Below are positions 1 to 64,000 of a stretch of DNA of 64,000 nt, in pieces. Both the position numbers and the translations under genes were made by a program. The DNA comes from Persicobacter psychrovividus (GTDB lineage Bacteria > Bacteroidota > Bacteroidia > Cytophagales > Cyclobacteriaceae), in the NCBI RefSeq assembly GCF_036492425.1, contig NZ_AP025292.1, positions 186,001 to 250,000 on the forward strand, read 5' to 3'. Below the pieces are notes generated by a model, which saw only the letters and a list, made by a program, of their open reading frames with translations, was not told where the DNA came from and made no database searches. The first letter of the stretch is position 1. Every line of letters begins with the position of its first letter.

Positions 1-744
1 AACAAACCGCTGAACTTCAATAAATGAGGTTGGCGTGACAGTGAGGATGGTTAACAGAAAATCGGGTTTATGGATATCATAAATGGAGATCAGATGCTCA
101 AAAGGCAAACTTTGGCCGAGGTAATAAGTACGGTTTTTACGCTGTCTTAATAAATAATTGGCAAACAGAAGGCCAATATCGTGCAGTTCGCCGTCGGGCA
201 AAAACAGCATATATTTATCCTTGACTTCCTTTTCAGAAATAAACTGACTGTCAATCGCGACCATCAGCTTTTGTCGTACTAAATTGGAAATAAAATGCTC
301 TTGAGCGGGGTTAATTCCGCCTGTCAGCCATAGTAATCCCACTCGGCTCATGAAAGGATAAACAATATTCACCATCGTTTTCTCAAAACCGTGCTTTAGA
401 ATATTGGTCCCCATAATTTTCTCAAAACGTTCTTCATCGAGCTCGACCATAGCCAGGGTTAGGGCATAAATCTGCTCAGGGAAAGAAGTTTGAGAATCCG
501 TGATTTTGATGACTTTCTCCCGCATTTCCCTTTCGTCCATTTTGGCAATATTGGAAATACGGATACCGTTTTCTTTAAGCAGGGAGACATTGAGAATCAG
601 GCGTAAATCTTCGTCAGAATAAAGCCTGATGTTAGTATCTGTACGCTGAGGTTTGAGAAAGTTGTAACGCTGCTCCCAAATTCTGAGGGTGTGCGCCTTC
701 ACTCCTGATAGCAACTCAAGGTCTTTAATGGAATAATTTGACAT
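1..744 (-). CDS. MerR-type regulator with B12-binding domains, CarH/LitR-like (partial)
   Basis: The coding region starts at the ATG at 744 and runs off the left edge; 248 codons are visible. Residues 4-50 form a MerR-type winged helix with the RIWEQRY sequence typical of CarA/CarH DNA-binding domains. A cobalamin helical-bundle region follows with W139, then nine residues, then E149-H150, which is the W-x9-EH signature of CarH. The Rossmann B12 part has E186-L-H188-D-I-G191, matching the ExHxxG motif that supplies the lower axial His. In known family members adenosylcobalamin keeps the protein as a DNA-binding tetramer in the dark, and light breaks it up and derepresses carotenoid genes. It lies 54 bp after a carotenoid hydratase gene, which fits that role. 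The light response is inferred; the C-terminus is not seen. Confidence 0.88.
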   Translation of the reverse strand, partial: MSNYSIKDLELLSGVKAHTLRIWEQRYNFLKPQRTDTNIRLYSDEDLRLILNVSLLKENGIRISNIAKMDEREMREKVIKITDSQTSFPEQIYALTLAMVELDEERFEKIMGTNILKHGFEKTMVNIVYPFMSRVGLLWLTGGINPAQEHFISNLVRQKLMVAIDSQFISEKEVKDKYMLFLPDGELHDIGLLFANYLLRQRKNRTYYLGQSLPFEHLISIYDIHKPDFLLTILTVTPTSFIEVQRFV

Positions 745-759
745 ATTTAATTTAGTTAA

Positions 760-780
760 TTAGGCTACGATATAGTCTAA
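760..780. promoter_or_regulatory. Inverted repeat, candidate operator of the CarH-like regulator
   Basis: TTAGGCTA-N5-TAGTCTAA, seven of eight arm positions complementary, lies between the cruF stop and the merR start, 15 bp before the regulator ATG. MerR/CarH proteins bind repeats near their own promoters, so autoregulation is plausible, but no second copy was identified in the window. Confidence 0.4.
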
Positions 781-798
781 ACGCCTTGTACGCTAAAA

Positions 799-1455
799 TT
801 ATAGCATATTCCAAAGAAAAATAAAAAAGAAACATTGCACCAAAAAGAAAATATGGGCAAGTGGATTTTTATGAACGTTGATGGTTTGAAAGTAAAAATA
901 GCTTAAAGAAAAAGCAATGACAAACCAGCCTAAATAGTTATGAATTGGTACATCCGCGGAGGACCAATGCCAGAAATCCAGGTGGATGGCCACAGGTTCA
1001 ATAAAGAGATCAAGCACAACAAGCATTGTAGCAACGAGGAGGGCCTTCATGATTTTTGGGAGTCGAACCTTATCCAGTAAAAAGGAGGCGCTATAAATCA
1101 GGCCAAACCAGTTCAAGCCGATGGTCAGTGGGGTATTCCATAACTTCCAGCCAAGGGTATGGCCATAGCTGTAATTTCCGAAAATGATGCCTGTGTTGGT
1201 GCCGACCATTTCGGCGAGGAGGCCAACAGAGTAGCAAATGAGGGCAAAGCGGAAGAAAGCGGCTTGTTTATTTTCTGCTAAGCCAAATAAAATGCCATTG
1301 GCAAACAGTAAATTTAGCGGTGTCAGGGCCTGAAAGTAGGTTTGGGTTTCAGGGATTAATAGGCCGATAGCACCTGCGACGTGCATGCTAACGAACAGTG
1401 GCAGCAAGTATTTCGGCCTAAAAAAAGCGGAGGAAGATAGGTTGATATGGTACAT
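799..1455 (-). CDS. cruF: Carotenoid biosynthesis protein, CruF-like hydratase (DUF422)
   Basis: A 218-residue, almost entirely hydrophobic protein with about seven predicted membrane helices. It matches the COG2324/DUF422 carotenoid family: conserved acidic residues lie in membrane segments (LLAEMVGTNTGIIFGNYSYG, near residue 80-100, and LDLFIEPVAIHLDFWHW, near 148-165). Characterised members (CruF, bisanhydrobacterioruberin hydratase) add water across the terminal 1',2' double bond of psi end groups during synthesis of myxol, saproxanthin or bacterioruberin-type carotenoids. The start is 2 bp after the recX stop, so it is probably cotranscribed with recX, and the B12-binding MerR gene follows. 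The exact substrate cannot be told from sequence. Confidence 0.82.
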   Translation of the reverse strand: MYHINLSSSAFFRPKYLLPLFVSMHVAGAIGLLIPETQTYFQALTPLNLLFANGILFGLAENKQAAFFRFALICYSVGLLAEMVGTNTGIIFGNYSYGHTLGWKLWNTPLTIGLNWFGLIYSASFLLDKVRLPKIMKALLVATMLVVLDLFIEPVAIHLDFWHWSSADVPIHNYLGWFVIAFSLSYFYFQTINVHKNPLAHIFFLVQCFFFIFLWNML

Positions 1456-1457
1456 GG

Positions 1458-1961
1458 TTAAAATTCGAAATCGTCTTCGTTCATCTGTATCGCCTCATCA
1501 ATCAAGGCATAAATAACATTGGGCTCGTAACCTTTTTGGGCGGCATGCTGAACGGTCTTCATCTTGCGTTTATAAAGGTCTTCTTCTTTGAACAACTGAT
1601 GGTATTTTTTATAAAGAATTCGTGTCAGTACCCGATCGTAATCGTCTGCTTTAATTTCTTCATTCATGGCTTTTTGGATCAAAGATTCATCTACCTGTTT
1701 AAGTTTTAGGGCTTGGCGAATCTTAATTTTCCCCCACTTCTGATAATAAAACTTACCTCTTGCATAGGATCGGGTGTAACGCTCCTGGTCAAGGTATTTT
1801 TCCTCCTGAAGTTGTTCAATGGCCACGGGGATTTTCTCTTCTTCGAGTCCCCACTTGCTCAGTTTTTCATGAACTTCATGGATACAGCGATCCTGATAAG
1901 CGCAATAGTTGGCCGCCTTCAGGTAAAGGGATTTATAGTCTGCCTGGTTTCTTCTCTGCAT
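1458..1961 (-). CDS. recX: RecX family regulatory protein
   Basis: A 167-residue helical, charged protein with RecX tandem three-helix repeats: YCAYQDRCIHEVHEKLSKWG near residues 20-37, then LQEEKYLDQERYTRSYARGK near residues 51-70, the hallmark of the first repeat pair. RecX binds in the groove of RecA filaments and limits recombinase and coprotease activity. No recA is seen nearby, so regulation is in trans. It is first in an apparent three-gene transcript with cruF and the MerR regulator; that pairing looks like chance linkage rather than function. The ATG at 1961 gives the usual family length. Confidence 0.9.
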   Translation of the reverse strand: MQRRNQADYKSLYLKAANYCAYQDRCIHEVHEKLSKWGLEEEKIPVAIEQLQEEKYLDQERYTRSYARGKFYYQKWGKIKIRQALKLKQVDESLIQKAMNEEIKADDYDRVLTRILYKKYHQLFKEEDLYKRKMKTVQHAAQKGYEPNVIYALIDEAIQMNEDDFEF

Positions 1962-2102
1962 GTCTAAAAATACAAATCTTTCAGCTTAAGTAAAGTAATT
2001 TGCAACTTATGATTGTTGAATATAATGAATATCAGAACATTTCATAAAATCAAACGCATTAGTAACTAACTGATTTTTAGATCGTTAGAAAAGTATATAA
2101 TA

Positions 2103-2236
2103 GAATGCATTGGTGTTATGGGTATTTCCAGTGAATCAAATTGTAGGTTTGCGCCCATGTGATTATTGAGTATTGAATGTATGCACACCTTATTGCAATT
2201 CTTTAAAAGCTCTGCTTGAAACGCAGGGCTTTTTTT
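2103..2236 (+). ncRNA. Candidate structured small RNA ending in an intrinsic terminator
   Basis: The 376-bp gap between recX and the YcxB-like gene has no credible ORF, yet a strong plus-strand terminator (2206-2236) has no plus-strand gene before it. Upstream sequence can fold into a rod: GAATGCATTGGTGT (2103-2116) pairs imperfectly with ACACCTTATTGCAATTC (2185-2201), and ATGGG (2118-2122) with CCCAT (2154-2158), leaving a large asymmetric central loop. This resembles 6S RNA in outline, but no Rfam match could be checked. An AT-rich TATATAAT lies at about 2094, not a canonical TAnnTTTG. Confidence 0.35.
2206..2236 (+). terminator. Intrinsic terminator
   Basis: AAAGCTCTGC, a 7-base loop and GCAGGGCTTT form a 10-bp stem with one G-U pair, followed by a run of seven T. 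It reads on the plus strand, where no coding gene precedes it. Confidence 0.75.
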
Positions 2237-2280
2237 AGGCTTAAAATTTTTTGCTTCAAGGCAAGTCGGCCTTTGGGCGC

Positions 2281-2312
2281 AAAAAAAAAGCTACTGCAAA
2301 AACAGTAGCTTT
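2281..2312 (-). terminator. Intrinsic terminator of the YcxB-like gene
   Basis: On the minus strand AAAGCTACTG, a TTTTTG loop and CAGTAGCTTT are followed by a run of nine T, about 25 bp after the stop codon of the 2338-2859 gene. Confidence 0.8.
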
Positions 2313-2337
2313 GGTATAATATTTTTTGAAGGGAGGT

Positions 2338-2859
2338 TTAAGCGGCTTTCTTTTCAGCAACTTTATTGACCCATTTGTTGTCTCCTTTTTTATCAAATTT
2401 ACGATCAAGAATGACGCTCTCTAAAAAGCTGAATTCACGTTCCCCTTTGAATACGCGGAACGGAAGGTGAATCAATTGCGCTTTTGAGATCCAAAGTACA
2501 TACGCATCTTTGGTTTTTGTAACCTCCTGAACTTGATCCCACTTCATTGGCATTCCCTGACGTTCGTTCATCTTGATCAGGATTTGCTGACTCGTGATCT
2601 CATAGTAAAGCTTTTCGAACAATAATTGCCCTTGCTCCATTTGCGTTAGTCCAGCGAACTGAATCATCCAAAATAGTACATAAATTACCAAAGCAACGGT
2701 TGCCATGGAAAACCACCACCATGAAGGGATAAAGATAGCTCCTGAGCAAATTGCCAAATAAATTAATGCAACCCACCACTGTTTTTTCAGCGTGTGCAGC
2801 ATGGCCATTTTAATGTACTCGTTCTTGTCTAATTGAACTTTTTTGGTCTTAATGATCAT
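2338..2859 (-). CDS. YcxB-like membrane protein
   Basis: 173 residues. A short cytoplasmic N-terminus is followed by two membrane helices (about residues 28-47 and 50-70) and a C-terminal domain of about 90 residues that resembles the YcxB-like family: ITSQQILIKMNERQGMPMKW, then a conserved VQEVTKTKDAYVLWISKAQ strand pattern and a basic tail. The biochemical role of the family is not known. The gene lies 34 bp after nadC in the same direction and may be the last gene of that transcript, with its own terminator downstream. Confidence 0.7.
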   Translation of the reverse strand: MIIKTKKVQLDKNEYIKMAMLHTLKKQWWVALIYLAICSGAIFIPSWWWFSMATVALVIYVLFWMIQFAGLTQMEQGQLLFEKLYYEITSQQILIKMNERQGMPMKWDQVQEVTKTKDAYVLWISKAQLIHLPFRVFKGEREFSFLESVILDRKFDKKGDNKWVNKVAEKKAA

Positions 2860-2893
2860 AACTGTTAAAATAATACGAAGACAACGCTTCGAC

Positions 2894-3748
2894 TTAAAAT
2901 GCTTTTAGGCTAATATCTAAACTTTTTACAGAATGAGTCAGTGCACCTACAGAAATAAAATCAACCCCTGCTTCCGCCATCTCGCGGATATTTTCTTCGG
3001 TGATTCCTCCTGAAGCTTCTGTTTCAAACTTTCCATCAATTACGGCGATGGCCTCCTTCATTTGTGCAGGCGACATATTGTCTAACATGACAACATCAAT
3101 GCCTCCTACTTCGATGCATTCTTTTACTTCTTCCAAATTGCGGGTCTCAACTTCTATTCTAAGGTTGAGGTTATGCTCTTTGAGGTATTTATGTGTGGCC
3201 TGAACCGACTGGGTGATTCCTCCTGCGTAATCGTTGTGATTGTCTTTCAACATCACCATATCATACAAGCCGAATCGGTGATTCGTTCCCCCTCCGATAT
3301 GTACTGCCCATTTTTCCATCACACGAACATTAGGTGTGGTTTTACGGGTGTCCAACAGGCGGGTGTTGGTGCCTTCCAAAAGCGTCATCAGGTGGTTAGT
3401 ACGGGTGGCAATGCCGCTCATTCTCTGTGCGAAATTCAATACCAAACGCTCTGCAGAAAGAATGCCTCGTACGGGTCCTTCCACAACCAGCGCAATATCC
3501 CCTTTCTTTACAACGTCTCCATCTTGCTTTTTCAATGTCACTTTTAGGCGCGGCTCTACAGCGTTAAAAACACGCTTGGCAACTTCCAGTCCTGCAATAA
3601 TTCCATCATCCTTGATGATCATCTGCGCACGACTTACTGCATCTGCAGGGATTGCCGCTAAGGTAGAATGATCACCCTCTCCGATATCTTCACGAATGGC
3701 AGTATTAATACACTGCGATAATGCTTCTTCAGTCAAATATGCTAACAT
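2894..3748 (-). CDS. nadC: Nicotinate-nucleotide pyrophosphorylase (carboxylating)
   Basis: 284 residues, the usual length for quinolinate phosphoribosyltransferase. It converts quinolinate and PRPP to nicotinate mononucleotide, CO2 and diphosphate in de novo NAD synthesis. Diagnostic stretches are visible: ERLVLNFAQRMSGIATRT (near 100), LLDTRKTTPNVR with the phosphoribosyl-binding Lys/Arg, HIGGGTNHRFGLYDMVMLKD, EVETRNLEE, VMLDNMSP and the C-terminal EASGGITEENI phosphate loop. nadA/nadB are not in the window. A DUF4783 gene lies upstream in the same direction, an arrangement often seen in Bacteroidota. Confidence 0.97.
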   Translation of the reverse strand: MLAYLTEEALSQCINTAIREDIGEGDHSTLAAIPADAVSRAQMIIKDDGIIAGLEVAKRVFNAVEPRLKVTLKKQDGDVVKKGDIALVVEGPVRGILSAERLVLNFAQRMSGIATRTNHLMTLLEGTNTRLLDTRKTTPNVRVMEKWAVHIGGGTNHRFGLYDMVMLKDNHNDYAGGITQSVQATHKYLKEHNLNLRIEVETRNLEEVKECIEVGGIDVVMLDNMSPAQMKEAIAVIDGKFETEASGGITEENIREMAEAGVDFISVGALTHSVKSLDISLKAF

Positions 3749-3884
3749 GGTGCAAAAGTATAAATTAAGGTTACAAATGACAAATGTCCTTTAAAAGGAT
3801 GAAAAAATGGGGGTGAATTTTTGATAAATTTCCCGCAAATTAGAATAGGTTGTCAAAAAATAATGCAGCAACCCTCAGGCAAGT

Positions 3885-4280
3885 TTATTCTTTACTGAAG
3901 TCGATCGTATCTACAAAATAACTGTTGTCATAGCGCTTCACGAACATATAGACTCGGTAAGTGGCCGTTTGGGTTTCATACTTGCCAATGCTGTATTTCA
4001 GTCCTTCACGGGAAGTTCCCTGATGAACATACTGAAAATCTGTTGGCGGATTCTTTTTGAAAAAATCTTTCAATACAAATTCGGCTTGCGTACGGCTATA
4101 GTTGGCTTTTTCGCCATCAAAAGTCAGTTCAGCGTTCTGGTGCACGTGGCGCGAAAGCTCTTTGGCGTTTCCTGTTTTCAGGGCAACACGAACTTTTTGC
4201 AGCACCTCGCTTTGTGCATGGGCCTGAAAGCTAACGCAGTACAAAATACAGAACAGAAAAGTATAGTAGATTTTATTCAT
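3885..4280 (-). CDS. Exported DUF4783 protein
   Basis: Translation most likely begins at the ATG at 4280 (MNKIYYTFLF...), giving 131 residues with a clear Sec signal peptide ending around AHA-Q; an upstream in-frame extension to 4334 would bury the signal. The mature part is about 107 residues with an NTF2-like alpha/beta pattern (VALKTGNAKELSRHVHQNAE, LKDFFKKNPPTDFQYVHQG), matching DUF4783. Function unknown; the family is typical of Bacteroidota and often sits beside nadC, as here. Confidence 0.75.
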   Translation of the reverse strand: MNKIYYTFLFCILYCVSFQAHAQSEVLQKVRVALKTGNAKELSRHVHQNAELTFDGEKANYSRTQAEFVLKDFFKKNPPTDFQYVHQGTSREGLKYSIGKYETQTATYRVYMFVKRYDNSYFVDTIDFSKE

Positions 4281-4424
4281 ATCCTCAGTGGTGGGGATTT
4301 TTAAAAGAAAGCATTCAAGGCTCAATATAATCATTTCAGCATTAATAATGTTTTACTTACTGCATTTTTGAACTCTTTGCCCTACATCATGATTAAAATC
4401 ATCAAAGTAGGTCGGTTAAACTTC

Positions 4425-4432
4425 TATTTTTG
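4425..4432 (+). promoter_or_regulatory. Candidate -7 box for gpmI
   Basis: TATTTTTG matches the Bacteroidota TAnnTTTG consensus, about 117 bp upstream of the gpmI ATG. No good -33 TTG was found at the expected distance. Confidence 0.4.
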
Positions 4433-4548
4433 TAAATAAATAGAAGTCGGCACAGGCAAGTGGTAGAATAGCACGTAAATTGCGCACCAAACATGCCAGC
4501 ACGCTTTGGCGATGAAATGATCATAAATCTCATATTAATATATAAGTC

Positions 4549-6069
4549 ATGAATAAGAAAGTAATGCTTATGATTCTTGATGGATGGGGAATTGCTCCTA
4601 ACCCTCAAGTTTCAGCAATCGATGCAGCGAAAACACCTTTCGTAGATTCTCTTTACACGAAATATTCACACTCTAAACTACAGGCTTCTGGTTTGTTCGT
4701 AGGTTTGCCTGACGGACAAATGGGTAACTCTGAGGTAGGGCACATGAACTTGGGTGCTGGCCGCATTGTATATCAAGACTTAGTAAAAATCAACAAAGCC
4801 ATTGCTGACAATACATTGAAAGACAATGAAACATTGGCAAATGCTTTGGACTTTGCAAAGGCGAACAACAAAAAAGTACATTTGATGGGCTTGGTATCTG
4901 ACGGTGGCGTTCACTCTCACCTGGATCACCTGAATGCTTTGTTGTCGATTGCTGCAGATAAAGGATTGGAAGATGTATTCGTACATGCTTTCTCTGATGG
5001 TCGTGATTGCGACCCTAAATCAGGCAAAACGCACTTCGAAAACCTTGAAGCACATATGGCTAAATCAACAGGTAAAATTGCTTCTGTTGTAGGTCGTTAT
5101 TATGCGATGGATCGCGATAACCGTTGGGAGCGTGTGAAATTGGCTTATGATGCATTGGTAAACGCTGAAGGTGAGAAAATCACAGACTTGGGTGCTAAAA
5201 TGCAAGCTTCTTATGATGCTGACATCACTGATGAGTTCATCAAGCCATTGATCATTACTGACGAAGCTGGTGAGCCTTTGGCGAAGCTGGAAAAAGGTGA
5301 TGTAGTGATTTGCTTCAACTACCGTACTGACCGTGGCCGTGAGATCACAAAAGTATTGACGCAAGAGGCATTCCCTGAGCACAACATGGAGCCGTTGGAA
5401 TTGAAATATGTTACCATGACGAACTATGATGCTTCTTTCAAAGGAGTTGAAGTGATGTTCGACAAAGATAACTTGGTAAATACATTGGGTGAAGTTGTTG
5501 CTGATGCAGGCAAAACGCAAATCCGTATTGCTGAAACAGAGAAATATCCACACGTAACGTTCTTCTTCTCGGGTGGCCGTGAAACAGAATTCGATGGTGA
5601 AAAACGTATCTTGTGCCCTTCTCCAAAGGTGGCAACTTATGATCTTCAGCCTGAGATGTCTGCGGCAGAAATCACCGAAGGTATCCTTCCTGAGTTGAAA
5701 GCAAAATCAGCAGATTTTATCTGTTTGAACTTCGCTAACCCTGACATGGTAGGTCATACAGGTATTTTTGAAGCTGCTGTTGTAGCTGCAGAAACCGTTG
5801 ATAAATGTGCAGAAAAAGTGATCACAGAAGCTTTGGCAAACGACTATACTGTTATGGTATTGGCTGACCACGGTAACTCTGAGTTCATGGCTAATGCTGA
5901 CGGTTCTCCGAACACCGCACACACCACAAATGAAGTACCTTACATCATCGTTGATAACGACTTCAAAGGTGACGTAAAAGACGGTAAATTGGGTGATGTA
6001 GCCCCAACGATCCTGAAAATGATGGGTGTTGAAATCCCTGCTGAAATGACTGGTGAGGTTTTGGTTTAA
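4549..6069 (+). CDS. gpmI: 2,3-bisphosphoglycerate-independent phosphoglycerate mutase
   Basis: 506 residues, full length for the cofactor-independent, two-Mn enzyme of the alkaline phosphatase superfamily that interconverts 3- and 2-phosphoglycerate in glycolysis and gluconeogenesis. Visible motifs: MLMILDGWG with the first metal Asp, GNSEVGHMNLGAGR with the catalytic Ser, SDGGVHSH, HAFSDGRDCDP, FNYRTDRGREIT, NFANPDMVGHTG and LADHGNSE with metal ligands near the C-terminus. The gene stands alone, with a candidate promoter 117 bp upstream and a strong terminator about 75 bp downstream. Codon use is strongly biased, as expected for a highly expressed gene. Confidence 0.98.
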   Translation: MNKKVMLMILDGWGIAPNPQVSAIDAAKTPFVDSLYTKYSHSKLQASGLFVGLPDGQMGNSEVGHMNLGAGRIVYQDLVKINKAIADNTLKDNETLANALDFAKANNKKVHLMGLVSDGGVHSHLDHLNALLSIAADKGLEDVFVHAFSDGRDCDPKSGKTHFENLEAHMAKSTGKIASVVGRYYAMDRDNRWERVKLAYDALVNAEGEKITDLGAKMQASYDADITDEFIKPLIITDEAGEPLAKLEKGDVVICFNYRTDRGREITKVLTQEAFPEHNMEPLELKYVTMTNYDASFKGVEVMFDKDNLVNTLGEVVADAGKTQIRIAETEKYPHVTFFFSGGRETEFDGEKRILCPSPKVATYDLQPEMSAAEITEGILPELKAKSADFICLNFANPDMVGHTGIFEAAVVAAETVDKCAEKVITEALANDYTVMVLADHGNSEFMANADGSPNTAHTTNEVPYIIVDNDFKGDVKDGKLGDVAPTILKMMGVEIPAEMTGEVLV

Positions 6070-6140
6070 TCCACTGAAGCATCCCTATTATAAATTATAT
6101 CTATGCTGATATAATTTGTAAAAATATAAGAAAGTAAATT

Positions 6141-6180
6141 AGCCCGAAGCCATATAGTATTATGATGGCTTCGGGCTTTT
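6141..6180 (+). terminator. Intrinsic terminator of gpmI
   Basis: AGCCCGAAGCCAT pairs perfectly with ATGGCTTCGGGCT (6165-6177) and is followed by T residues. The rest of the 333-bp gap 6070-6402 holds the sensor promoter and otherwise nothing recognised. Confidence 0.85.
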
Positions 6181-6294
6181 GTTTTATAAAATACCTGAAT
6201 AGTTAAAACAGTCACTCGTTAATTTGCTAATCATTTGATCTCTCCTATGTTCTGATACTTTCGATAGGGAGTATATTATTTCATATAAAATAAA

Positions 6295-6322
6295 TTGTAA
6301 TCATTTTATTTTTTTATTTTTG
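6295..6322 (+). promoter_or_regulatory. Bacteroidota-type promoter of the HAMP-GAF-PAS gene
   Basis: TTG at 6295-6297, a 17-bp spacer and TATTTTTG at 6315-6322 match the TTTG/TAnnTTTG promoter consensus of Bacteroidota, about 80 bp before the start codon at 6403. Confidence 0.6.
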
Positions 6323-6402
6323 CAAACATTAAGACCGTTTGATATAATACTTTATTCAAATTAGTCATATTTTTTATTAGAAATAAACAGAAAGCTTTAT
6401 AT

Positions 6403-8268
6403 ATGGGAATCAACCTATGGAAGGGTGCGTCAATTAAAAAACGATGTATCCTGTTTTTTAGCGGTGTATTGCTTCTGAGCAGTATTCCTGCCGTGAAGAT
6501 TTTATCGAATAAAGAACATATCAAACAGCGCCGTGAAGTAGAAGAAATGGGTCTTACCCCACTTCGGTTTGCTTTGAACGATATGGAGTCGAATGTCAGT
6601 AAACTGCTCGTGGTGGCATCAACTGATATGTCAGTCCATGATTTCAACAATGCTATTATAAAATATCAGGGGCAGTTTAATGAAGCGGTTGACAGGGCTG
6701 TGCAGGCGGCAACCCTCACAGAAGTTGCCTATTTCTCAGAGGGTTTAAGCAGGTTGAGACAGCAAGAAAATACATATTTCGATGCCCTGAAATCAAGTGA
6801 GAAGACAAGCAGTGTCGATGCGTTATTATTAATTAATGAGATCAATAATTTACAGGGTGATGTAAGTTTAGAATATGATAATCATATAGAAAATACTAAT
6901 AGTTATATTGGTGAATTAGTCATGTACTTTCTGCTGTTTTTGGCTTTTATTTTTCTTCAGTGTTTTGGTTTTTTGGCTTACGCATTCAAACTGATCGGCA
7001 GACCGATAGACAGTATTTCAGGCTTATTGCGCAAGTTGTCCAAGGGGGAACTTCCTGAAAGTTACAAGGTAACAGATTTGAAAGACTTTCAAGAAATGAC
7101 TGAAGCACTTGAAGCTGTAGGTGGGAATTTAGCTTCAGCTTCTGTATTCGCCAAGCAAATCGGTGAAGGCAACCTGGATGAGCAATTCAATATTAACGGT
7201 GAGCACGATTTACTGGGCAATGCCTTGGTGGATATGCGTCAGCAGCTGAAGGTTGTCAATGAAAAAGAGAAACGCCGACTGTGGAAAATTGAAGGGTTGG
7301 CTGACCTTACCAAAATTATCAGAAACGATTTCGATGAACTTCACCTTTTAGGTGATGCCATATTACTTCACCTGGTTAAATACCTTGGGGCAGTACAAGG
7401 GGCATTTTATGTGGTTGGGGAGCAAAACAATCAGTCGGGGCTGGATCAGGTTTCGACTTATGCTTATGATCGGAAAAAATATATCGACAGATTTATTCCC
7501 TTTGGTCACGGGTTGATCGGTCAGGCGTGCCTGGATCAGCAATCGACCTATATGACAGAAATTCCTGCCGACTTCGTGCGCATTACTTCAGGTCTGGGAG
7601 ATACTCCTCCGCGGGCTTTGGCCATCATTCCACTGGTCAATAATGAAAAGGTTGAAGGGGTACTTGAAATCTCATCTTTTGATCCTATCACTGATTATCA
7701 GCTGGAATTCCTTGAGGAGGTGGCGCAGGCCATTGCCATGACCATCTACAACGCCCGAACCAATGAACAAACTTCTCGATTACTAAAAGAAACACAGGGG
7801 CAATCGGAGCAAATGCGGGCACAGGAAGAAGAGTTGAGGCAAAATATGGAGGAGATGCAGGCAACCCATGAGCAACTTAACAGGTTGCAGGAAACCCAAA
7901 AAGAAGAAGCGGCAGCACTGAAGACGGATATTGAACTGAAAGATATACTGATTAATCACGCTTTGGCCAATGATGAAGCATGGATGCTGATCAATCACAA
8001 CGGGCAGGTGCATTCAGCAAATCAGCATTTTGCCTCCGCCCTGGGCTACAATAGCGATGCTGAAATGGTGGACCAGCCTTTTTCGCAGGCCATCAGGCAT
8101 CAGGAATTGCTGGTACAGTTACAGGCCATGATGGAGCAGGCGGAAATGACACAAACGCCCATACAAACGATGTTCGACGAGATGGAACTATCCGTAGGAA
8201 CATTCACCATTGATGAAAATACGTGGTACTGGGTCAAGCAAATTAAGGCAGGTGTTTTGGTGGCTTAG
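6403..8268 (+). CDS. Membrane sensor protein: HAMP, GAF, coiled coil, PAS-like; no output domain
   Basis: 621 residues. Helix 1 (about 13-30) and helix 2 (about 168-192) bracket a roughly 135-residue periplasmic helical sensor. A HAMP linker follows (RPIDSISGLLRKLSKGELPE, about 199-218), a second HAMP-like linker, a GAF domain (about 300-455, with FIPFGHGLIGQACLDQQSTY), a long coiled coil rich in QAEEEL/QEM repeats (about 460-515) and a C-terminal PAS-like domain (MLINHNGQVHSANQHFASAL). There is no histidine kinase, GGDEF, methyl-accepting or receiver module before the stop. It is monocistronic with its own promoter and terminator. It probably passes signals to a partner protein through the coiled coil; the ligand is unknown. 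Confidence 0.8.
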   Translation: MGINLWKGASIKKRCILFFSGVLLLSSIPAVKILSNKEHIKQRREVEEMGLTPLRFALNDMESNVSKLLVVASTDMSVHDFNNAIIKYQGQFNEAVDRAVQAATLTEVAYFSEGLSRLRQQENTYFDALKSSEKTSSVDALLLINEINNLQGDVSLEYDNHIENTNSYIGELVMYFLLFLAFIFLQCFGFLAYAFKLIGRPIDSISGLLRKLSKGELPESYKVTDLKDFQEMTEALEAVGGNLASASVFAKQIGEGNLDEQFNINGEHDLLGNALVDMRQQLKVVNEKEKRRLWKIEGLADLTKIIRNDFDELHLLGDAILLHLVKYLGAVQGAFYVVGEQNNQSGLDQVSTYAYDRKKYIDRFIPFGHGLIGQACLDQQSTYMTEIPADFVRITSGLGDTPPRALAIIPLVNNEKVEGVLEISSFDPITDYQLEFLEEVAQAIAMTIYNARTNEQTSRLLKETQGQSEQMRAQEEELRQNMEEMQATHEQLNRLQETQKEEAAALKTDIELKDILINHALANDEAWMLINHNGQVHSANQHFASALGYNSDAEMVDQPFSQAIRHQELLVQLQAMMEQAEMTQTPIQTMFDEMELSVGTFTIDENTWYWVKQIKAGVLVA

Positions 8269-8294
8269 CGGTTAATTCATACACAAGCATACTT

Positions 8295-8324
8295 ATCCGA
8301 CGGGCTTCCTGTCGGATTTTTTTT
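8295..8324 (+). terminator. Intrinsic terminator
   Basis: ATCCGAC, a 9-base loop and GTCGGAT are followed by eight T, 27 bp after the sensor stop codon. Confidence 0.75.
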
Positions 8325-8374
8325 GCCCTTCGGCTCAGAAATGGTTTAATTGGATAAAATTTAATAAAAACGAT

Positions 8375-8932
8375 ATGCTAAAGCAGTTATTTGCACTTCT
8401 GATTCCCCTCCTTTTTTTGCTACAATCCTGTAATATGGCACCCGATACCGTGGAAAGGGAGATGTACTTTCCTGTAAAATCAACGGTGGATCAGCTGAAA
8501 ACCACAATGGAAAAACAGCAGCCCGCTATTGAGCAGCAAATTTTAATTGGAGCGGAGCGCGAGTCAAAAAAAATTGCTGGGCAGGAAGTCAATTGGACTG
8601 ATCAGTTTAAAATTTTGGACGATCTTGACCTGAACAAACCAGTACTGCAAGGGATGTACCGAAAGGACTCCACCGCGCAAACGGTTACTTATACACTGAA
8701 AAAAGCAGACCCACAGGCCAAAGTGAATTGGCTGAAAGTGAAATATCTTGCCGATGGCAGCCAGCAAATAAATGCCACCCTGAAAAGCAGCACCCTGGTG
8801 CACAAAGCCGAGCGAACTGTTGAGTTGCAATGGAAAAACGAGCGGCTGCTTCATTATACTGTCAGTGGATTAACAAAAGTGATTTTAGAGGATACAGTCC
8901 ATTATCAAATCTCTATGGTTCCCCAATGGTAA
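8375..8932 (+). CDS. Uncharacterised lipoprotein
   Basis: 185 residues. The N-terminus MLKQLFALLIPLLFLLQSCN is a lipoprotein signal with lipobox LLQS-C19. The mature part is soluble, mixed alpha/beta, with a TVDQLKTTMEKQQPAIEQQ helix and several predicted beta strands in the C-terminal half. No family was recognised. The following aldo/keto reductase starts about 50 bp downstream and may be cotranscribed. Confidence 0.65.
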   Translation: MLKQLFALLIPLLFLLQSCNMAPDTVEREMYFPVKSTVDQLKTTMEKQQPAIEQQILIGAERESKKIAGQEVNWTDQFKILDDLDLNKPVLQGMYRKDSTAQTVTYTLKKADPQAKVNWLKVKYLADGSQQINATLKSSTLVHKAERTVELQWKNERLLHYTVSGLTKVILEDTVHYQISMVPQW

Positions 8933-8982
8933 ACGATCAGTAACCACAATTGCAATACCCCAACATTTTGACCTACCCAACC

Positions 8983-9975
8983 ATGAAAATAAAAAGCTTA
9001 GGAAATACCTCTTTGCAAGTCAGTGAAATTGGACTTGGCACCGCGGCACTTGGCCGACCAGCCTACATTACTTTAGGGCATGGCTCCGACCTTAATTTTG
9101 ACTATACACCTGAGGCCATGAAAACGCAGGCTCAGCAAATGATGGACCTTGCCTATCGTTCAGGAATCCGCTACTTCGATACAGCGCGCAGCTACGGTAA
9201 GGGCGAATTGTTTTTGGCTGAATGGGTGAAACGACAACCTTATACCGATTTGTGTGTGGGATCAAAGTGGGGTTACACTTATGTTGCTGACTGGAAAATT
9301 GATGTTGAAGCGCACGAGGTTAAAGATCACAGTCTGGAGAATCTGTTGCGTCAGTGGGAGATTTCCAAAGAGAATTTTGGCGACCAGCTTAATCTTTATC
9401 AGGTGCATTCGGCAACGCTTGAAAGTGGGATTCTCGAAAATACGGAAGTGCATCAGGCACTTTTTGAGCTCAAGAAGAATCACGGTATTTTGCTGGGACT
9501 TTCGCTGAGTGGTCCACAACAGGGGGAAGTCCTCGCACGGGCTATGGAAGTGAAATCTGTTAGTGGTGCACCGCTTTTTGATGTGGTTCAGGCGACATGG
9601 AATATCTATGAACAATCGGCTGGTGTGCAATTGCAGCGGGCACATCAGGCAGGAATGGGTATCATTATTAAAGAAGTATTTGCAAATGGCAGATTGACGG
9701 ACAAAGATTTGAAACCGCTTAGAGGGAAAGGTTCGCCCCTGGTGGCGATTGCTGAAAAATATCGGGTAGGCATTGACGTCCTGGCTATGGCAGTAGTGCT
9801 TGCGCAACCGTGGGCCGATGTTGCCTTGAGTGGTGCGATAACCGAAGATCAGCTGAAATCAAACCTTCAGGCTTCTTCACTTGAACTTACTGCGGAGGAG
9901 TTGGAATGCTGCCTGGCTTTGGCGGAAAATCCAGAAGATTACTGGCAGTTTCGGAAATCGTTGCGTTGGAATTAA
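8983..9975 (+). CDS. Aldo/keto reductase family protein
   Basis: The ATG at 8983 (MKIKSLGNTS) is preferred over a TTG at 8950 because it matches the usual first strand of the (beta/alpha)8 barrel; 330 residues. The catalytic tetrad of NADPH-dependent aldo/keto reductases is present: Asp and Tyr in FDTARSYGKGE, Lys in GSKWGY, and His in YQVHS. The NADP-binding C-terminal part is less typical, with LSGAITEDQLKSNL near the end. It most resembles the L-galactose-dehydrogenase-like oxidoreductases; substrate unknown. It follows a lipoprotein gene in the same direction. Confidence 0.85.
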   Translation: MKIKSLGNTSLQVSEIGLGTAALGRPAYITLGHGSDLNFDYTPEAMKTQAQQMMDLAYRSGIRYFDTARSYGKGELFLAEWVKRQPYTDLCVGSKWGYTYVADWKIDVEAHEVKDHSLENLLRQWEISKENFGDQLNLYQVHSATLESGILENTEVHQALFELKKNHGILLGLSLSGPQQGEVLARAMEVKSVSGAPLFDVVQATWNIYEQSAGVQLQRAHQAGMGIIIKEVFANGRLTDKDLKPLRGKGSPLVAIAEKYRVGIDVLAMAVVLAQPWADVALSGAITEDQLKSNLQASSLELTAEELECCLALAENPEDYWQFRKSLRWN

Positions 9976-10035
9976 ACCATTGGCCACCCCGATGAGCTGT
10001 TAAATTTTGGCTGATTTTTGAAATGGCAGGCCAAT

Positions 10036-10323
10036 TTAATGGGGAGAATCTTTCAGATGATAGAAAATTGGCGCAATGAAGGGTAAAATCAGCATGAAAA
10101 TGATCCATTTGGGTTTTGCCTGACTTGATGCGTTTTGAACAATGTGAAATGCCGTAACGATCCAGCAGAACGCCAACAACAAGATGCAGCTGCCTATAAA
10201 CAGCGCACTGATTTTATAGTTGGCATGCAGTATAAACATTGACAGGGTCGTCAATACACAGCTTAAGACAGTGATGAGCTTAAGAGTGAAAGTATGGTAA
10301 AAACTTGAAATTAAATCTTTCAT
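10036..10323 (-). CDS. Small membrane protein, unknown
   Basis: 95 residues with three predicted membrane helices (about 14-31, 37-60 and 71-90). The last part, KPKWIIFMLILPFIAPIFYH, has the look of the PLDc_N-type membrane segment (a Trp/Pro-rich helix ending in a Tyr), but the match is not firm. It stands alone, converging on the aldo/keto reductase gene. Hydrophobic pattern and ATG support it as coding; function unknown. Confidence 0.55.
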   Translation of the reverse strand: MKDLISSFYHTFTLKLITVLSCVLTTLSMFILHANYKISALFIGSCILLLAFCWIVTAFHIVQNASSQAKPKWIIFMLILPFIAPIFYHLKDSPH

Positions 10324-10459
10324 ATTCAGAGGCTATTGCTTATACAATAATACTTTTTTTAGGGCCTCCATTAATTAATCAAGTATTAATTTTCATCCAT
10401 AAACTTATGATATTTTTACATTAAAGATATTAACCCAATGGGATTACTATTGGTGATGA

Positions 10460-12553
10460 TCAGCTTATTCTTCCCCAGTTGGTGGTGTCCTTTTTCAATG
10501 AGCTGATGTGCTGGACAATACTCTGGTGGTGGGGAGCTTTCAGTTCTGGGTCTTTGTCGAGAATTTTAAGTGCTGCCTCACGGGCCTTGGTCATCAGGTC
10601 TCCGTCTTTAGCAATATCAGCAAGTAACAAATCAAGAATACCACTTTGCTGTGTACCCGTAATATCGCCTGGGCCTCGTAATTTGAGATCGACATCGGCA
10701 ATTTCAAAGCCGTTGTTGGTTCTTACCATGGTCTCCATCCGCACCTTGCTGTCTTTGCTGAGTTTGTCTTTGGTCATCAGGATACAATAAGACTGCTCGG
10801 CCCCACGCCCTACACGCCCCCTGAGCTGGTGAAGCTGTGCCAAACCAAAGCGTTCAGCATTTTCAATAATCATGATGGAGGCGTTGGGTACATTTACCCC
10901 TACCTCAATAACAGTGGTGGCGACCATAATCTGTGTTTCGTTCCGAAGAAACCGCTGCATCTCAAACTCTTTATCCTGTGGCTTCATGCGCCCGTGCACA
11001 ATACTGATGTGATAATTCGGGAAGGCACGGCAAATACTTTCATAGCCATCGTGAAGGTCTTTGATGTCCATCGTTTCGGATTCCTCAATCAAAGGATAAA
11101 CAATATACACCTGCCGCCCTTTTTCGACCTCTTTTTTGATGAAGCCATTTACCCGCAAACGCATGGCATCGTTCAGGTTGAAGGTCTGAATAGGTTTACG
11201 GCCTGCAGGCAGTTCGTCAATCACCGAAACATCGAGATCACCGTAAAGGGTCATGGCGAGTGTGCGTGGAATTGGGGTGGCAGTCATGACGAGTACATGC
11301 GGATAAATGTCTTTATTTTTTCCCCATAATTTTGCGCGTTGCGCCACGCCAAACCGATGCTGTTCATCCACCACGGCAAGGCCAAGGCGCTTGAACTGTA
11401 CAACATCTTCGAGCAGTGCGTGGGTGCCCACCAGTATTTTAAGGTCGCCGCTCAGAAGGTCACGGTGAATTTGTGTGCGTTTAGATTTTTTGGTTGAGCC
11501 CGTGAGCAGTTCTATTGTAACGCCCATCGTTTGCGCAAATGCTTTCAGGCCTTCGTAGTGCTGGGTGGCCAGAATTTCTGTGGGAGCCATTAAAGCGGCC
11601 TGTGTATCACTTGCTACGGCAATGAGCATCGTGATAAAGGCAACAATGGTTTTTCCCGAGCCTACATCTCCCTGCACCAGGCGGTTCATTTGCTGACCAC
11701 TGCTCATATCAGTATGAATTTCCTTGACAACCCTTTTCTGAGCGCCGGTCAGTTCAAAAGGAAGGTGCGTTTTATAGAAGGTGTTGAGCAGGGAAGTTCG
11801 TTTCAGGATCATGCCCTTGAACTTTTCGGTGCGGGCAATTTTTAGCTTGAGCAACCGAAGCTGAAGAAAGAACAGCTCTTCAAGCTTTAGGCGGTATTGC
11901 GCCTGCTGAAGGTGTTCGGCCGTTGGGGGAAAGTGAATGTGCCAGAGCGCAATTTTTTTATCAATCAGGCTGAAGTGTGTTCTGAAATATTCAGGAAGGG
12001 GTTCGTGAATATGCTCCAGCGACTGGTTTACGGCAACTTTCATCAGTTTACTGACTGCCTTGCTGTCTAAAAAACGCCGCTTCATCACCTCTGTGGTATG
12101 ATATACAGGCTGTAAGCCTACTGCTTGCGGTTTCTTCTCCTCGGTTAGCGGTTCGATTTCTGGGTGCGGAATATTGATTTTCCCACCGAAAGCTTGCGGC
12201 CTTCCAAAGACCAATAACTCCATGCCAATGGAAAGCTGTTTCTCAATCCATTTTGCCCCTTTAAACCACACCAGCTCAATGGTGCCATGCGTATCGGAGA
12301 AGGTAACAACGAGGCGTTGTTTGGGCTTCTCGCCGAAGGTGGCAATTTCGCGCACCCAGCCACGCACCTGTATATATGGGGAATCGGCCTGCACCTGATC
12401 GAGCTGGTGAAACTGCGACCGGTCCTCGTGCCGGTAGGGGTAATGCTGAATCAGCTCCCCTACGGTATGAATATTCAGTTCCTTCTTCAGGATTTCAGCC
12501 CTTTTGGGCCCCACTCCTTTGAGAAATTCAATTTTTGTTTCGAAGAAATTCAT
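10460..12553 (-). CDS. recG: ATP-dependent DNA helicase RecG
   Basis: 697 residues, full length for RecG, which remodels stalled forks and branch-migrates Holliday junctions. An N-terminal wedge/OB domain (about residues 60-135) binds the junction; the SF2 motor follows with Walker A QGDVGSGKT (294-302), motif II DEQH, motif III MTATPIPRTLA, the HGRMKP motif and motif VI QLRGRVGRG. The helical-hairpin/TRG region follows motif VI. The gene lies 27 bp downstream of gldD in the same direction, extending the mutY-ssb-gldE-gldD string. Confidence 0.97.
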   Translation of the reverse strand: MNFFETKIEFLKGVGPKRAEILKKELNIHTVGELIQHYPYRHEDRSQFHQLDQVQADSPYIQVRGWVREIATFGEKPKQRLVVTFSDTHGTIELVWFKGAKWIEKQLSIGMELLVFGRPQAFGGKINIPHPEIEPLTEEKKPQAVGLQPVYHTTEVMKRRFLDSKAVSKLMKVAVNQSLEHIHEPLPEYFRTHFSLIDKKIALWHIHFPPTAEHLQQAQYRLKLEELFFLQLRLLKLKIARTEKFKGMILKRTSLLNTFYKTHLPFELTGAQKRVVKEIHTDMSSGQQMNRLVQGDVGSGKTIVAFITMLIAVASDTQAALMAPTEILATQHYEGLKAFAQTMGVTIELLTGSTKKSKRTQIHRDLLSGDLKILVGTHALLEDVVQFKRLGLAVVDEQHRFGVAQRAKLWGKNKDIYPHVLVMTATPIPRTLAMTLYGDLDVSVIDELPAGRKPIQTFNLNDAMRLRVNGFIKKEVEKGRQVYIVYPLIEESETMDIKDLHDGYESICRAFPNYHISIVHGRMKPQDKEFEMQRFLRNETQIMVATTVIEVGVNVPNASIMIIENAERFGLAQLHQLRGRVGRGAEQSYCILMTKDKLSKDSKVRMETMVRTNNGFEIADVDLKLRGPGDITGTQQSGILDLLLADIAKDGDLMTKAREAALKILDKDPELKAPHHQSIVQHISSLKKDTTNWGRIS

Positions 12554-12580
12554 GATTGGCCCCCTCCTCCTGCCGGCGTG

Positions 12581-13162
12581 TTATTTTTTCCACTCCAAAG
12601 TATTCATCATATGAGTGATGTCTTCGGTAACATATTTAATTACTGGTGCCAGGGAATCGTTGGCAACAGATGTTCTGAAATATAAGGCTCCTCGCAAAAA
12701 GTGCTTGGTGCTGTCGGTGGTGAAAAACTGAAACTGCGTGGGTACTTCGCCCTCGATAGCGGCAAAACTGACCACGTGTCCGTTCGGGGTGGTGTATTTT
12801 CCCTCATTAATGGCTGTGGCCTTAATCTGCTGCTTGGCCGTCAGTTTATAGCTTTCGTTTACAAACCGCTGTAATTCTTGCTGAGAATGAACGGCCTTGT
12901 AGGTAAGTTGTACATCAGCCACAAAATCAGGGTAAAAAATGTGTACCCAGTGGGCTTCGGCAATCCAAGAGGTATCGGGTTTGATGATCGCATATTTAGA
13001 GATTTCAAACTGATAGGGCATGGTGTCGGCGACTGCCACATATTCGTGTTCAGGCAGTGGCATCCGGTATAAAGCCGAAGGTTTGGGGTAATAACTGTCT
13101 TCATGGCAAGCTTGCATAAATGCAACAAGACCGATGATCAGAAGAAAATATTTTGTTTTCAT
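12581..13162 (-). CDS. gldD: Gliding motility lipoprotein GldD
   Basis: 193 residues with a lipoprotein signal (LVAFMQA-C19). The family hallmark is present just after it: SYYPKPSALYRMPLPEHEY. GldD is an envelope lipoprotein needed for Bacteroidota gliding and for the type IX secretion machinery to work; its exact biochemical role is unresolved. It follows gldE by 9 bp, the pairing seen in Flavobacterium. Presence implies that the organism glides or has a T9SS, although other gld/spr genes are not in the window. Confidence 0.93.
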   Translation of the reverse strand: MKTKYFLLIIGLVAFMQACHEDSYYPKPSALYRMPLPEHEYVAVADTMPYQFEISKYAIIKPDTSWIAEAHWVHIFYPDFVADVQLTYKAVHSQQELQRFVNESYKLTAKQQIKATAINEGKYTTPNGHVVSFAAIEGEVPTQFQFFTTDSTKHFLRGALYFRTSVANDSLAPVIKYVTEDITHMMNTLEWKK

Positions 13163-13171
13163 GGAGGTGTT

Positions 13172-14536
13172 TTAATCAACTTTATTGGTTTTGTCGTCGA
13201 GTGTTGCCGGCGGGATATTTCGCTTGACACGCACACGCTTAATGCGTTTTCGATCAACAGAGTTGATGGTAAAAGTAAGGTTGCTCAGGCTGATCTCCTG
13301 TCCAACATTTGGTAAATTATGATTGATCTCCAGTAAAAGTCCTCCCAGGGACTCACTCTCTCCTTTGAACTCTTCGAACCGATTGACATCAATGTCGAGT
13401 GCTTTGGCGAAATCGTTCAAACTTGTTTTTCCCTCAAAGATGAAAGTGTTGGCGTCAATTTCTTTGAAAGAAAGCTCATCGTCATCATACTCATCTTTGA
13501 TTTCCCCAACGATTTCTTCAATGATATCCTCAAGGGTTACCAGGCCGGAAGTACCGCCATATTCATCCACAATGATGGCCATATGCACACGCATTTCCTG
13601 AAACTCCTTCAGCAAACCGTCAATTTTTTTCAGTTCTGGCACAAAATGCGGGGGGCGGAGTAAATCCTGCCACGGGAAGTGTTCGTCGCGATCAATATAG
13701 GGCAGTAAATCTTTGACATACAGAATGCCTTCGATTTTGTCGATCGTTTCATTATAAACAGGGATTCTCGAAAAATTATTTTTGTTGATGTTGTTCATCA
13801 ACTCATGAAAATTCATTTCAAGATCAAAGGCCGTTATGTCAAGCCGGCTTCGCATCACCTGCTTTACCGTCAGGGAGCTGAAATTGACAATCCCCCTTAA
13901 AATATCTTTTTCTTCCTTTGAGGTGCTTTTTTCAGTCAGCTCAAGAATGTGGTAAATTTCATCGGCAGAAATTTGGTAGCCCTTGCGGTGAATGCGCTGT
14001 TCAATAATGTTGGACCAGCTCATCAGCAGCCAGGCCAGGGGTTTGAAAAGGAACTCTGAAACCACCAAAATCCGTCCGGAGAATTTAGCGAACTTCAGGT
14101 TGTTCTGTCGGGCAAAGACTTTAGGAATAATTTCACCAAAAAATACGATGACCAAAGATAGAATGGTGGTAAAAATTGCAATGACTCCCGCTTCAGATTC
14201 TCCCTTTCCTACGGCTTTCCAAACCATGATGGTCGTGATGAGCACCATCGTTACGTTGATGAAGTTGTTGAGGATTAGGATGTTGGCGAGTAGTCGCTTT
14301 GGCTTACTGATCAGTTGGTAGACCATTTTCTCCCCACTGTCACCATTTTTTACTCTTTTGATGGTTTCGGTGTCAAGGGAGAAGAAAGCAATTTCCGATC
14401 CTGAGGCAATGAAAGACATGACCAGGAGGACGAAAATGGACAATCCTGTGGTAATAAAAAACCAAAAGTGGGGGCCGATTAGATGAGTCATGCTCATCAT
14501 CAGGGGATAGGGGTCGTCGATGACTGTTGTTTCCAA
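13172..14536 (-). CDS. gldE: Gliding motility-associated protein GldE (CNNM/CorC family)
   Basis: 454 residues. An N-terminal DUF21/CNNM membrane domain (about 25-200, with three or four helices and SGSEIAFFSLD) is followed by a CBS pair (about 220-345; VKQVMRSRLDITAFD, RVHMAIIVDEYGGTSGLVT, EDIIEEIVGEIKDEYDDD) and a CorC/HlyC-type C-terminal domain (about 355-440). The architecture is that of Mg/Co transport-related proteins. The partnership with gldD and ssb is conserved in gliding Bacteroidota and supports the GldE name; ion transport is inferred only from the family. Confidence 0.9.
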   Translation of the reverse strand: METTVIDDPYPLMMSMTHLIGPHFWFFITTGLSIFVLLVMSFIASGSEIAFFSLDTETIKRVKNGDSGEKMVYQLISKPKRLLANILILNNFINVTMVLITTIMVWKAVGKGESEAGVIAIFTTILSLVIVFFGEIIPKVFARQNNLKFAKFSGRILVVSEFLFKPLAWLLMSWSNIIEQRIHRKGYQISADEIYHILELTEKSTSKEEKDILRGIVNFSSLTVKQVMRSRLDITAFDLEMNFHELMNNINKNNFSRIPVYNETIDKIEGILYVKDLLPYIDRDEHFPWQDLLRPPHFVPELKKIDGLLKEFQEMRVHMAIIVDEYGGTSGLVTLEDIIEEIVGEIKDEYDDDELSFKEIDANTFIFEGKTSLNDFAKALDIDVNRFEEFKGESESLGGLLLEINHNLPNVGQEISLSNLTFTINSVDRKRIKRVRVKRNIPPATLDDKTNKVD

Positions 14537-14628
14537 GTTCTTTAAAGATGATTTCTGATAAAATACAAAAAAATCGGGAAAATTGATCTAAAGCAAGCAT
14601 ATCTGTCAGACAATTTTCATTCGGGCAT

Positions 14629-14666
14629 AAAAAATGCGCCATTGGAACGAACCAAGTAGCGCATTA
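14629..14666 (-). terminator. Intrinsic terminator after ssb
   Basis: On the minus strand AATGCGC...CCAATGGCGCATT forms an imperfect 13-bp stem followed by a T run. It lies just downstream of the ssb stop, so gldE and gldD may be transcribed partly from readthrough or from their own promoter. Confidence 0.6.
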
Positions 14667-14681
14667 AGAAACATTTTTATT

Positions 14682-15170
14682 TTAAAATGGGAGATCGTCG
14701 TCGGCGGGGCTGTTTGCCGGTGCAGCATTTGCTGGTGCCTTTAATGGATCTTCCACAGTTGCGTTTTGCTGTGCGTGGGTTACCTGTGGCTGAGCTTGCG
14801 GTGCTGCTGCCTGCTGAGGGTTTGCACTTTGATCTCGGTCTCGGCGTGAGCCCAGCATTTTCAATTCTCGCCCTACAATTTCAGTGGTGTATTTGGTAAC
14901 TCCTGCCTGATCCTGGTATTGACGTGTTTCAATTTTTCCTTCAATATAAACCTGATCACCTTTTTTGAGGTACTTTTCAGCCACATCCGCCAGGCCTCTC
15001 CAAAGAACGATGCGGTGCCATTCGGTGTTGGAGACGCGTTCACCGGTGTTTCTGTCCTTATAGGTTTCTGTGGTGGCTACATTAATGGTGGCTACACTTA
15101 CGCCATTTTCAAGGTGGCGTACTTCAGGATCAGCACCAAGATTACCGAGAATTATCGCTTTGTTAATCAT
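14682..15170 (-). CDS. ssb: Single-stranded DNA-binding protein
   Basis: Start chosen at the ATG at 15170 (MINKAIILGNLGADPE), the universal Ssb N-terminus; an in-frame extension to 15245 is not needed. 162 residues: an OB fold (about 1-110) with the conserved NTEWHRIVLWR and YIEGKIETRQYQDQAG, a flexible Gln/Ala/Pro-rich linker and the acidic tip DDDLPF that recruits RecG, RecO and other repair proteins. It lies between mutY and gldE, the usual Bacteroidota order. Confidence 0.96.
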   Translation of the reverse strand: MINKAIILGNLGADPEVRHLENGVSVATINVATTETYKDRNTGERVSNTEWHRIVLWRGLADVAEKYLKKGDQVYIEGKIETRQYQDQAGVTKYTTEIVGRELKMLGSRRDRDQSANPQQAAAPQAQPQVTHAQQNATVEDPLKAPANAAPANSPADDDLPF

Positions 15171-15322
15171 AATATGTATAAGCTTTTGTTTTGCTGTTTT
15201 GTATAAATATAAGGCTCTTTTTGGAAATGTAACCACCGCCTCCATACTCTTCCGATCATTGGAATGTAGTAAAAAAATATCATTTGTCGAAATTAACGTA
15301 TGTTCATTGGCGGAAATAAGTG

Positions 15323-16396
15323 TTATCGTTCTGGCTGAAGGAAGGTGTCAGAAAGGAACTGATCGATTATTTTTGGTTTCGGAAGCTCCTCTATTTCCTC
15401 TAAATTGTATTCTTCAGCTTTAAGTGCTTGTTTTAGTGCCTCGTAAGCCGCTTTGTTTTTGCAGTTAAAAGAAAAAAACGTCACAAACAATTTCTGATGT
15501 GTCAAAATATGTTTGTATTCACTGCTGATGTTGCCCAACAGCCAATCATTGGGGTTCAGTGCCGGGTAGGCTTCAAGCAGTGGCTCGAAGCTGTCAAGGC
15601 TAAGCTTGCTTTCATGCAGGGGGAAATCATAAAGCCCTGCCCAAATACCTTTCTCTGGTCGGCGGTTCATAATAATCCGCTGCTCAAACTGAAAAACACT
15701 GTAATTTAAATATCGGTTTTTTATTTTCAGCTTTTTGATCTTCACGGGCAGTCGGCCTTGTGCCTGATGCTCGAAAGCATAACACCCTTGCTGCACTGGG
15801 CATTGTTCGCATCGGGGTTTTTTAGGCGTGCAGATCATTGCTCCCATCTCCATGGTTGCCTGGTTGAAGTCGGCAGGCTGATCTGCGGGAATCAGCGACT
15901 GTGCTTTTTCAAAGAATACCTTCTGCCCTTTCCCGCTTGCAATATCATCTTCAATTCCGAAGTACCTACTCAGTAATCTGTAAACATTGCCGTCCACACA
16001 GGCAATTTGTTCATTGAATGCGAAGGAAGCGATCGCCGCTGCGGTATATGGACCTATTCCGGGTAATTTTATTAATTCTTTGTAATTATTGGGGAAATGA
16101 CCCGCGTGGAGGTTTACCACCGCTTTGGCGCATTTGTGCAGGTTTCGGGCACGTGAATAATACCCAAGGCCCTGCCATAGCCTCAAAACTTTTTCTTCCG
16201 ATTCTTCTGCAAGTGATTGTATATTAGGGTGTTCTGTTGTAAATTGCTCGTAATAGGGCTGGCCCTGCTCTACACGTGTTTGCTGAAGGATGACCTCTGA
16301 AAGCCAGATGCGATAGGGGTCATTTGTGGCTCGCCAAGGTAGTGGTCGTAAATTCTTTTTGTACCACCTAACGATTTTATTTACAAAGTCTTGCAT
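15323..16396 (-). CDS. mutY: A/G-specific adenine glycosylase
   Basis: 357 residues. MutY removes adenine mispaired with 8-oxoguanine. Visible: WQGLGYYSRARNLHKCA, the helix-hairpin-helix LPGIGPYTAAAIASFAF, the catalytic Asp in ACVDGNVYRLLSRYFGI, and the iron-sulfur loop C-x6-C-x2-C-x5-C (CTPKKPRCEQCPVQQGC, about 195-211). A C-terminal NUDIX-like domain (about 225-345) recognises 8-oxoG. It starts the mutY-ssb-gldE-gldD-recG run and is divergent from the HU gene, a frequent arrangement in Bacteroidota. Confidence 0.95.
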   Translation of the reverse strand: MQDFVNKIVRWYKKNLRPLPWRATNDPYRIWLSEVILQQTRVEQGQPYYEQFTTEHPNIQSLAEESEEKVLRLWQGLGYYSRARNLHKCAKAVVNLHAGHFPNNYKELIKLPGIGPYTAAAIASFAFNEQIACVDGNVYRLLSRYFGIEDDIASGKGQKVFFEKAQSLIPADQPADFNQATMEMGAMICTPKKPRCEQCPVQQGCYAFEHQAQGRLPVKIKKLKIKNRYLNYSVFQFEQRIIMNRRPEKGIWAGLYDFPLHESKLSLDSFEPLLEAYPALNPNDWLLGNISSEYKHILTHQKLFVTFFSFNCKNKAAYEALKQALKAEEYNLEEIEELPKPKIIDQFLSDTFLQPER

Positions 16397-16459
16397 GAAA
16401 AATTTATTTTTTTAATTGAGCACTATCGGCAGAGAAATCAGCGATATTTTTTGTCCGAA

Positions 16460-16493
16460 TTGTTTTTTAATTAAATACCGACCGTTATTTTTG
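16460..16493 (+). promoter_or_regulatory. Bacteroidota-type promoter of the HU gene
   Basis: TTG (16460-16462), a 23-bp spacer and TATTTTTG (16486-16493), about 67 bp before the GTG start of the HU-like gene. Confidence 0.5.
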
Positions 16494-16560
16494 TGAGCCC
16501 AAAAATAATTGGGTAATAGATTATTACGAATTAAATTTTTAAAACTTAAATATAAGCAAA

Positions 16561-16854
16561 GTGACTAAGGCAGACGTAATTTCTCAGATCGCTGAGCAAA
16601 CCGGAATTGATAAGGCAGACGTTCAAGAAACTGTTGAGGCATTCTTCCAGGTTGTGAAGAACTCAATGGCTAATGGCGAAAACATTTACGTTCGTGGTTT
16701 TGGGAGTTTCGTGAACAAAAAAAGAGCGCGTAAAGTAGCTCGTAATATTTCACAAAACACCGCTATCGTTATCGATGAGCATTATGTACCGGCTTTCAAA
16801 CCATCAAAAGTGTTTGTTGAGAAGGTAAAAGCAAGCGTTAAAGATAGCGAATAA
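16561..16854 (+). CDS. HU/IHF family DNA-binding protein
   Basis: 97 residues starting with GTG (VTKADVISQIAEQTG). The family pattern is complete: N-terminal helices, the VRGFGSFVNKKRARKVARN strand-turn-strand and the DNA-bending arm before the C-terminal VPAFKPSKVF. It compacts and bends DNA as a dimer. HU and IHF cannot be told apart from sequence alone here; the FGSF and KPSK motifs occur in both. It is divergent from mutY and followed 38 bp later by a TPR gene. Confidence 0.93.
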   Translation: MTKADVISQIAEQTGIDKADVQETVEAFFQVVKNSMANGENIYVRGFGSFVNKKRARKVARNISQNTAIVIDEHYVPAFKPSKVFVEKVKASVKDSE

Positions 16855-16892
16855 TTATCAATTAGCTGATTTAAACAACCAACCTCCCCTTT

Positions 16893-17771
16893 ATGTCCCG
16901 AACCCGCATAACCTTAATAGTGGCAGTAATCATTCTTACCGGCCTGGTGTATAGCCTGCCAAGAGTGAAGGAAAAAGCCACTGACGAAACCGCTGAACTT
17001 ACTGCTGAAAATCAGGCTTCAGGGGTTGCTGACCATAGCGGTGAGCATGATGGCCACGACCATGATGATCACGATGGTCACGACCATTCTGGACACGAAC
17101 ACGGCGTAAAAGAGGATGTTTCGTTAAGAAAACAGCTCGTTCAGGTAAAAGAAAGCTATGAAAATTCGGAAATATCAGCCAAAAGGCTTATGTTTGCGGA
17201 TTCTTTAGCGGGAATGTACAAAAGTTTGGGTCAGTTTGATAGTGCTGCATTTATTGCAGAACAATCCATGCCCGCAGAACCTTCAGCCGATAGGCTGAGG
17301 TCGGTTGGTGAATATTTTTACGACGCTTTTCAATATGCATCGGATCGCAGCAAAGCATCTGAGTATGGAGAAAAGACCCGTAAATATTTGGCAATGTATT
17401 TGAAGGATCATCCAGAGGATTTGAGTTCAAAAACACATTTAGCGATGACTTATGCTTCTACTGATCAGCCAATGAAGGCCGTGATGTCGTTGCGTGAGGT
17501 ATTGGCCAAAGATCCTGACCAACCGGATGCGCTGTTCGCCATGGGAATGCTCTCGATGCAATCGGGGCAGTATGAAAAGGCGGCACAGCGTTTTAAGCAT
17601 CTTGTTGAGGTGAGTCCTCAGCATTTGCAAGCTCGTTTCTATTTGGGATTGAGCTACTTTGAGTTAGGAAAAAAGTCCAAGGCCAAGTCAGCGTTTGAAT
17701 GGGTAGTTGCCAACAGCGACGATCCCGTGGTTCAGGCGACGGCAGGTGATTATTTGGAACAGCTTCAATAA
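16893..17771 (+). CDS. Membrane-anchored TPR protein with a His/Asp-rich linker
   Basis: 292 residues. An N-terminal signal anchor (about 5-22) is followed by an acidic linker and a block with nine His between residues 48 and 70 (H48, H52, H55, H57, H60, H63, H65, H68, H70), mostly as GHDH/DDH repeats. The rest has three or more tetratricopeptide repeats (about 185-290; PDALFAMGMLSMQSGQYEKA, QARFYLGLSYFELGKKSKAK). Similar HU-TPR-rng neighbourhoods occur in Bacteroidota, but function is unknown. The His block looks able to bind Zn, Ni or Cu; that is inferred from composition only. Confidence 0.8.
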   Translation: MSRTRITLIVAVIILTGLVYSLPRVKEKATDETAELTAENQASGVADHSGEHDGHDHDDHDGHDHSGHEHGVKEDVSLRKQLVQVKESYENSEISAKRLMFADSLAGMYKSLGQFDSAAFIAEQSMPAEPSADRLRSVGEYFYDAFQYASDRSKASEYGEKTRKYLAMYLKDHPEDLSSKTHLAMTYASTDQPMKAVMSLREVLAKDPDQPDALFAMGMLSMQSGQYEKAAQRFKHLVEVSPQHLQARFYLGLSYFELGKKSKAKSAFEWVVANSDDPVVQATAGDYLEQLQ

Positions 17772-17801
17772 AATTATTTTATAACTAAAAAACTCTTAAT
17801 T

Positions 17802-17891
17802 ATGCCTTGCGGTAAAAAAAGAAAGAGACATAAGATTTCTACTCACAAGAGAAAAAAGCGTCTTAGAAAAAACAGACACAAGAAGAAGTAG
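17802..17891 (+). CDS. 29-residue basic peptide, AURKAIP1/COX24 (mS38)-like
   Basis: ATG at 17802, stop at 17891. The peptide begins MPCGKKRKRHKISTHKRKKR and ends in RKNRHKKK: more than half Lys/Arg/His. The pattern matches the short AURKAIP1/COX24-domain proteins annotated in Bacteroidota, homologous to the C-terminus of mitochondrial small-subunit protein mS38 and similar to mycobacterial bS22, which bind rRNA near the decoding region. It sits between the TPR gene and rng, another ribosome-related gene. Ribosome binding here is inferred from family resemblance. Confidence 0.85.
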   Translation: MPCGKKRKRHKISTHKRKKRLRKNRHKKK

Positions 17892-17989
17892 TCTTATAAC
17901 GATGTTTTCGTAGGCTGGACAGTGAAATACTGTTCAGCCTTCGTTTGTTTTGCTGCTACGGACATCTTTTCACTTAAATATTTAAGATT

Positions 17990-19543
17990 TTGAGTAACGA
18001 ACTAATAATTAATGGAACTCAAAATGGATGTCGGTTAGCCCTTTTAAAAGATAAACGACTATTGGAATTCCACACCGAGGATAGTGGAAACCAGTTTAAT
18101 GTCGGTGATATTTATCTTGGGACGGTCAAAAAGATCGCTCCAGGTATGAATGCCGCCTTTGTTGACATCGGTTATGAAAAGGACGCCTTCCTTCATTACC
18201 TTGACCTGGGTCCTCAGGTCCGTTCTTTGAACAAATACACCAAGCAGTCCCAAAATAAAAAGAATACCAATTATCGTCTGAATGGCTTTAAGTCTGAAGA
18301 GGATATCAATAAATTGGGTAAGATCAGTCAGGTCCTTTCTAAGGGCGACCAGATCTTAGTGCAGGTGGTAAAAGAACCGATATCGACAAAAGGACCTCGT
18401 TTGTCCTGTGAGTTGTCTATCGCCGGACGATACATTGTCTTGGTGCCTTTCTCGAATGCAGTACATGTATCGAAAAAAGTCACCAGCAAAGAAGAGCGCA
18501 AAAGACTGATCCGTCTGCTGAACTCTATTCGTCCTGAGAACTTCGGAATTATCGTTCGTACGGTAGCCGAAGGCAAGGAAGTGGCCGAATTGGACCGCGA
18601 CCTGCGCAACTTGGTGGAGAAATGGGAAAATGGCGTTAAAGCGTTAAAAACTGCCAAGCCTAAAGATAAGGTGATTGGTGAAATGGGTAGAGCCTCATCC
18701 ATATTGAGAGATATGCTCAACGAATCATTTGACCAGATCGTCTCTGACGACGAAGAGGTCTTTGAGGAGGTACAAAATTACATCAGGTCCATCGCCCCTG
18801 AGAAAGAAAAAATTGTCAAGCATTATACTGGCAAAGCCAAGATATTTGAGAATTTCGGCGTGGAAAAGCAGCTTAAATCCCTGTTCGGTCAGTCCGTGAG
18901 TTTACGCAACGGCGGTTACCTGATCATTGAACATACGGAGGCTATGCACGTCATTGACGTCAACAGCGGGAATAAATCCAACGCTGAGTCCGACCAGGAA
19001 ACCACTGCATTGAAAGTGAACCTGGAAGCTGCAAACGAGGTCGCTCGGCAATTACGACTTCGTGATATGGGTGGTATCGTTATCATTGACTTTATCGACA
19101 TGCGCTTACCTGAAAACAAAAGGGTATTGTATGAGCGAATGAAGGAGGAGATGAAGGACGACCGTTCTAAATTTACCATATTGCCTTTGACGAAGTTCGG
19201 CCTGATGCAAATCACTCGTCAGCGAGTGCGCCCAGAGCTGAATATTCAGACAAAAGAGGTTTGCCCGACTTGCAACGGCAGCGGTACTATTACCGCATCA
19301 ATCGTAGTAGCAGACCAAATTGAGGAAAACATCGATTACATCCTTACAAAACAAAACGAAAAAAAATTAACCGTTGCGCTACATCCATACCTCCACGCCT
19401 ATTTCACCACGGGATTCCCTTCTCGACGGATGAATTGGTTTTTAAAATACTGGAGATGGGTGAACCTTGAAAAAGATTCATCATTGGGACTGACAGAGTT
19501 TTCTATGCGGACCAAAGATGGCGAAGAAATTGAAGTAAAATAA
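17990..19543 (+). CDS. rng: Ribonuclease G family protein
   Basis: 517 residues, starting at TTG (LSNELIINGTQNG); no nearby ATG gives the conserved N-terminus. An S1 RNA-binding domain (about 35-130) is followed by the RNase E/G catalytic domain with the metal-binding DVNSGN and IVIIDFID motifs (about 322-370) and the Zn-link Cys pair CPTC (about 424-427). RNase G trims the 16S rRNA 5' end and helps mRNA decay. No C-terminal scaffold domain, as expected for RNase G rather than RNase E. A terminator follows directly. Confidence 0.95.
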   Translation: MSNELIINGTQNGCRLALLKDKRLLEFHTEDSGNQFNVGDIYLGTVKKIAPGMNAAFVDIGYEKDAFLHYLDLGPQVRSLNKYTKQSQNKKNTNYRLNGFKSEEDINKLGKISQVLSKGDQILVQVVKEPISTKGPRLSCELSIAGRYIVLVPFSNAVHVSKKVTSKEERKRLIRLLNSIRPENFGIIVRTVAEGKEVAELDRDLRNLVEKWENGVKALKTAKPKDKVIGEMGRASSILRDMLNESFDQIVSDDEEVFEEVQNYIRSIAPEKEKIVKHYTGKAKIFENFGVEKQLKSLFGQSVSLRNGGYLIIEHTEAMHVIDVNSGNKSNAESDQETTALKVNLEAANEVARQLRLRDMGGIVIIDFIDMRLPENKRVLYERMKEEMKDDRSKFTILPLTKFGLMQITRQRVRPELNIQTKEVCPTCNGSGTITASIVVADQIEENIDYILTKQNEKKLTVALHPYLHAYFTTGFPSRRMNWFLKYWRWVNLEKDSSLGLTEFSMRTKDGEEIEVK

Positions 19544-19545
19544 GA

Positions 19546-19571
19546 AGAGCTCCTTTTGGAGCTCTTTTTTT
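19546..19571 (+). terminator. Intrinsic terminator of rng
   Basis: AGAGCTCC, TTTT loop, GGAGCTCT and a T run of seven, immediately after the stop. Confidence 0.85.
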
Positions 19572-19604
19572 GTGGACAAGTGGGTGATTTAGGACGTGTT
19601 ATAG

Positions 19605-19775
19605 ACCATGATTACCTTGATTTAAAGGATTACCCTAATTTTTTACTTCACTTAGAATATTGAGAGTGAGTAATATTTGAATAGCCCCCATCAAAAAATC
19701 TGTGGAAATCTGCGTAATCTGTGGACAAATAATAACCCCTTTGGATTTTTTATTCGGTGCTTAATCTGTGGATAA
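19605..19775 (+). repeat. Composite interspersed repeat, copy A
   Basis: Module 1 (from 19605) begins ACCATGATTACCTTGATTTA and is followed by AGGATTACC. Module 2 starts at 19693, 88 bp later, with AAAAAATCTGTGGAAATCTG, then CGTAATCTGTGGAC, then ACCCCTTT and an AT-rich tail ending in TTCGGTGCTTAATCTGTGG. No ORF. Same modules recur at 23968-24115 and, inverted, at 30034-30160. Confidence 0.7.
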
Positions 19776-19778
19776 ACA

Positions 19779-20660
19779 TCAAGGCTCATAAATCAAGCGC
19801 AGGAAGGAACTGAAACGCTCGCTCTCGCGACTGATCGGGATACCAGTTACAATACCAATCATGATGTTCTCGGTAACCTCTACACGCATCTGAGGGCGAA
19901 TGGTCATGTCGAAATCATTATGGTGCATTTCTTTATTGAACTCTATCCCGAGGAAGTTTCTTGTCCCGGGGATCATATAATGAATATTGGAATTGAACTG
20001 CCAATGCGTATCGACGGTTGGGGAATCAAAATGCTTGGCGATAACCGGTCCGGTATAAATGAGGGTATGGAAATTCTGCCCCCAGCGTTTGGCCGCAATG
20101 AAGAAGGGATTGTAAACATTGCCAGTAAAGAATTTACCTTTACCATATTGGCTGAAATTATTGATTTCAAACTCATGGATATACCCAACAGCCAGGGAGG
20201 TCTTGTATTTTTCAGACACTAAAATAGTATATTGCCACGCAAGTTTAAGGCTTTCCAACCCACTTGATGGAGCACTGACGGTATCAGATTGATCGCTATT
20301 TTGTAAGGAGTTTGGAGATTGCAGTGGGTAGTAAAAAGAAAATGGTAACTCTACTTCCAGTCCAAGGCGATCCATTGGTGCCCATTCGTATTCAACCAGC
20401 GCTTCGTAACGATCATAAGTGTTATGGTCGAGTAATCCCATCCCTACATTCCACTCCTTCTCTCCTTTCCTTGCGCCCAGGTCACGGATCAGGTCAATGT
20501 ATAAGGGTTCGGCATGAAGTACCTTTGCCGGTTTGTCGGGATGCGCTTCTGTTTCGTTGATGTAAAGACTGTCGAGGGTGTTTTTGGAATGTTGCGCCGT
20601 GGCAGTTAAAGTACTGAGGACGCAACATAAGATGATATAGGTGATTTTGTTGAGATTCAT
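19779..20660 (-). CDS. HAEPLYID family protein, probable outer-membrane beta-barrel
   Basis: 293 residues with a Sec signal peptide (MNLNKITYIILCCVLSTLTATAQ). The family signature is at about residues 49-64: HAEPLYIDLIRDLGARKGEK. The rest alternates short amphipathic strands (ALVEYEWAPMDRLGLEVELP, SLAVGYIHEFEI, MRVEVTENIMIGIVTGIPIS) and ends in a strand with terminal aromatic LIYEP, consistent with a beta-barrel or porin-like fold. Function unknown. Flanked on both sides by repeat-bearing intergenic DNA. Confidence 0.75.
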   Translation of the reverse strand: MNLNKITYIILCCVLSTLTATAQHSKNTLDSLYINETEAHPDKPAKVLHAEPLYIDLIRDLGARKGEKEWNVGMGLLDHNTYDRYEALVEYEWAPMDRLGLEVELPFSFYYPLQSPNSLQNSDQSDTVSAPSSGLESLKLAWQYTILVSEKYKTSLAVGYIHEFEINNFSQYGKGKFFTGNVYNPFFIAAKRWGQNFHTLIYTGPVIAKHFDSPTVDTHWQFNSNIHYMIPGTRNFLGIEFNKEMHHNDFDMTIRPQMRVEVTENIMIGIVTGIPISRESERFSSFLRLIYEP

Positions 20661-20716
20661 GTTTTTTTTGTGAATGAATATTTGTTGTGGTGATTTTCAA
20701 ACTATAATGTCGATGT

Positions 20717-20757
20717 TTTTTGACCATGATTTACCTGTTTAGAAGGATTACCATGAT
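20717..20757 (+). repeat. Partial copy of interspersed module 1
   Basis: ACCATGATTTACCTGTTTAG followed by AAGGATTACCATGATTTTT is a divergent copy of module 1 without module 2. Confidence 0.5.
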
Positions 20758-20777
20758 TTTTATAGTTGGGGTAGCCT

Positions 20778-20926
20778 AAATCAAATGAGTGCATATCACC
20801 CCGAGGGTAATCTATCGCGTGACTCTGTCTCGTGATAGGAAAATCCGGATAAGAGCTATCACGAGAGGGACTCTCGCGATAGCAATAAGGTCTTTGCCCT
20901 CCTACGGTTATGCACTCAAATCAAAT
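20778..20926. mobile_element. MITE-like 131-bp element with 9-bp target-site duplication
   Basis: The element spans 20787-20917. Its ends are the inverted repeat GAGTGCATA / TATGCACTC. Inside, CTATCGCG...CTCGTGATAG and CTATCACGAG...CTCGCGATAG form a second, longer inverted repeat, so the whole can fold into one hairpin. It is flanked by perfect 9-bp direct repeats AAATCAAAT (20778-20786 and 20918-20926), the mark of transposition. There is no ORF, so it would need a transposase in trans. It fills most of the 382-bp gap between two minus-strand genes. Confidence 0.75.
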
Positions 20927-21042
20927 CCTAAAATCAAGAGTATGGTAAACAGCAATTGACGGATCAATGGGTTTATGCACTTGATAAGATCAGCTTGTGG
21001 AAAGTGGTTGGTGGTTAGCGATTGATGTTTTTTGTGTTCCAG

Positions 21043-21630
21043 TCACCGATCATAAATCACCAGCCACCCAACTTTATAGCTTCGTTTAATGATCCACTTG
21101 GCGGAGACAAAGCTTGCCAGGGCACAACCGATCAATAGGTTGAAAGAGGCTCCCAAAGCGTAGATTGCAGGCATTCCCCACCAGTTCATCATTTGACCGT
21201 AAACGGCAACAGCAGCCAAAATTGCTCCAAGGACATTGATTTGTACCCTTTGGGTTGTCCTTAGTGTTGCAGTCAAAATCAGCATCCAACTTAATAAGAT
21301 CGCTACCAAAAATTGGGTGAGGATCTCAATGGTAAAATATTGCATGGGATTATAGTATTCCAGGGGTTTGGTAATGATCCAAGAGAAGGAATCGTCGGTG
21401 GTCAGGGTGCTGATTTTGTTTTGGAAAAGATCATCAAAAGCGGGGGTAACTAAACTGCCCGCTTCCAACTTGGTGAGCTGTTCTACCTGAAAATGCTCTG
21501 TTTGCGCAGAGATACTTTGGGTATTGACATTCTGTGTAGAAGGTACGCCCCAAGGCAGCATTTGCGTCAGGCCACTCCAAAAGAAGAGAATAAGGGTGAT
21601 GGTTAAAGTTGATGTAATGAATTGCCTCAT
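21043..21630 (-). CDS. Hypothetical membrane protein
   Basis: 195 residues from the ATG at 21630 (MRQFITSTLT); a longer in-frame reading to 21834 would overlap the dsbD terminator and is rejected. It has an N-terminal signal/anchor (about 7-25), an extracytoplasmic segment of about 75 residues and three C-terminal helices (about 105-125, 135-155, 160-180), with a basic tail. No family was recognised; the shape resembles DUF4199/YvrJ-like membrane proteins only in outline. It lies downstream of dsbD but beyond a strong terminator. Confidence 0.6.
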   Translation of the reverse strand: MRQFITSTLTITLILFFWSGLTQMLPWGVPSTQNVNTQSISAQTEHFQVEQLTKLEAGSLVTPAFDDLFQNKISTLTTDDSFSWIITKPLEYYNPMQYFTIEILTQFLVAILLSWMLILTATLRTTQRVQINVLGAILAAVAVYGQMMNWWGMPAIYALGASFNLLIGCALASFVSAKWIIKRSYKVGWLVIYDR

Positions 21631-21752
21631 GTTCGGAATACGACTGATTTGGTTTGTGGAAAAAAGTAATAGGGGTCCGAAGCAGGTTAAGTTTTGCAAA
21701 AATACACTCCAAAACGATTTGATGGCAGTTTTGTGTATAAAAAATGTGATAT

Positions 21753-21786
21753 AAAAAAAGCCCTTCAAGCAATTGCTCGAAGGGCT
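21753..21786 (-). terminator. Intrinsic terminator of dsbD
   Basis: On the minus strand AGCCCTTCGAGC pairs with GCTTGAAGGGCT (one G-T pair) and is followed by a T run, about 55 bp after the dsbD stop. Confidence 0.8.
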
Positions 21787-21840
21787 GAAGAATTTTATAG
21801 GATCGTAGGGATGTTGCATGCAACGTCCGTACATGACATG

Positions 21841-23838
21841 TTATTGCCCATTATAAGCGTCCACACCTTTTTGAAGGAATTCCACGAAGTTGTTCACATT
21901 CAAATCGTAGGCTTTTGGCTGAACCATCAACTCGCCATCGCTATCCAATAACAGATAGAAAGGCTGTGCGTTGTTGTTGTATTTTCTGATCTGAAGGTCT
22001 GCATTTTGCTTACCGATTGTCTTTTTGACTTTGTTGTCATAGGTAGAAGTGTACCAGTCAGCTTCCGGCAGTTCAGTTTTATCATCTACATAAAGTGCTA
22101 AAATCACATAATCTCTGCGAAGGATTTCCAGTACTTTCGGGTCCGACCAAACACGTTCTTCCATTTCACGGCAGTTCACACAGCCATGTCCAGTGAAATC
22201 CACAAAGATCGGTTTGTTCAATTTTTTGGAAGCCTCCAAAGCCTCATCCATATCGAAATAGCCTTTCAGGTTGTGTGGCAAGTGAAGGAATTCTGAATAC
22301 TTAGCAGGACGATCCAGGACATTACCCATAGCAGCGTTTCCACCGCCAACGATCATTGGTTCATCCAAATTGAAATCCTGTGTTGTTCTTGGAGGCAAGT
22401 AACCCGCCAGTGGCTTCAATGGTGCACCCCACATGCCAGGAATCATATAAACCACAAAAGTGAAAGTAAGAATCGCCAGTACCATTTTAGGGACTGATAC
22501 TTTTCCGTCTGTTGGTGAATCATGAGGCAAGCTGATTTTGCCCAGGAAGTACAAGCCAATCATAAAGAAGATGACAATCCAGAAGGCCAGGTAAACCTCA
22601 CGGTCTAAAATGCCAAGATGATAAGTCTGATCTACGATCGAGAGGAATTTCAGACCTAAAGCCAACTCAAGGAAACCTAAAACCACTTTTACATTATTCA
22701 GCCAGCCACCTGATTTTGGTAAGCCGTTCAGCCAGCTTGGGAAGATCGCAAACAGGGTGAATGGGATTGCAAAAGCCAAAGAGAAAGCGAACATCCCAAC
22801 GATAGGCTTTAGGATTGCGCCTCCGGCAGAAGCCACCAAAATTGACCCAACGATAGGGCCAGTACAAGAGAATGATACCAATACCAGCGTAAAGGCCATA
22901 AAGAAGATACCGGCAAGGCCACCTTTGTCTTCGTTTTCGGTCGATTTATTTACCAGCCATGATGGCATCACAATTTCAAAGAGCCCAAGGAATGATAGGG
23001 CAAAGATGACAAATACAACAAAGAAAAACAGGTTTGGTGCCCAGTGTGTCGCCAGGAAGTTAGCGAATTCAGGTCCCATAAATACGGCTACGACTGTCCC
23101 CGCAAGGGTATAAATCGCAATAATAGAGAAGCCATACAATAGCGCTTTTTTGATGCCATTCGAGCGGTCGCTGCCACCCTTAGTAAAGAAAGTGACCGTC
23201 ATTGGGATCATCGGGAACACACATGGAGTCAGTAAAGCGGCTAATCCGGCTAAAAATGCCAATACGGCAAAACCCCAAAGAGTTGTATTTTCATCTCCTT
23301 CACCTGCTACTTTGGTAGAAACTTTCTCTCTTTTTGCAGGGGTCGTTTTAGCAACCTGAGCCTTCGACCCTAACACTTCATTGAAGTCAAAATCTTTGTC
23401 GAAAGGAATACACTGTCCCGATTCATCAGAGCAGGTTTGGTATTCGATCGTAACAGCGATCTGTGGGTTTGTTTTCAGGATTTTAACCTTTTGCTGAAAT
23501 TCACCCTGCTGTTTGAAAAAGGTGTATTCCCCTTCCCAGAGGTCATCATAATGTTTCTTTGGGTTGATAGGTTTGATGCCACCAACCAATTCGTAGGTGT
23601 CGTTGGGTTTGAAGGTGAAAGTGGTTACCATCGGCCCAAGTTCTGGGTCGAAATCCGAAGAATATAAATACCAGCCATTCTGAATCGTGGCATTGAAACT
23701 CAGGGTAACTTCGTCGCCAACCGTGTAATTTTTATTATTGACTGATAGCGACCATTGCGCTGGATCCTGAATATCGGCAAAAGCCGTACTGACCATCCCT
23801 AAAAGGGCGATCATGAAGAGTATGCTTAATTTTTTCAT
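21841..23838 (-). CDS. dsbD: Thiol:disulfide interchange protein DsbD
   Basis: Start at the ATG at 23838 (MKKLSILFMIALLGMVSTAFA), which gives a proper signal peptide; 665 residues. Domains: an N-terminal periplasmic immunoglobulin-like domain (about 20-150, Cys pair in TCSDESGQCIPF), an eight-helix CcdA-like domain with LTPCVFPMIPMT and SFSCTGPIVG holding the two redox Cys, and a C-terminal thioredoxin domain with GHGCVNCREMEE. It carries electrons from cytoplasmic thioredoxin to the periplasm for DsbC-like isomerases and cytochrome c maturation. The 483-bp region upstream holds only repeats. Confidence 0.93.
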   Translation of the reverse strand: MKKLSILFMIALLGMVSTAFADIQDPAQWSLSVNNKNYTVGDEVTLSFNATIQNGWYLYSSDFDPELGPMVTTFTFKPNDTYELVGGIKPINPKKHYDDLWEGEYTFFKQQGEFQQKVKILKTNPQIAVTIEYQTCSDESGQCIPFDKDFDFNEVLGSKAQVAKTTPAKREKVSTKVAGEGDENTTLWGFAVLAFLAGLAALLTPCVFPMIPMTVTFFTKGGSDRSNGIKKALLYGFSIIAIYTLAGTVVAVFMGPEFANFLATHWAPNLFFFVVFVIFALSFLGLFEIVMPSWLVNKSTENEDKGGLAGIFFMAFTLVLVSFSCTGPIVGSILVASAGGAILKPIVGMFAFSLAFAIPFTLFAIFPSWLNGLPKSGGWLNNVKVVLGFLELALGLKFLSIVDQTYHLGILDREVYLAFWIVIFFMIGLYFLGKISLPHDSPTDGKVSVPKMVLAILTFTFVVYMIPGMWGAPLKPLAGYLPPRTTQDFNLDEPMIVGGGNAAMGNVLDRPAKYSEFLHLPHNLKGYFDMDEALEASKKLNKPIFVDFTGHGCVNCREMEERVWSDPKVLEILRRDYVILALYVDDKTELPEADWYTSTYDNKVKKTIGKQNADLQIRKYNNNAQPFYLLLDSDGELMVQPKAYDLNVNNFVEFLQKGVDAYNGQ

Positions 23839-23867
23839 TTTATTAGAAATATCGAAAACGTTTACTC

Positions 23868-24250
23868 CCACAGATTACACAGATTTCCACAGATTAAATA
23901 TCCGTATGGAAATAGTATATACTGAAGCAGTAAGCACTGTGTAATAATGTCAGAGGGGTGTTAATAAACCATGATTACCTTGATTAACAGGATTACCATG
24001 AGTTTTTATTTTAATTATTGATTTGTGAACAACGACTAAAAAGACCTCAAGAAAAAATCTGTGGAATCTGCGTAATCTGTGAATAAATCAGTACCCTTTT
24101 ACATTTTTTATTTGGTGCTTGATTGATTTTTTGTTGAAGAATTTTGCCTCCCGAGCACAACTAAAGCATCTCATTAATTCCATTAATCTGTGGACAAAAC
24201 AAATCCACGCACTGAGAATCTGTGAAAATCTGTGTAATCTGTGGGTAAAA
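23868..24250 (+). repeat. Composite interspersed repeat cluster, copy C
   Basis: Within the 483-bp gap upstream of dsbD: an inverted module 2 (23868-23900, CACAGATTACACAGATTTCC), a direct module 1 (23968 on, ACCATGATTACCTTGATTAA), module 2 84 bp later (24052 on, AAAAAATCTGTGGAATCTGC) with the ACCCTTTT and TTTGGTGCTT tail, then further fragments at about 24173-24195 and 24218-24250. No ORF or RNA gene was seen here. Confidence 0.7.
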
Positions 24251-24321
24251 TAAATTCAGCAACAATTGTTTTGGGCATAAAAACCCGCATCACGGTTTGT
24301 GATGTTCAAGGGGCGATATTT

Positions 24322-24705
24322 CTAAAACCTTGGAGGCGGTGAGAGGCTGTTTTCTCCCAGGAAGTGATATAATTCCTTCAGTACTGCTGTGTGTTTGATC
24401 ACGGCGTAAGTCTGCTGAGGAATGAATTTGAAGAGTTTCAGGATGTGTTGATCCAGTGCTTTTACAATGACAATCTCTTTGGTGCAAGTCTTTGCTTTGG
24501 TCGAAGGCGCTGGAATGAAGTGGGTAAAGTCGCAAGTCTGATCTCCAAAAACAGAAGGGTAGCATTTTACTTGCTGATCCATACTTGCAGGGGCATTACC
24601 CCACTGTACACAAAAACGAATATAGGGGGAGTTCACGGGTACGGCGCCATAAGTATAGGCGAGTATCGCGATCAGGATGCCCAATATTTGAATTTGCTTT
24701 AACAT
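24322..24705 (-). CDS. Hypothetical small protein with N-terminal anchor
   Basis: 127 residues from the ATG at 24705 (MLKQIQILGILIAILAYTYG). One membrane helix or uncleaved signal (about 6-24), then a soluble part with four Cys (RFCVQWG, VKCYP, QTCDF, KTCTK), which could make disulfides in the periplasm. The C-terminal part is helical (ALDQHILKLFKFIPQQ). No family recognised. An upstream extension to 24834 lacks support. Coding is likely but not certain. Confidence 0.5.
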   Translation of the reverse strand: MLKQIQILGILIAILAYTYGAVPVNSPYIRFCVQWGNAPASMDQQVKCYPSVFGDQTCDFTHFIPAPSTKAKTCTKEIVIVKALDQHILKLFKFIPQQTYAVIKHTAVLKELYHFLGENSLSPPPRF

Positions 24706-24833
24706 ATGGTAAAGATAACGAGTCCGCGAGCTTAAAGGAAATAGAAAATGCGCTATTTGGTACCAATTGTCTAAAAATTGACAATTAGACTGGTTAAAAA
24801 AGATCGAGCTAAAACATCTTTCCGTCAATTGCA

Positions 24834-24872
24834 TAAAAAAAGCGAAAACCAGGGAGGGCTTTCGCTTTTTCA
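24834..24872 (-). terminator. Intrinsic terminator of the M20 peptidase gene
   Basis: AAAGCGAAA and TTTCGCTTT arms around a 12-base GC-rich loop; the T run on the minus strand follows. T residues also follow on the plus strand, so it may be bidirectional. Confidence 0.75.
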
Positions 24873-24892
24873 GTGTGGTGTATTTGACCAGC

Positions 24893-26257
24893 TTATTTAT
24901 TCATTTCAGCAAACTCCTTGTGGAATTCGATAATCGTTTCGATTCCCATTAGGTAGTTGTCGATGCCGTAGCTTTCGTTTGGAGAGTGAATGGTATCTTC
25001 GTCTAATCCGAAGCCCATCAAAATGCTGTTCAGCCCTAACTCTTCTTTGAATAAAGCAACGATTGGAATCGAGCCACCTTCACGCATAGGAATCGCCGGC
25101 TTGCCCCATACTTTTTCAAAAGCATTGCTTGCTGCGCGGAATCCCGCAGAATCGATGTTGGTTACCGATGCTTCGCCTCCGTGGTGCGGTGTAACTTTTA
25201 CTTTTACGCAGTCTGGAGCGATAGACTCAAAATGCTTTTTGAAAAGCTGCGTAATCTCTTCGCTTTTTTGGCCAGGAACCAGACGCATCGAAATTTTGGC
25301 AAATGCCTGCGATGGCAATACTGTTTTGGCACCCTCGCCAATATATCCGCCCCAGATACCGTTTACATCCAATGACGGACGAATTCCAGTGCGCTCAATA
25401 GTTGTGTAACCGTCTTCTCCACTCACGGCATCAATGCCCAAATCTTTTTGGTATTCCTCGAGGCTGAATGGCGCCTTGTTGAGTTGCTCACGCTCTTCTT
25501 TGGAAACTTCAATCACGTTGTCATAGAAGCCAGGAACGGTAATTGAACCTTTTTCATCCTTCAGCGAGGCGATCATTTCTGCAAGTACATTAATCGGGTT
25601 GGCTACTGCTCCGCCATATTGTCCGGAGTGCAAATCCCTGTTCGGGCCAGTAACTTCTACTTCCAGGTAGCTCAATCCACGAAGTCCCGAGCAAATAGAA
25701 GGGCAATCCATCGAGAACAGGCCAGTGTCAGAAATCAGGATTACGTCAGCCTTCAGGCGCTCTTTGTTCGCTTTTACAAACTCACCCAAATGCTTGGAAC
25801 CGATTTCCTCCTCCCCTTCAATCATAAATTTAAGGTTTACAGGCTGCCCCAAAGTTTGCATCGCCTCGAAAGCCTTCAGGTGCATATAAGCCTGCCCCTT
25901 ATCGTCAGATGCGCCACGGGCATAAATTCTGTTGTTGCGTACCGCAGGCTCAAATGGCTCCGTTTCCCACAGCTCATAAGGGTCTGCCGGTTGCACATCA
26001 TAATGGCCGTAAACCAATACTGTAGGCAGCGATTCGTCGATGATCTTATCGGCATAAACTACCGGGTGGCCATTCGTCGGTACAATCTCAATATTTTCAG
26101 CACCCGCCTCTGCAAAGCGATCCTTAATAAATTCAGCCGTTTTTTGCACGTCGCCGGCAAATTTAGGGTCTGCACTTACTGAAGGGATGCGTAGCAAGTC
26201 AAAAAGTTCGTTCAAAAAGCGGTCTTTATTCGCTTCGATAAATGATTTAGCCTCCAT
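24893..26257 (-). CDS. M20 family dipeptidase
   Basis: Start at the ATG at 26257 (MEAKSFIEANKDRF), 454 residues; a 26-residue extension upstream is not conserved-looking. A two-zinc M20 metallopeptidase with VYGHYDVQP (first His/Asp), GASDDKGQ (bridging Asp), MIEGEEEIGS (catalytic Glu pair), a dimerisation lid (about 205-360) and GGSIPI / HSPNES near the end, with the last His ligand. It resembles the CNDP/PepV-like cytoplasmic dipeptidases that cleave dipeptides. Monocistronic, with its own terminator. Confidence 0.92.
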   Translation of the reverse strand: MEAKSFIEANKDRFLNELFDLLRIPSVSADPKFAGDVQKTAEFIKDRFAEAGAENIEIVPTNGHPVVYADKIIDESLPTVLVYGHYDVQPADPYELWETEPFEPAVRNNRIYARGASDDKGQAYMHLKAFEAMQTLGQPVNLKFMIEGEEEIGSKHLGEFVKANKERLKADVILISDTGLFSMDCPSICSGLRGLSYLEVEVTGPNRDLHSGQYGGAVANPINVLAEMIASLKDEKGSITVPGFYDNVIEVSKEEREQLNKAPFSLEEYQKDLGIDAVSGEDGYTTIERTGIRPSLDVNGIWGGYIGEGAKTVLPSQAFAKISMRLVPGQKSEEITQLFKKHFESIAPDCVKVKVTPHHGGEASVTNIDSAGFRAASNAFEKVWGKPAIPMREGGSIPIVALFKEELGLNSILMGFGLDEDTIHSPNESYGIDNYLMGIETIIEFHKEFAEMNK

Positions 26258-26551
26258 AGGGATGATATATTTATGAGAGTTTATGATTCTTGATTTCTTC
26301 GGCAAAATACCAAAAATATGCGGTAATCGCCTCATGAATACGCTATATTAGGAAAGGAGCGTGCCGTTTTGGAGTACTTCCAATGAAAGTGAAATGTTTT
26401 ACAACCATTGGGTGGCAAGAATGATCGATTATTTGCAACTTTGTCGAAAATCAGTGCTAAATTAGTCGGTTGTTACTGTTCCGATATGGCAGTTTAGCAA
26501 TAAAAATTAAAACCAAAAGTATCCTTATCATAGGATTAAAGTGATTGATAG

Positions 26552-27694
26552 ATGAAAAATTGGCTGAAATATAGTCTGGTGTGTATCCTTGCAGTAGGTG
26601 CACTGAGTGCTTGTAAGAAGGATGACGAACCAGCTCCTTATATTCCGAACCCTTACGATGCTTCAAAGATTATTGATACCACGGGTGTTGATGCACCTTA
26701 TTATCAGGGATCAATTCAGAACCCTACCCTGGATAACATTCAGGAGTTGGAAGACCGCAAGGTCGTGAGTATTCGTGGTAGTCTGATTTTCCGCGACAAC
26801 GATTACAGCATTAGCCCTTACGAGGCTTTTGATTTCCTGGACTCTATCAATGGTAGCCTGACGATTGCATCGGACAGTACAATAGATAAAATTTCGGGTT
26901 TCAGTAATTTGCTGTTTGTTGGAAACGACCTGACGATCGATCGAAATTCGAAAGCGACCACCATTACGGCATTCCCAAAACTAACCACTGTGGAGGGGAA
27001 CCTTACGGTGAAGAACAACGAAAAGATAACCTCACTGAAGGGCTTTGATCAGTTGACGAACTTCAAAGGGAACCTGCGTATTGGTTTAATGCCTGTGCTG
27101 GCCTCTTTGGATGGGCTGAATAAGATTGATTCGGTATTGCAGTTGTCATTGGAGCAATTGCCATTGATTACCGATCTTTCAGGGCTGGATAATTTGAAAT
27201 TCATTGAGGCAGATATGATCATCTCTCAGAATGATAAACTGACTTCACTCAAAGGCTTGGGAGATGTTACGGAGCTGATGCGTCTGGACATCAATCAAAA
27301 TAAAGTATTGAAAGACCTGAATGGTCTGGAGGACATTGAAACCATTGATGGGGAATTCAGATTGCTGGCCAATGATGCGCTGACAGATTTGACCGCCATG
27401 AGTAAGCTGACCAAAGCAGGAGGAATTAATATTTCCTCGAATGCCAACCTGAGCTCCCTTGCTGGCCTTGAAAATACCGCCATTGGAGGCACAACAGATA
27501 CCAATTCGCTGAAAGGAATTTTGCAGATTGATACCAATGCCAAGTTAACCGTTGCAGGAATGTGCGGTGTTGCACATTTGGCGCAGGAAAAAATTGATAA
27601 CGATTCTTTTGACTGGCAGGTATCGCTGGCCAACGGCGAGGCCGTTAATCCTCAGCAAGTTGTTGATGCCTGTGGCGCAACAAGACGTAAATAA
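26552..27694 (+). CDS. Lipoprotein with receptor-L/LRR-like repeats
   Basis: 380 residues. Lipoprotein signal with lipobox LSA-C21 followed by KKDDEPAP. From about residue 75 a solenoid of about 11 repeats of 23-25 residues is visible, with the pattern G-NLTI-NN-K-TSLKGFDQLT (for example GNLTVKNNEKITSLKGF, DMIISQNDKLTSLKGL, INISSNANLSSLAGLE), like receptor-L or leucine-rich repeats. Surface-exposed binding or adhesion is a reasonable inference. Single gene with a terminator just downstream. Confidence 0.75.
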   Translation: MKNWLKYSLVCILAVGALSACKKDDEPAPYIPNPYDASKIIDTTGVDAPYYQGSIQNPTLDNIQELEDRKVVSIRGSLIFRDNDYSISPYEAFDFLDSINGSLTIASDSTIDKISGFSNLLFVGNDLTIDRNSKATTITAFPKLTTVEGNLTVKNNEKITSLKGFDQLTNFKGNLRIGLMPVLASLDGLNKIDSVLQLSLEQLPLITDLSGLDNLKFIEADMIISQNDKLTSLKGLGDVTELMRLDINQNKVLKDLNGLEDIETIDGEFRLLANDALTDLTAMSKLTKAGGINISSNANLSSLAGLENTAIGGTTDTNSLKGILQIDTNAKLTVAGMCGVAHLAQEKIDNDSFDWQVSLANGEAVNPQQVVDACGATRRK

Positions 27695-27715
27695 TGAGAT
27701 TATAATCCACTTAAA

Positions 27716-27750
27716 AGCCAAAGTTTTTTGTTAAAGACTTTGGCTTTTTT
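27716..27750 (+). terminator. Intrinsic terminator
   Basis: AGCCAAAG, a 14-base loop and CTTTGGCT with following T residues, 22 bp after the lipoprotein stop. Confidence 0.7.
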
Positions 27751-27867
27751 GTTGGCAATTTACGATGTTTGCGAAGCTTTAGCCCAAAGAGAAAGTTTGG
27801 AAAATCCCTTTTCAGGTAGTCAGAAAGGCGTTTTTTTAAAAATTATCAACTTTTTTCTTTTCAGTTA

Positions 27868-27897
27868 TTGCATTTAAAAAAAACGTGGCTACCTTTG
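27868..27897 (+). promoter_or_regulatory. Promoter of the tRNA array
   Basis: TTG (27868-27870), exactly 19 bp, then TACCTTTG (27890-27897): a near-perfect Bacteroidota promoter, 35 bp before the first tRNA-Gly. Confidence 0.75.
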
Positions 27898-27931
27898 CAA
27901 TCCCTTAACGAAACAAGGGGCGCAAAAATAA

Positions 27932-28004
27932 GCGAAAGTAGCTCAGCTGGTAGAGCACAACCTTGCCAAGGTTGGGGTCGCGAGTTCGAATCTCGTCTTT
28001 CGCT
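27932..28004 (+). tRNA. tRNA-Gly(GCC), copy 1
   Basis: 73 nt cloverleaf: acceptor GCGAAAG/CTTTCGC, anticodon stem CAACC/GGTTG with loop TTGCCAA, T-loop TTCGAAT, discriminator U73 as in bacterial tRNA-Gly. CCA is not encoded. Confidence 0.95.
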
Positions 28005-28044
28005 CAAAATTCTGAAACGTCAGAATTGAGCAATACAAATTCCT

Positions 28045-28117
28045 GCGAAAGTAGCTCAGCTGGTAGAGCACAACCTTGCCAAGGTTGGGGTCGCGAGTTC
28101 GAATCTCGTCTTTCGCT
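28045..28117 (+). tRNA. tRNA-Gly(GCC), copy 2
   Basis: Identical to copy 1. The 40-nt spacers flanking copies 1-2 and 2-3 are also near-identical (ATTCTGAAACGTCAGAAT-type small hairpin). Confidence 0.95.
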
Positions 28118-28159
28118 CAAAAATTCTGAAAACGTCAGAATGGAGCAATATTAATTCCT

Positions 28160-28232
28160 GCGAAAGTAGCTCAGCTGGTAGAGCACAACCTTGCCAAGGT
28201 TGGGGTCGCGAGTTCGAATCTCGTCTTTCGCT
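28160..28232 (+). tRNA. tRNA-Gly(GCC), copy 3
   Basis: Identical to copy 1; begins the first copy of a 215-bp duplicated Gly-Leu unit (28156-28370). Confidence 0.95.
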
Positions 28233-28286
28233 CAAATGAATTTTTCGGAATTCGTTTTATCCGCACCTGATTTATCGGGTGGTCGG

Positions 28287-28370
28287 GCCGGAGTGGTGGA
28301 ATCGGTAGACACGCAAGACTTAAAATCTTGTGACCGTTAGGTCGTGCGGGTTCAAGTCCCGCCTCTGGTA
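28287..28370 (+). tRNA. tRNA-Leu(TAA), copy 1
   Basis: 84 nt with the long variable arm of class II tRNAs (GACC-GTTA-GGTC). Anticodon stem CAAGA/TCTTG with loop CTTAAAA gives anticodon UAA. Acceptor GCCGGAG/CTCTGGT, discriminator A73. CCA not encoded. Confidence 0.95.
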
Positions 28371-28388
28371 CTTATTAGCATATATCCC

Positions 28389-28461
28389 GCGAAAGTAGCT
28401 CAGCTGGTAGAGCACAACCTTGCCAAGGTTGGGGTCGCGAGTTCGAATCTCGTCTTTCGCT
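28389..28461 (+). tRNA. tRNA-Gly(GCC), copy 4
   Basis: Identical to copy 1, in an unrelated spacer context. Confidence 0.95.
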
Positions 28462-28530
28462 CAAAGAAATTGACATAAGCCTTGCAATAAAGCAAAACGT
28501 TGCTTAACCTTGCAATCGCAAAAACATCCT

Positions 28531-28603
28531 GCGAAAGTAGCTCAGCTGGTAGAGCACAACCTTGCCAAGGTTGGGGTCGCGAGTTCGAATCTCGTCTTTC
28601 GCT
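28531..28603 (+). tRNA. tRNA-Gly(GCC), copy 5
   Basis: Identical to copy 1; begins the second copy of the 215-bp Gly-Leu unit (28527-28741). Confidence 0.95.
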
Positions 28604-28657
28604 CAAATGAATTTTTCGGAATTCGTTTTATCCGCACCTGATTTATCGGGTGGTCGG

Positions 28658-28741
28658 GCCGGAGTGGTGGAATCGGTAGACACGCAAGACTTAAAATCTT
28701 GTGACCGTTAGGTCGTGCGGGTTCAAGTCCCGCCTCTGGTA
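28658..28741 (+). tRNA. tRNA-Leu(TAA), copy 2
   Basis: Identical to the first tRNA-Leu, including the spacer upstream of it. Confidence 0.95.
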
Positions 28742-28778
28742 CAAAATTTTGCTGGCAACGGCCAGTGTAATATTTCCT

Positions 28779-28851
28779 GCGAAAGTAGCTCAGCTGGTAG
28801 AGCACAACCTTGCCAAGGTTGGGGTCGCGAGTTCGAATCTCGTCTTTCGCT
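28779..28851 (+). tRNA. tRNA-Gly(GCC), copy 6
   Basis: Identical to copy 1; last gene of the array, followed by a terminator. Confidence 0.95.
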
Positions 28852-28856
28852 CTACA

Positions 28857-28890
28857 AACCTTCTTCTAATGATTAGAGGAAGGTTTTTTT
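28857..28890 (+). terminator. Terminator of the tRNA array
   Basis: AACCTTCTTCTAAT pairs with ATTAGAGGAAGGTT-type arm and is followed by seven T. Confidence 0.8.
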
Positions 28891-29044
28891 ATGCTTTTTA
28901 TTTTCTCCTCCCTTTCTGTTCTTTTGTTTTCAAAGGATTGTTCTTATTTTGGCAAGCCAACTTTTTTTAAGGGCTGAAAGTGCCCCCAATGAGGAAAAAA
29001 GTAAGCAATACTGAAACGCATACATAAAGACATATTTTTACGGC

Positions 29045-30031
29045 ATGGATACTGTAAATAACGACCTGCGCGCGGCGCGGCAACAGAAAATTCAACAAGT
29101 ATTTCAAGAAGTAGGAAAAGTTGTTGTTGGGCAGGAATACATGGTCAATCGCCTGTTGATTGGTTTGTTCACCCAAGGGCATATTTTGCTGGAGGGGGTT
29201 CCTGGTCTTGCAAAAACTTTAACCGTAAATACACTTGCGGAAGTACTGAAATTAGACTTTCAACGTATTCAGTTTACCCCTGACTTGCTCCCTGCGGATT
29301 TGGTCGGAACGATGATCTACAATCAGCGCTCTGGGGAATTCGAGGTGAAGAAAGGCCCTGTGTTTGCCAATATTATTTTGGCCGATGAGGTGAACCGCTC
29401 CCCCGCCAAAGTACAGGCAGCACTTTTGGAGTCAATGCAAGAGAAGCAGGTAACGATCGGTGAGCATACTTATAAGCTCGATCGCCCATTCTTGGTGCTG
29501 GCAACACAGAACCCCGTAGATCAGGAAGGAACTTACCCATTGCCAGAGGCACAGGTGGACCGTTTCATGATGAAGGTGTTCGTTAACTACCTTTCTAAAG
29601 AAGATGAGCTTGAGGTCATGCGCCGAATGGCCAACATGCAGTTCGATACCAAGATCGAAACCATTTTGAGCAAAGAGGATGTATTCGCAATCCGTGATGA
29701 CATCAATGCGGTTTCTATTTCGGAATCTTTAGAGAAGTATTTGATCGAATTGGTATTTGCTACCCGAAATCCAAAAGATTATGGTTTGGGCGAGTACGCA
29801 CAATACATTCAGTTCGGGGTGTCTCCTCGTGCATCAATTGCCCTTAATTTGGCAGCGAAAGCGATTGCTTATTTTGATGAGCGCATGTACGTTTTGCCAG
29901 AGGATATTAAGGAAGTTGCTGTGGATGTACTGAGTCACCGTATCCTGTTGAACTACGAAGCCGAAGCGGATGGCGTATCGACAAGAGATGTAGTAGAGGC
30001 GATCTTGAAAAAGGTGCCAATTCAGAAATAA
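29045..30031 (+). CDS. MoxR family AAA+ ATPase
   Basis: 328 residues. Walker A GVPGLAKT (about 55-62), Walker B IILADEVNR (about 117-125), sensor 1 LATQNP, and the PEAQVDRF box typical of MoxR proteins, with a C-terminal lid domain (about 230-325). MoxR ATPases act as chaperones that insert cofactors or activate VWA-domain partner proteins, usually encoded downstream (DUF58, BatA/BatB). Here no such partner follows: the gene is alone, ending beside an inverted interspersed repeat. Confidence 0.93.
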   Translation: MDTVNNDLRAARQQKIQQVFQEVGKVVVGQEYMVNRLLIGLFTQGHILLEGVPGLAKTLTVNTLAEVLKLDFQRIQFTPDLLPADLVGTMIYNQRSGEFEVKKGPVFANIILADEVNRSPAKVQAALLESMQEKQVTIGEHTYKLDRPFLVLATQNPVDQEGTYPLPEAQVDRFMMKVFVNYLSKEDELEVMRRMANMQFDTKIETILSKEDVFAIRDDINAVSISESLEKYLIELVFATRNPKDYGLGEYAQYIQFGVSPRASIALNLAAKAIAYFDERMYVLPEDIKEVAVDVLSHRILLNYEAEADGVSTRDVVEAILKKVPIQK

Positions 30032-30033
30032 TT

Positions 30034-30160
30034 GATAATACAAAGGGGTATTTATTTGTCCACAGATTTTTTTGAACGAGCTATTCGCTTGGTGCTGATT
30101 AATCAACTTTTAGGCAAAATAAATAATCATGGAAATCCTTTAAATCAAGGTAATCATGGT
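30034..30160 (-). repeat. Composite interspersed repeat, copy D (inverted)
   Basis: Read on the minus strand: module 1 from 30160 (ACCATGATTACCTTGATTTA, then AAGGATTTCC), and module 2 from 30073, 87-88 bp later (AAAAAAATCTGTGGACAAAT), ending in ACCCCTTT two bases after the moxR stop codon. The spacer contains a plus-strand TATTCG...GGTGCT...AATC like the tail of copy A. Confidence 0.7.
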
Positions 30161-30236
30161 TTTTAATACCTCAAATATTGGTCTTAGCGGGATGCTAAGC
30201 CCCAAAATATCGCAAGCGTCGCTTGTTTAATCAGTA

Positions 30237-30263
30237 AAAGATCCCTTCGGGGATCTTTTTTTT
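30237..30263 (+). terminator. Intrinsic terminator
   Basis: AAAGATCCC and GGGATCTTT around a TTCG-type loop, followed by T residues; ends the moxR transcript upstream of the ars operon. Confidence 0.8.
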
Positions 30264-30306
30264 GCTTAAGTTTTCAATTCTGAAAAATATATTCTAATAT
30301 TGCTAT

Positions 30307-30633
30307 ATGGGAATAACAAAAACAGAAGGATTTTCGTCAGAAATCAATTTGATGGCCGAGCGGCTGAAGGCACTTGGTCACCCTGCACGTTTGTACATCA
30401 TGCAGTACCTGGCCAATTGCGACCGCTGTATTGGCAACGATTTGGTAGAAGAGTTGCCACTGGCACAACCAACAATCAGCAAGCACCTTTCAGAGCTTAA
30501 AAGAGTTGGGCTGGTGCAGGGCACGATCGATGGCAAGCAGATGAATTACTGCATTAATAAAGAAGGCTGGGAGGCTATACAACAGTTTGTGGTAGGTATA
30601 TCCATCAAGTTGGATACTCCCAAATGTTGCTAA
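30307..30633 (+). CDS. arsR: ArsR family transcriptional repressor
   Basis: 108 residues. Winged helix with the family core LKALGHPARLYIMQYLAN, the metalloid-sensing-type NCDRCIGNDL Cys pair (about C40 and C43) and recognition helix AQPTISKHLSELKRVGLV. A C-terminal PKCC adds two more Cys. It is the first gene of a four-gene arsenic operon (ArsR, DUF6428, arsenate-reductase-like, ACR3), so it most probably represses the operon and is released by As(III). TAATATTG (30295-30302), one mismatch from TAnnTTTG, lies just before the ATG, implying a very short leader. Confidence 0.9.
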   Translation: MGITKTEGFSSEINLMAERLKALGHPARLYIMQYLANCDRCIGNDLVEELPLAQPTISKHLSELKRVGLVQGTIDGKQMNYCINKEGWEAIQQFVVGISIKLDTPKCC

Positions 30634-30719
30634 GGCAAACCATCACATATCCATCATTCGATGGGTGTTGAATTGCTCCGAAGATTTCTTCACTCCATAA
30701 AAAAATAACGACTCAAACC

Positions 30720-31202
30720 ATGACATTATCTGAACTCAAAGAAGCTTTAAAAGGCACTGACGCATTACATATTCAAACCCCTGAAGGCACTGCCGTTCCT
30801 GCGCATTTCCACCTGACGGAAGCAGGCGTGAAAACCAAAAAATTCCTTGACTGTGGAGGTACATTGCAGGAAAATACCACCATTTGTTTTCAGCTTTGGG
30901 TAGCTGATGACCTTCAGCACCGCTTGAGTGGTGAAAAAGTACTGAAGATTATTGAGGATACAGAAAAAGTGCTGGAGCTGCCAGATGCGGAGGTTGAAGT
31001 GGAATACCAACAGCAGACCATTGGATTGTTTCAGTTAAAAACCATTGGTCGGGGAAAGTTCATGCTTTCTGTCATGACCACCGATTGCCTTGCACCAGAT
31101 CGTTGCGGGATCACGCCACGAGAAGAAAAACCAAGAATTAGAATGAATACCCTTGGGCAAATCAGTGGGCAGACTTGCGATCCCAATACAGGTTGTTGTT
31201 AA
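30720..31202 (+). CDS. DUF6428 family protein of the arsenic operon
   Basis: 160 residues. Recognised by its start (TLSELKEALKG), the VPAHFHLTEAGVKTKKFLDC motif, the FQLWVADD element and its place in ars operons. Function is unknown. A central domain of about 120 residues is followed by TTDCLAPDRCG and a C-terminal CDPNTGCC, giving several Cys that could bind As(III) or a metal. It lies 86 bp after arsR and 80 bp before the reductase-like gene, so is cotranscribed. Confidence 0.8.
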   Translation: MTLSELKEALKGTDALHIQTPEGTAVPAHFHLTEAGVKTKKFLDCGGTLQENTTICFQLWVADDLQHRLSGEKVLKIIEDTEKVLELPDAEVEVEYQQQTIGLFQLKTIGRGKFMLSVMTTDCLAPDRCGITPREEKPRIRMNTLGQISGQTCDPNTGCC

Positions 31203-31282
31203 TCCTTCTCCTATTGCAAGGGGCTTCAGTACAGGGTCCTGACTGTGCAAATTTTTGAAATTAAAAAATCTAAACATACACC

Positions 31283-31903
31283 ATGAAATCAATCACCCTT
31301 TTTCCTACGCTGCAAAAGACCGTTGCCGATTGGACGGGTCAACCTATTGACGAGAACCGCAAAGCGGACCTTCAGGTACTGATTGACTATATTCAGTCGA
31401 AAGTCGATCAGCAAAAGACGGCTCAGCTGAACTTTATCTGTACGCACAATTCGCGTCGGAGCCACCTGACGCAACTTTGGGCGAAGGTTGCCGCAGACTA
31501 CCATCAGGTACCTGCTGATACCTATTCAGGAGGTGTAGAAGTTACGGCATTTAACGAAAGAGCAGTGGCATCATTGCAGCGAGCAGGCTTTAAAGTTGAA
31601 GCAGAAGGCGATGAAAACCCTCGGTACAGCATGTCTTATGCCGAGGAGGCGGCACCACAGGTCGCTTTTTCAAAGCTCTTCGACGATGCGGTAAACCCTT
31701 CAGCAGAATATGCAAGCATCATGACCTGTTCGCATGCCGACGAAAATTGCCCGGTACTTTTTGGGGCAGAGGCACGAATCCCTTTGCGCTACGAAGACCC
31801 CAAGGCTTTTGACGGTACTGCGGAAGAAGGTCAGAAATACGATGAACGTTCGGCGCAAATAGCCAACGAGCTGTTTTATGCCTTTTCAAAAATTAAAAAA
31901 TAA
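31283..31903 (+). CDS. Low-molecular-weight phosphatase-type arsenate reductase-like protein
   Basis: 206 residues. An N-terminal helical stretch of about 45 residues precedes the LMW-PTP fold with the P-loop CTHNSRRS (C-x5-R, about 53-60), the catalytic signature shared with ArsC-type reductases. Further Cys lie in TCSHADENC (about 151-159). Bacteroidota ars operons typically carry this protein-tyrosine-phosphatase-like enzyme between DUF6428 and ACR3; it presumably reduces arsenate to arsenite before export. Electron donor unknown. Confidence 0.85.
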   Translation: MKSITLFPTLQKTVADWTGQPIDENRKADLQVLIDYIQSKVDQQKTAQLNFICTHNSRRSHLTQLWAKVAADYHQVPADTYSGGVEVTAFNERAVASLQRAGFKVEAEGDENPRYSMSYAEEAAPQVAFSKLFDDAVNPSAEYASIMTCSHADENCPVLFGAEARIPLRYEDPKAFDGTAEEGQKYDERSAQIANELFYAFSKIKK

Positions 31904-31906
31904 ACC

Positions 31907-32974
31907 ATGAGCAATACAAAAAAACTGGGATTTCTGGATCGTAACCTCACCTGGTGGATCTTCCTCGCTATGGCGATTGGTGTTGGGCTGGGTTATCTGT
32001 TGCCGAGCTTTCCTGAGTATATCAATCAAATGCAGACGGGCAGTACCAATGTCCCTATTGCCATCGGTTTGATCCTGATGATGTATCCCCCACTGGCGAA
32101 AGTGAATTATAGGTTACTGCCCAAAGTATTCAAAAATGTGAAGGTACTGAGCGTTTCTCTTGTGCTTAACTGGATTATTGGACCTACACTGATGTTCGCT
32201 CTTGCGTTGATCTTCTTGCATGATTACCCTGAGTATATGGTTGGGCTGATCCTGATAGGCCTCGCCCGATGCATTGCAATGGTTTTGGTATGGAATGATC
32301 TGGCCGATGGCAGCAGCGAGTACGGCGCTGGTCTGGTGGCACTGAATTCCATCTTTCAGGTGTTTGGCTACAGTTTTTACGCCTGGCTTTTCATCACGAA
32401 ACTGCCCCCTCTATTGGGCTTCGAAGGCGCTATTGTAGATATTTCCATCGGCACAATTGCCGAGTCGGTAGCCATCTACCTCGGTATTCCTTTTTTACTG
32501 GGTATTCTGAGCCGGGTGGTATTGGTAAAGGCCAAAGGAAAGCAGTGGTATGAGCAAACCTTCATTCCTGCAATCTCGCCGATGACATTGGTCGCTTTGT
32601 TGCTGACCATCGTGGTGATGTTCTCCCTGAAAGGGGAACTGATCGTCAAAATTCCTTTTGATGTCTTCCTCATTGCAGTGCCTTTGCTGATTTATTTCAT
32701 CATCATGTTCTTTGTTGGTTTCTTTATGAGCAAAATGATGGGTGCTCCTTATGATGAAAATATGGCGATCTCATTCACTGCCGCAGGAAACAACTTTGAA
32801 TTGGCCATCGCTGTGGCTATTGCCGTTTTCGGGCTGAACTCAGGTCAGGCGTTTACAGGTGTTATTGGCCCGTTGGTTGAAGTCCCTGCCCTGATTCTAC
32901 TGGTGCGTGTCGCCTTCGGTTTACGTGATCGATTTTATAAACCTAAGCCCAAACCTTCAGCGGTTCAGTCGTAA
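31907..32974 (+). CDS. acr3: ACR3 family arsenite efflux permease
   Basis: 355 residues with ten predicted membrane helices of the bile/arsenite/riboflavin transporter fold. The essential Cys of ACR3 is seen in [17 protein letters not shown] (about C127), and the conserved [17 protein letters not shown] segment (about 288-304) is present. It pumps As(OH)3 out of the cell by proton exchange. Start is 3 bp after the preceding stop, so tightly coupled. Operon ends with a strong terminator. Confidence 0.95.
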
Positions 32975-32990
32975 AGTGGAGGGCAGATTA

Positions 32991-33028
32991 AAAAGGATGT
33001 AAGGGAATAAACCTTACATCCTTTTTTT
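32991..33028 (+). terminator. Terminator of the ars operon
   Basis: AAAAGGATGTAAGG, a 7-base loop and CCTTACATCCTTTT, with a T run. Confidence 0.85.
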
Positions 33029-33333
33029 ATACCTAATAATTATATGGCTGAAAATAGCCCGAACTAGTGAATATTACTACAATGTTAATTTGAGGTTTCC
33101 ATGATGAAATAGGCTATTTAAATGGCTTAAGGCGGCATTTTGGGCTGGTTGCAGTAAAATTATGGAGCAGTAGTTATACATGGGTAACCTATTGAGTGCG
33201 CCAAAGCGGATTTGGTAAAGCACAGGTAATATTAAGGCGGCAAGAGGTAAAGTTTAATTAAAAATTAAACGAGGATTAAGTAACAGTGCAGGTCTACTTT
33301 TGTGGCAGATAAAATTAGCTACAAAGAAAACCC
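33029..33333 (+). promoter_or_regulatory. Regulatory leader of the TonB receptor gene
   Basis: No ORF in this 305-bp gap. A perfect 19-bp inverted repeat GTTTAATTAAAAATTAAAC (33252-33270) lies just upstream of the -7 box TACTTTTG (33295-33302), a place where a regulator would overlap the -33 region. TTAAGGCGGCA occurs twice (33127-33137 and 33232-33242). The regulator is unknown. Confidence 0.5.
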
Positions 33334-36096
33334 ATGAAAAGAACATTACTAACCTCTTGGTTGCTGGCATTGATCAATATCGCCGTTTTTGCACAAAGTG
33401 GAACGATTAAGGGAACCGTAAAAGATAAAAATACGGGAGAAGAAGTGATTGGAGCAAACGTGCTGATCAAAGGAACAACGACAGGTACAGCAACGGATGT
33501 TTTCGGTAATTTTCAGTTTAATGCTTCCGCAGGAGCACAAACCATCACAGTATCTTACATCGGTTATAAAGACTGGACAGGTGCGGTGCAGGTTGCTGCA
33601 AATGGAGCAACGACCCTCAATGTTGATCTGGATCCTGATTTGGTAGAGCTCGAAGGTGTCGTGATCCGCAGTAAAGCGGAACGTTCAGGCAGTGAGGTGC
33701 TGCTGTTGGAACGGAAAAAAGCGGCAACGATGGTTGAAAACCTCGGTGTTCAGGAAATGGCCGTAAAAGGTGTTTCCAATGTAGAAGATGGCCTGACAAA
33801 GATGTCGGGTATCGCAAAAGTTGGTGCTAAAGGCGTATTTGTACGTGGACTGGGTGACCGCTATAACAGTGCAACGCTTAACGGCCTGCCTGTACCTGCC
33901 ACAAACCCTGACCTGAAGATGATCCCCTTGTCAATCTTCCCTACCGATGTTGTAGAAGCCATCTCGGTAAGCAAAACTTTCAACGCCAACGAATATGGTG
34001 ACTTTGGTGGCGCAGCCATTGATATTGGAACAAAGACGTATCCTGAAGAGGCATTTTTGTCTTTGGGTGGCGGCATCAGTGCCAACTCAATTACTACTGG
34101 CAAAAGATTTTCTTCCTTCAAAAATGGGCAGTTCGAGCGACTGGGCTTCAGTGGCAATGGCCGTACCAACCCACTGACGACACGTAATGTGCCATCAGTA
34201 AGCGAAAGTGGGCAGCCTTTTGAAAATGGCTTCACCCCTACCGTAGGCAATGCTCCTGTAGGCTTCGACTTCAGCGCACGTGGCGGTAAAAAATATGAGC
34301 TTGGTGTCGATTCCCACCTCGGGTTTATCGCATCGGTAGCGCACGAAAACAATTATTCTTATAAAGGAGGTACCAAAAGAAACTTGAACGCTCAGGCTGC
34401 TGAAATGAATAATTTCGAGCGAGATGAGTACGTTTATAGCACTTTGACTACCGCCCTGCTTGGTGTAAACTACGCACTGAACGATCAGCATAATTTCACT
34501 TATAATGTCTTGTTTGCCAATACATCAGACAACACAAATTCAGAGCTGTTTGGTTACATTCAGGATGTGAACGCAGACGATATCCTGATTCGTCGTAACA
34601 CTTACACCCAAACACAACTACTGACCAACCAATTACTCGGTAGTCATGAATTGAATACTGATGGAACACTCGCTTTTGAGTGGGGCGGTTCCTACTCTAC
34701 CACAAACAGAGTGGAGCCTGACCGTCGTCAGAATAGTTTCAGAACAGAGTCGAATAGATTGCTGCAATTGAATGCGTCGCAAAACCACCGTTTCTGGAGT
34801 GATATGGATGAAAATGAGGTGGCCGCTAAAGCAAATTTCTCTTACAAGCATGGTATGCTGAATGAAGATGAAACCAAAGGAGAAGTGAAATTCGGTTACC
34901 AGGGAAGATTCAAAGGGCGCCAGATGAAGTCTTTTCAGTACAACCTGAGAGCTACGGGTGAGGAAGGATTAAAACAACCTGTATATGCTGATAACCCTGA
35001 TGCTTTTTTTACAGATGAAAACTATGAAAAAGGTTATTATACATATACCAATGGTATAGATGTAGCACAGCATGAATTCGAAGCTTTTATGAATGTGAAT
35101 GCGGCATTTGTAACTTATGATTATAATTTTTCTGAACGATTGAAAGCAATTGCTGGTGTACGATATGAAAAGGGTTTGCAAGAGGTTCATTTCCGTTCAT
35201 TAAGAAATGCCTATGATGATCCTTTCAGAATCAGTGAGTATAAAACCAATGATTTCCTTCCTTCGATCTCTTTGAAATATGCACTGAATGACAAAACCAA
35301 CTTCAGACTTGCGGCAAGTAAAACATTGACCCGCCCAGGCATGAGAGAGATCATTCCTTTCCAGTATCAAGATATTGACGGGAACCTGTTTGAGGGTAAT
35401 AAGGATTTGGAGAATTCTACGAATTATAACGTTGACCTGAAGTATGAATATTTCCCAAATTCAGGCGATGTATTCAGTGTCGCTCTTTTCGGAAAACGAA
35501 TCAACGATGCCATAGAGATGACACAGGTTGCACAGGGTGGAGGTAACTTATTTACCTATACTAACACCGAAGCAGCAAATGTTTACGGAACAGAAATTGA
35601 ACTGAATAAAAATTTAGGCGCTGTGCTCGGAGAGGATTTCGATGGATTTAGTGTCGGTTTCAATACCACATTAATGGTGTCGGAAATTAAACTTAAAGAA
35701 GGTGATGATAAATCAGCCATCTTAACCAACCAATCTCGTGCATTGCAAGGTGCTTCCCCTTATTTGCTGAATGCAAACCTCGCTTACAATCACGAATTTG
35801 GCCAATGGAATACTACCTTCAGTGGTGTGTTTAACATGTTCGGCGATCGTGTGTACGCGGCAGGTCAGCAGGGTGCTGGTGATATATATGAAAAAGGTGT
35901 CCCTCGCCTGGATTTCATCTGGAAGAATCAAATTACAGAAAATTGGAGTGTAGATTTGAAAGTCAGAAATATACTTAATCCTGAGATTGAAAGATATCAG
36001 CAAGACTTTAGTGATACCCAAATCGATCGACAGTTGGTCGATGCTTACCATGCGGGTATGGACTTTAGTATATCATTAAGTTATTTGATTAAATAA
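33334..36096 (+). CDS. TonB-dependent receptor with carboxypeptidase-regulatory N-terminal domain
   Basis: 920 residues. Signal peptide (about 1-20, ending FA-Q), a CarboxypepD_reg-like domain (about 23-105, with IKGTVKDKNTGEEVIGANV and GNFQFNASAG), a plug (about 120-250, VKGVSNVEDGLTKMSGI, VFVRGLGDRYNSATLNG), then a 22-strand barrel ending LSYLIK. Imports an unknown substrate across the outer membrane with TonB energy. The plug motif VRGLGDRYN and the neighbouring beta-helix lipoprotein suggest the class of TonB receptors paired with surface lipoproteins, but no SusD-type partner is present. Confidence 0.92.
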   Translation: MKRTLLTSWLLALINIAVFAQSGTIKGTVKDKNTGEEVIGANVLIKGTTTGTATDVFGNFQFNASAGAQTITVSYIGYKDWTGAVQVAANGATTLNVDLDPDLVELEGVVIRSKAERSGSEVLLLERKKAATMVENLGVQEMAVKGVSNVEDGLTKMSGIAKVGAKGVFVRGLGDRYNSATLNGLPVPATNPDLKMIPLSIFPTDVVEAISVSKTFNANEYGDFGGAAIDIGTKTYPEEAFLSLGGGISANSITTGKRFSSFKNGQFERLGFSGNGRTNPLTTRNVPSVSESGQPFENGFTPTVGNAPVGFDFSARGGKKYELGVDSHLGFIASVAHENNYSYKGGTKRNLNAQAAEMNNFERDEYVYSTLTTALLGVNYALNDQHNFTYNVLFANTSDNTNSELFGYIQDVNADDILIRRNTYTQTQLLTNQLLGSHELNTDGTLAFEWGGSYSTTNRVEPDRRQNSFRTESNRLLQLNASQNHRFWSDMDENEVAAKANFSYKHGMLNEDETKGEVKFGYQGRFKGRQMKSFQYNLRATGEEGLKQPVYADNPDAFFTDENYEKGYYTYTNGIDVAQHEFEAFMNVNAAFVTYDYNFSERLKAIAGVRYEKGLQEVHFRSLRNAYDDPFRISEYKTNDFLPSISLKYALNDKTNFRLAASKTLTRPGMREIIPFQYQDIDGNLFEGNKDLENSTNYNVDLKYEYFPNSGDVFSVALFGKRINDAIEMTQVAQGGGNLFTYTNTEAANVYGTEIELNKNLGAVLGEDFDGFSVGFNTTLMVSEIKLKEGDDKSAILTNQSRALQGASPYLLNANLAYNHEFGQWNTTFSGVFNMFGDRVYAAGQQGAGDIYEKGVPRLDFIWKNQITENWSVDLKVRNILNPEIERYQQDFSDTQIDRQLVDAYHAGMDFSISLSYLIK

Positions 36097-36127
36097 TCAC
36101 AAAAGTTAACGAATAATAAATATGTTA

Positions 36128-36161
36128 TTGCATTTAAGGTAATGTTAGAGATATACATTTG
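36128..36161 (+). promoter_or_regulatory. Bacteroidota-type promoter of the beta-helix lipoprotein
   Basis: TTG (36128-36130), a 23-bp spacer and TACATTTG (36154-36161), about 50 bp before the ATG. The lipoprotein can thus be transcribed apart from the receptor. Confidence 0.6.
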
Positions 36162-36209
36162 TATCATAACAAAGACGCAAAAACAAACCTTATATTATTA
36201 CTATTTATC

Positions 36210-37439
36210 ATGAAAAAACTATTCAGATTACCAGTTGCCGCAGCTATGATTATAGCATTAGGCTTTTCATCTTGTTCAAGCGATGACTCAAATCCTGTAG
36301 ATCCAACAAACGAGATCATCAACGACAATAATGAAATTGTAAAGGACGTTGATCAAGACGTTACTTTAATGGCTGGTGAAACCTACTTTATCAACAGAGG
36401 AATTCACGTAACAGAAGACGCTTCTTTAACTATCGAGGAAGGTGTTACGATTAAGAATGGAGAGAGCTCATATTTGTTGGTAGAGCAGGGATCAAAAATT
36501 TTCATCAAAGGATCAGCTGGTAAAGAGGTAGTATTTACAGTAAATACGCAAGAGGCTAAGCCTGGTGCATGGGGTGGTTTGATCGTTAATGGTCAGGCGC
36601 CAATTAATGTTGATGGCGGTACAGCTACTGCAGAGGTAGGAGATGCGATCTATGGTGGTCAAATCAATGATGATAACTCAGGATCTATTGAGTATGCCGT
36701 ATTCAAATATGGTGGAAACCAGATTAACTCTGAGAAAGAGCACAACGGCGTAACTTTGAACGGTGTTGGTAGTGGAACGAAACTCGATCACATTGCCGTT
36801 TATAACGCTTCTGATGATGCTTTTGAGTGGTTCGGTGGTACAGTGAATGCGACGAACTTATTTGCTTACGGTTCTCAGGATGATATCTTTGACTGGACTT
36901 ACGGATGGACAGGTAGTGTTGAGAATATCTATGGTGAGCACAACTCGGCGATTAACAACGGTGAAAATGACCGCGGTATCGAGGCTGATAACAATGGTTC
37001 AAACTTCCAGGCGCTTCCTCTTTCTAAGCCAATGATCACTAACTTGACTTTGGTGGATAAAGATAACGTAGGCTCAAACGGCTTGAAATTGCGTGCGGGT
37101 ACTGCTTTTGACTTGACTAATGTTGTGATTGAAGGATTTGGTAAAGTAGCAGACGGTGCGGCAACAAAGAGCATCATCGATGTTGAAACTTTGGAGTCTA
37201 TTGGTCATATTGAAGATGCCACTTCTTCTATTGAAAAGTTGAAATACATGGCAGCAAACGGTACTGAATTGACTTACAGCGTGAAAGCGGGTTCTGGGCA
37301 AGAAGATGCCACTGATGCACAAATTGAGGCAGTTAAAGGCTTCTTCGGTGCAGGTCTTGATGCATCGGCAACTGGCGCGCCTCAGGCATTGGTTACTTGG
37401 GGTAAATCGGTAGCCGTTGGCGACAGCGACGCAAAATAA
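36210..37439 (+). CDS. Lipoprotein with predicted parallel beta-helix domain
   Basis: Start at the ATG at 36210 (MKKLFRLPVAAAMIIALG); an in-frame TTG at 36159 falls inside the -7 box. 409 residues. Lipobox FSS-C, then a Ser/Asp-rich tether. From about residue 50, repeated short strands of a right-handed beta-helix: GVTIKNGESSYLLVEQGSK, GAWGGLIVNGQAPINVDGG, GGTVNATNLFAYGSQDDIFD. Family members are found beside TonB receptors in Bacteroidota and are often poorly annotated. Acidic (low pI). It is probably the surface partner of the receptor; the ligand is unknown. Confidence 0.75.
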   Translation: MKKLFRLPVAAAMIIALGFSSCSSDDSNPVDPTNEIINDNNEIVKDVDQDVTLMAGETYFINRGIHVTEDASLTIEEGVTIKNGESSYLLVEQGSKIFIKGSAGKEVVFTVNTQEAKPGAWGGLIVNGQAPINVDGGTATAEVGDAIYGGQINDDNSGSIEYAVFKYGGNQINSEKEHNGVTLNGVGSGTKLDHIAVYNASDDAFEWFGGTVNATNLFAYGSQDDIFDWTYGWTGSVENIYGEHNSAINNGENDRGIEADNNGSNFQALPLSKPMITNLTLVDKDNVGSNGLKLRAGTAFDLTNVVIEGFGKVADGAATKSIIDVETLESIGHIEDATSSIEKLKYMAANGTELTYSVKAGSGQEDATDAQIEAVKGFFGAGLDASATGAPQALVTWGKSVAVGDSDAK

Positions 37440-37457
37440 GATTTAATCATTAACAGA

Positions 37458-37490
37458 AGTCGCTTACATCTTGTGAGCGACTTTTTTTTT
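37458..37490 (+). terminator. Intrinsic terminator
   Basis: AGTCGCT, an 11-base loop and AGCGACT followed by nine T; separates the beta-helix lipoprotein from the next gene, which begins 9 bp later. Confidence 0.75.
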
Positions 37491-37498
37491 GTAAAAAA

Positions 37499-38236
37499 AT
37501 GAGGTATATCGGAATACTATTTTTGCTTCTTTGTATGGCTTGTGAGCCTAAAGAGGCTAAAATCAATTTCAGCCGACTGGATCAAGATTTGTCGGCAATA
37601 AAAAACAGCGGACTGGATACGGCAAGCCTGAACAGTCTTCGGGCAGTGAACAACCCCAAAATACAACAAAAGCTGGCGCAGCTGACGTATGCAGATTTTT
37701 GTGCAGAGCGCAAAGCATACCTACGCTTGAAAGCAGAAAGAAATACACTGAATACTTGCATCGATTCACTCACCCTTCAGTTCAATATCAATAAGAAAAA
37801 GCGATTTGAACAATTGACAGCACTTGATATTCAGCCCCCTTATTTGACAGGGAAAACGATCGTGATTCCTTATCAAATCACTTTTCATCAAGACAGTCTG
37901 ATGCAATATTTCCCGATGCTTGAACTGCGCTATTATTCAGAAGATCGCCAGTTTGTACATTCCCTCTTTCGCTTCGATTCGGTGAACTTTGACCACCAAT
38001 ATAAAGGCTGTTGGAAAGTATATGCCTCAAATGCTGCGGAGGCATCACAGTCGCTCAAGACCTACAGCAAGCAGATTGCAGAACAAGATTACCGCCTTGA
38101 TTTTCGCCCGTCTGGGCCCCGAAAGAAAGTGCGGGCTTATAATCAGTTTTTAGAGCAGGAACACCAGGCACTTTTTTACCGCCGTTCAGTTATTGATGCA
38201 CAACTTTTTGATAATCGTTACGCCCAAGCTCTATAA
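37499..38236 (+). CDS. Uncharacterised lipoprotein
   Basis: 245 residues. Signal with lipobox LLLCMA-C15 (MRYIGILFLLLCMAC). The mature protein is helical and charged (NINKKKRFEQLTALDIQ), with no recognised family; a Trp/Tyr-rich middle (RYYSEDRQFVHSLFRFDSV) suggests a folded beta domain. It lies only 9 bp after the preceding terminator, so readthrough may express it together with the beta-helix lipoprotein, possibly as part of the same uptake locus. Confidence 0.6.
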   Translation: MRYIGILFLLLCMACEPKEAKINFSRLDQDLSAIKNSGLDTASLNSLRAVNNPKIQQKLAQLTYADFCAERKAYLRLKAERNTLNTCIDSLTLQFNINKKKRFEQLTALDIQPPYLTGKTIVIPYQITFHQDSLMQYFPMLELRYYSEDRQFVHSLFRFDSVNFDHQYKGCWKVYASNAAEASQSLKTYSKQIAEQDYRLDFRPSGPRKKVRAYNQFLEQEHQALFYRRSVIDAQLFDNRYAQAL

Positions 38237-38237
38237 A

Positions 38238-38266
38238 CAAAAAAAGACGAGCAAACTGCTCGTCTT
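38238..38266 (-). terminator. Intrinsic terminator, minus strand (may act on both strands)
   Basis: AAGACGAGCA-N3-TGCTCGTCTT with a T run on the minus strand; terminates the MORN protein gene and may stop the converging plus-strand transcript. Confidence 0.75.
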
Positions 38267-38292
38267 AAAACCTTAATATTATAGATAGTATA

Positions 38293-38757
38293 TCAATAAT
38301 TCATCTCCTGAGTGAGGTTGCCGTTGGCATCAAATACCTTCCAGTGGCCCACTTTTTTGCCATTCGCATATTGAAGCTCATAGCGGATATTACCTTGGTC
38401 GTCGCGTAAAACCCAACGGCCGTCTTTTTCTCCATTCTTGAAATAAGCTTCACTGACCTTCACGCCATTTTTGTTCCACTTAATCCACTTGCCTTGCTTC
38501 AGGCCATTCATATAAGCACCAAGCTCTTTCTGCTGCCCTGACTCATAATAAGTATTTGCCAGTCCGTGCTTACTGCCATTAACCATCGTAAAGATGGCCT
38601 TCGTGGCACCATTTGTATATAAGTTCTCAAACTGCCCACTGAAGAGCTCCCCTGAGGTATTGTAATATTTTCCGCTGCGTTCTACTAAGTTGTCTTTTGC
38701 TGCAAAAGCGTTTGTTGAAAGTAAAAAAGTAACGAGGATTAAAAATAGATTTTTCAT
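38293..38757 (-). CDS. MORN-repeat (YwqK-like) exported protein
   Basis: 154 residues with a signal peptide (FLLSTNAFA-A). At least four MORN_2-type repeats of about 23 residues (KHGLANTYYESGQQKELGAY, KQGKWIKWNKNGVKVSEAY, KDGRWVLRDDQGNIRYELQY, VGHWKVFDANGNLTQEMNY). YwqK is called an antitoxin in Bacillus, but in Bacteroidota these repeat proteins are abundant and no toxin gene is adjacent, so that role should not be assumed. Probably a periplasmic or surface protein. Confidence 0.8.
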   Translation of the reverse strand: MKNLFLILVTFLLSTNAFAAKDNLVERSGKYYNTSGELFSGQFENLYTNGATKAIFTMVNGSKHGLANTYYESGQQKELGAYMNGLKQGKWIKWNKNGVKVSEAYFKNGEKDGRWVLRDDQGNIRYELQYANGKKVGHWKVFDANGNLTQEMNY

Positions 38758-38878
38758 AAATCCCGAATTTATTGATGTTAATAATATGTTCCTTTGCTAT
38801 GGTATAAATGTAGTACATTTTCCCAATGTTACCAAATTGTTAACTATATTATCGTATTGTAAACGGAAAGGTTTCACA

Positions 38879-38907
38879 CAAAAAAAGCCCTTATCGTGGA
38901 TAAGGGC
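38879..38907 (-). terminator. Intrinsic terminator, minus strand
   Basis: GCCCTTATC-N3-GATAAGGGC, perfect 9-bp stem with T run on the minus strand, 27 bp after the carboxypeptidase-regulatory protein stop. Confidence 0.85.
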
Positions 38908-38933
38908 GCCGTTTGATTTTTCAGGAAGATATC

Positions 38934-39275
38934 TTATTCTAATTCAGCAAGTTTAAAGACCCGAGAATTATTGCTATTTTTTGACAAATTTATTTGCTCA
39001 GTGTCTTTTTCATAAGCGATATAGTCAATTTCAAGGGTGTATTGGCCATATTTAATGTTTTTGAAGCTGAAGTTACCATCGAAATCGGTCATTGTCATGA
39101 TGCTGGTTCCGTGAATGGCGACCTCAACACCAGCAAGGGCCTCGCCTGTTCTGTGATCAACGACCTTCCCCGCAAAGTTGGTAGAAGTAGCATTGGCTTC
39201 TGTGGTACCTTCGCCATGGGCAAAAGTGGAAAGCTGAAGCGTTAAAACAGCCAAAAATGTTAGAATGTATCTCAT
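38934..39275 (-). CDS. Small carboxypeptidase-regulatory-like domain protein
   Basis: 113 residues from the ATG at 39275 (MRYILTFLAVLTLQLSTFA), with a signal peptide and one CarboxypepD_reg-like domain (about 30-105; FAGKVVDHRTGEALAGVEVA, GNFSFKNIKYGQYTLEI), a beta-sandwich usual at the N-terminus of TonB receptors. Here it is a stand-alone secreted domain, and no barrel follows, so it may be a decayed receptor or a free accessory protein. Translation start 39275 is chosen because the in-frame extension to 39326 precedes the signal peptide. Confidence 0.7.
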   Translation of the reverse strand: MRYILTFLAVLTLQLSTFAHGEGTTEANATSTNFAGKVVDHRTGEALAGVEVAIHGTSIMTMTDFDGNFSFKNIKYGQYTLEIDYIAYEKDTEQINLSKNSNNSRVFKLAELE

Positions 39276-39621
39276 GTCTCGAATATTAACAGTACAAATA
39301 TAACGGCTTTCGAGGGGAAAAATCATTATCTGGGCTTCATCATTATATTGCGTTAATGTTAAGCTTTCCTTGCGCAGCTGCTGATGTGCTAAATTAAGGG
39401 AGATTATGCTTGCCGTCCATGGGTATTTATGAAGGTGAAAGTAGCAGGATTGTTTTAATAGATTGATTTTTAGTAGATTAAATCCGGGTAGTGCGGAAAG
39501 GGATGTTCGGCCTGATTTTAATGCCTGAAATGAAGGCTGATTGGAGCAGTAATAAAAAAGAAACTATCCAACTGTTACCTTTGCCCTTACGTTCAAAAAA
39601 GACAATAATTCTGATAATACT
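39276..39621. other. 346-bp intergenic region with one promoter
   Basis: Holds the -7 box TACCTTTG (39576-39583) for the plus-strand oxidoreductase gene. No ORF, repeat or RNA structure was recognised. Confidence 0.5.
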
Positions 39622-40536
39622 TTGAGCAAAACGATATTAATTACCGGAGGGTCAGGCTTGGTGGGAAAGCAATTGACCGACATTTTACTTCATCAGGGTG
39701 CCACTGTTAAGCATTTGGGAAGAACCCCAAAAACGCAAGCTAATGGCGTACAAACCTACAAATGGGATATCAGCGCACAAACCATTGACCCTGCTGCTTT
39801 TACCGATGTTGATTGTATTGTTCACCTTGCGGGGGCAGGTGTGGCTGATGAACCCTGGACGAAAGCCCGCAAGCAAGAAATTCGCGACAGTCGGGTGAAA
39901 GGGACCCAGTTGCTTGAAAAATATTTGATTAAAGTGCCCCATCAGGTGAAGGACTTTGTGTCGGCATCGGCGATCGGTCTATATGGTGACGGCTCGGATA
40001 AAGTGCTGCATGAAGATGCGCCTGCGGGTGATGATTTCCTGGCCACCGTTGTTCAGGAATGGGAAGCGGCAGTAGATCACCTCGGGGAACATTGCGACCT
40101 CAGGACGGTGAAGCTGCGCCTCGGGGTGGTGCTTTCTGAGCAGGGCGGCGCTTTGGAGCAAATGCGTAAGCCGACCAAGTTTGGGCTCGGTGCCCCTTTG
40201 GGTTCAGGGGACCAATACATGAGCTGGATTCATATTGCTGACGTCGCACAGATGTTCAGCATGGCCATTCATCAGCAACAAATGGGGGGCGTTTATAATG
40301 CCGTCGCTCCAAACCCGGTCACCAACAGTGTTTTTACACAAGTATTGTCAGATGTCATGAACAAACCACAATGGGTTCCCCGTGTGCCAAAAATAGCCCT
40401 CAAGTTTGCGCTCGGAGAAATGGCAGTGGTTGTGTTAAGTAGTGCAAGAGTTTCCGCAGTGAAAATTCAGGAGGAGGGCTTTGAATTCCAATACCCAAAA
40501 CTGCGTCCTGCGCTTGAGGCAATTTTAAATCAATAA
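39622..40536 (+). CDS. TIGR01777 family SDR-type oxidoreductase
   Basis: 304 residues from a TTG start ([19 protein letters not shown]), which gives the conserved first strand. N-terminal Rossmann fold with GGSGLVG (about 8-14), the family motif [20 protein letters not shown], and a C-terminal DUF1731-like region (about 250-300, [19 protein letters not shown]). A nucleotide-sugar-epimerase-like NAD(P)-binding enzyme, substrate unknown. First in a probable operon with a LOG protein (12 bp) and a transglycosylase (69 bp). Confidence 0.88.
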
Positions 40537-40548
40537 ACCGCATTTACC

Positions 40549-41301
40549 ATGAGTGATATTCAAAATGATGCAGGCGCAAATGCCCCTGCCGACGATAATA
40601 GTGAAGAAAGAATAAGAGCCGCTTTCAAAAACAAAAACTGGTCAGAAATTAAAAGTTCAGACTCCTGGACCATCTTCCGTGTGATGGCTGAGTTTGTGGA
40701 AGGCTTCGATAAATTGGCCAAGATTGGCCCCTGCGTTTCTATTTTCGGATCAGCAAGAACCAAAGAAGACAATCCCTATTACCTGACCGCTTCCAAGATT
40801 GGCGAGGAGCTCGTAAAGCATGGTTATGGGGTGATTACTGGCGGAGGGCCTGGGATTATGGAAGCAGGAAACCGAGGCGCGCGGGCGGCAAATGGTAAAT
40901 CTGTGGGATTAAATATTGATTTACCCTTTGAACAATTTTCAAATGTTTATATTGATCCCGATAAGTTGATTACCTTTGATTACTTTTTTGTGAGGAAGGT
41001 GATGTTCGTGCGTTACTCTCAGGGATTTGTTGTGATGCCTGGCGGTATGGGTACTTTAGATGAACTTTTTGAAGCCATTACTTTGATTCAGACAGAAAAA
41101 ATCGGCCGATTTCCGATTGTTTTAGTGGGGAAAGAGTATTGGACAGGTCTTGTAGACTGGCTTCGTACAATGGTGTTTGAGAAGGAAAAGAACATCAGTG
41201 AAAGGGATTTTGATTTGTTCCACATCGTGGACACCCCCGAGGAGGTGCTGGAAGTGATTAATGATTTTTACTCTAAATATTTGTTGAGTCCTAATTTTTA
41301 G
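40549..41301 (+). CDS. TIGR00730 LOG family protein
   Basis: 250 residues. Rossmann-like fold with GGGPGIMEAGNRGA (about 103-116) and PGGMGTLDE (about 163-171), the signature of cytokinin riboside 5'-monophosphate phosphoribohydrolases (LOG). Such proteins cleave nucleoside monophosphates; in bacteria the real substrate is often unclear. Longer than the basic LOG by about 50 residues at the N-terminus. Second gene of the operon. Confidence 0.9.
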   Translation: MSDIQNDAGANAPADDNSEERIRAAFKNKNWSEIKSSDSWTIFRVMAEFVEGFDKLAKIGPCVSIFGSARTKEDNPYYLTASKIGEELVKHGYGVITGGGPGIMEAGNRGARAANGKSVGLNIDLPFEQFSNVYIDPDKLITFDYFFVRKVMFVRYSQGFVVMPGGMGTLDELFEAITLIQTEKIGRFPIVLVGKEYWTGLVDWLRTMVFEKEKNISERDFDLFHIVDTPEEVLEVINDFYSKYLLSPNF

Positions 41302-41370
41302 GACTCCTTCAATGCCTTAACCTCACATGACAGTGTCAGAAGTTGAAAGAATAAAAGGAAGGAGATTTTG

Positions 41371-42306
41371 GTGAAAAAGTTTTTTTTAGGTTTGGGAGTC
41401 GTGGCGGTAGTAGCAGGGCTTGCGTTTGTTAAAAATTCCGAGCTGCAAGGGCGAGGTAGTTTCAGTGGTGAAACCATTAAAAATGCGGGTATAGCAGATA
41501 CTCCTGTGGCACCCTTTATCAATGCGAAAGTGGTCAAAATGCCCAAGGATCTTAACTTGGCAGGGGAACCAGTGCCTTTAAACGATCCCGATGTTTATGA
41601 GCGAATGGACAAGGAATTGTATGTGAACACTTACTTCCATTCCAGTACAATCTTTCTCATTAAGCGCAGCCATCGCTGGATACCGCAAATGGCCAGTATT
41701 CTGAAACAGGCGGGTATTCCCAAAGATATGATTTATGTAGCGGCAATCGAAAGTGGTTTTTCCAATGTGATTTCCCCCGCAGGAGCGGCAGGGTATTGGC
41801 AGCTGATGAAAGGTACCGCGCGGGATTTAGGTCTTGAAGTGAACGATGAAGTTGATGAACGTTTTGATCCAATGAAGTCCACTTATGCGGCTTGTAAATA
41901 TATGCTGGAGTCCTATGAGAAATATGGCAACTGGACCAATGTAGCAGCTTCCTATAATATGGGGCGCAATGGTTTCAATAAAGCGGTAGCCAAGCAGCGG
42001 GTAAGCTCTTATTACGATTTATTGCTAAACACCGAAACAAGCAGGTACGTGTTCCGCATGCTGGCAGTAAAGCAGATTTTAAAAGATCCTGAGGCTTTTG
42101 GATTCTATATTCCTGCCTCTGCACTTTATCAGCCTGAAGCACTGAAAGAGGTGGAGATCACGGAAACTATTCCTGACCTGACCACCTGGGCACTTGACCA
42201 CCAGATCAATTACAAAACACTCAAACGGTATAATTCATGGCTGCGGAAGAATACACTGACGATAAAAAAACCAGGAAAAAAATATACCATTAAACTACCT
42301 GCATAA
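41371..42306 (+). CDS. Membrane-anchored lytic transglycosylase (SLT domain)
   Basis: 311 residues from the GTG at 41371 (or the TTG 3 bp earlier), with an AAGGAAGGAG sequence 7-16 bp upstream. N-terminal signal anchor (about 5-20), then the SLT lysozyme-like domain: ESGFSNVISPAGAAGYWQLM (catalytic Glu near residue 127), NMGRNGFNKA and YYDLLLNTETSRYVFRMLA. A short C-terminal extension resembles a LysM-type tail (DHQINYKTLKRYNSWLRKNT). It is MltD-like and cleaves peptidoglycan. Ends at a strong terminator. Confidence 0.88.
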   Translation: MKKFFLGLGVVAVVAGLAFVKNSELQGRGSFSGETIKNAGIADTPVAPFINAKVVKMPKDLNLAGEPVPLNDPDVYERMDKELYVNTYFHSSTIFLIKRSHRWIPQMASILKQAGIPKDMIYVAAIESGFSNVISPAGAAGYWQLMKGTARDLGLEVNDEVDERFDPMKSTYAACKYMLESYEKYGNWTNVAASYNMGRNGFNKAVAKQRVSSYYDLLLNTETSRYVFRMLAVKQILKDPEAFGFYIPASALYQPEALKEVEITETIPDLTTWALDHQINYKTLKRYNSWLRKNTLTIKKPGKKYTIKLPA

Positions 42307-42310
42307 AAAA

Positions 42311-42343
42311 AACGAGGCTGTCTCATAAAGAGGCAGCCTCGTT
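42311..42343. terminator. Bidirectional intrinsic terminator
   Basis: AACGAGGCTGTCTC pairs with GAGGCAGCCTCGTT with T runs on both strands. It ends the transglycosylase transcript and, on the other strand, the metY-metX transcript. Confidence 0.85.
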
Positions 42344-42432
42344 TTTTTATGTGCTGACGATAAATCCTTGCAGTTGAGGTATTCGGTTATTCACCTGTAA
42401 ACTCACGGCTTTCGCCTTTTAATCGTTCAGGA

Positions 42433-43476
42433 TTATTTTGTTTTCAAAACAGAAATGGATTCATAGTATTTGGTAATCGCCTCGGTCAGTTGCACAGACT
42501 CAATCAAAAAGCCATCATGTCCGTAAAGGCTGTCGATTTCTGAATAGTGTGCCTGTGGCGTGTGTTTAGCCAAAAATTGTTGTTCCTCAATCGGAAATAA
42601 AATATCGGAACTCAGGCCAATGTATAGGCAAGGGATATTGATTGCCGACAGCACAGCCTCCAGGGTGCCGCGCTTGCGTCCAATATTTTGGGAGTCCATC
42701 GCTTTGGAAAGGTACCAATAGCTGAACGCATTGAAACGCTTCACCAGCTTTTCACCCTGATATTCCTGATAGGAACAAGCGCGGAAGTTTTCAAGCTTGT
42801 CATCGTCAGGGTCCTGTTGTGTGGCCAGATAAGTCTGATAATTTCGGTAAGAGAGCATGGCTACCGCACGTGCCGTTTTTAGGCCACTGAGACCTGCTTC
42901 AGGCTGACGCTCCTGCCAGCTTGGGTCTTGCTCAATCGCCATACGCTGAGTTTGGTTGAAGGCAATTCCCCAGGGAGAGTGTTTGGCACTTGCACCAATA
43001 CAGATCAAATTTTGAATGACCTCAGGGCGAGAGATCGTCCATTCCAATGCCTGTTGCCCTCCGAGTGAGCAACCAATAAGCTGCTGAATTTTTTTCAGTC
43101 CCAAATCTGCCCGAAGAAGATCAAAAGCCCCGATGATGTCCCTGTTGGTAAGTACTGGGAAATCGTGAAAATAAGGCTGACCTGTTTCTGTATTGGTGCT
43201 CAACGGTCCCGTAGAACCATAGCAGCTGCCGAGCATATTGGCACAAACAATAAAATCCCGAGCGGGATCGTAAAGCTTGCCTTCGCCAAAAAGGCCCGGC
43301 CACCAGTCAAGGACATTATCATTTCCAGAAAAGGCATGACAAACCCAAACGACATTGTCCTGGGTCGCATTAAGGGTTCCGAGGGTGGTATAGGCCAGCT
43401 CAAAACTGTTGAGTGTGGCACCGCTCTCGGTTAAAAATGGTTTAGTGTATTTAAAAATATGCTGTTGTGCAGTCAT
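42433..43476 (-). CDS. metX: Homoserine O-acetyltransferase
   Basis: 347 residues. Alpha/beta-hydrolase with the nucleophile elbow IGCSLGGQQALEW (Ser near 141), Asp in GLSSDILFPI and His in YGHDGFLIE. MetX family; it acetylates homoserine to start methionine synthesis. Sequence alone cannot exclude succinyl-CoA use. It is downstream of metY in a two-gene unit preceded by a SAM-I riboswitch. Confidence 0.93.
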   Translation of the reverse strand: MTAQQHIFKYTKPFLTESGATLNSFELAYTTLGTLNATQDNVVWVCHAFSGNDNVLDWWPGLFGEGKLYDPARDFIVCANMLGSCYGSTGPLSTNTETGQPYFHDFPVLTNRDIIGAFDLLRADLGLKKIQQLIGCSLGGQQALEWTISRPEVIQNLICIGASAKHSPWGIAFNQTQRMAIEQDPSWQERQPEAGLSGLKTARAVAMLSYRNYQTYLATQQDPDDDKLENFRACSYQEYQGEKLVKRFNAFSYWYLSKAMDSQNIGRKRGTLEAVLSAINIPCLYIGLSSDILFPIEEQQFLAKHTPQAHYSEIDSLYGHDGFLIESVQLTEAITKYYESISVLKTK

Positions 43477-43498
43477 GCTTGTGTTTTTGTCAAAGTCA

Positions 43499-43534
43499 CT
43501 GAAGTGGTGAAGAAAGTGCTCTTCGCCACTTCAG
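43499..43534 (-). other. Intercistronic hairpin between metY and metX
   Basis: CTGAAGTGGTGAAGA and TCTTCGCCACTTCAG form a 15-bp stem (one G-T pair) around a 6-base loop. There is no T run on the minus strand, so it is more likely an RNA stabiliser or processing site than a terminator. Confidence 0.55.
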
Positions 43535-43547
43535 CGGAAAGTATATA

Positions 43548-45002
<1,455 letters not shown>

Positions 45003-45119
45003 CTATGGGCGCATTCGTTCAAAAACAGCGACATAAAGGGGTTTGACCTTCGCAGCATTGCGAAAGTATTCAGGAGTGTTGGCTTCAATGGCCAAAAAAT
45101 AGTGCTGAGATAATTTCAT
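45003..45119 (-). CDS. 38-codon ORF directly after the SAM riboswitch
   Basis: ATG at 45119, stop at 45003: MKLSQHYFLAIEANTPEYFR then 18 residues ending ERMRP. The start codon is 8-9 nt beyond the 3' strand of the riboswitch P1 helix, exactly where a SAM-controlled ribosome site would lie, whereas metY starts about 260 nt away. It has one Met early and no run of Met codons, so is not a classic Met-counting leader peptide. Function unknown; could be a spurious ORF. Confidence 0.4.
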   Translation of the reverse strand: MKLSQHYFLAIEANTPEYFRNAAKVKPLYVAVFERMRP

Positions 45120-45127
45120 TGTCGTTA

Positions 45128-45229
45128 ATTTATATTCACCAATTATTCTTGGTTCAGGAATTAGCACCTTAACGAGGGTCAGGTTGCTAGAGCTTCTTCG
45201 AGCCTGTCTCTTCACTCTTCTTTATAAAT
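45128..45229 (-). promoter_or_regulatory. SAM-I (S-box) riboswitch
   Basis: On the minus strand: P1 ATTTATA...TATAAAT closes the aptamer; inside are the hallmarks GAGTGAAGAGAC, AGCAACCTGACCC and AAGGTGCTAATTCC. The arrangement is that of the SAM-I aptamer that controls methionine genes. It sits upstream of metY-metX (with a 38-codon ORF between). High SAM should lower expression. The expression platform is probably translational; no terminator hairpin follows P1. Confidence 0.9.
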
Positions 45230-45355
45230 CAATGCGTGGATACCGCCTTGACTTGATGCCTCAAATATCTGCGGCAAAAAACAATTATCCAAATGTTGGG
45301 CTGATTTTTTTATGGAAACCCAAATTTTGTGTGGTGTGCAGGGTGTTTTGCCTAC

Positions 45356-45613
45356 TTAGATTTCAAAGTCGAAATCCACTTGTCGGCTTTGAATGAAGGG
45401 AAAGTGAAAATCCAGCCAAAATTCATAATCGGCATATGGGGCGCACTCATAAGGTTGCTCGCTGCCAATTTGTAAAGTTTTTAGGGCGCCTTTAGGAAGC
45501 CAGCAGAGAAAATCAATACGTTGGCTGAAGGGTAGATTGGCGATCAGAATGTACTCCAATCCCTGAAAATAGGTAGAGGGTGTCTTCATCATAAAAGGTG
45601 TTAGGTCTTGCAT
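45356..45613 (-). CDS. Hypothetical protein
   Basis: The most likely start is the ATG at 45613 (MQDLTPFMMKTPSTYFQGLE), giving 85 residues; an alternative ATG at 45676 lies 26 bp after the endonuclease stop. Aromatic-rich with a beta-strand-like pattern (LEYILIANLPFSQRIDFLCW, DYEFWLDFHFPFIQSRQVDF). No family recognised. It is cotranscribed with the upstream endonuclease/phosphatase gene. Coding is supported by the spacing and orientation only. Confidence 0.5.
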   Translation of the reverse strand: MQDLTPFMMKTPSTYFQGLEYILIANLPFSQRIDFLCWLPKGALKTLQIGSEQPYECAPYADYEFWLDFHFPFIQSRQVDFDFEI

Positions 45614-45702
45614 GAAGATAGTGATGAATGTGCTGTTTTTCAATTTTTTTATGTGAACATATTGTTTTCTATTCATTAAAAATTCGATGATTGATCAACA
45701 GG

Positions 45703-46770
45703 CTATTTTTTCGAGGTATTTGGCAGTCTGTACTTGCCCCGTATCGGGAAGTGATCTGAAAATGAGACCTTTCTCAGCGTTTCAAAATATTCAACCCCAA
45801 GGGAGGGGCTGTAAAACTGTTGATCAATCCTGAGGAAGAACAGCGGCCCATGCAAGGTAAAACCAAAGCCATTTCCTGCCGACTGAAAAGCATTGTTCAG
45901 GTGGCGGCAATATTGCTGATAATTATAGGAAATGGGCGGGTCGTTGAAATCTCCGCAGACAATTACAGGGTGCGGACTGCTGAGAATGTGCTCCAGAATT
46001 TCCCGAGCCTGCTTACTGCGCACTTTCTGACCATTCTTGAATTTTTTAAAGATCGTTGCATAGATTTTTGAAGGCTCCCGAATGGTTTGTTCCTGATTGA
46101 TGCCCATAGAATGCAAATGCAGATTGTAGATTCGGAGGGTGTCCTGCGTACCGATAAGCAGGTCGGCGAAGATCGCCTGATTCAGTCGGTCTTCATTAAT
46201 ATCTATTTGCCCCTGATGAACAATTGGGAACTTTGAAAATATAGCCATTCCCCTGCTGTATTCATCATCTTCGGCATATTCATCGTAGTTGAGCACAAAA
46301 GTATGATACCCCTTCACCTTGAGTTTTTTACTTACATTGAGCTTTTTCCAACGGCCATCACTATAAAATTCCTGAAAGCATTTGATTGGTGAGGGCTCCT
46401 GCGCAATCCATTCGATCAGTTGGTCGGAATATTGCCATTTTTTTGTGGTGTTTGCCTCGGTTTTCGGGCTGCGCATCAGTCGAGTATTATAACTGAGCAC
46501 CTGTATTCCCCTGGTACGGGGCGACAGGCGGTGGTATTGGCAGAGCTGCGGAATGAAATATAGACCCGCGATAGCGGATAGCAATGCTGCCCACTGTATT
46601 TTTCTTGATTTCAGCCAGCAGATCGCAACCAGTAAAAAATTAGTGATCAGTGTGAAAGGAATACATAAGGCCAAAATTCCTGAGAGCTCGAATTGTTCAG
46701 GAGAAATAAATACCGACCCGTATATCAGGCCGCTAAACAGAAAGACTAACCAATTGATTGTTCTGATCAT
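45703..46770 (-). CDS. Membrane-anchored endonuclease/exonuclease/phosphatase family protein
   Basis: 355 residues. Three N-terminal membrane helices (about 5-22, 28-50, 60-75) are followed by the EEP domain: VLSYNTRLM (Asn), CFQEFYS (metal Glu), YNLHLHS, CGDFNDPP (catalytic Asp/Asn) and FSDHFPI (Asp-His). Such Bacteroidota proteins face the periplasm or cytoplasm and act on phosphodiesters or phospholipids; substrate unknown. Its start overlaps no other gene; a small ORF follows. Confidence 0.88.
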   Translation of the reverse strand: MIRTINWLVFLFSGLIYGSVFISPEQFELSGILALCIPFTLITNFLLVAICWLKSRKIQWAALLSAIAGLYFIPQLCQYHRLSPRTRGIQVLSYNTRLMRSPKTEANTTKKWQYSDQLIEWIAQEPSPIKCFQEFYSDGRWKKLNVSKKLKVKGYHTFVLNYDEYAEDDEYSRGMAIFSKFPIVHQGQIDINEDRLNQAIFADLLIGTQDTLRIYNLHLHSMGINQEQTIREPSKIYATIFKKFKNGQKVRSKQAREILEHILSSPHPVIVCGDFNDPPISYNYQQYCRHLNNAFQSAGNGFGFTLHGPLFFLRIDQQFYSPSLGVEYFETLRKVSFSDHFPIRGKYRLPNTSKK

Positions 46771-46919
46771 AGCACCTTAAAAAACGAGAGAATTCAGCTG
46801 ATGTTTTTTTTTGAATTTTTATTTGAACAAAAATAATTTTATCGGCGATATAGCCCTTATTATTATCATTATATGATCAGATTAAAGAGGTGAAAAAACA
46901 ATTTATTGATGCTTTTGCG

Positions 46920-46927
46920 TACCTTTG
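46920..46927 (+). promoter_or_regulatory. -7 box of the NqrM-like gene
   Basis: TACCTTTG, 31 bp before the ATG of the small membrane protein; no clear -33 TTG at 17-23 bp. Confidence 0.4.
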
Positions 46928-46957
46928 AAGACGTAATAAAAATAACGAGTTAAAATT

Positions 46958-47191
46958 ATGGCAACATATCTTATTGTAATCGGATTCTTTGCTGCGTTCT
47001 TTGTACTGATGTCAGTTAGATTGATCTTTAAAAAAGATGGTCAGTTTAGAGGGACATGTGCCTCTCAGAGCCCATTTTTGAACAAAACAGGAGAACCATG
47101 TGGCTTTTGTGGAAAAACACCAGACCAGTGTAAAAACCGCAAAGACAAAGGGGCTTCGCCGTCAGTGGATGAACTGTTGGCAGGGAAATAG
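46958..47191 (+). CDS. Small membrane protein, NqrM/DUF539-like
   Basis: 77 residues. One N-terminal membrane helix (about 3-24) then VRLIFKKDGQFRGTCASQSP and a Cys cluster (GEPCGFCGKTPDQCKNRK) with C-x2-C and an additional Cys. The pattern recalls NqrM, the small protein needed to insert an iron centre into Na+-NQR, and similar proteins are frequent in Bacteroidota just upstream of glmM, as here. The homology is suggestive and the functional claim uncertain. Confidence 0.65.
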   Translation: MATYLIVIGFFAAFFVLMSVRLIFKKDGQFRGTCASQSPFLNKTGEPCGFCGKTPDQCKNRKDKGASPSVDELLAGK

Positions 47192-47294
47192 ACATAAGTT
47201 GTATATTTTTGCATATTAACCCGTTTATTTATTGCCTTTTCAAGAGGGAATAACTCCTTTTTTATTATTTTTGCGCGAATCATTAGAATTATAG

Positions 47295-48689
47295 ATGACA
47301 CTGATAAAATCAATTTCAGGTATTAGAGGGACTATCGGCGGTAAGGCTGGTGAGTCTTTAACACCTGTGGATGTGGTAAAATTCGCTGCTGCATTTGGTA
47401 CTTGGGTAAAAAATACCACTGACAATCCACGCATCGTGATTGGCCGTGATGCCCGTATCTCAGGAGAGATGGTATCGAATTTGGTAGTAGCTACTTTGCA
47501 GGGATTAGGGATTGATGTGGTCGATTTAGGCCTGTCTACTACCCCTACGGTAGAGATTGCAGTGACTTTGGAAAAAGCTGGTGGAGGAATTATCCTTACT
47601 GCAAGCCATAACCCACTACAGTGGAATGCTCTTAAATTGTTGAACGACAAGGGAGAGTTTATCACTGCGGAAAATGGTGCCGAAGTTTTGGAAATTGCCG
47701 AAAAGGAAGCTTTTGAATTTGCTGAAGTTCACCATTTAGGGGCTTACAGCAAGGCGGAAGGTTACATCGAGAAGCATATTGAGATGGTATTGGATTTGCC
47801 ATTGGTTGATGTGGAGGCCATTAAGGCCGCAAACTTCAGAATTGCGATCGACTGTGTAAACTCAACAGGTGGTATTGCATTGCCAAAGTTGTTGGCTGCA
47901 TTGGGTGTGGATCAGGTAAAGGAATTTTACTGTGAGCCTACGGGGCATTTCCCGCACAACCCAGAGCCATTGCCAGAAAACTTACGCCAGTTCTCTCAGG
48001 AATTACAGAGCGGTGCTTTTGATTTAGGTATTGTCGTTGATCCAGATGTTGACCGTTTGGTTTTCATGAAAGAAGACGGCGAATCTTTTGGTGAAGAATA
48101 TACTTTGGTGGCCATTGCCGATTACGTATTGAAAGCTACAGGTGGAGGAAATACTGTTTCCAACCTGTCTTCAACTCGTGCATTGCGTGATGTTACCGAA
48201 AAGCTGGGAGGTCAGTACACTTCAGCAGCCGTAGGCGAGGTGAACGTGGTTACGGAAATGAAAGCTCAAAATGCTATTATTGGTGGTGAAGGTAATGGGG
48301 GTGTAATTTACCCTGAATTACATTACGGACGCGATGCATTGGTAGGAATTGCTTTATTCTTGAGCCATTTGGCAAAATTTGGTAAGTCGATCTCCTTCTT
48401 GCGTTCTACTTATCCAAGCTATTTCATCTCTAAGAATAAGATTGAACTGACACCCGATGTGGATGTTGACTTGATTTTGGAGAAAATCGCTGATAAATAT
48501 AAGAAGCATCCAGTAAATACTATTGACGGGGTGAAGATTGATTTTGACCAAGAGTGGGTTCACCTGCGCAAGTCAAATACTGAGCCGATCATCCGTATTT
48601 ATTCCGAGTCGCCATCATTGGCTACTGCAGACCATTTGGCCAACAAAATTATCTCCGATATCCGCGAGATTATTACAGACGAAAATTAA
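47295..48689 (+). CDS. glmM: Phosphoglucosamine mutase
   Basis: 464 residues. Alpha-D-phosphohexomutase fold: SGIRGTIGG start, the phosphoserine loop LTASHNPLQWNALKLL (about 100-115), the Mg loop DPDVDRL (about 252-258), the sugar-binding GEGNGGV and the phosphate-binding RKSNTEPIIRIYSES near the C-terminus. It converts GlcN-6-P to GlcN-1-P for UDP-GlcNAc. A phosphomannomutase role cannot be excluded from sequence, but GlmM is likely because no other candidate is seen. Confidence 0.85.
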   Translation: MTLIKSISGIRGTIGGKAGESLTPVDVVKFAAAFGTWVKNTTDNPRIVIGRDARISGEMVSNLVVATLQGLGIDVVDLGLSTTPTVEIAVTLEKAGGGIILTASHNPLQWNALKLLNDKGEFITAENGAEVLEIAEKEAFEFAEVHHLGAYSKAEGYIEKHIEMVLDLPLVDVEAIKAANFRIAIDCVNSTGGIALPKLLAALGVDQVKEFYCEPTGHFPHNPEPLPENLRQFSQELQSGAFDLGIVVDPDVDRLVFMKEDGESFGEEYTLVAIADYVLKATGGGNTVSNLSSTRALRDVTEKLGGQYTSAAVGEVNVVTEMKAQNAIIGGEGNGGVIYPELHYGRDALVGIALFLSHLAKFGKSISFLRSTYPSYFISKNKIELTPDVDVDLILEKIADKYKKHPVNTIDGVKIDFDQEWVHLRKSNTEPIIRIYSESPSLATADHLANKIISDIREIITDEN

Positions 48690-48722
48690 AAGCCCGTACA
48701 GCAGGCTTTCCAATAAAATATC

Positions 48723-48756
48723 AACCGCACGGCAATCAGGCTGTGCGGTTTTTTTT
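48723..48756 (+). terminator. Intrinsic terminator of glmM
   Basis: AACCGCAC...GTGCGGTT stem and T run; directly overlaps the -7 box TATATTTG (48756-48763) of the next gene. Confidence 0.75.
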
Positions 48757-48808
48757 ATATTTGAGAAAACCTTCCATTTTTCCGTTGAATACACGATCCT
48801 AAAACGAT

Positions 48809-49939
48809 ATGAAAGTATATTTTGATAATGCAGCAACAACCCCTGTTGCTCCCGCTGTTTTTGAGGCCATGATCCCCTTCCTCAGGGACCATTTCGGTAA
48901 CCCTAACTCCATGCATGCCCACGGCCGAGAAAGTCGTTCGGCAGTTGAGCGTGCCCGAAAGGTGGTGGCGAAGCTGCTTGGTGCGGCACCTTCTGAAATT
49001 ATTTTTACTTCGGGCGGGACAGAATCTGATAATACGGCCATTAAGGGCGCCGTGAAGGCTTACGGATTAAAGCACATCATCACTACTGCTATTGAGCACC
49101 ATGCGGTGTTGCACACCGTCGAAGAACTGGAGCAAGAAGGGCTGATTAGCTGCCATTTTGTGAAGCTGAAAGAACATGGCGCTGTAGATATGGATCATCT
49201 GCAGGAGTTATTGAAAAGCTATGGAACTTCAGCACTGGTAACATTGATGCACGGCAATAACGAAGTTGGGAATTTGCTCGACATTGAAAAAGTAGGCCAC
49301 TTGTGTAAGGAACATGGTGCGAAATTTCATACGGATGCTGTTCAGACGGTCGGGCACTACCCCTTCAACCTGCAGGAAAGTAATATTGATTTTCTTGCCG
49401 CATCAGCACATAAATTTAATGGCCCCAAGGGTGTTGGCGTACTTTATATCAAAAAAGATCAAAAGATTGGGCCATTTATTCAGGGTGGTGGCCAGGAGCG
49501 CGGAATGCGTGGCGGTACGGAAAATGTCGCCAGCATCGTAGGACTGGCGGAAGCGTTGAGTCTTGCGCATCACGACATGGCACAAGACCGAGCACATGCG
49601 GAACAGCTAAAAAGCCACATGATTAATGCACTGCAGCAAAAAATGGATGGCGTTACTTTCAATGGGCAATCTGGAGCTCTTGACCAAAGTCTTTATGGCG
49701 TGTTGAATGTTTGCTTGCCTTCCACCAAGGATGCTGGGATGCTATTGTTCAGCCTTGACCTGAAAGGTATTTCTGCTTCAGGAGGTAGTGCCTGTTCTGC
49801 TGGAGCACTGACGGGCTCTCATGTATTGACTGCTATCGGTGTGCCTTCTGATCAGCCAAGCATTCGTTTTTCATTTGGTAAATACAATACCATTGAAGAG
49901 GCCAATTATGTGATTGAGCAGCTAATGGGCATACTGTAG
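48809..49939 (+). CDS. Cysteine desulfurase (NifS/IscS-like)
   Basis: 376 residues. PLP fold type I with DNAATTPV start, HHAVLHT (His that stacks on PLP), the Lys of SAHKFNGPKGVG (about residue 196-202) and the persulfide Cys in SASGGSACSAGALTG (about C329). It moves sulfur from cysteine for Fe-S clusters and tRNA thiolation. Group II-like SufS has a longer N-terminus; this length and loop are IscS/NifS-type. Monocistronic. Confidence 0.9.
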   Translation: MKVYFDNAATTPVAPAVFEAMIPFLRDHFGNPNSMHAHGRESRSAVERARKVVAKLLGAAPSEIIFTSGGTESDNTAIKGAVKAYGLKHIITTAIEHHAVLHTVEELEQEGLISCHFVKLKEHGAVDMDHLQELLKSYGTSALVTLMHGNNEVGNLLDIEKVGHLCKEHGAKFHTDAVQTVGHYPFNLQESNIDFLAASAHKFNGPKGVGVLYIKKDQKIGPFIQGGGQERGMRGGTENVASIVGLAEALSLAHHDMAQDRAHAEQLKSHMINALQQKMDGVTFNGQSGALDQSLYGVLNVCLPSTKDAGMLLFSLDLKGISASGGSACSAGALTGSHVLTAIGVPSDQPSIRFSFGKYNTIEEANYVIEQLMGIL

Positions 49940-49966
49940 CCATCGGCACATTTTGCAAGCGTACTA

Positions 49967-49993
49967 TTGGTCGCAGTAAAATGCTGCGACCAA
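49967..49993 (+). terminator. Hairpin after the cysteine desulfurase, weak terminator candidate
   Basis: TTGGTCGCAG pairs perfectly with CTGCGACCAA (10 bp) around a 7-base loop. It is followed by ATAAAAGG, not a T run. Confidence 0.4.
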
Positions 49994-50147
49994 ATAAAAG
50001 GGGCGACCGATCGGTTATTGGAAAGGGGTCTTTTTCGCGCCTTAAAGCTTGCTGATATTACAGGCTGATCCAATGTCAGCCCAAACCATGATCAAATTTA
50101 GAGGTTCGGCTACACAGGGGCGCATCCGCAGGGCCTCTGTAAAACGA

Positions 50148-51176
50148 TCAGTCCAAATGCTTATGCACCATCTCTTCGAGGCATTTTACCCAGGTGGGGT
50201 GCGCATTCAGGCTTGGTACCAAATCCCATTGTTCTCCTCCAGCTTCCAAAAATTCTTCTTTGAATTCATCGCCAACCTCAACAGTGGTTTCCAGGCAGTC
50301 AGCGATAAAGCTTGGCGAAAATGCCAACACTTTTTTATAGCCTTTCGCGGGCATTTCTTTCAGCATTTGGTCTGCGTAAGGCTGAATCCATGGGTCTTTT
50401 CCAAGCCGTGACTGGAAGGCTACACTGAATTTCTCCTCAGGAATTTGAAGCGCCTGTGCTACAAGGCGTGCGGTATGGAAGCACTGTGCACGGTAGCAAT
50501 ATCGGTTTTTGGCGTGGTAGGTATCGCAACATTTGCCAAGCTGACAGTAGCCGTCACATGAGGCCTTCTTGATTTGCCGTTCTGGAATACCATGAAAGCT
50601 GAAAAGGAAATGATCGTAATCGGTTTTTTCCATTAGCGGCTGAGCCTGCTCTGCAATGGTTTGTATGAATAGTGGCTCTTCGAGAAACTGCTCGACAAAC
50701 TTAATGGTTGGAATTACCTGCCAATCCTTAACAATCTCCATCACTTTGTCAGCCACTGAACCCGTAGTCGCTGATGCGTATTGTGGAAACAGTGGAATCA
50801 CTAAAATTTCCGATACATTTTTGGCCATCAGCTGATCCAGTGCCGAGGCTATACTTGGCTGCTGATATCGCATCCCCAAGGCCACTTCGTAGGTGGTGCC
50901 GAGCGCCTCGCTAAGTGCTTGCTGAACATCCAGGCCGTAAAACATCAGTGGAGAGCCTCGGTCTTCCCATAGCTGCTGATAGACCTTTGCTGATTTTGGT
51001 GCACGGAAAGGTGCAATAATCAGATTGACGAGCATCCACCGGCCTATAGGGTTAATATCGATCACCCTTTTATCTGAAAGGAATTCCCTTAAATATTTTC
51101 TGACATCAGGTGTTGAGGGGCTGTCAGGAGTACCAAGATTGACAATCAGTACACCTTTCTTTGATGGTTTATTCAT
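50148..51176 (-). CDS. hemH: Ferrochelatase
   Basis: Start at the ATG at 51176 (MNKPSKKGVLIVNLGTPDSP); an in-frame extension to 51257 is unlikely. 342 residues. Inserts Fe2+ into protoporphyrin IX. His in FLFSFHGIPERQ and Glu in SPSFIADCLETTVEV form the catalytic pair. A Cys-rich stretch CDGYCQLGKCCDTYHAK, then CYRAQC, looks like the variant iron-sulfur or thiol motif of Bacteroidota ferrochelatases. Last gene of a run with psd and gdhA. Confidence 0.95.
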   Translation of the reverse strand: MNKPSKKGVLIVNLGTPDSPSTPDVRKYLREFLSDKRVIDINPIGRWMLVNLIIAPFRAPKSAKVYQQLWEDRGSPLMFYGLDVQQALSEALGTTYEVALGMRYQQPSIASALDQLMAKNVSEILVIPLFPQYASATTGSVADKVMEIVKDWQVIPTIKFVEQFLEEPLFIQTIAEQAQPLMEKTDYDHFLFSFHGIPERQIKKASCDGYCQLGKCCDTYHAKNRYCYRAQCFHTARLVAQALQIPEEKFSVAFQSRLGKDPWIQPYADQMLKEMPAKGYKKVLAFSPSFIADCLETTVEVGDEFKEEFLEAGGEQWDLVPSLNAHPTWVKCLEEMVHKHLD

Positions 51177-51279
51177 GTTGTTGATGATTAGCGGTCCTGC
51201 TTCTGGGTTGAAATAAAAAAGCTCTTTCTGCATCAAAATAGCAAAAAGAGCTTTCATTCATCTATGTAATGATGTTTAA

Positions 51280-51948
51280 TTAATCTTCTGAAGGAAGCTC
51301 AGCAATGATCGTCTTGCCTCCTTTTGTTTTTTGGTTCAGATTGACCTTCACTTTGGTGCCTATCGGTAAAAATACATCTACCCGAGAACCAAATTTAATA
51401 AAGCCATATTCCTGCCCTGCACTGTAAGGTTTACCCACCTTCGCATAGCATTTGATTCGGCGAGCCATTGCCCCGGCAATCTGGCGAACCAACACTTCTG
51501 TTCCTGATTCATTCTTCAGGACCATCGTTGTACGCTCATTCTCTGAACTTGCTTTTGGGTGCCATGCTACCAGGTATTTACCTGCATGATACTTGTAAAA
51601 TGATACAATCCCTTTGATTGGCGCACGGTTGTTATGAACATTCAGTGGCGACATAAAGATGGAAATCTGCTGACGCTTTTCCTTGAAGTACTCATTTTCT
51701 ATTACCTCTTCAATCACCACTACTTTCCCATCTGCTGGAGCAATAACTTGCCCGTCTTCCACGTTCAAACGACGCTTCGGCATTCGGAAAAACTGTAAGT
51801 TTAATAAGAAGAAAATAACACTTACGATCTGACTGATGCGCTGTGCTAAAATATGCTGCTCTAAATAGAAAATGATGCCAGCATTGATCGCGACTAATAT
51901 AAGGAGCAGAATAGTTAAATAAGTTCTGCCTTCTTTATGTATCGTCAT
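51280..51948 (-). CDS. psd: Phosphatidylserine decarboxylase family protein
   Basis: Start at the ATG at 51948 (MTIHKEGRTYLTI); 222 residues, the short PSD-A type. Two N-terminal membrane helices (about 10-45), then ADGKVVVIEE, MSPLNVHNNRAPI (His), and the self-cleavage site FIKFGSRVDVFLP, where the Gly-Ser bond splits to make the pyruvoyl subunit. It makes phosphatidylethanolamine. CdsA, encoded 1.5 kb upstream, makes CDP-diacylglycerol, so both serve phospholipid synthesis. Confidence 0.92.
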   Translation of the reverse strand: MTIHKEGRTYLTILLLILVAINAGIIFYLEQHILAQRISQIVSVIFFLLNLQFFRMPKRRLNVEDGQVIAPADGKVVVIEEVIENEYFKEKRQQISIFMSPLNVHNNRAPIKGIVSFYKYHAGKYLVAWHPKASSENERTTMVLKNESGTEVLVRQIAGAMARRIKCYAKVGKPYSAGQEYGFIKFGSRVDVFLPIGTKVKVNLNQKTKGGKTIIAELPSED

Positions 51949-52004
51949 ATTAAATTCTAAGAATGTCCGTTTAATGGCGGTTTTCCGCTGTAAAAGAACA
52001 AAGG

Positions 52005-52039
52005 TAAAAAAAAGCAAGCAATAAATTACTATTGCTTGC
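52005..52039 (-). terminator. Intrinsic terminator of gdhA
   Basis: On the minus strand GCAAGCAATA and TATTGCTTGC arms are followed by a T run, 32 bp after the gdhA stop. Confidence 0.75.
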
Positions 52040-52070
52040 CTCTGCTTGATTTAAAAAAGCAAATATTCTA

Positions 52071-53348
52071 TTAAAATCCTCCGCGATATCGGTAGGCTTT
52101 ATCAATTTTACTCACCGCAACAATATAGGCTGCAATTCGCATCGGTACATCGTGGCGGAGAGACTTGTTGTAAACATTTTCGAAGGCGGCACGGATCGTG
52201 CGGTCGGCACGTCGGTTCACTCGCTCACGGGTCCATTTATACCCCAAACGGTTTTGTACCCACTCAAAATAGGAAACGGTTACCCCACCTGCATTGGCCA
52301 AAATATCAGGGACAACCATGATGCCTTTTTTATTGATGATATCATCGGCAGCAGCCATTGTAGGGCCATTAGCGCCTTCTACAATTAATTTTGCTTTGAT
52401 TTTATCGGCATTGGAAGGAGTGATGACATCCTCTTTGGCAGCAGGAATCAACACATCAACGTCGAGGAACATGAGCTCTTCAGGGTTGTCCATTTTTTGG
52501 GCTCCTTTATAGCCTTCAAGCGTGCGTTCGTTATTGTCACGATAGTCAATAGCCTCTTGAATGTTAATGCCTTCTTCGTTATAATAAGCACCAGAAATGT
52601 CTGAAATAGCCACGACTTTTGAGCCTCTTTCCTGTAGGAGCAGGGCGGCAAATGAACCCACATTACCAAAGCCCTGAACGGCTACTGATGCTTTATAGGG
52701 GTTAATCTCCAACTTCTCCATCGCACACAGACAAGAGATCATTACGCCACGTCCGGTGGCTTCGGCACGGCCAAGGCTTCCGCCCAGGGTGATGGGCTTA
52801 CCTGTAACCACTGCATTGACCGTCATTCCTTTGTTGCGGGAATACTGGTCCATCATCCACGCCATTTCTCGTGGTCCTGTACCCATATCAGGAGCAGGGA
52901 TATCGCGGTCGGGGCCAAAAACTTCTGCCATCGCATTGGTGTACGCGCGGGTAAGTCGTTCGATTTCTCCTGCCGACATCTTGCGCGGGTCGCATTTAAT
53001 TCCACCTTTGGCACCTCCGTATGGGATATCCACTACGGCACACTTCCAGGTCATCCAGGCTGCCAAGGCTTTTACCTCGTCAAGATTTACGCCCATATCA
53101 TAGCGTACGCCCCCTTTTGAGGGCCCCAGGATGTTGGAGTGAATAACGCGATAACCTTCAAAGACCTCAATGGAACCATCGTCCATGGTGATCGGCAGGG
53201 AAACTAATACTTGTTTATCTGGTGACTTCAGAACGTTATAAACCTCATCTTCCAATCCCAGTTTTTCTGCCGCAACATTAAAACGGGACATCATAGACTC
53301 GAATGGATTCTCGTGATCCTTAATTGGTGCTGGTTCGATGTAAGCCAT
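52071..53348 (-). CDS. gdhA: Glutamate dehydrogenase (Glu/Leu/Phe/Val dehydrogenase family)
   Basis: 425 residues. GGVRYDMGVNLDEVKALAAW and PYGGAKGGIKCDP (catalytic Lys), PAPDMGTGPREMAWM, then a Rossmann NAD(P) domain (VAVQGFGNVGSFAA) and IVEGANGPTMAAAD. Length and motifs fit the hexameric small GDH. NAD or NADP preference cannot be read. Converts glutamate to 2-oxoglutarate and ammonium or the reverse. Confidence 0.94.
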   Translation of the reverse strand: MAYIEPAPIKDHENPFESMMSRFNVAAEKLGLEDEVYNVLKSPDKQVLVSLPITMDDGSIEVFEGYRVIHSNILGPSKGGVRYDMGVNLDEVKALAAWMTWKCAVVDIPYGGAKGGIKCDPRKMSAGEIERLTRAYTNAMAEVFGPDRDIPAPDMGTGPREMAWMMDQYSRNKGMTVNAVVTGKPITLGGSLGRAEATGRGVMISCLCAMEKLEINPYKASVAVQGFGNVGSFAALLLQERGSKVVAISDISGAYYNEEGINIQEAIDYRDNNERTLEGYKGAQKMDNPEELMFLDVDVLIPAAKEDVITPSNADKIKAKLIVEGANGPTMAAADDIINKKGIMVVPDILANAGGVTVSYFEWVQNRLGYKWTRERVNRRADRTIRAAFENVYNKSLRHDVPMRIAAYIVAVSKIDKAYRYRGGF

Positions 53349-53438
53349 ATTCCTTATATTGAAAAATTGTCGTTTGTATAAGTGACTGCTAATTTAGAAA
53401 AATTATTAAATCCTCAATATAAGAAGTTAAAAAACTTG

Positions 53439-54272
53439 CTATTTTACGAATATCCTAACAAGTTCAAAAAATGCCACTAAAAATGGGATCGACAGCAACA
53501 GGCCGTCAAAACGATCCAGAAAACCGCCGTGTCCTGGCAAAGTTGATGCTGAATCTTTAATGGCAATACTTCTTTTGAAGAGCGATTCGACAAGGTCCCC
53601 GTAACTGCCCGCCACAATGATGATAACTGATAGTCCTAACCACTCGTAAAGCGGAAGGGTTGTCCAGAAATGGGATAATACCACTGATACGAGGATTGAA
53701 AGGGCGGCGCCTCCGAAGAATCCTTCCCATGTTTTTTTAGGTGAAATCCGTTCAAAAAGCTTATGTTTTCCGAATTTTACCCCAGTAAAATAGGCTCCTG
53801 AATCACTTGCCCATAATAAAAGCAACATCCCCATAATGATTTGTGGGTTGTATGCTCCGCCAGAAAACGTACAAACATGCAAAAGCGAAAATGGCAGCGC
53901 AACATAAACAATGCCCATAAAGGTTTGCGCAATACTGTTAAACGGCCTGTTTTCGGGTGTCTGGTATAGTTTGGTGAAATAGATCAAGCCTACAAGTGGC
54001 ATCAGTAACAGGTAGCTTCCTAACGGCCACTGCTGCTCAAAATGCATATAGGTGATCAGGTTTATTCCCCCACCAAGCAGCAGCCCGATCCATTGTATTG
54101 GCCGTAGTTTATCTGCTTTTATAAGTTTGTAAAATTCCAATTGCGCTAAAATGGCAATGATGAAAAAAAGCGCAAAATAGCTGTATGTGCCGTAAAATAT
54201 TGCACCAATAAACACCGCAATGCCGATCAGGCCTGTGATGACTCTTTGTGTTAAATTACTAAGTTTAGTCAA
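53439..54272 (-). CDS. cdsA: Phosphatidate cytidylyltransferase
   Basis: 277 residues from a TTG at 54272 that overlaps the end of the DUF2007 gene (stop TAA at 54265-54267), implying translational coupling. About eight membrane helices and the CDS signature SDSGAYFTGVKFGKHKLFER followed by SPKKTWEGFFGG, then SYGDLVESLFKR and the C-terminal motif KDSASTLPGHGGFLDRFDG. It makes CDP-diacylglycerol from CTP and phosphatidate. Confidence 0.94.
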   Translation of the reverse strand: MTKLSNLTQRVITGLIGIAVFIGAIFYGTYSYFALFFIIAILAQLEFYKLIKADKLRPIQWIGLLLGGGINLITYMHFEQQWPLGSYLLLMPLVGLIYFTKLYQTPENRPFNSIAQTFMGIVYVALPFSLLHVCTFSGGAYNPQIIMGMLLLLWASDSGAYFTGVKFGKHKLFERISPKKTWEGFFGGAALSILVSVVLSHFWTTLPLYEWLGLSVIIIVAGSYGDLVESLFKRSIAIKDSASTLPGHGGFLDRFDGLLLSIPFLVAFFELVRIFVK

Positions 54273-54474
54273 ACCGAATATCGTTTGTGATAATTTGTTG
54301 TGCACGGAGCAGGTCATCGCGCTCCACCAAAATTTGGTAACTGCCAAATATACCGTAGGCCAAATCTTTTTTGTCCATCAGGAAAGCAGGAATGCCGCGT
54401 TCTTCCAAAATATCACGCACAATAGTGGCTCTTTGAAGATTTTTGGTTTCGTATGCTTTTTCAGAATGCTCCAT
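54265..54474 (-). CDS. DUF2007 family protein
   Basis: 69 residues, EHSEKAYETKNLQRATIVRD, then ILEERGIPAFLMDKKD and LVERDDLLRAQQII: the compact alpha/beta DUF2007 fold. Sometimes called a putative signal-transducing protein; role unknown. Its stop overlaps the cdsA start. The upstream region has a promoter TACCTTTG (54506-54513 on the minus strand) with a GACTGT...ACAGTC inverted repeat between it and the ATG. Confidence 0.8.
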   Translation of the reverse strand: MEHSEKAYETKNLQRATIVRDILEERGIPAFLMDKKDLAYGIFGSYQILVERDDLLRAQQIITNDIRFD

Positions 54475-54513
54475 GACTGTCTTTTTTATTGTAAAAAAAT
54501 ACAGTCAAAGGTA
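54475..54513 (-). promoter_or_regulatory. Promoter and inverted repeat before DUF2007
   Basis: TACCTTTG (54506-54513, minus strand), immediately followed by GACTGT (54501-54506) and, after an A/T-rich 20-bp spacer, ACAGTC (54475-54480) which touches the ATG. The inverted repeat covers the transcription start. Confidence 0.45.
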
Positions 54514-54559
54514 AATATTTCTGTGGTTTAAACCGTTGGATTAATTCTAAAATCACATC

Positions 54560-55039
54560 TTATTTTATTGATTGGTCGAAGATCAGTATTCCTTCGCCAG
54601 ATTGAGGTAGACCCCGTAGTTGTTTTTTCCAGGTAGAAAGGCGCTTGTGCCGACTGATCTCCTTACTGATCCGTGTATTGAGGAAAGGCATCGTATCATA
54701 ATCGTTCTGTTGCCAGCAAGTCTGAACGGTATCATTCAGCGCCTGCAAATGCTTCTGACTCATAATAACGAGCAGGTCCATCAGGTGGTGGAAATTCTTA
54801 ATGTCTTCAGGCTGCGGATTTACATTGGGCGTATGGGAATGGTGGCCACACTCCTGCAAGTATTCTACCAGGTCGTTATGGTTTGCCCAATGGTCATTGG
54901 CCAGCTGCTGGCAGAATAATTTGGTATTCGGGTAGCCATTTTTTTCACACCAGTTTTGATAAGCCATACAGATGGATCGTGCATTGGCTTCGTCAGAAAT
55001 ACGTTGGTGCAGTGCGTTTACAGTCGTTTCGGTAAGCAT
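54560..55039 (-). CDS. Ferritin family protein with degenerate ferroxidase centre
   Basis: 159 residues. It aligns without gaps to E. coli FtnA as remembered: TVNALHQRISDEANARSICM, WCEKNGYPNTKLFCQQLAND, DLVEYLQECG, QNDYDTMPFL and the C-terminal GEGILIFDQSIK. Of the six canonical ligands, E17 is kept but E50 is H50, H53 is N53, E94 is S94, Q127 is E127 and E130 is R130; E49 and E126 are D49 and K126. It therefore probably folds as a four-helix bundle and may form a cage, but is not expected to oxidise iron in the normal way. Alternative: a divergent member with new metal or ligand binding. Confidence 0.75.
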   Translation of the reverse strand: MLTETTVNALHQRISDEANARSICMAYQNWCEKNGYPNTKLFCQQLANDHWANHNDLVEYLQECGHHSHTPNVNPQPEDIKNFHHLMDLLVIMSQKHLQALNDTVQTCWQQNDYDTMPFLNTRISKEISRHKRLSTWKKQLRGLPQSGEGILIFDQSIK

Positions 55040-55372
55040 TATTATTTGGTTAGGTTTTAATACTAAAGGGTTGTAACAAACAATCTAACGGATTGGATCA
55101 TTAAAAACCAAAAAAAATCGGTGGGAATCCTAACAAAAACAGAACGGAACAGGCATTTTAACTGATATTTACACTCAGAGGGCTTTTTTTGTGGCCATCT
55201 ATGCTTTAACTTTGTAAGTCAAAACCCTTTAAACGCGTAAAATGTTGATAGTCTATGCTTTGGGCGCGTTTTTTGATGATTGACAATCAGGGAGTTGGAT
55301 TGAAAAACAACTTGAGCAAAGATTTTATAAAGATAAAACATATGCGACGATGCAAATGAGCACGTGGCCTAA
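55040..55372. other. 333-bp intergenic region
   Basis: Contains a candidate -7 box TAACTTTG (55207-55214) for dusB and, after it, a weak AAACGCG...CGCGTTT hairpin (55231-55271) with T residues behind it, possibly an attenuator. No ORF recognised. Confidence 0.35.
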
Positions 55373-56377
55373 ATGAATAACGCTATGGTAAAAATTGGTG
55401 AGGTAGAATTAGGCGAATATCCATTATTGCTGGCGCCTATGGAAGATGTCAGTGATCCTCCATTCCGCGCAGTATGTAAAGAAAATGGCGCTGATATGAT
55501 GTACACGGAGTTCATCTCTGCAGAAGGACTGATTCGTGATGCCGCTAAGAGTCGCCAAAAACTGGATATTTATGATGAGGAACGCCCGATTGGTATTCAG
55601 ATTTTTGGAGATAAGATTGAATCAATGCGTGAGGCTGCAGCGATTGCTGAAGAGGCCAACCCTGAGCTGATCGACATCAATTACGGTTGCCCAGTGAAGA
55701 AGGTGGCAGGCAAAGGCGCGGGTGCGGGTATTTTGAAGGATATCCCGAAAATGCAGCGCATGACGGAGGAAATCGTGAAGCAGGTGCAAAAGCCCGTGAC
55801 TGTAAAAACCCGCCTCGGCTGGGATTCTACCACTATTCAGATTATTGAAGTAGCGAAACGTTTGCAGGATGTGGGGATCTCTGCCCTGACCATCCACGGC
55901 CGTACCCGCCAGCAGATGTACAAAGGAGTGGCCGACTGGAACCCTATTGCAGAGGTGAAAAACCACCCCGATATTCATATTCCAATTTTCGGGAATGGTG
56001 ATATCGATTCTCCAGAAAAAGCACTGGAATACAAAAATACCTATGGCCTTGATGGCGCCATGATTGGCCGCGCAGCGATTGGCTACCCTTGGATTTTCAA
56101 TGAGATTAAGCATTTCATGAAAACAGGAGAAAAACTTGCTCCCCCAACAATGGAAGAGCGTGTGAGAACTGCCAAACGCCATTTAGAGCTTTCCCTGGAA
56201 TGGAAGGGCGAACGTCAGGGGATTTTGGAAATGCGCCGCCATTACACGAACTATTTCCGTGGTGTGGCCAATTTCAAGCCTTACCGAATGAAGTTGGTGG
56301 AAAGCCTTGATCCTAACGAATTATTTGAAGTACTCGAAGAGGTGCAGGCTTCTTTAAGTTTGCCTGAACCCGTATAA
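55373..56377 (+). CDS. dusB: tRNA-dihydrouridine synthase DusB
   Basis: 334 residues. FMN-dependent TIM barrel with LAPMEDVSDPPFRAVC, TEFISAEGL, IDINYGCPVKKVAGKGAGAG (catalytic Cys near 106), KTRLGWD, LTIHGRTRQQMYKG and GRAAIGYPWIF, plus the C-terminal RNA-binding helices. DusB-type by the conserved IQIFGDK and GRTRxQxYKG. It reduces uridines of tRNA. An internal ATG 12 bp later (MVKIGEVEL) could also be the start. Confidence 0.95.
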   Translation: MNNAMVKIGEVELGEYPLLLAPMEDVSDPPFRAVCKENGADMMYTEFISAEGLIRDAAKSRQKLDIYDEERPIGIQIFGDKIESMREAAAIAEEANPELIDINYGCPVKKVAGKGAGAGILKDIPKMQRMTEEIVKQVQKPVTVKTRLGWDSTTIQIIEVAKRLQDVGISALTIHGRTRQQMYKGVADWNPIAEVKNHPDIHIPIFGNGDIDSPEKALEYKNTYGLDGAMIGRAAIGYPWIFNEIKHFMKTGEKLAPPTMEERVRTAKRHLELSLEWKGERQGILEMRRHYTNYFRGVANFKPYRMKLVESLDPNELFEVLEEVQASLSLPEPV

Positions 56378-56395
56378 TCCCTTATCTTGTTAAAA

Positions 56396-56434
56396 AAAAG
56401 GAAGCTATTGATGCATCAAGGCTTCCTTTTTTTT
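56396..56434 (+). terminator. Intrinsic terminator of dusB
   Basis: AAGGAAGC, a 15-base loop and GCTTCCTT followed by T residues, just before the EamA gene. Confidence 0.75.
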
Positions 56435-56461
56435 GCCCATATCAACCCTTATTTTTATACT

Positions 56462-57364
56462 ATGGAAAGAGTCTTTGCTTACCTGAAGCAAGGTGTTACC
56501 TCAAACTGGGTCATGTTGATCATCCTGTCGTTTGTATGGGGAAGTTCTTTTATCCTGATGAAGCGAGGCCTGGAGGTTTTTACTGCACCACAGGTGGGAG
56601 CAATCAGGATTTTGTCTGCAGGAATGTTTCTTTTGCCAGTGGGTTATCAGGCCTTCAGGCGAATCAACCGCAGGAATGTACTTCCGCTGTTTTTCTCGGG
56701 TTTCCTCGGGAGTTTGCTGCCTGCCTGCTTGTTTGCCTTGGCAGAAACACAACTCAGCAGTGCTGTAACGGGGATCATGAATGCCCTGACGCCTATTTTT
56801 GTACTGATGATCGGCACACTGTTTTTCGACCTGAAAGATTTTACCAAACGGATTGTTTTTGGACTCTGTGTCGCCTTTGGTGGAACGGTCATTCTACTGC
56901 TTGCAGATGCTGGCGGGAGTTTCTTCAACCTGAACTTTTATGCCATATTTGTTCTGATTGCCACCGTCTGCTATGGGGTGAATGCCAATTTGGTGAAACA
57001 CTTTTTAGGGGGGCTGAAGCCGCTTGAAATTACCAGTGTTTCCCTCGGGATGATGGTCCCTTTCGTTGGGGTTTATTTATTTCAGGTATCTGATTTTTCT
57101 CAGCGACTGTTATTGGAAGATCAGGCCTATGCTGCTTTAGGTTATTTATTGATTTTAGGGTTTATCGGTACGTCACTGGCTTTGATCGCATTTAACCGGC
57201 TCGTGCAGCAGGCAGGCCCTGTGTTTGCAAGTCTGGTGACCTACTTAATTCCTGTTTTTGCGCTATTTTGGGGCGTAATGGATGGTGAGGAAATTCTGAC
57301 AGGCCATTATATGGGTATGATGACGATTGTGCTTGGGGTGGCAATAACGAATGAAAAGATATAA
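56462..57364 (+). CDS. EamA/DMT family transporter
   Basis: Start at the ATG at 56462 (MERVFAYLKQGVTSN); an in-frame extension to 56387 would overlap the dusB terminator. 300 residues, ten predicted helices as two five-helix EamA repeats: FVWGSSFILMKRGLEVFTAPQ in the first and the ALYLIPVFALFWG-like segment in the second. A metabolite or drug exporter; substrate unknown. Followed by an unknown gene 126 bp later. Confidence 0.85.
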   Translation: MERVFAYLKQGVTSNWVMLIILSFVWGSSFILMKRGLEVFTAPQVGAIRILSAGMFLLPVGYQAFRRINRRNVLPLFFSGFLGSLLPACLFALAETQLSSAVTGIMNALTPIFVLMIGTLFFDLKDFTKRIVFGLCVAFGGTVILLLADAGGSFFNLNFYAIFVLIATVCYGVNANLVKHFLGGLKPLEITSVSLGMMVPFVGVYLFQVSDFSQRLLLEDQAYAALGYLLILGFIGTSLALIAFNRLVQQAGPVFASLVTYLIPVFALFWGVMDGEEILTGHYMGMMTIVLGVAITNEKI

Positions 57365-57490
57365 ATGATGATTTTTGCCGCAAATATTACGTTGGTGTAA
57401 CCTATTGTCATTCAGTGATTTTGATATATTTTGTTACCTTACAAAACGCTGTCTTACAGCCTCTTTCTGTAACCCAAAATCACTATTTTT

Positions 57491-57916
57491 ATGAGCCCCC
57501 AATCCCCCATTACCGAAAATTCAAGTCAACAGCTTTTTGAGGCCCTTCAGCCCATTCAGGATAATATCAATTTACTGAACAGCCTCCTGCGGAAAAACCA
57601 GCGGTGTTCTTTGCCCAAAAAGTCGGAAGGCACCGTTTCTTTTGTCCGTGAGTCTTTACAGAAAGCCATCGAGCATGAGGAGATTATCCCGCAGCAGGTG
57701 GATGTTTCTGAAATAGCAGCTAAAGTGGAACTGATTGACCAGATCGAGAAGGCGCTTCAGCCACTGGAACAAATGAGAAGCCAGTTACTTCAGGCGGCTA
57801 CATTTATGGCCAGCGAAGTTTACATTCCGTGTTTGGGGATTCATAACGCCATTAAATTGCATGAAATTCAGCAGGCACGACATGAACAGGAAGCCATTGA
57901 TCTGGCGGTTGTCTGA
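57491..57916 (+). CDS. Hypothetical soluble protein
   Basis: 141 residues, ATG start, no signal or membrane helix. Largely helical and acidic (ESLQKAIEHEEIIPQQVDVS, VELIDQIEKALQPLEQMRSQ, MASEVYIPCLGIHNAIKLHE), looks like a four-helix arrangement. No family recognised. It is transcribed away from feoB and ends at a bidirectional terminator. Confidence 0.6.
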   Translation: MSPQSPITENSSQQLFEALQPIQDNINLLNSLLRKNQRCSLPKKSEGTVSFVRESLQKAIEHEEIIPQQVDVSEIAAKVELIDQIEKALQPLEQMRSQLLQAATFMASEVYIPCLGIHNAIKLHEIQQARHEQEAIDLAVV

Positions 57917-57945
57917 GGGGTAAAATGCAGTTGGTTCACAAAACA

Positions 57946-57976
57946 AAAAGGCTATCACCGTTAAGTGATAGCCTTT
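57946..57976. terminator. Intrinsic terminator between converging genes
   Basis: AAAAGGCTATCAC...GTGATAGCCTTT stem with T/A flanks on both strands; serves the unknown gene and feoB. Confidence 0.8.
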
Positions 57977-57998
57977 CTTTATAATTACTTTTCAACCC

Positions 57999-60119
57999 TT
58001 ATGACAATACCTGATAGACGATCAGGGAAAAAACATAAGCCATTCCCGTGAGGTAGCAAAGTTGAATCATAGGCCATTTCCAGGAGTTGGTTTCCCGCTT
58101 GACAATGGCAAGCGTACTCATACACTGCATGGCAATGGCATAATAAATCAGCAAAGATAAACCACTTGCAAGGGTGAAGACGGGTAAGCCCGTTTTAGGG
58201 TTAATTTCCGAAGCCAGCCGGTCTTTAATCGACTGCGGATTGTCGCCTGAATCGTTGGAGCCCACGCTGTAAATTGTCGAGATAGAGCCTACAAACACTT
58301 CCCTTGCAGCAAAGGAGGTGATCAGTGCAATTCCGATTTTCCAGTCATAACCCAATGGAGCGATGACCGGCTCAATTACTTTACCCAAATGCCCAGCATA
58401 GGAGTGCTCCAAACGGTAAGAAGCCACCATGTTTTCATGTTGATCCTGGTTCAGACCAGGGTGGTTTTGTGATACCAGGGCCTCCGCCTGATCCATCTCG
58501 TTGCTGGGGCCATAGCTGGCCAGTGCCCACAATACAATAGAAATTACGAAGATAATTTTACCTGCGGAGAAGATGAAAGTCTTCGATTTCTCGAAGATCG
58601 TCAGACTGACATTCTTCCATCTCGGCATACGGAAGGAAGGCAATTCCATGATCAGGAACGGTCGCTGAGGTGATTTTATCAGCTGGTTCATGATCAAAGC
58701 AACGATCAGTGCCAAAATAAACCCTCCCATATAAAGCGCCATCAATACTAAGCCCTGAAGGTTCATGAAGCCCAGTATTTCCCGGTCGGGGATAACGAGG
58801 GCTATCAGAATAGCATAAACCGGCAAGCGTGCCGAGCAACTCATCAGTGGGGAGATCAATATGGTAATTAACCTTTCTTTCCAGTTTTCAATATTTCTGG
58901 CAGCCATAATGGCTGGAATCGCACAGGCGACACCAGAAATCAGCGGTACAATACTTTTTCCATTCAGCCCAAATACCCGCATAATACGGTCGGTAAGGAA
59001 CACTACCCTGGCCATATAGCCCGTTTCCTCAAGCATGGCAATGAAGGCAAACAGGATGGCGATCTGAGGGACGAAAATCACGATCCCACCAATACCCGGA
59101 ATGATACCGTCGCTGATCAGGGAGTTTAGTGGCCCTGCCGGTATGGTGTGGTGTGCCCATTCGCCCAAAGCGCCAAACATGGCATCGATATAGTCCATCG
59201 GGATACTCGCCCAGGAGTAGATGGCCTGAAACATGAAGAACAGGATGGCGACGAAGAAGGCATAGCCAAAGATGGGGTGTACCAGGAATTTATCCAAAGT
59301 GGAGGAAAAGCTTTTGTCTTCCGTAAATTTCCGGCCGCCTTTTTCCACTTTTTTCAGAATGGCATCGAGCAACTTGTAGCGAGCAATGGTTTCCTTGGCT
59401 TGTAGCTTTGGTCCATTGAAATGGGAGTTTTGCTTAATTTCTTCCACAATTTCCCGGTCTTCGGGGCCAATACCAGTGTAGGTATCGGTTTGTTGCATCA
59501 TCTGATAAATGCGATAGGGGCGTTGATCAGGAAATGCAGCCTCCAGGCGGTGGAAGAGTTCGTCGTGAATATACTCTTCCATTGGCAGGAAGGGTTCCGG
59601 CTCGGCATATTCGTAAGTCGAGATAAAATCCGTCAGGGCATTTACCCCTTCGCCATTTCGCCCATTGATCGGGAATATGGGAGCGCCCAAAGACTTTGAA
59701 AGTTCATCGAGGTCAATATTTTCCTGCTTGTCTTTCAGTACATCGAGCATGGTCATGCCAATGACGATCGGCAGGCCAATATCTTTAATTTGGGTGAAGA
59801 GTAATAAATTACGTTTGAGGTGTGCGGCATCAATAACCACGATGGCAACGTCAGGATAGCTTTCGCTTTCGGTATTACTGACTTCAGTAAAAAACACCTG
59901 TTCATCCAAGGATCTTGGATAAATACTGTACGTGCCAGGAAAGTCGATAATTTGAACTTTGCGGGACTTGATTTTTGTGCAGAGTCCTGTTTTTTTGTCA
60001 ACAGTAACTCCTGGGAAATTCCCTACCTTTTGATTCAGCCCTGTAAGATGATTGAAAAGGGAGGTTTTTCCAGCGTTTGGGTTACCGATAAGGGCAACCT
60101 TTAGAGTGTTGTCTGGCAC
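57999..60119 (-). CDS. feoB: Ferrous iron transport protein B
   Basis: 706 residues from a GTG start directly after the feoA stop. N-terminal GTPase with G1 GNPNAGKTSLFN, G3 DFPGTYS and a G4 variant TMLD; guanine-nucleotide-dissociation-inhibitor linker; then the membrane domain with two gate repeats (GYAFFVAILFFMF, LISGVACAIPAIMAARN, SPLMSCSARLPVYAILIAL). Moves Fe2+ into the cell. Feo is one of the two pieces of iron chemistry in the window along with hemH and the ferritin-like gene. Confidence 0.96.
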   Translation of the reverse strand: MPDNTLKVALIGNPNAGKTSLFNHLTGLNQKVGNFPGVTVDKKTGLCTKIKSRKVQIIDFPGTYSIYPRSLDEQVFFTEVSNTESESYPDVAIVVIDAAHLKRNLLLFTQIKDIGLPIVIGMTMLDVLKDKQENIDLDELSKSLGAPIFPINGRNGEGVNALTDFISTYEYAEPEPFLPMEEYIHDELFHRLEAAFPDQRPYRIYQMMQQTDTYTGIGPEDREIVEEIKQNSHFNGPKLQAKETIARYKLLDAILKKVEKGGRKFTEDKSFSSTLDKFLVHPIFGYAFFVAILFFMFQAIYSWASIPMDYIDAMFGALGEWAHHTIPAGPLNSLISDGIIPGIGGIVIFVPQIAILFAFIAMLEETGYMARVVFLTDRIMRVFGLNGKSIVPLISGVACAIPAIMAARNIENWKERLITILISPLMSCSARLPVYAILIALVIPDREILGFMNLQGLVLMALYMGGFILALIVALIMNQLIKSPQRPFLIMELPSFRMPRWKNVSLTIFEKSKTFIFSAGKIIFVISIVLWALASYGPSNEMDQAEALVSQNHPGLNQDQHENMVASYRLEHSYAGHLGKVIEPVIAPLGYDWKIGIALITSFAAREVFVGSISTIYSVGSNDSGDNPQSIKDRLASEINPKTGLPVFTLASGLSLLIYYAIAMQCMSTLAIVKRETNSWKWPMIQLCYLTGMAYVFSLIVYQVLS

Positions 60120-60347
60120 TTAATTATTTATTTTTTCAATCATCACAGTGGAGGCTTCACGGATTCGCAAGGAAACTCTTGAGCCAGCGACATCAATTGC
60201 GATCGGGTCACCCAAAGGTGCCTTACAACATAGCGTTACTTCTTCTCCTGGAAGGCATCCCATATCTAATAATCGTAATGAGAGTTCTTCGTCTGAAAAT
60301 CCTGTAACGACGGCTTTCTGACCCAGCTTTAAATCGGCAATATTCAT
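60120..60347 (-). CDS. feoA: Ferrous iron transport protein A
   Basis: 75 residues. SH3-like FeoA domain: MNIADLKLGQKAVVTGFSDE, GCLPGEEVTLCCKAPLGDPI and RIREASTVMIEK. It regulates FeoB or helps assemble it. Directly followed by feoB (stop TAA joined to GTG). A TTTAGA-N5-TCTAAA palindrome lies 20 bp upstream. Confidence 0.95.
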   Translation of the reverse strand: MNIADLKLGQKAVVTGFSDEELSLRLLDMGCLPGEEVTLCCKAPLGDPIAIDVAGSRVSLRIREASTVMIEKINN

Positions 60348-60366
60348 GATTGGATTTATGGACTAA

Positions 60367-60383
60367 TTTAGACTTGTTCTAAA
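60367..60383. promoter_or_regulatory. Inverted repeat before feoA, candidate iron-regulator site
   Basis: TTTAGA-N5-TCTAAA, 20 bp before the feoA ATG. It resembles DtxR/MntR-type boxes in shape, and it is placed where an iron repressor would block feoAB transcription. Fur-type binding cannot be ruled out. Confidence 0.5.
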
Positions 60384-60494
60384 CGCAATTTAACACATTC
60401 CGCTTATATTCGATAATTACGTATATAAAAAATCATGCTACTTTTAGCCTAAAGCGCATTGAATGAGGGAAAAATGACAACAATCCCGTTTTGT

Positions 60495-60513
60495 TTGATC
60501 AATATATGATCAA
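60495..60513. promoter_or_regulatory. Perfect inverted repeat TTGATCA-N5-TGATCAA
   Basis: Perfect 7-bp arms with a 5-bp ATATA spacer in the 399-bp gap between feoA and lysC. Possible operator of an unknown regulator, about 150 bp upstream of feoA. Confidence 0.35.
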
Positions 60514-60530
60514 TGTGGTGTTGATAAATG

Positions 60531-60560
60531 ACAAAGCCACCTTGGGAGAGGTGGCTTTGT
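60531..60560. other. Hairpin in the feoA-lysC gap
   Basis: ACAAAGCCACCT pairs with AGGTGGCTTTGT, a perfect 12-bp stem; no T run on either side, so not an obvious terminator. Confidence 0.4.
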
Positions 60561-60720
60561 GGCGTTGTATTTTTAAAGTTCCTTTTGGGCGAATTGAAAA
60601 ATGGGCATCTTACTGGAGATTCAGATGATTGAAATTGATTTTAAATTTCGATTCAATAACAGCGGTGCTATTTCCTCAAAACAATCCATCATCACTTCAG
60701 CCATACGCTAAGCTTTCATT

Positions 60721-60744
60721 GTGAGTTTAAAATTTTAAACTCAC
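60721..60744 (-). terminator. 24-bp perfect palindrome after lysC
   Basis: GTGAGTTTAAAA followed immediately by its reverse complement, extended by CTAAGC/GCTTAG with a 7-base bulge. It starts 2 bp after the lysC stop. Could be an unusual terminator or stabiliser; no T run. Confidence 0.4.
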
Positions 60745-60746
60745 GC

Positions 60747-62063
60747 TTAGAAAAGGAAATTATTCAGTTTGACCAGGGTGTCTGTTTTATGGTTGGAATT
60801 AACGAGCAAAGAGATGTTGTAGTCGCTTCCTCCATAGGAGATCATCCGAATTGGTGTATCGACCAATGCGTCGAGCACTTTAGTGGCAATCCCTACTTTT
60901 TCCTCACCGAAATCCCCCACAACACAAATGATGGATTGGTCGGTATCGACCTGTACTTGCCCGAACAGGGAAAGCTCTTTGGTGATTTCCTCGAGTTTAT
61001 CGGTGTTTTCGATGGTCAGCGACACGGCCACTTCAGAGGTGGTAATCATGTCGATTGGTGTTTTGTGTTTTTCAAAAACCTCGAAAATCCGACGAAGGAA
61101 ACCATAAGCGAGCACCATTCTGTTGGAGCGTATTTTGATGGCCGTGATGCCATCTTTTGCTGCTACGGCCTTTACAGCGCCTGTAGCGGTAAATTTTGCA
61201 TTGATCAGTGTTCCTGCCGCTTGTGGCTCCATGGTGTTTTTCAGTCGGACAGGAATATTGAATCGCTGTGACGGAATAATGGAGGTCGGGTGCAGGATTT
61301 TTGCGCCGAAATAAGCGAGCTCAGAGGCTTCATCAAAGCTTAATTCGGGAATCGGAAAGGTGTTCTCTACTACTCGGGGGTCGTTGTTATGCAGGCCGTC
61401 GATATCGGTCCAAATCTGAACCTCTTCTGCTTTAACTGCCGCACCGATAAGGGTAGCGGTATAGTCTGAGCCACCACGGCTGAGGTTGCTGACTTCCCCT
61501 TCATGATCCCGGCAAATATAGCCTTGGGTAATGAAGAGCTTGGTGTCTTCATAAGTAGAAAGTAGTTCGGTGAGTTTTGCCGAAGAGAAAGCAATGTCTG
61601 GCTCCTGCTCATCATTGATCAGCATAAAATCAAGTGCAGGAAGCAACTGGGCTTTCACGCCTTGCTCATGAAGATAGGTGGTGAACAGCTTTGTGGACAT
61701 CAGCTCGCCTTGCGCCAATAATTCTTTATTCAAGCGGTTGTTGAAAAAGTGACCAGGCAGGGATCTGATGAAAGAAAAGTGGGTCTCGATGATTTTCAGT
61801 GCCTTGGCCTGTGCTTCGGTACTTTCTACCAGCTCGGTATAAAAGTCAAGGTAGTGCTCGAAAAGCTCCTCTATCAGGGTGCGTGCAAGGGCGTTGTCTT
61901 TGGCAAACAAAGCATTGCCAATTGCAACGAGGGAGTTGGTGGTGCCTGAAAGTGCCGAGAGTACGACAATTTTACGTTCCTGACCCGACTGTACAAGTTC
62001 TGCCACTTGGTGCATGCGTTCCGGTCTTCCGACGGAAGTTCCTCCAAATTTAAAAATCTGCAT
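60747..62063 (-). CDS. lysC: Aspartate kinase
   Basis: 438 residues. KFGGTSVG start (about 5-12), SRGGSDYTATLIGAAV (about 202-217) and two C-terminal ACT domains (about 300-435) that bind lysine or threonine for feedback. Monofunctional, no homoserine dehydrogenase part. First step of Lys, Thr and Met synthesis; metXY elsewhere in the window use the same pathway downstream. Confidence 0.95.
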   Translation of the reverse strand: MQIFKFGGTSVGRPERMHQVAELVQSGQERKIVVLSALSGTTNSLVAIGNALFAKDNALARTLIEELFEHYLDFYTELVESTEAQAKALKIIETHFSFIRSLPGHFFNNRLNKELLAQGELMSTKLFTTYLHEQGVKAQLLPALDFMLINDEQEPDIAFSSAKLTELLSTYEDTKLFITQGYICRDHEGEVSNLSRGGSDYTATLIGAAVKAEEVQIWTDIDGLHNNDPRVVENTFPIPELSFDEASELAYFGAKILHPTSIIPSQRFNIPVRLKNTMEPQAAGTLINAKFTATGAVKAVAAKDGITAIKIRSNRMVLAYGFLRRIFEVFEKHKTPIDMITTSEVAVSLTIENTDKLEEITKELSLFGQVQVDTDQSIICVVGDFGEEKVGIATKVLDALVDTPIRMISYGGSDYNISLLVNSNHKTDTLVKLNNFLF

Positions 62064-62116
62064 GAATTCTGTTGTTCTAATTTTTTAAACCATCCGACCG
62101 GCAGAAATCTGGAAAG

Positions 62117-62144
62117 AAGGCAGTGCTTACGCACTACCTTTTGC
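62117..62144 (-). terminator. Intrinsic terminator of ribH
   Basis: On the minus strand AAGGTAGTGC-GTAA-GCACTGCCTT followed by CTTTCC. Confidence 0.55.
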
Positions 62145-62149
62145 TGTAT

Positions 62150-62626
62150 TTAGAATCCCAACATTTTAATTGCTGTGATTGCTGCCTCGTCGCCTTTATT
62201 GCCGTGCTTTCCTCCTGCTCTGTCCAATGCCTGCTCTTGTGTGTCGGGCGTCAGAACACCGAAAATAACGGGTTTATTGTATTTTAAGCTTACTTCTGTA
62301 ACACCGATTGCCACTGCCTGATTAATGAAATCGAAATGGCGGGTTTCTCCCTGAATAACACAGCCAAGGCAAATGACTGCATCCACATCTGGGCGTTGGG
62401 CCATCCATTGTGCTCCAAGGGAAAGCTCGTAGCTTCCAGGAACATTTTTACGGATGATTTTCGCTTCGGAAACACCGTTGATTAACAGGGTTTCTTTGGC
62501 GCCATTGTACAAAGCTTCGGTTACTTCTTCGTTCCATTCGGAAACGACAATAGCGAAAGTTTTTCCACTTACATCAGATAAATTTTTATCTGAATACTCA
62601 CTCAAATTTTTTAAAGCAGTTGCCAT
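62150..62626 (-). CDS. ribH: 6,7-dimethyl-8-ribityllumazine synthase
   Basis: 158 residues, standard length. FAIVVSEWNEEV, PGSYELSLGAQWMA and CLGCVIQGETRHFDFINQAV (with the catalytic His in the ETRHFD motif). It condenses 5-amino-6-ribitylamino-uracil with dihydroxybutanone phosphate in riboflavin synthesis and forms icosahedral capsids. Other rib genes are outside the window. It follows a TPR gene in the same direction, a frequent neighbour in Bacteroidota. Confidence 0.96.
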   Translation of the reverse strand: MATALKNLSEYSDKNLSDVSGKTFAIVVSEWNEEVTEALYNGAKETLLINGVSEAKIIRKNVPGSYELSLGAQWMAQRPDVDAVICLGCVIQGETRHFDFINQAVAIGVTEVSLKYNKPVIFGVLTPDTQEQALDRAGGKHGNKGDEAAITAIKMLGF

Positions 62627-62742
62627 GGGTATTACACTCTAAAGGTATATGAATATTTAATATCAATTTTCATCGATTTGCAATTATTATGTAAATCGAT
62701 CATAACAAAATGTTGCAAAAACAGCGCAAAGCAATGCTTGTG

Positions 62743-62880
62743 TTTGTTTTTGCTTCCCAATGTTATATTTGCGCGCCCCGAAGGGGTGCTTAATCAAAAA
62801 TACAATTTATTTTTTGATCTGTTTCCGCTCCCCTGTTAATGCGCATAAAAAAAGGGCAAACCTGATGAGTTTGCCCTTCT
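62743..62880 (+). ncRNA. Candidate small RNA with its own promoter
   Basis: TTTG (62743-62746), 17 bp, TATATTTG (62764-62771): a textbook Bacteroidota promoter on the plus strand, but no plus-strand gene follows. The predicted transcript from about 62778 can fold: AGGGGTGC (62782-62789) with GCTCCCCT (62827-62834, one mismatch) and ATCAAAAA (62793-62800) with TTTTTGAT (62811-62818). It then runs into the hairpin at 62852-62878, which ends the opposite gene. No Rfam check was possible. Confidence 0.45.
62846..62878 (-). terminator. Intrinsic terminator of the YfgM-like gene
   Basis: On the minus strand AAGGGCAAAC and GTTTGCCCTT arms with a T run, 27 bp after the stop. Confidence 0.8.
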
Positions 62881-62904
62881 TCGGAGTATCTGAAAAGATG
62901 CTTA

Positions 62905-63618
62905 TTACTTGATCATACCGTTCACACGAGCTAATTGCTTGCGTGCTTCCTGGTACTCGTTAGCATCACTGTAATCGTTAACGATTTTCTCAAGGTTAGC
63001 TTTCGCCGACTCCAATTTGTTGGCTTGCTCAGCAGCAACGGCCGCTTTCAACAAGTACATTGGTGAGAAATGTTTGTTTTCGTTGTAGTTGGCTGCTTTC
63101 TCGTAGTTCGATAATGCCTCCCCAAAATTTTTCTTTTGCATGTAGCAATCACCTACCAATGCATAAGCACGAGCTTGGATCAGCAAATCAGATGGGTTGA
63201 AATCATTCAGCTCATTGATTGCTTCATCATATTTTCCCTGACGCAAGTAAATTACACCAGTATAATATGTCGCCAATTTTCCGGCTTTTGTGCTTCCATA
63301 CTCATCGGCAATTTTAAGAAAGCCATAGCTATTGCCGTCACCATTAAGTGCGAGGTTGAGGCTGTCCTGTTCAAAATAATATTGAGCCTGGAACATCTCT
63401 GCCTGTGCAGTTAAATCCTTTTGAGAGTTATGGTGTTGAAAGAAGAAGAATAAACCAACAATAACGATTAATGCAATTGCACCACCGATGAATGGAACTT
63501 TATTTTCTTCCAGAAATCGCTCTGATTTACTCAGGCGGTCAGCCAAAGCTTCTGGATTCTCTAACAACTCTTGACCAGCGTACTTTTCAGTTTCCTGTTT
63601 TTTCTTATTATTTGCCAT
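62905..63618 (-). CDS. YfgM-like membrane-anchored TPR protein
   Basis: 237 residues. Cytoplasmic Lys-rich start, one membrane helix (about 43-63), then tetratricopeptide repeats in the periplasm (YYTGVIYLRQGKYDEAINEL, ALVGDCYMQKKNFGEALSNY, YLLKAAVAAEQANKLESAKA). YfgM in E. coli links the SecYEG translocon to periplasmic chaperones. Followed by ribH. Confidence 0.82.
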   Translation of the reverse strand: MANNKKKQETEKYAGQELLENPEALADRLSKSERFLEENKVPFIGGAIALIVIVGLFFFFQHHNSQKDLTAQAEMFQAQYYFEQDSLNLALNGDGNSYGFLKIADEYGSTKAGKLATYYTGVIYLRQGKYDEAINELNDFNPSDLLIQARAYALVGDCYMQKKNFGEALSNYEKAANYNENKHFSPMYLLKAAVAAEQANKLESAKANLEKIVNDYSDANEYQEARKQLARVNGMIK

Positions 63619-63685
63619 TTGAAAAAATTTTTAGGGTGCAATAATAACCAAAATTTATGGATATTAAAATAGCAGCCCCCACCGA

Positions 63686-64000
63686 TTATTCTCTAACAAA
63701 AGGATAATCCTCTTGCGAATACACATCTGTGTAAATTTCTTTTGGGTCAGGGTAAGGTGACTCCTCCGCAAATTTAACACATTCTTTTACTTCTTCTTTG
63801 ATTTCTTTGTCCAAAGCTTTCAATTCTTCCTCGGTAGCATAGCCCTTCTCAAGAAGTGTCGCCTTGATCTGCTGTACAGGGTCTTTTTGCTTGTAGCTTT
63901 CAACCTCCTCTTTCGTACGATATTTTGCAGGATCAGACATCGAGTGGCCTTTGTAACGGTAGGTTCTCATTTCCAACAAAACAGGACCTTTGCCCGCACG
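63686..64000 (-). CDS. pdhA: Pyruvate dehydrogenase E1 alpha subunit, C-terminal part
   Basis: The reading frame is open to the window edge, with RAGKGPVLLEMRTYRYKGHS visible there and SMSDPAKYRTKEEVESYK following, the conserved phosphorylation-loop region of E1 alpha. Only the last 104 residues are seen; the TPP-binding part is outside. The 2-oxoacid could in principle be different (BCKDH or acetoin), but the motif fits PdhA. Confidence 0.88.
   Translation of the reverse strand, partial: RAGKGPVLLEMRTYRYKGHSMSDPAKYRTKEEVESYKQKDPVQQIKATLLEKGYATEEELKALDKEIKEEVKECVKFAEESPYPDPKEIYTDVYSQEDYPFVRE

Follow-up and report, generated by a model that had tools for sequence, protein, structure and literature searches.

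Can a bacterial ferritin lose its ferroxidase centre and still be retained by selection as a folded protein? This question is raised by a gene of Persicobacter psychrovividus, a member of a marine genus of the Bacteroidota with a 6.15 Mb genome assembly. The gene lies in a stretch of 64,000 nucleotides, referred to here as the window. We follow it from its ligand positions and relatives to its possible role, and the features of the window that bear on the argument are the following.

54560..55039, minus strand: ferritin paralogue of 159 aa without a ferroxidase centre, recognized by its open reading frame, Pfam match, FtnA alignment, structure model and fold search
54265..54474, minus strand: DUF2007 gene, the next gene downstream of the ferritin gene after a gap of 85 nt and a conserved neighbor of cdsA in relatives
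53439..54347, minus strand: cdsA (CTP_transf_1), the conserved neighbor that marks the slot
55373..56377, plus strand: dusB-like gene for a tRNA-dihydrouridine synthase, divergently oriented, the other border of the slot
55040..55372, no strand: intergenic region between the ferritin gene and dusB, the presumed site of both promoters
57999-60119: feoB, with its own transcription and plus-strand genes between it and the ferritin gene

The term paralogue is used here for a duplicate from the same genome and for a gene from elsewhere alike; its very long branch in the tree would fix neither origin. The cdsA reading frame, as listed, begins at a TTG and overlaps the DUF2007 gene, and the true cdsA start is probably further in.

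Family assignment and ligand positions

The protein matches the bacterial-type Pfam Ferritin family (PF00210; E 4.7e-14) with 53 bits, above the cut-off of 24.5. It falls below the equivalog cut-offs of the NCBI models for both FtnA (NF007638; 26.3 vs 178 bits) and FtnB (NF011597; 17.4 vs 154 bits). A sequence search of the PDB returned bacterial ferritins, with 1krq as the best match (7e-9). A frame error was ruled out by a reading frame that is intact in three Persicobacter genomes.

E. coli FtnA and FtnB sequences from NC_000913 served as references for the alignment. The protein aligns with FtnA from residue 1 to 159 without a gap, and of the di-iron ligand set E17, E50, H53, E94, Q127 and E130 it keeps only E17, the remainder being changed as E50H, H53N, E94S, Q127E and E130R. 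An initial annotation had stated this pattern, and it agrees exactly with the NC_000913 sequence. Further losses that were not listed at that time are Y24C and those of site C (E49D, E126K and E129S). Given the missing ligands and what is known of ferritin chemistry, it is very unlikely that this protein carries out the ferroxidase reaction by the di-iron route.

With an identity to FtnA of 19%, it is conceivable that the alignment is wrong and that the protein is an active ferritin with displaced ligands. Helices B, C and D were therefore each slid separately by up to 7 residues, and within that range no shift restored either the E50+H53 pair of helix B or the Q/E127+E130 pair of helix D. In helix C, the P. 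psychrovividus protein offers an acid for position 94 only at a shift of -6, and the orthologue of Persicobacter sp. CCB-QB2 offers one at -2 and +1, so no common register works for this position. The gapless alignment also contains the invariant anchors W30-C31, D113 and F119-L120. Misalignment is refuted at the sequence level by these register shifts, and as an explanation it is highly improbable; the corrected alignment that might have restored the ligands did not emerge, and the centre stays lost.

Distribution and genomic setting

The centre-less ferritin is present in all three Persicobacter genomes examined, the near-identical and related contigs being those of the uncultured Persicobacter isolate 477 and of Persicobacter sp. 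CCB-QB2. The CCB-QB2 orthologue is syntenic and has also lost the centre, with E17, H50, F53, S94, E127 and I130 at the ligand positions. Alignment of close homologues, which the initial annotation had proposed as a check, thus indicates that the loss is fixed across the three genomes. Homologues were searched for in 196 genomes of the family, 390 of the order and 395 of the phylum (overlapping sets), and no intermediate between the Persicobacter pair and ordinary ferritins was found among them. The best matches outside Persicobacter are ligand-intact ferritins; in the approximately 70 Bacteroidota loci inspected all six ferroxidase ligands are in place, and two of these ferritins have single site-C changes. 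A wider spread of the centre-less form is ruled out in the searched genomes. None of the viral contigs searched encodes a relative, and a plasmid search gave three ordinary, distant matches (18-25% identity). A literature search found no paper naming Persicobacter together with ferritin.

The same check list had suggested looking for a second, intact ferritin, and one canonical copy was found (L001), located 1.27 Mb from the centre-less gene and with its ligands complete (E17, Y24, E50, H53, E94, Q127 and E130). This FtnA-like ferritin of Cytophagales type resembles the centre-less protein in Pfam family, fold and approximate length and differs from it in its complete ferroxidase ligands; the two are about 22% identical. 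Because an intact ferritin is encoded, the organism does not depend on the centre-less one for iron oxidation, which is available in trans. The genome also encodes two Dps-like proteins (L002 and L003, at G000:C1:471851-472270 and G000:C2:714298-714708), and the gene of the former lies directly upstream of a peroxiredoxin-like gene.

Downstream of the ferritin gene and on the same strand are DUF2007, cdsA, a Glu/Leu dehydrogenase-like gene, a psd-like gene and hemH; the dehydrogenase and psd names are our reading of the sequence. In this run, which includes cdsA and psd, hemH is the fifth gene after the ferritin gene. From the presence of feoAB and hemH in the same window, a regulatory or storage role without oxidation had been put forward as possible; the link to feoAB is not supported, since feoB is transcribed separately, plus-strand genes intervene, and the ferritin gene is flanked by genes of a conserved chromosomal neighborhood. 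Between an EamA transporter gene and feoB is a 141-aa reading frame (57491-57916, plus strand) with no Pfam match at 0.001. The cdsA-DUF2007/dusB neighborhood is conserved in many related genera, where ferritin is absent from it. In two relatives, the slot between DUF2007-cdsA and dusB (54475-55372 in the window) holds a gene for a multi-pass membrane protein, whose EExxxR motif leads us to regard it as CPBP-type. The Persicobacter ferritin gene appears to sit in place of this CPBP-type gene, and CPBP/Rce1-like matches occur elsewhere in these genomes. The region between the ferritin gene and dusB is clearly conserved between the two species only at its dusB end, and a promoter scan of this region yielded sites no more numerous than in shuffles.

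Selection and predicted fold

Between two genomes of the species, the ferritin gene has five silent and no amino-acid differences. Between species, the protein is 42% identical to its CCB-QB2 orthologue, and the codons form one gapless block of 157, in which the proportion of differences is 0.46 at codon position 1 and 0.30 at position 2, with 15 of 19 four-fold sites different (0.79, near saturation). Judged by these substitution patterns, the gene is under purifying selection. The canonical ferritin is 82% and DusB 93% identical between the same species, so on this comparison the centre-less ferritin is constrained, though less than either. In the tree, its stem has a length of 9.1 and its tips about 1.8, where branches of the canonical pair measure 0.1 to 0.3; owing to this very long branch, the tree does not place the two degenerate sequences. 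Since the ligand loss is common to a syntenic orthologue and selection is visible, it is not a product of chance.

AlphaFold2 was run with a two-sequence alignment as input, and the best of five models reached a pLDDT of 84.7 and a pTM of 0.78 (the second had a pLDDT of 77.7, and three were poor). This model has five helices in ferritin order, at residues 4-34, 37-63, 83-110, 114-141 and 148-155, forming a four-helix bundle and a short fifth helix (helix E) of lower confidence (pLDDT ~64). Searches with the model using Foldseek and VIA-align 2 returned 24-mer ferritins over the full length, and the match to EcFtnA (1eum) had a Z of 22.3 and an rmsd of 1.5 A over 158 aligned residues. The earlier proposal that selection keeps a ferritin structure without the catalysis is borne out by the purifying selection, the full-length predicted fold and the loss across the three genomes of the genus taken together. 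The net charge (D+E vs K+R) of the two centre-less orthologues is -2 and -5, and their canonical counterparts have -15 and -16. This low charge suggests a cage that would attract iron less, and argues mildly against the protein being an efficient mineral store on its own.

Possible roles and known counterparts

On balance, we lean towards an FtnA-like paralogue that has lost its di-iron centre and site C, has kept the five-helix subunit and acts as a non-catalytic partner or cage in iron storage. Such a protein would still form or join a 24-mer cage. It may mix with the canonical ferritin, which would carry out the oxidation, as in the case of animal L chains and Magnetospirillum Bfr2, or it may form a cage of its own that binds metal and hands it on, as has been proposed for FtnB; the data favor neither variant, and we give the two about equal weight. 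In animals, H and L chains share far more of their sequence than the about 22% found between the centre-less and canonical ferritins. At that identity to the canonical ferritin, matching interfaces in Persicobacter are not assured. The faster evolution of the centre-less gene relative to its canonical paralogue also counts against a non-catalytic partner.

This fast evolution, with its long branch, and the known occurrence in one genus only are what would be expected of a decaying duplicate heading for loss, constrained only by leftover demands on fold and solubility. The frame is nevertheless intact, without an indel across 157 codons despite near-saturated silent sites, codon positions 1 and 2 diverge well below the four-fold sites, and within the species silent changes alone are seen; decay is accordingly a distinctly unlikely account. 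A somewhat better candidate, still improbable, is that the ferritin has been repurposed around a new single-metal or thiol-based site and binds or senses a metal other than the di-iron pair. Its putative ligands would be E17 of helix A, H50 of helix B and E127 of helix D, all in the old pocket, with H97 a single turn away from S94; to the ancestral cysteines C31 and C108, the protein has added C43 and C64. All of these residues and W51 are identical in the two orthologues, which are otherwise so divergent, and H50, W51, C43, C64 and H97 are missing from every canonical ferritin inspected. Conservation of single residues is only weakly tested by two sequences, however, and C31 and C108 are nothing unusual for the bacterial-type ferritin family. 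That the old pocket has been rebuilt specifically as a metal site from E17, H50 and E127, with H97 close by, for a non-ferroxidase function particular to Persicobacter is a shade less likely again; in that event C31/C43 and C64/C108 may pair.

The non-catalytic cage subunit that we favor has several counterparts. E. coli and Salmonella likewise have, in addition to an intact FtnA, another bacterial-type ferritin, FtnB (PRK15022), in which E17 is retained but E50, H53, E94 and E130 are replaced (by N, Q, Y and D in E. coli). In contrast to the Persicobacter protein, FtnB retains Y24, E126 and Q127. An FtnB orthologue is ruled out by the low score against the FtnB model and by this other replacement pattern, and because the replacements are unlike those of FtnB, the loss in Persicobacter looks independent. 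One proposal for FtnB is that it supplies iron for Fe-S cluster assembly (PMC10536872), a role that would correspond to the variant with a cage of its own. In Magnetospirillum gryphiswaldense, Bfr2 is described as lacking a ferroxidase centre (PMC8945002), and Magnetospirillum Bfr1 and Bfr2 form mixed 24-mers (PMC8945002, PMC6529640); bacterial mixed cages with a ferroxidase-less subunit are also represented by a hetero-Bfr class (PMC12120770). Here too a ferroxidase-less subunit is encoded in a genome that also has a competent one, although Bfr2 is a bacterioferritin with a haem site and its gene adjoins that of its partner, whereas the Persicobacter protein, for which mixed assembly would be a prediction, is FtnA-like with the canonical gene far away. 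In Pseudomonas aeruginosa, FtnA and BfrB subunits are combined although their similarity is poor (PMC8945002). The L chain of animal ferritin has the ferritin fold without a ferroxidase centre and coexists with a catalytic chain (PMC7762939), and in this the Persicobacter protein is alike, although it differs in its distance from the canonical chain and in its small net negative charge.

Ferroxidase-less subunits are already known in animals, among some bacterioferritins and as enterobacterial FtnB. Such ferritins have arisen before, and the replacement pattern indicates that the FtnA-type case of Persicobacter probably arose independently. What is new is the loss of the centre in an FtnA-type ferritin of the Bacteroidota, apparently independent of FtnB and with selection visible. 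Such a loss would support the idea that bacteria have repeatedly evolved non-catalytic cage subunits, and the canonical and centre-less ferritins of Persicobacter offer a simple pair for testing mixed assembly.
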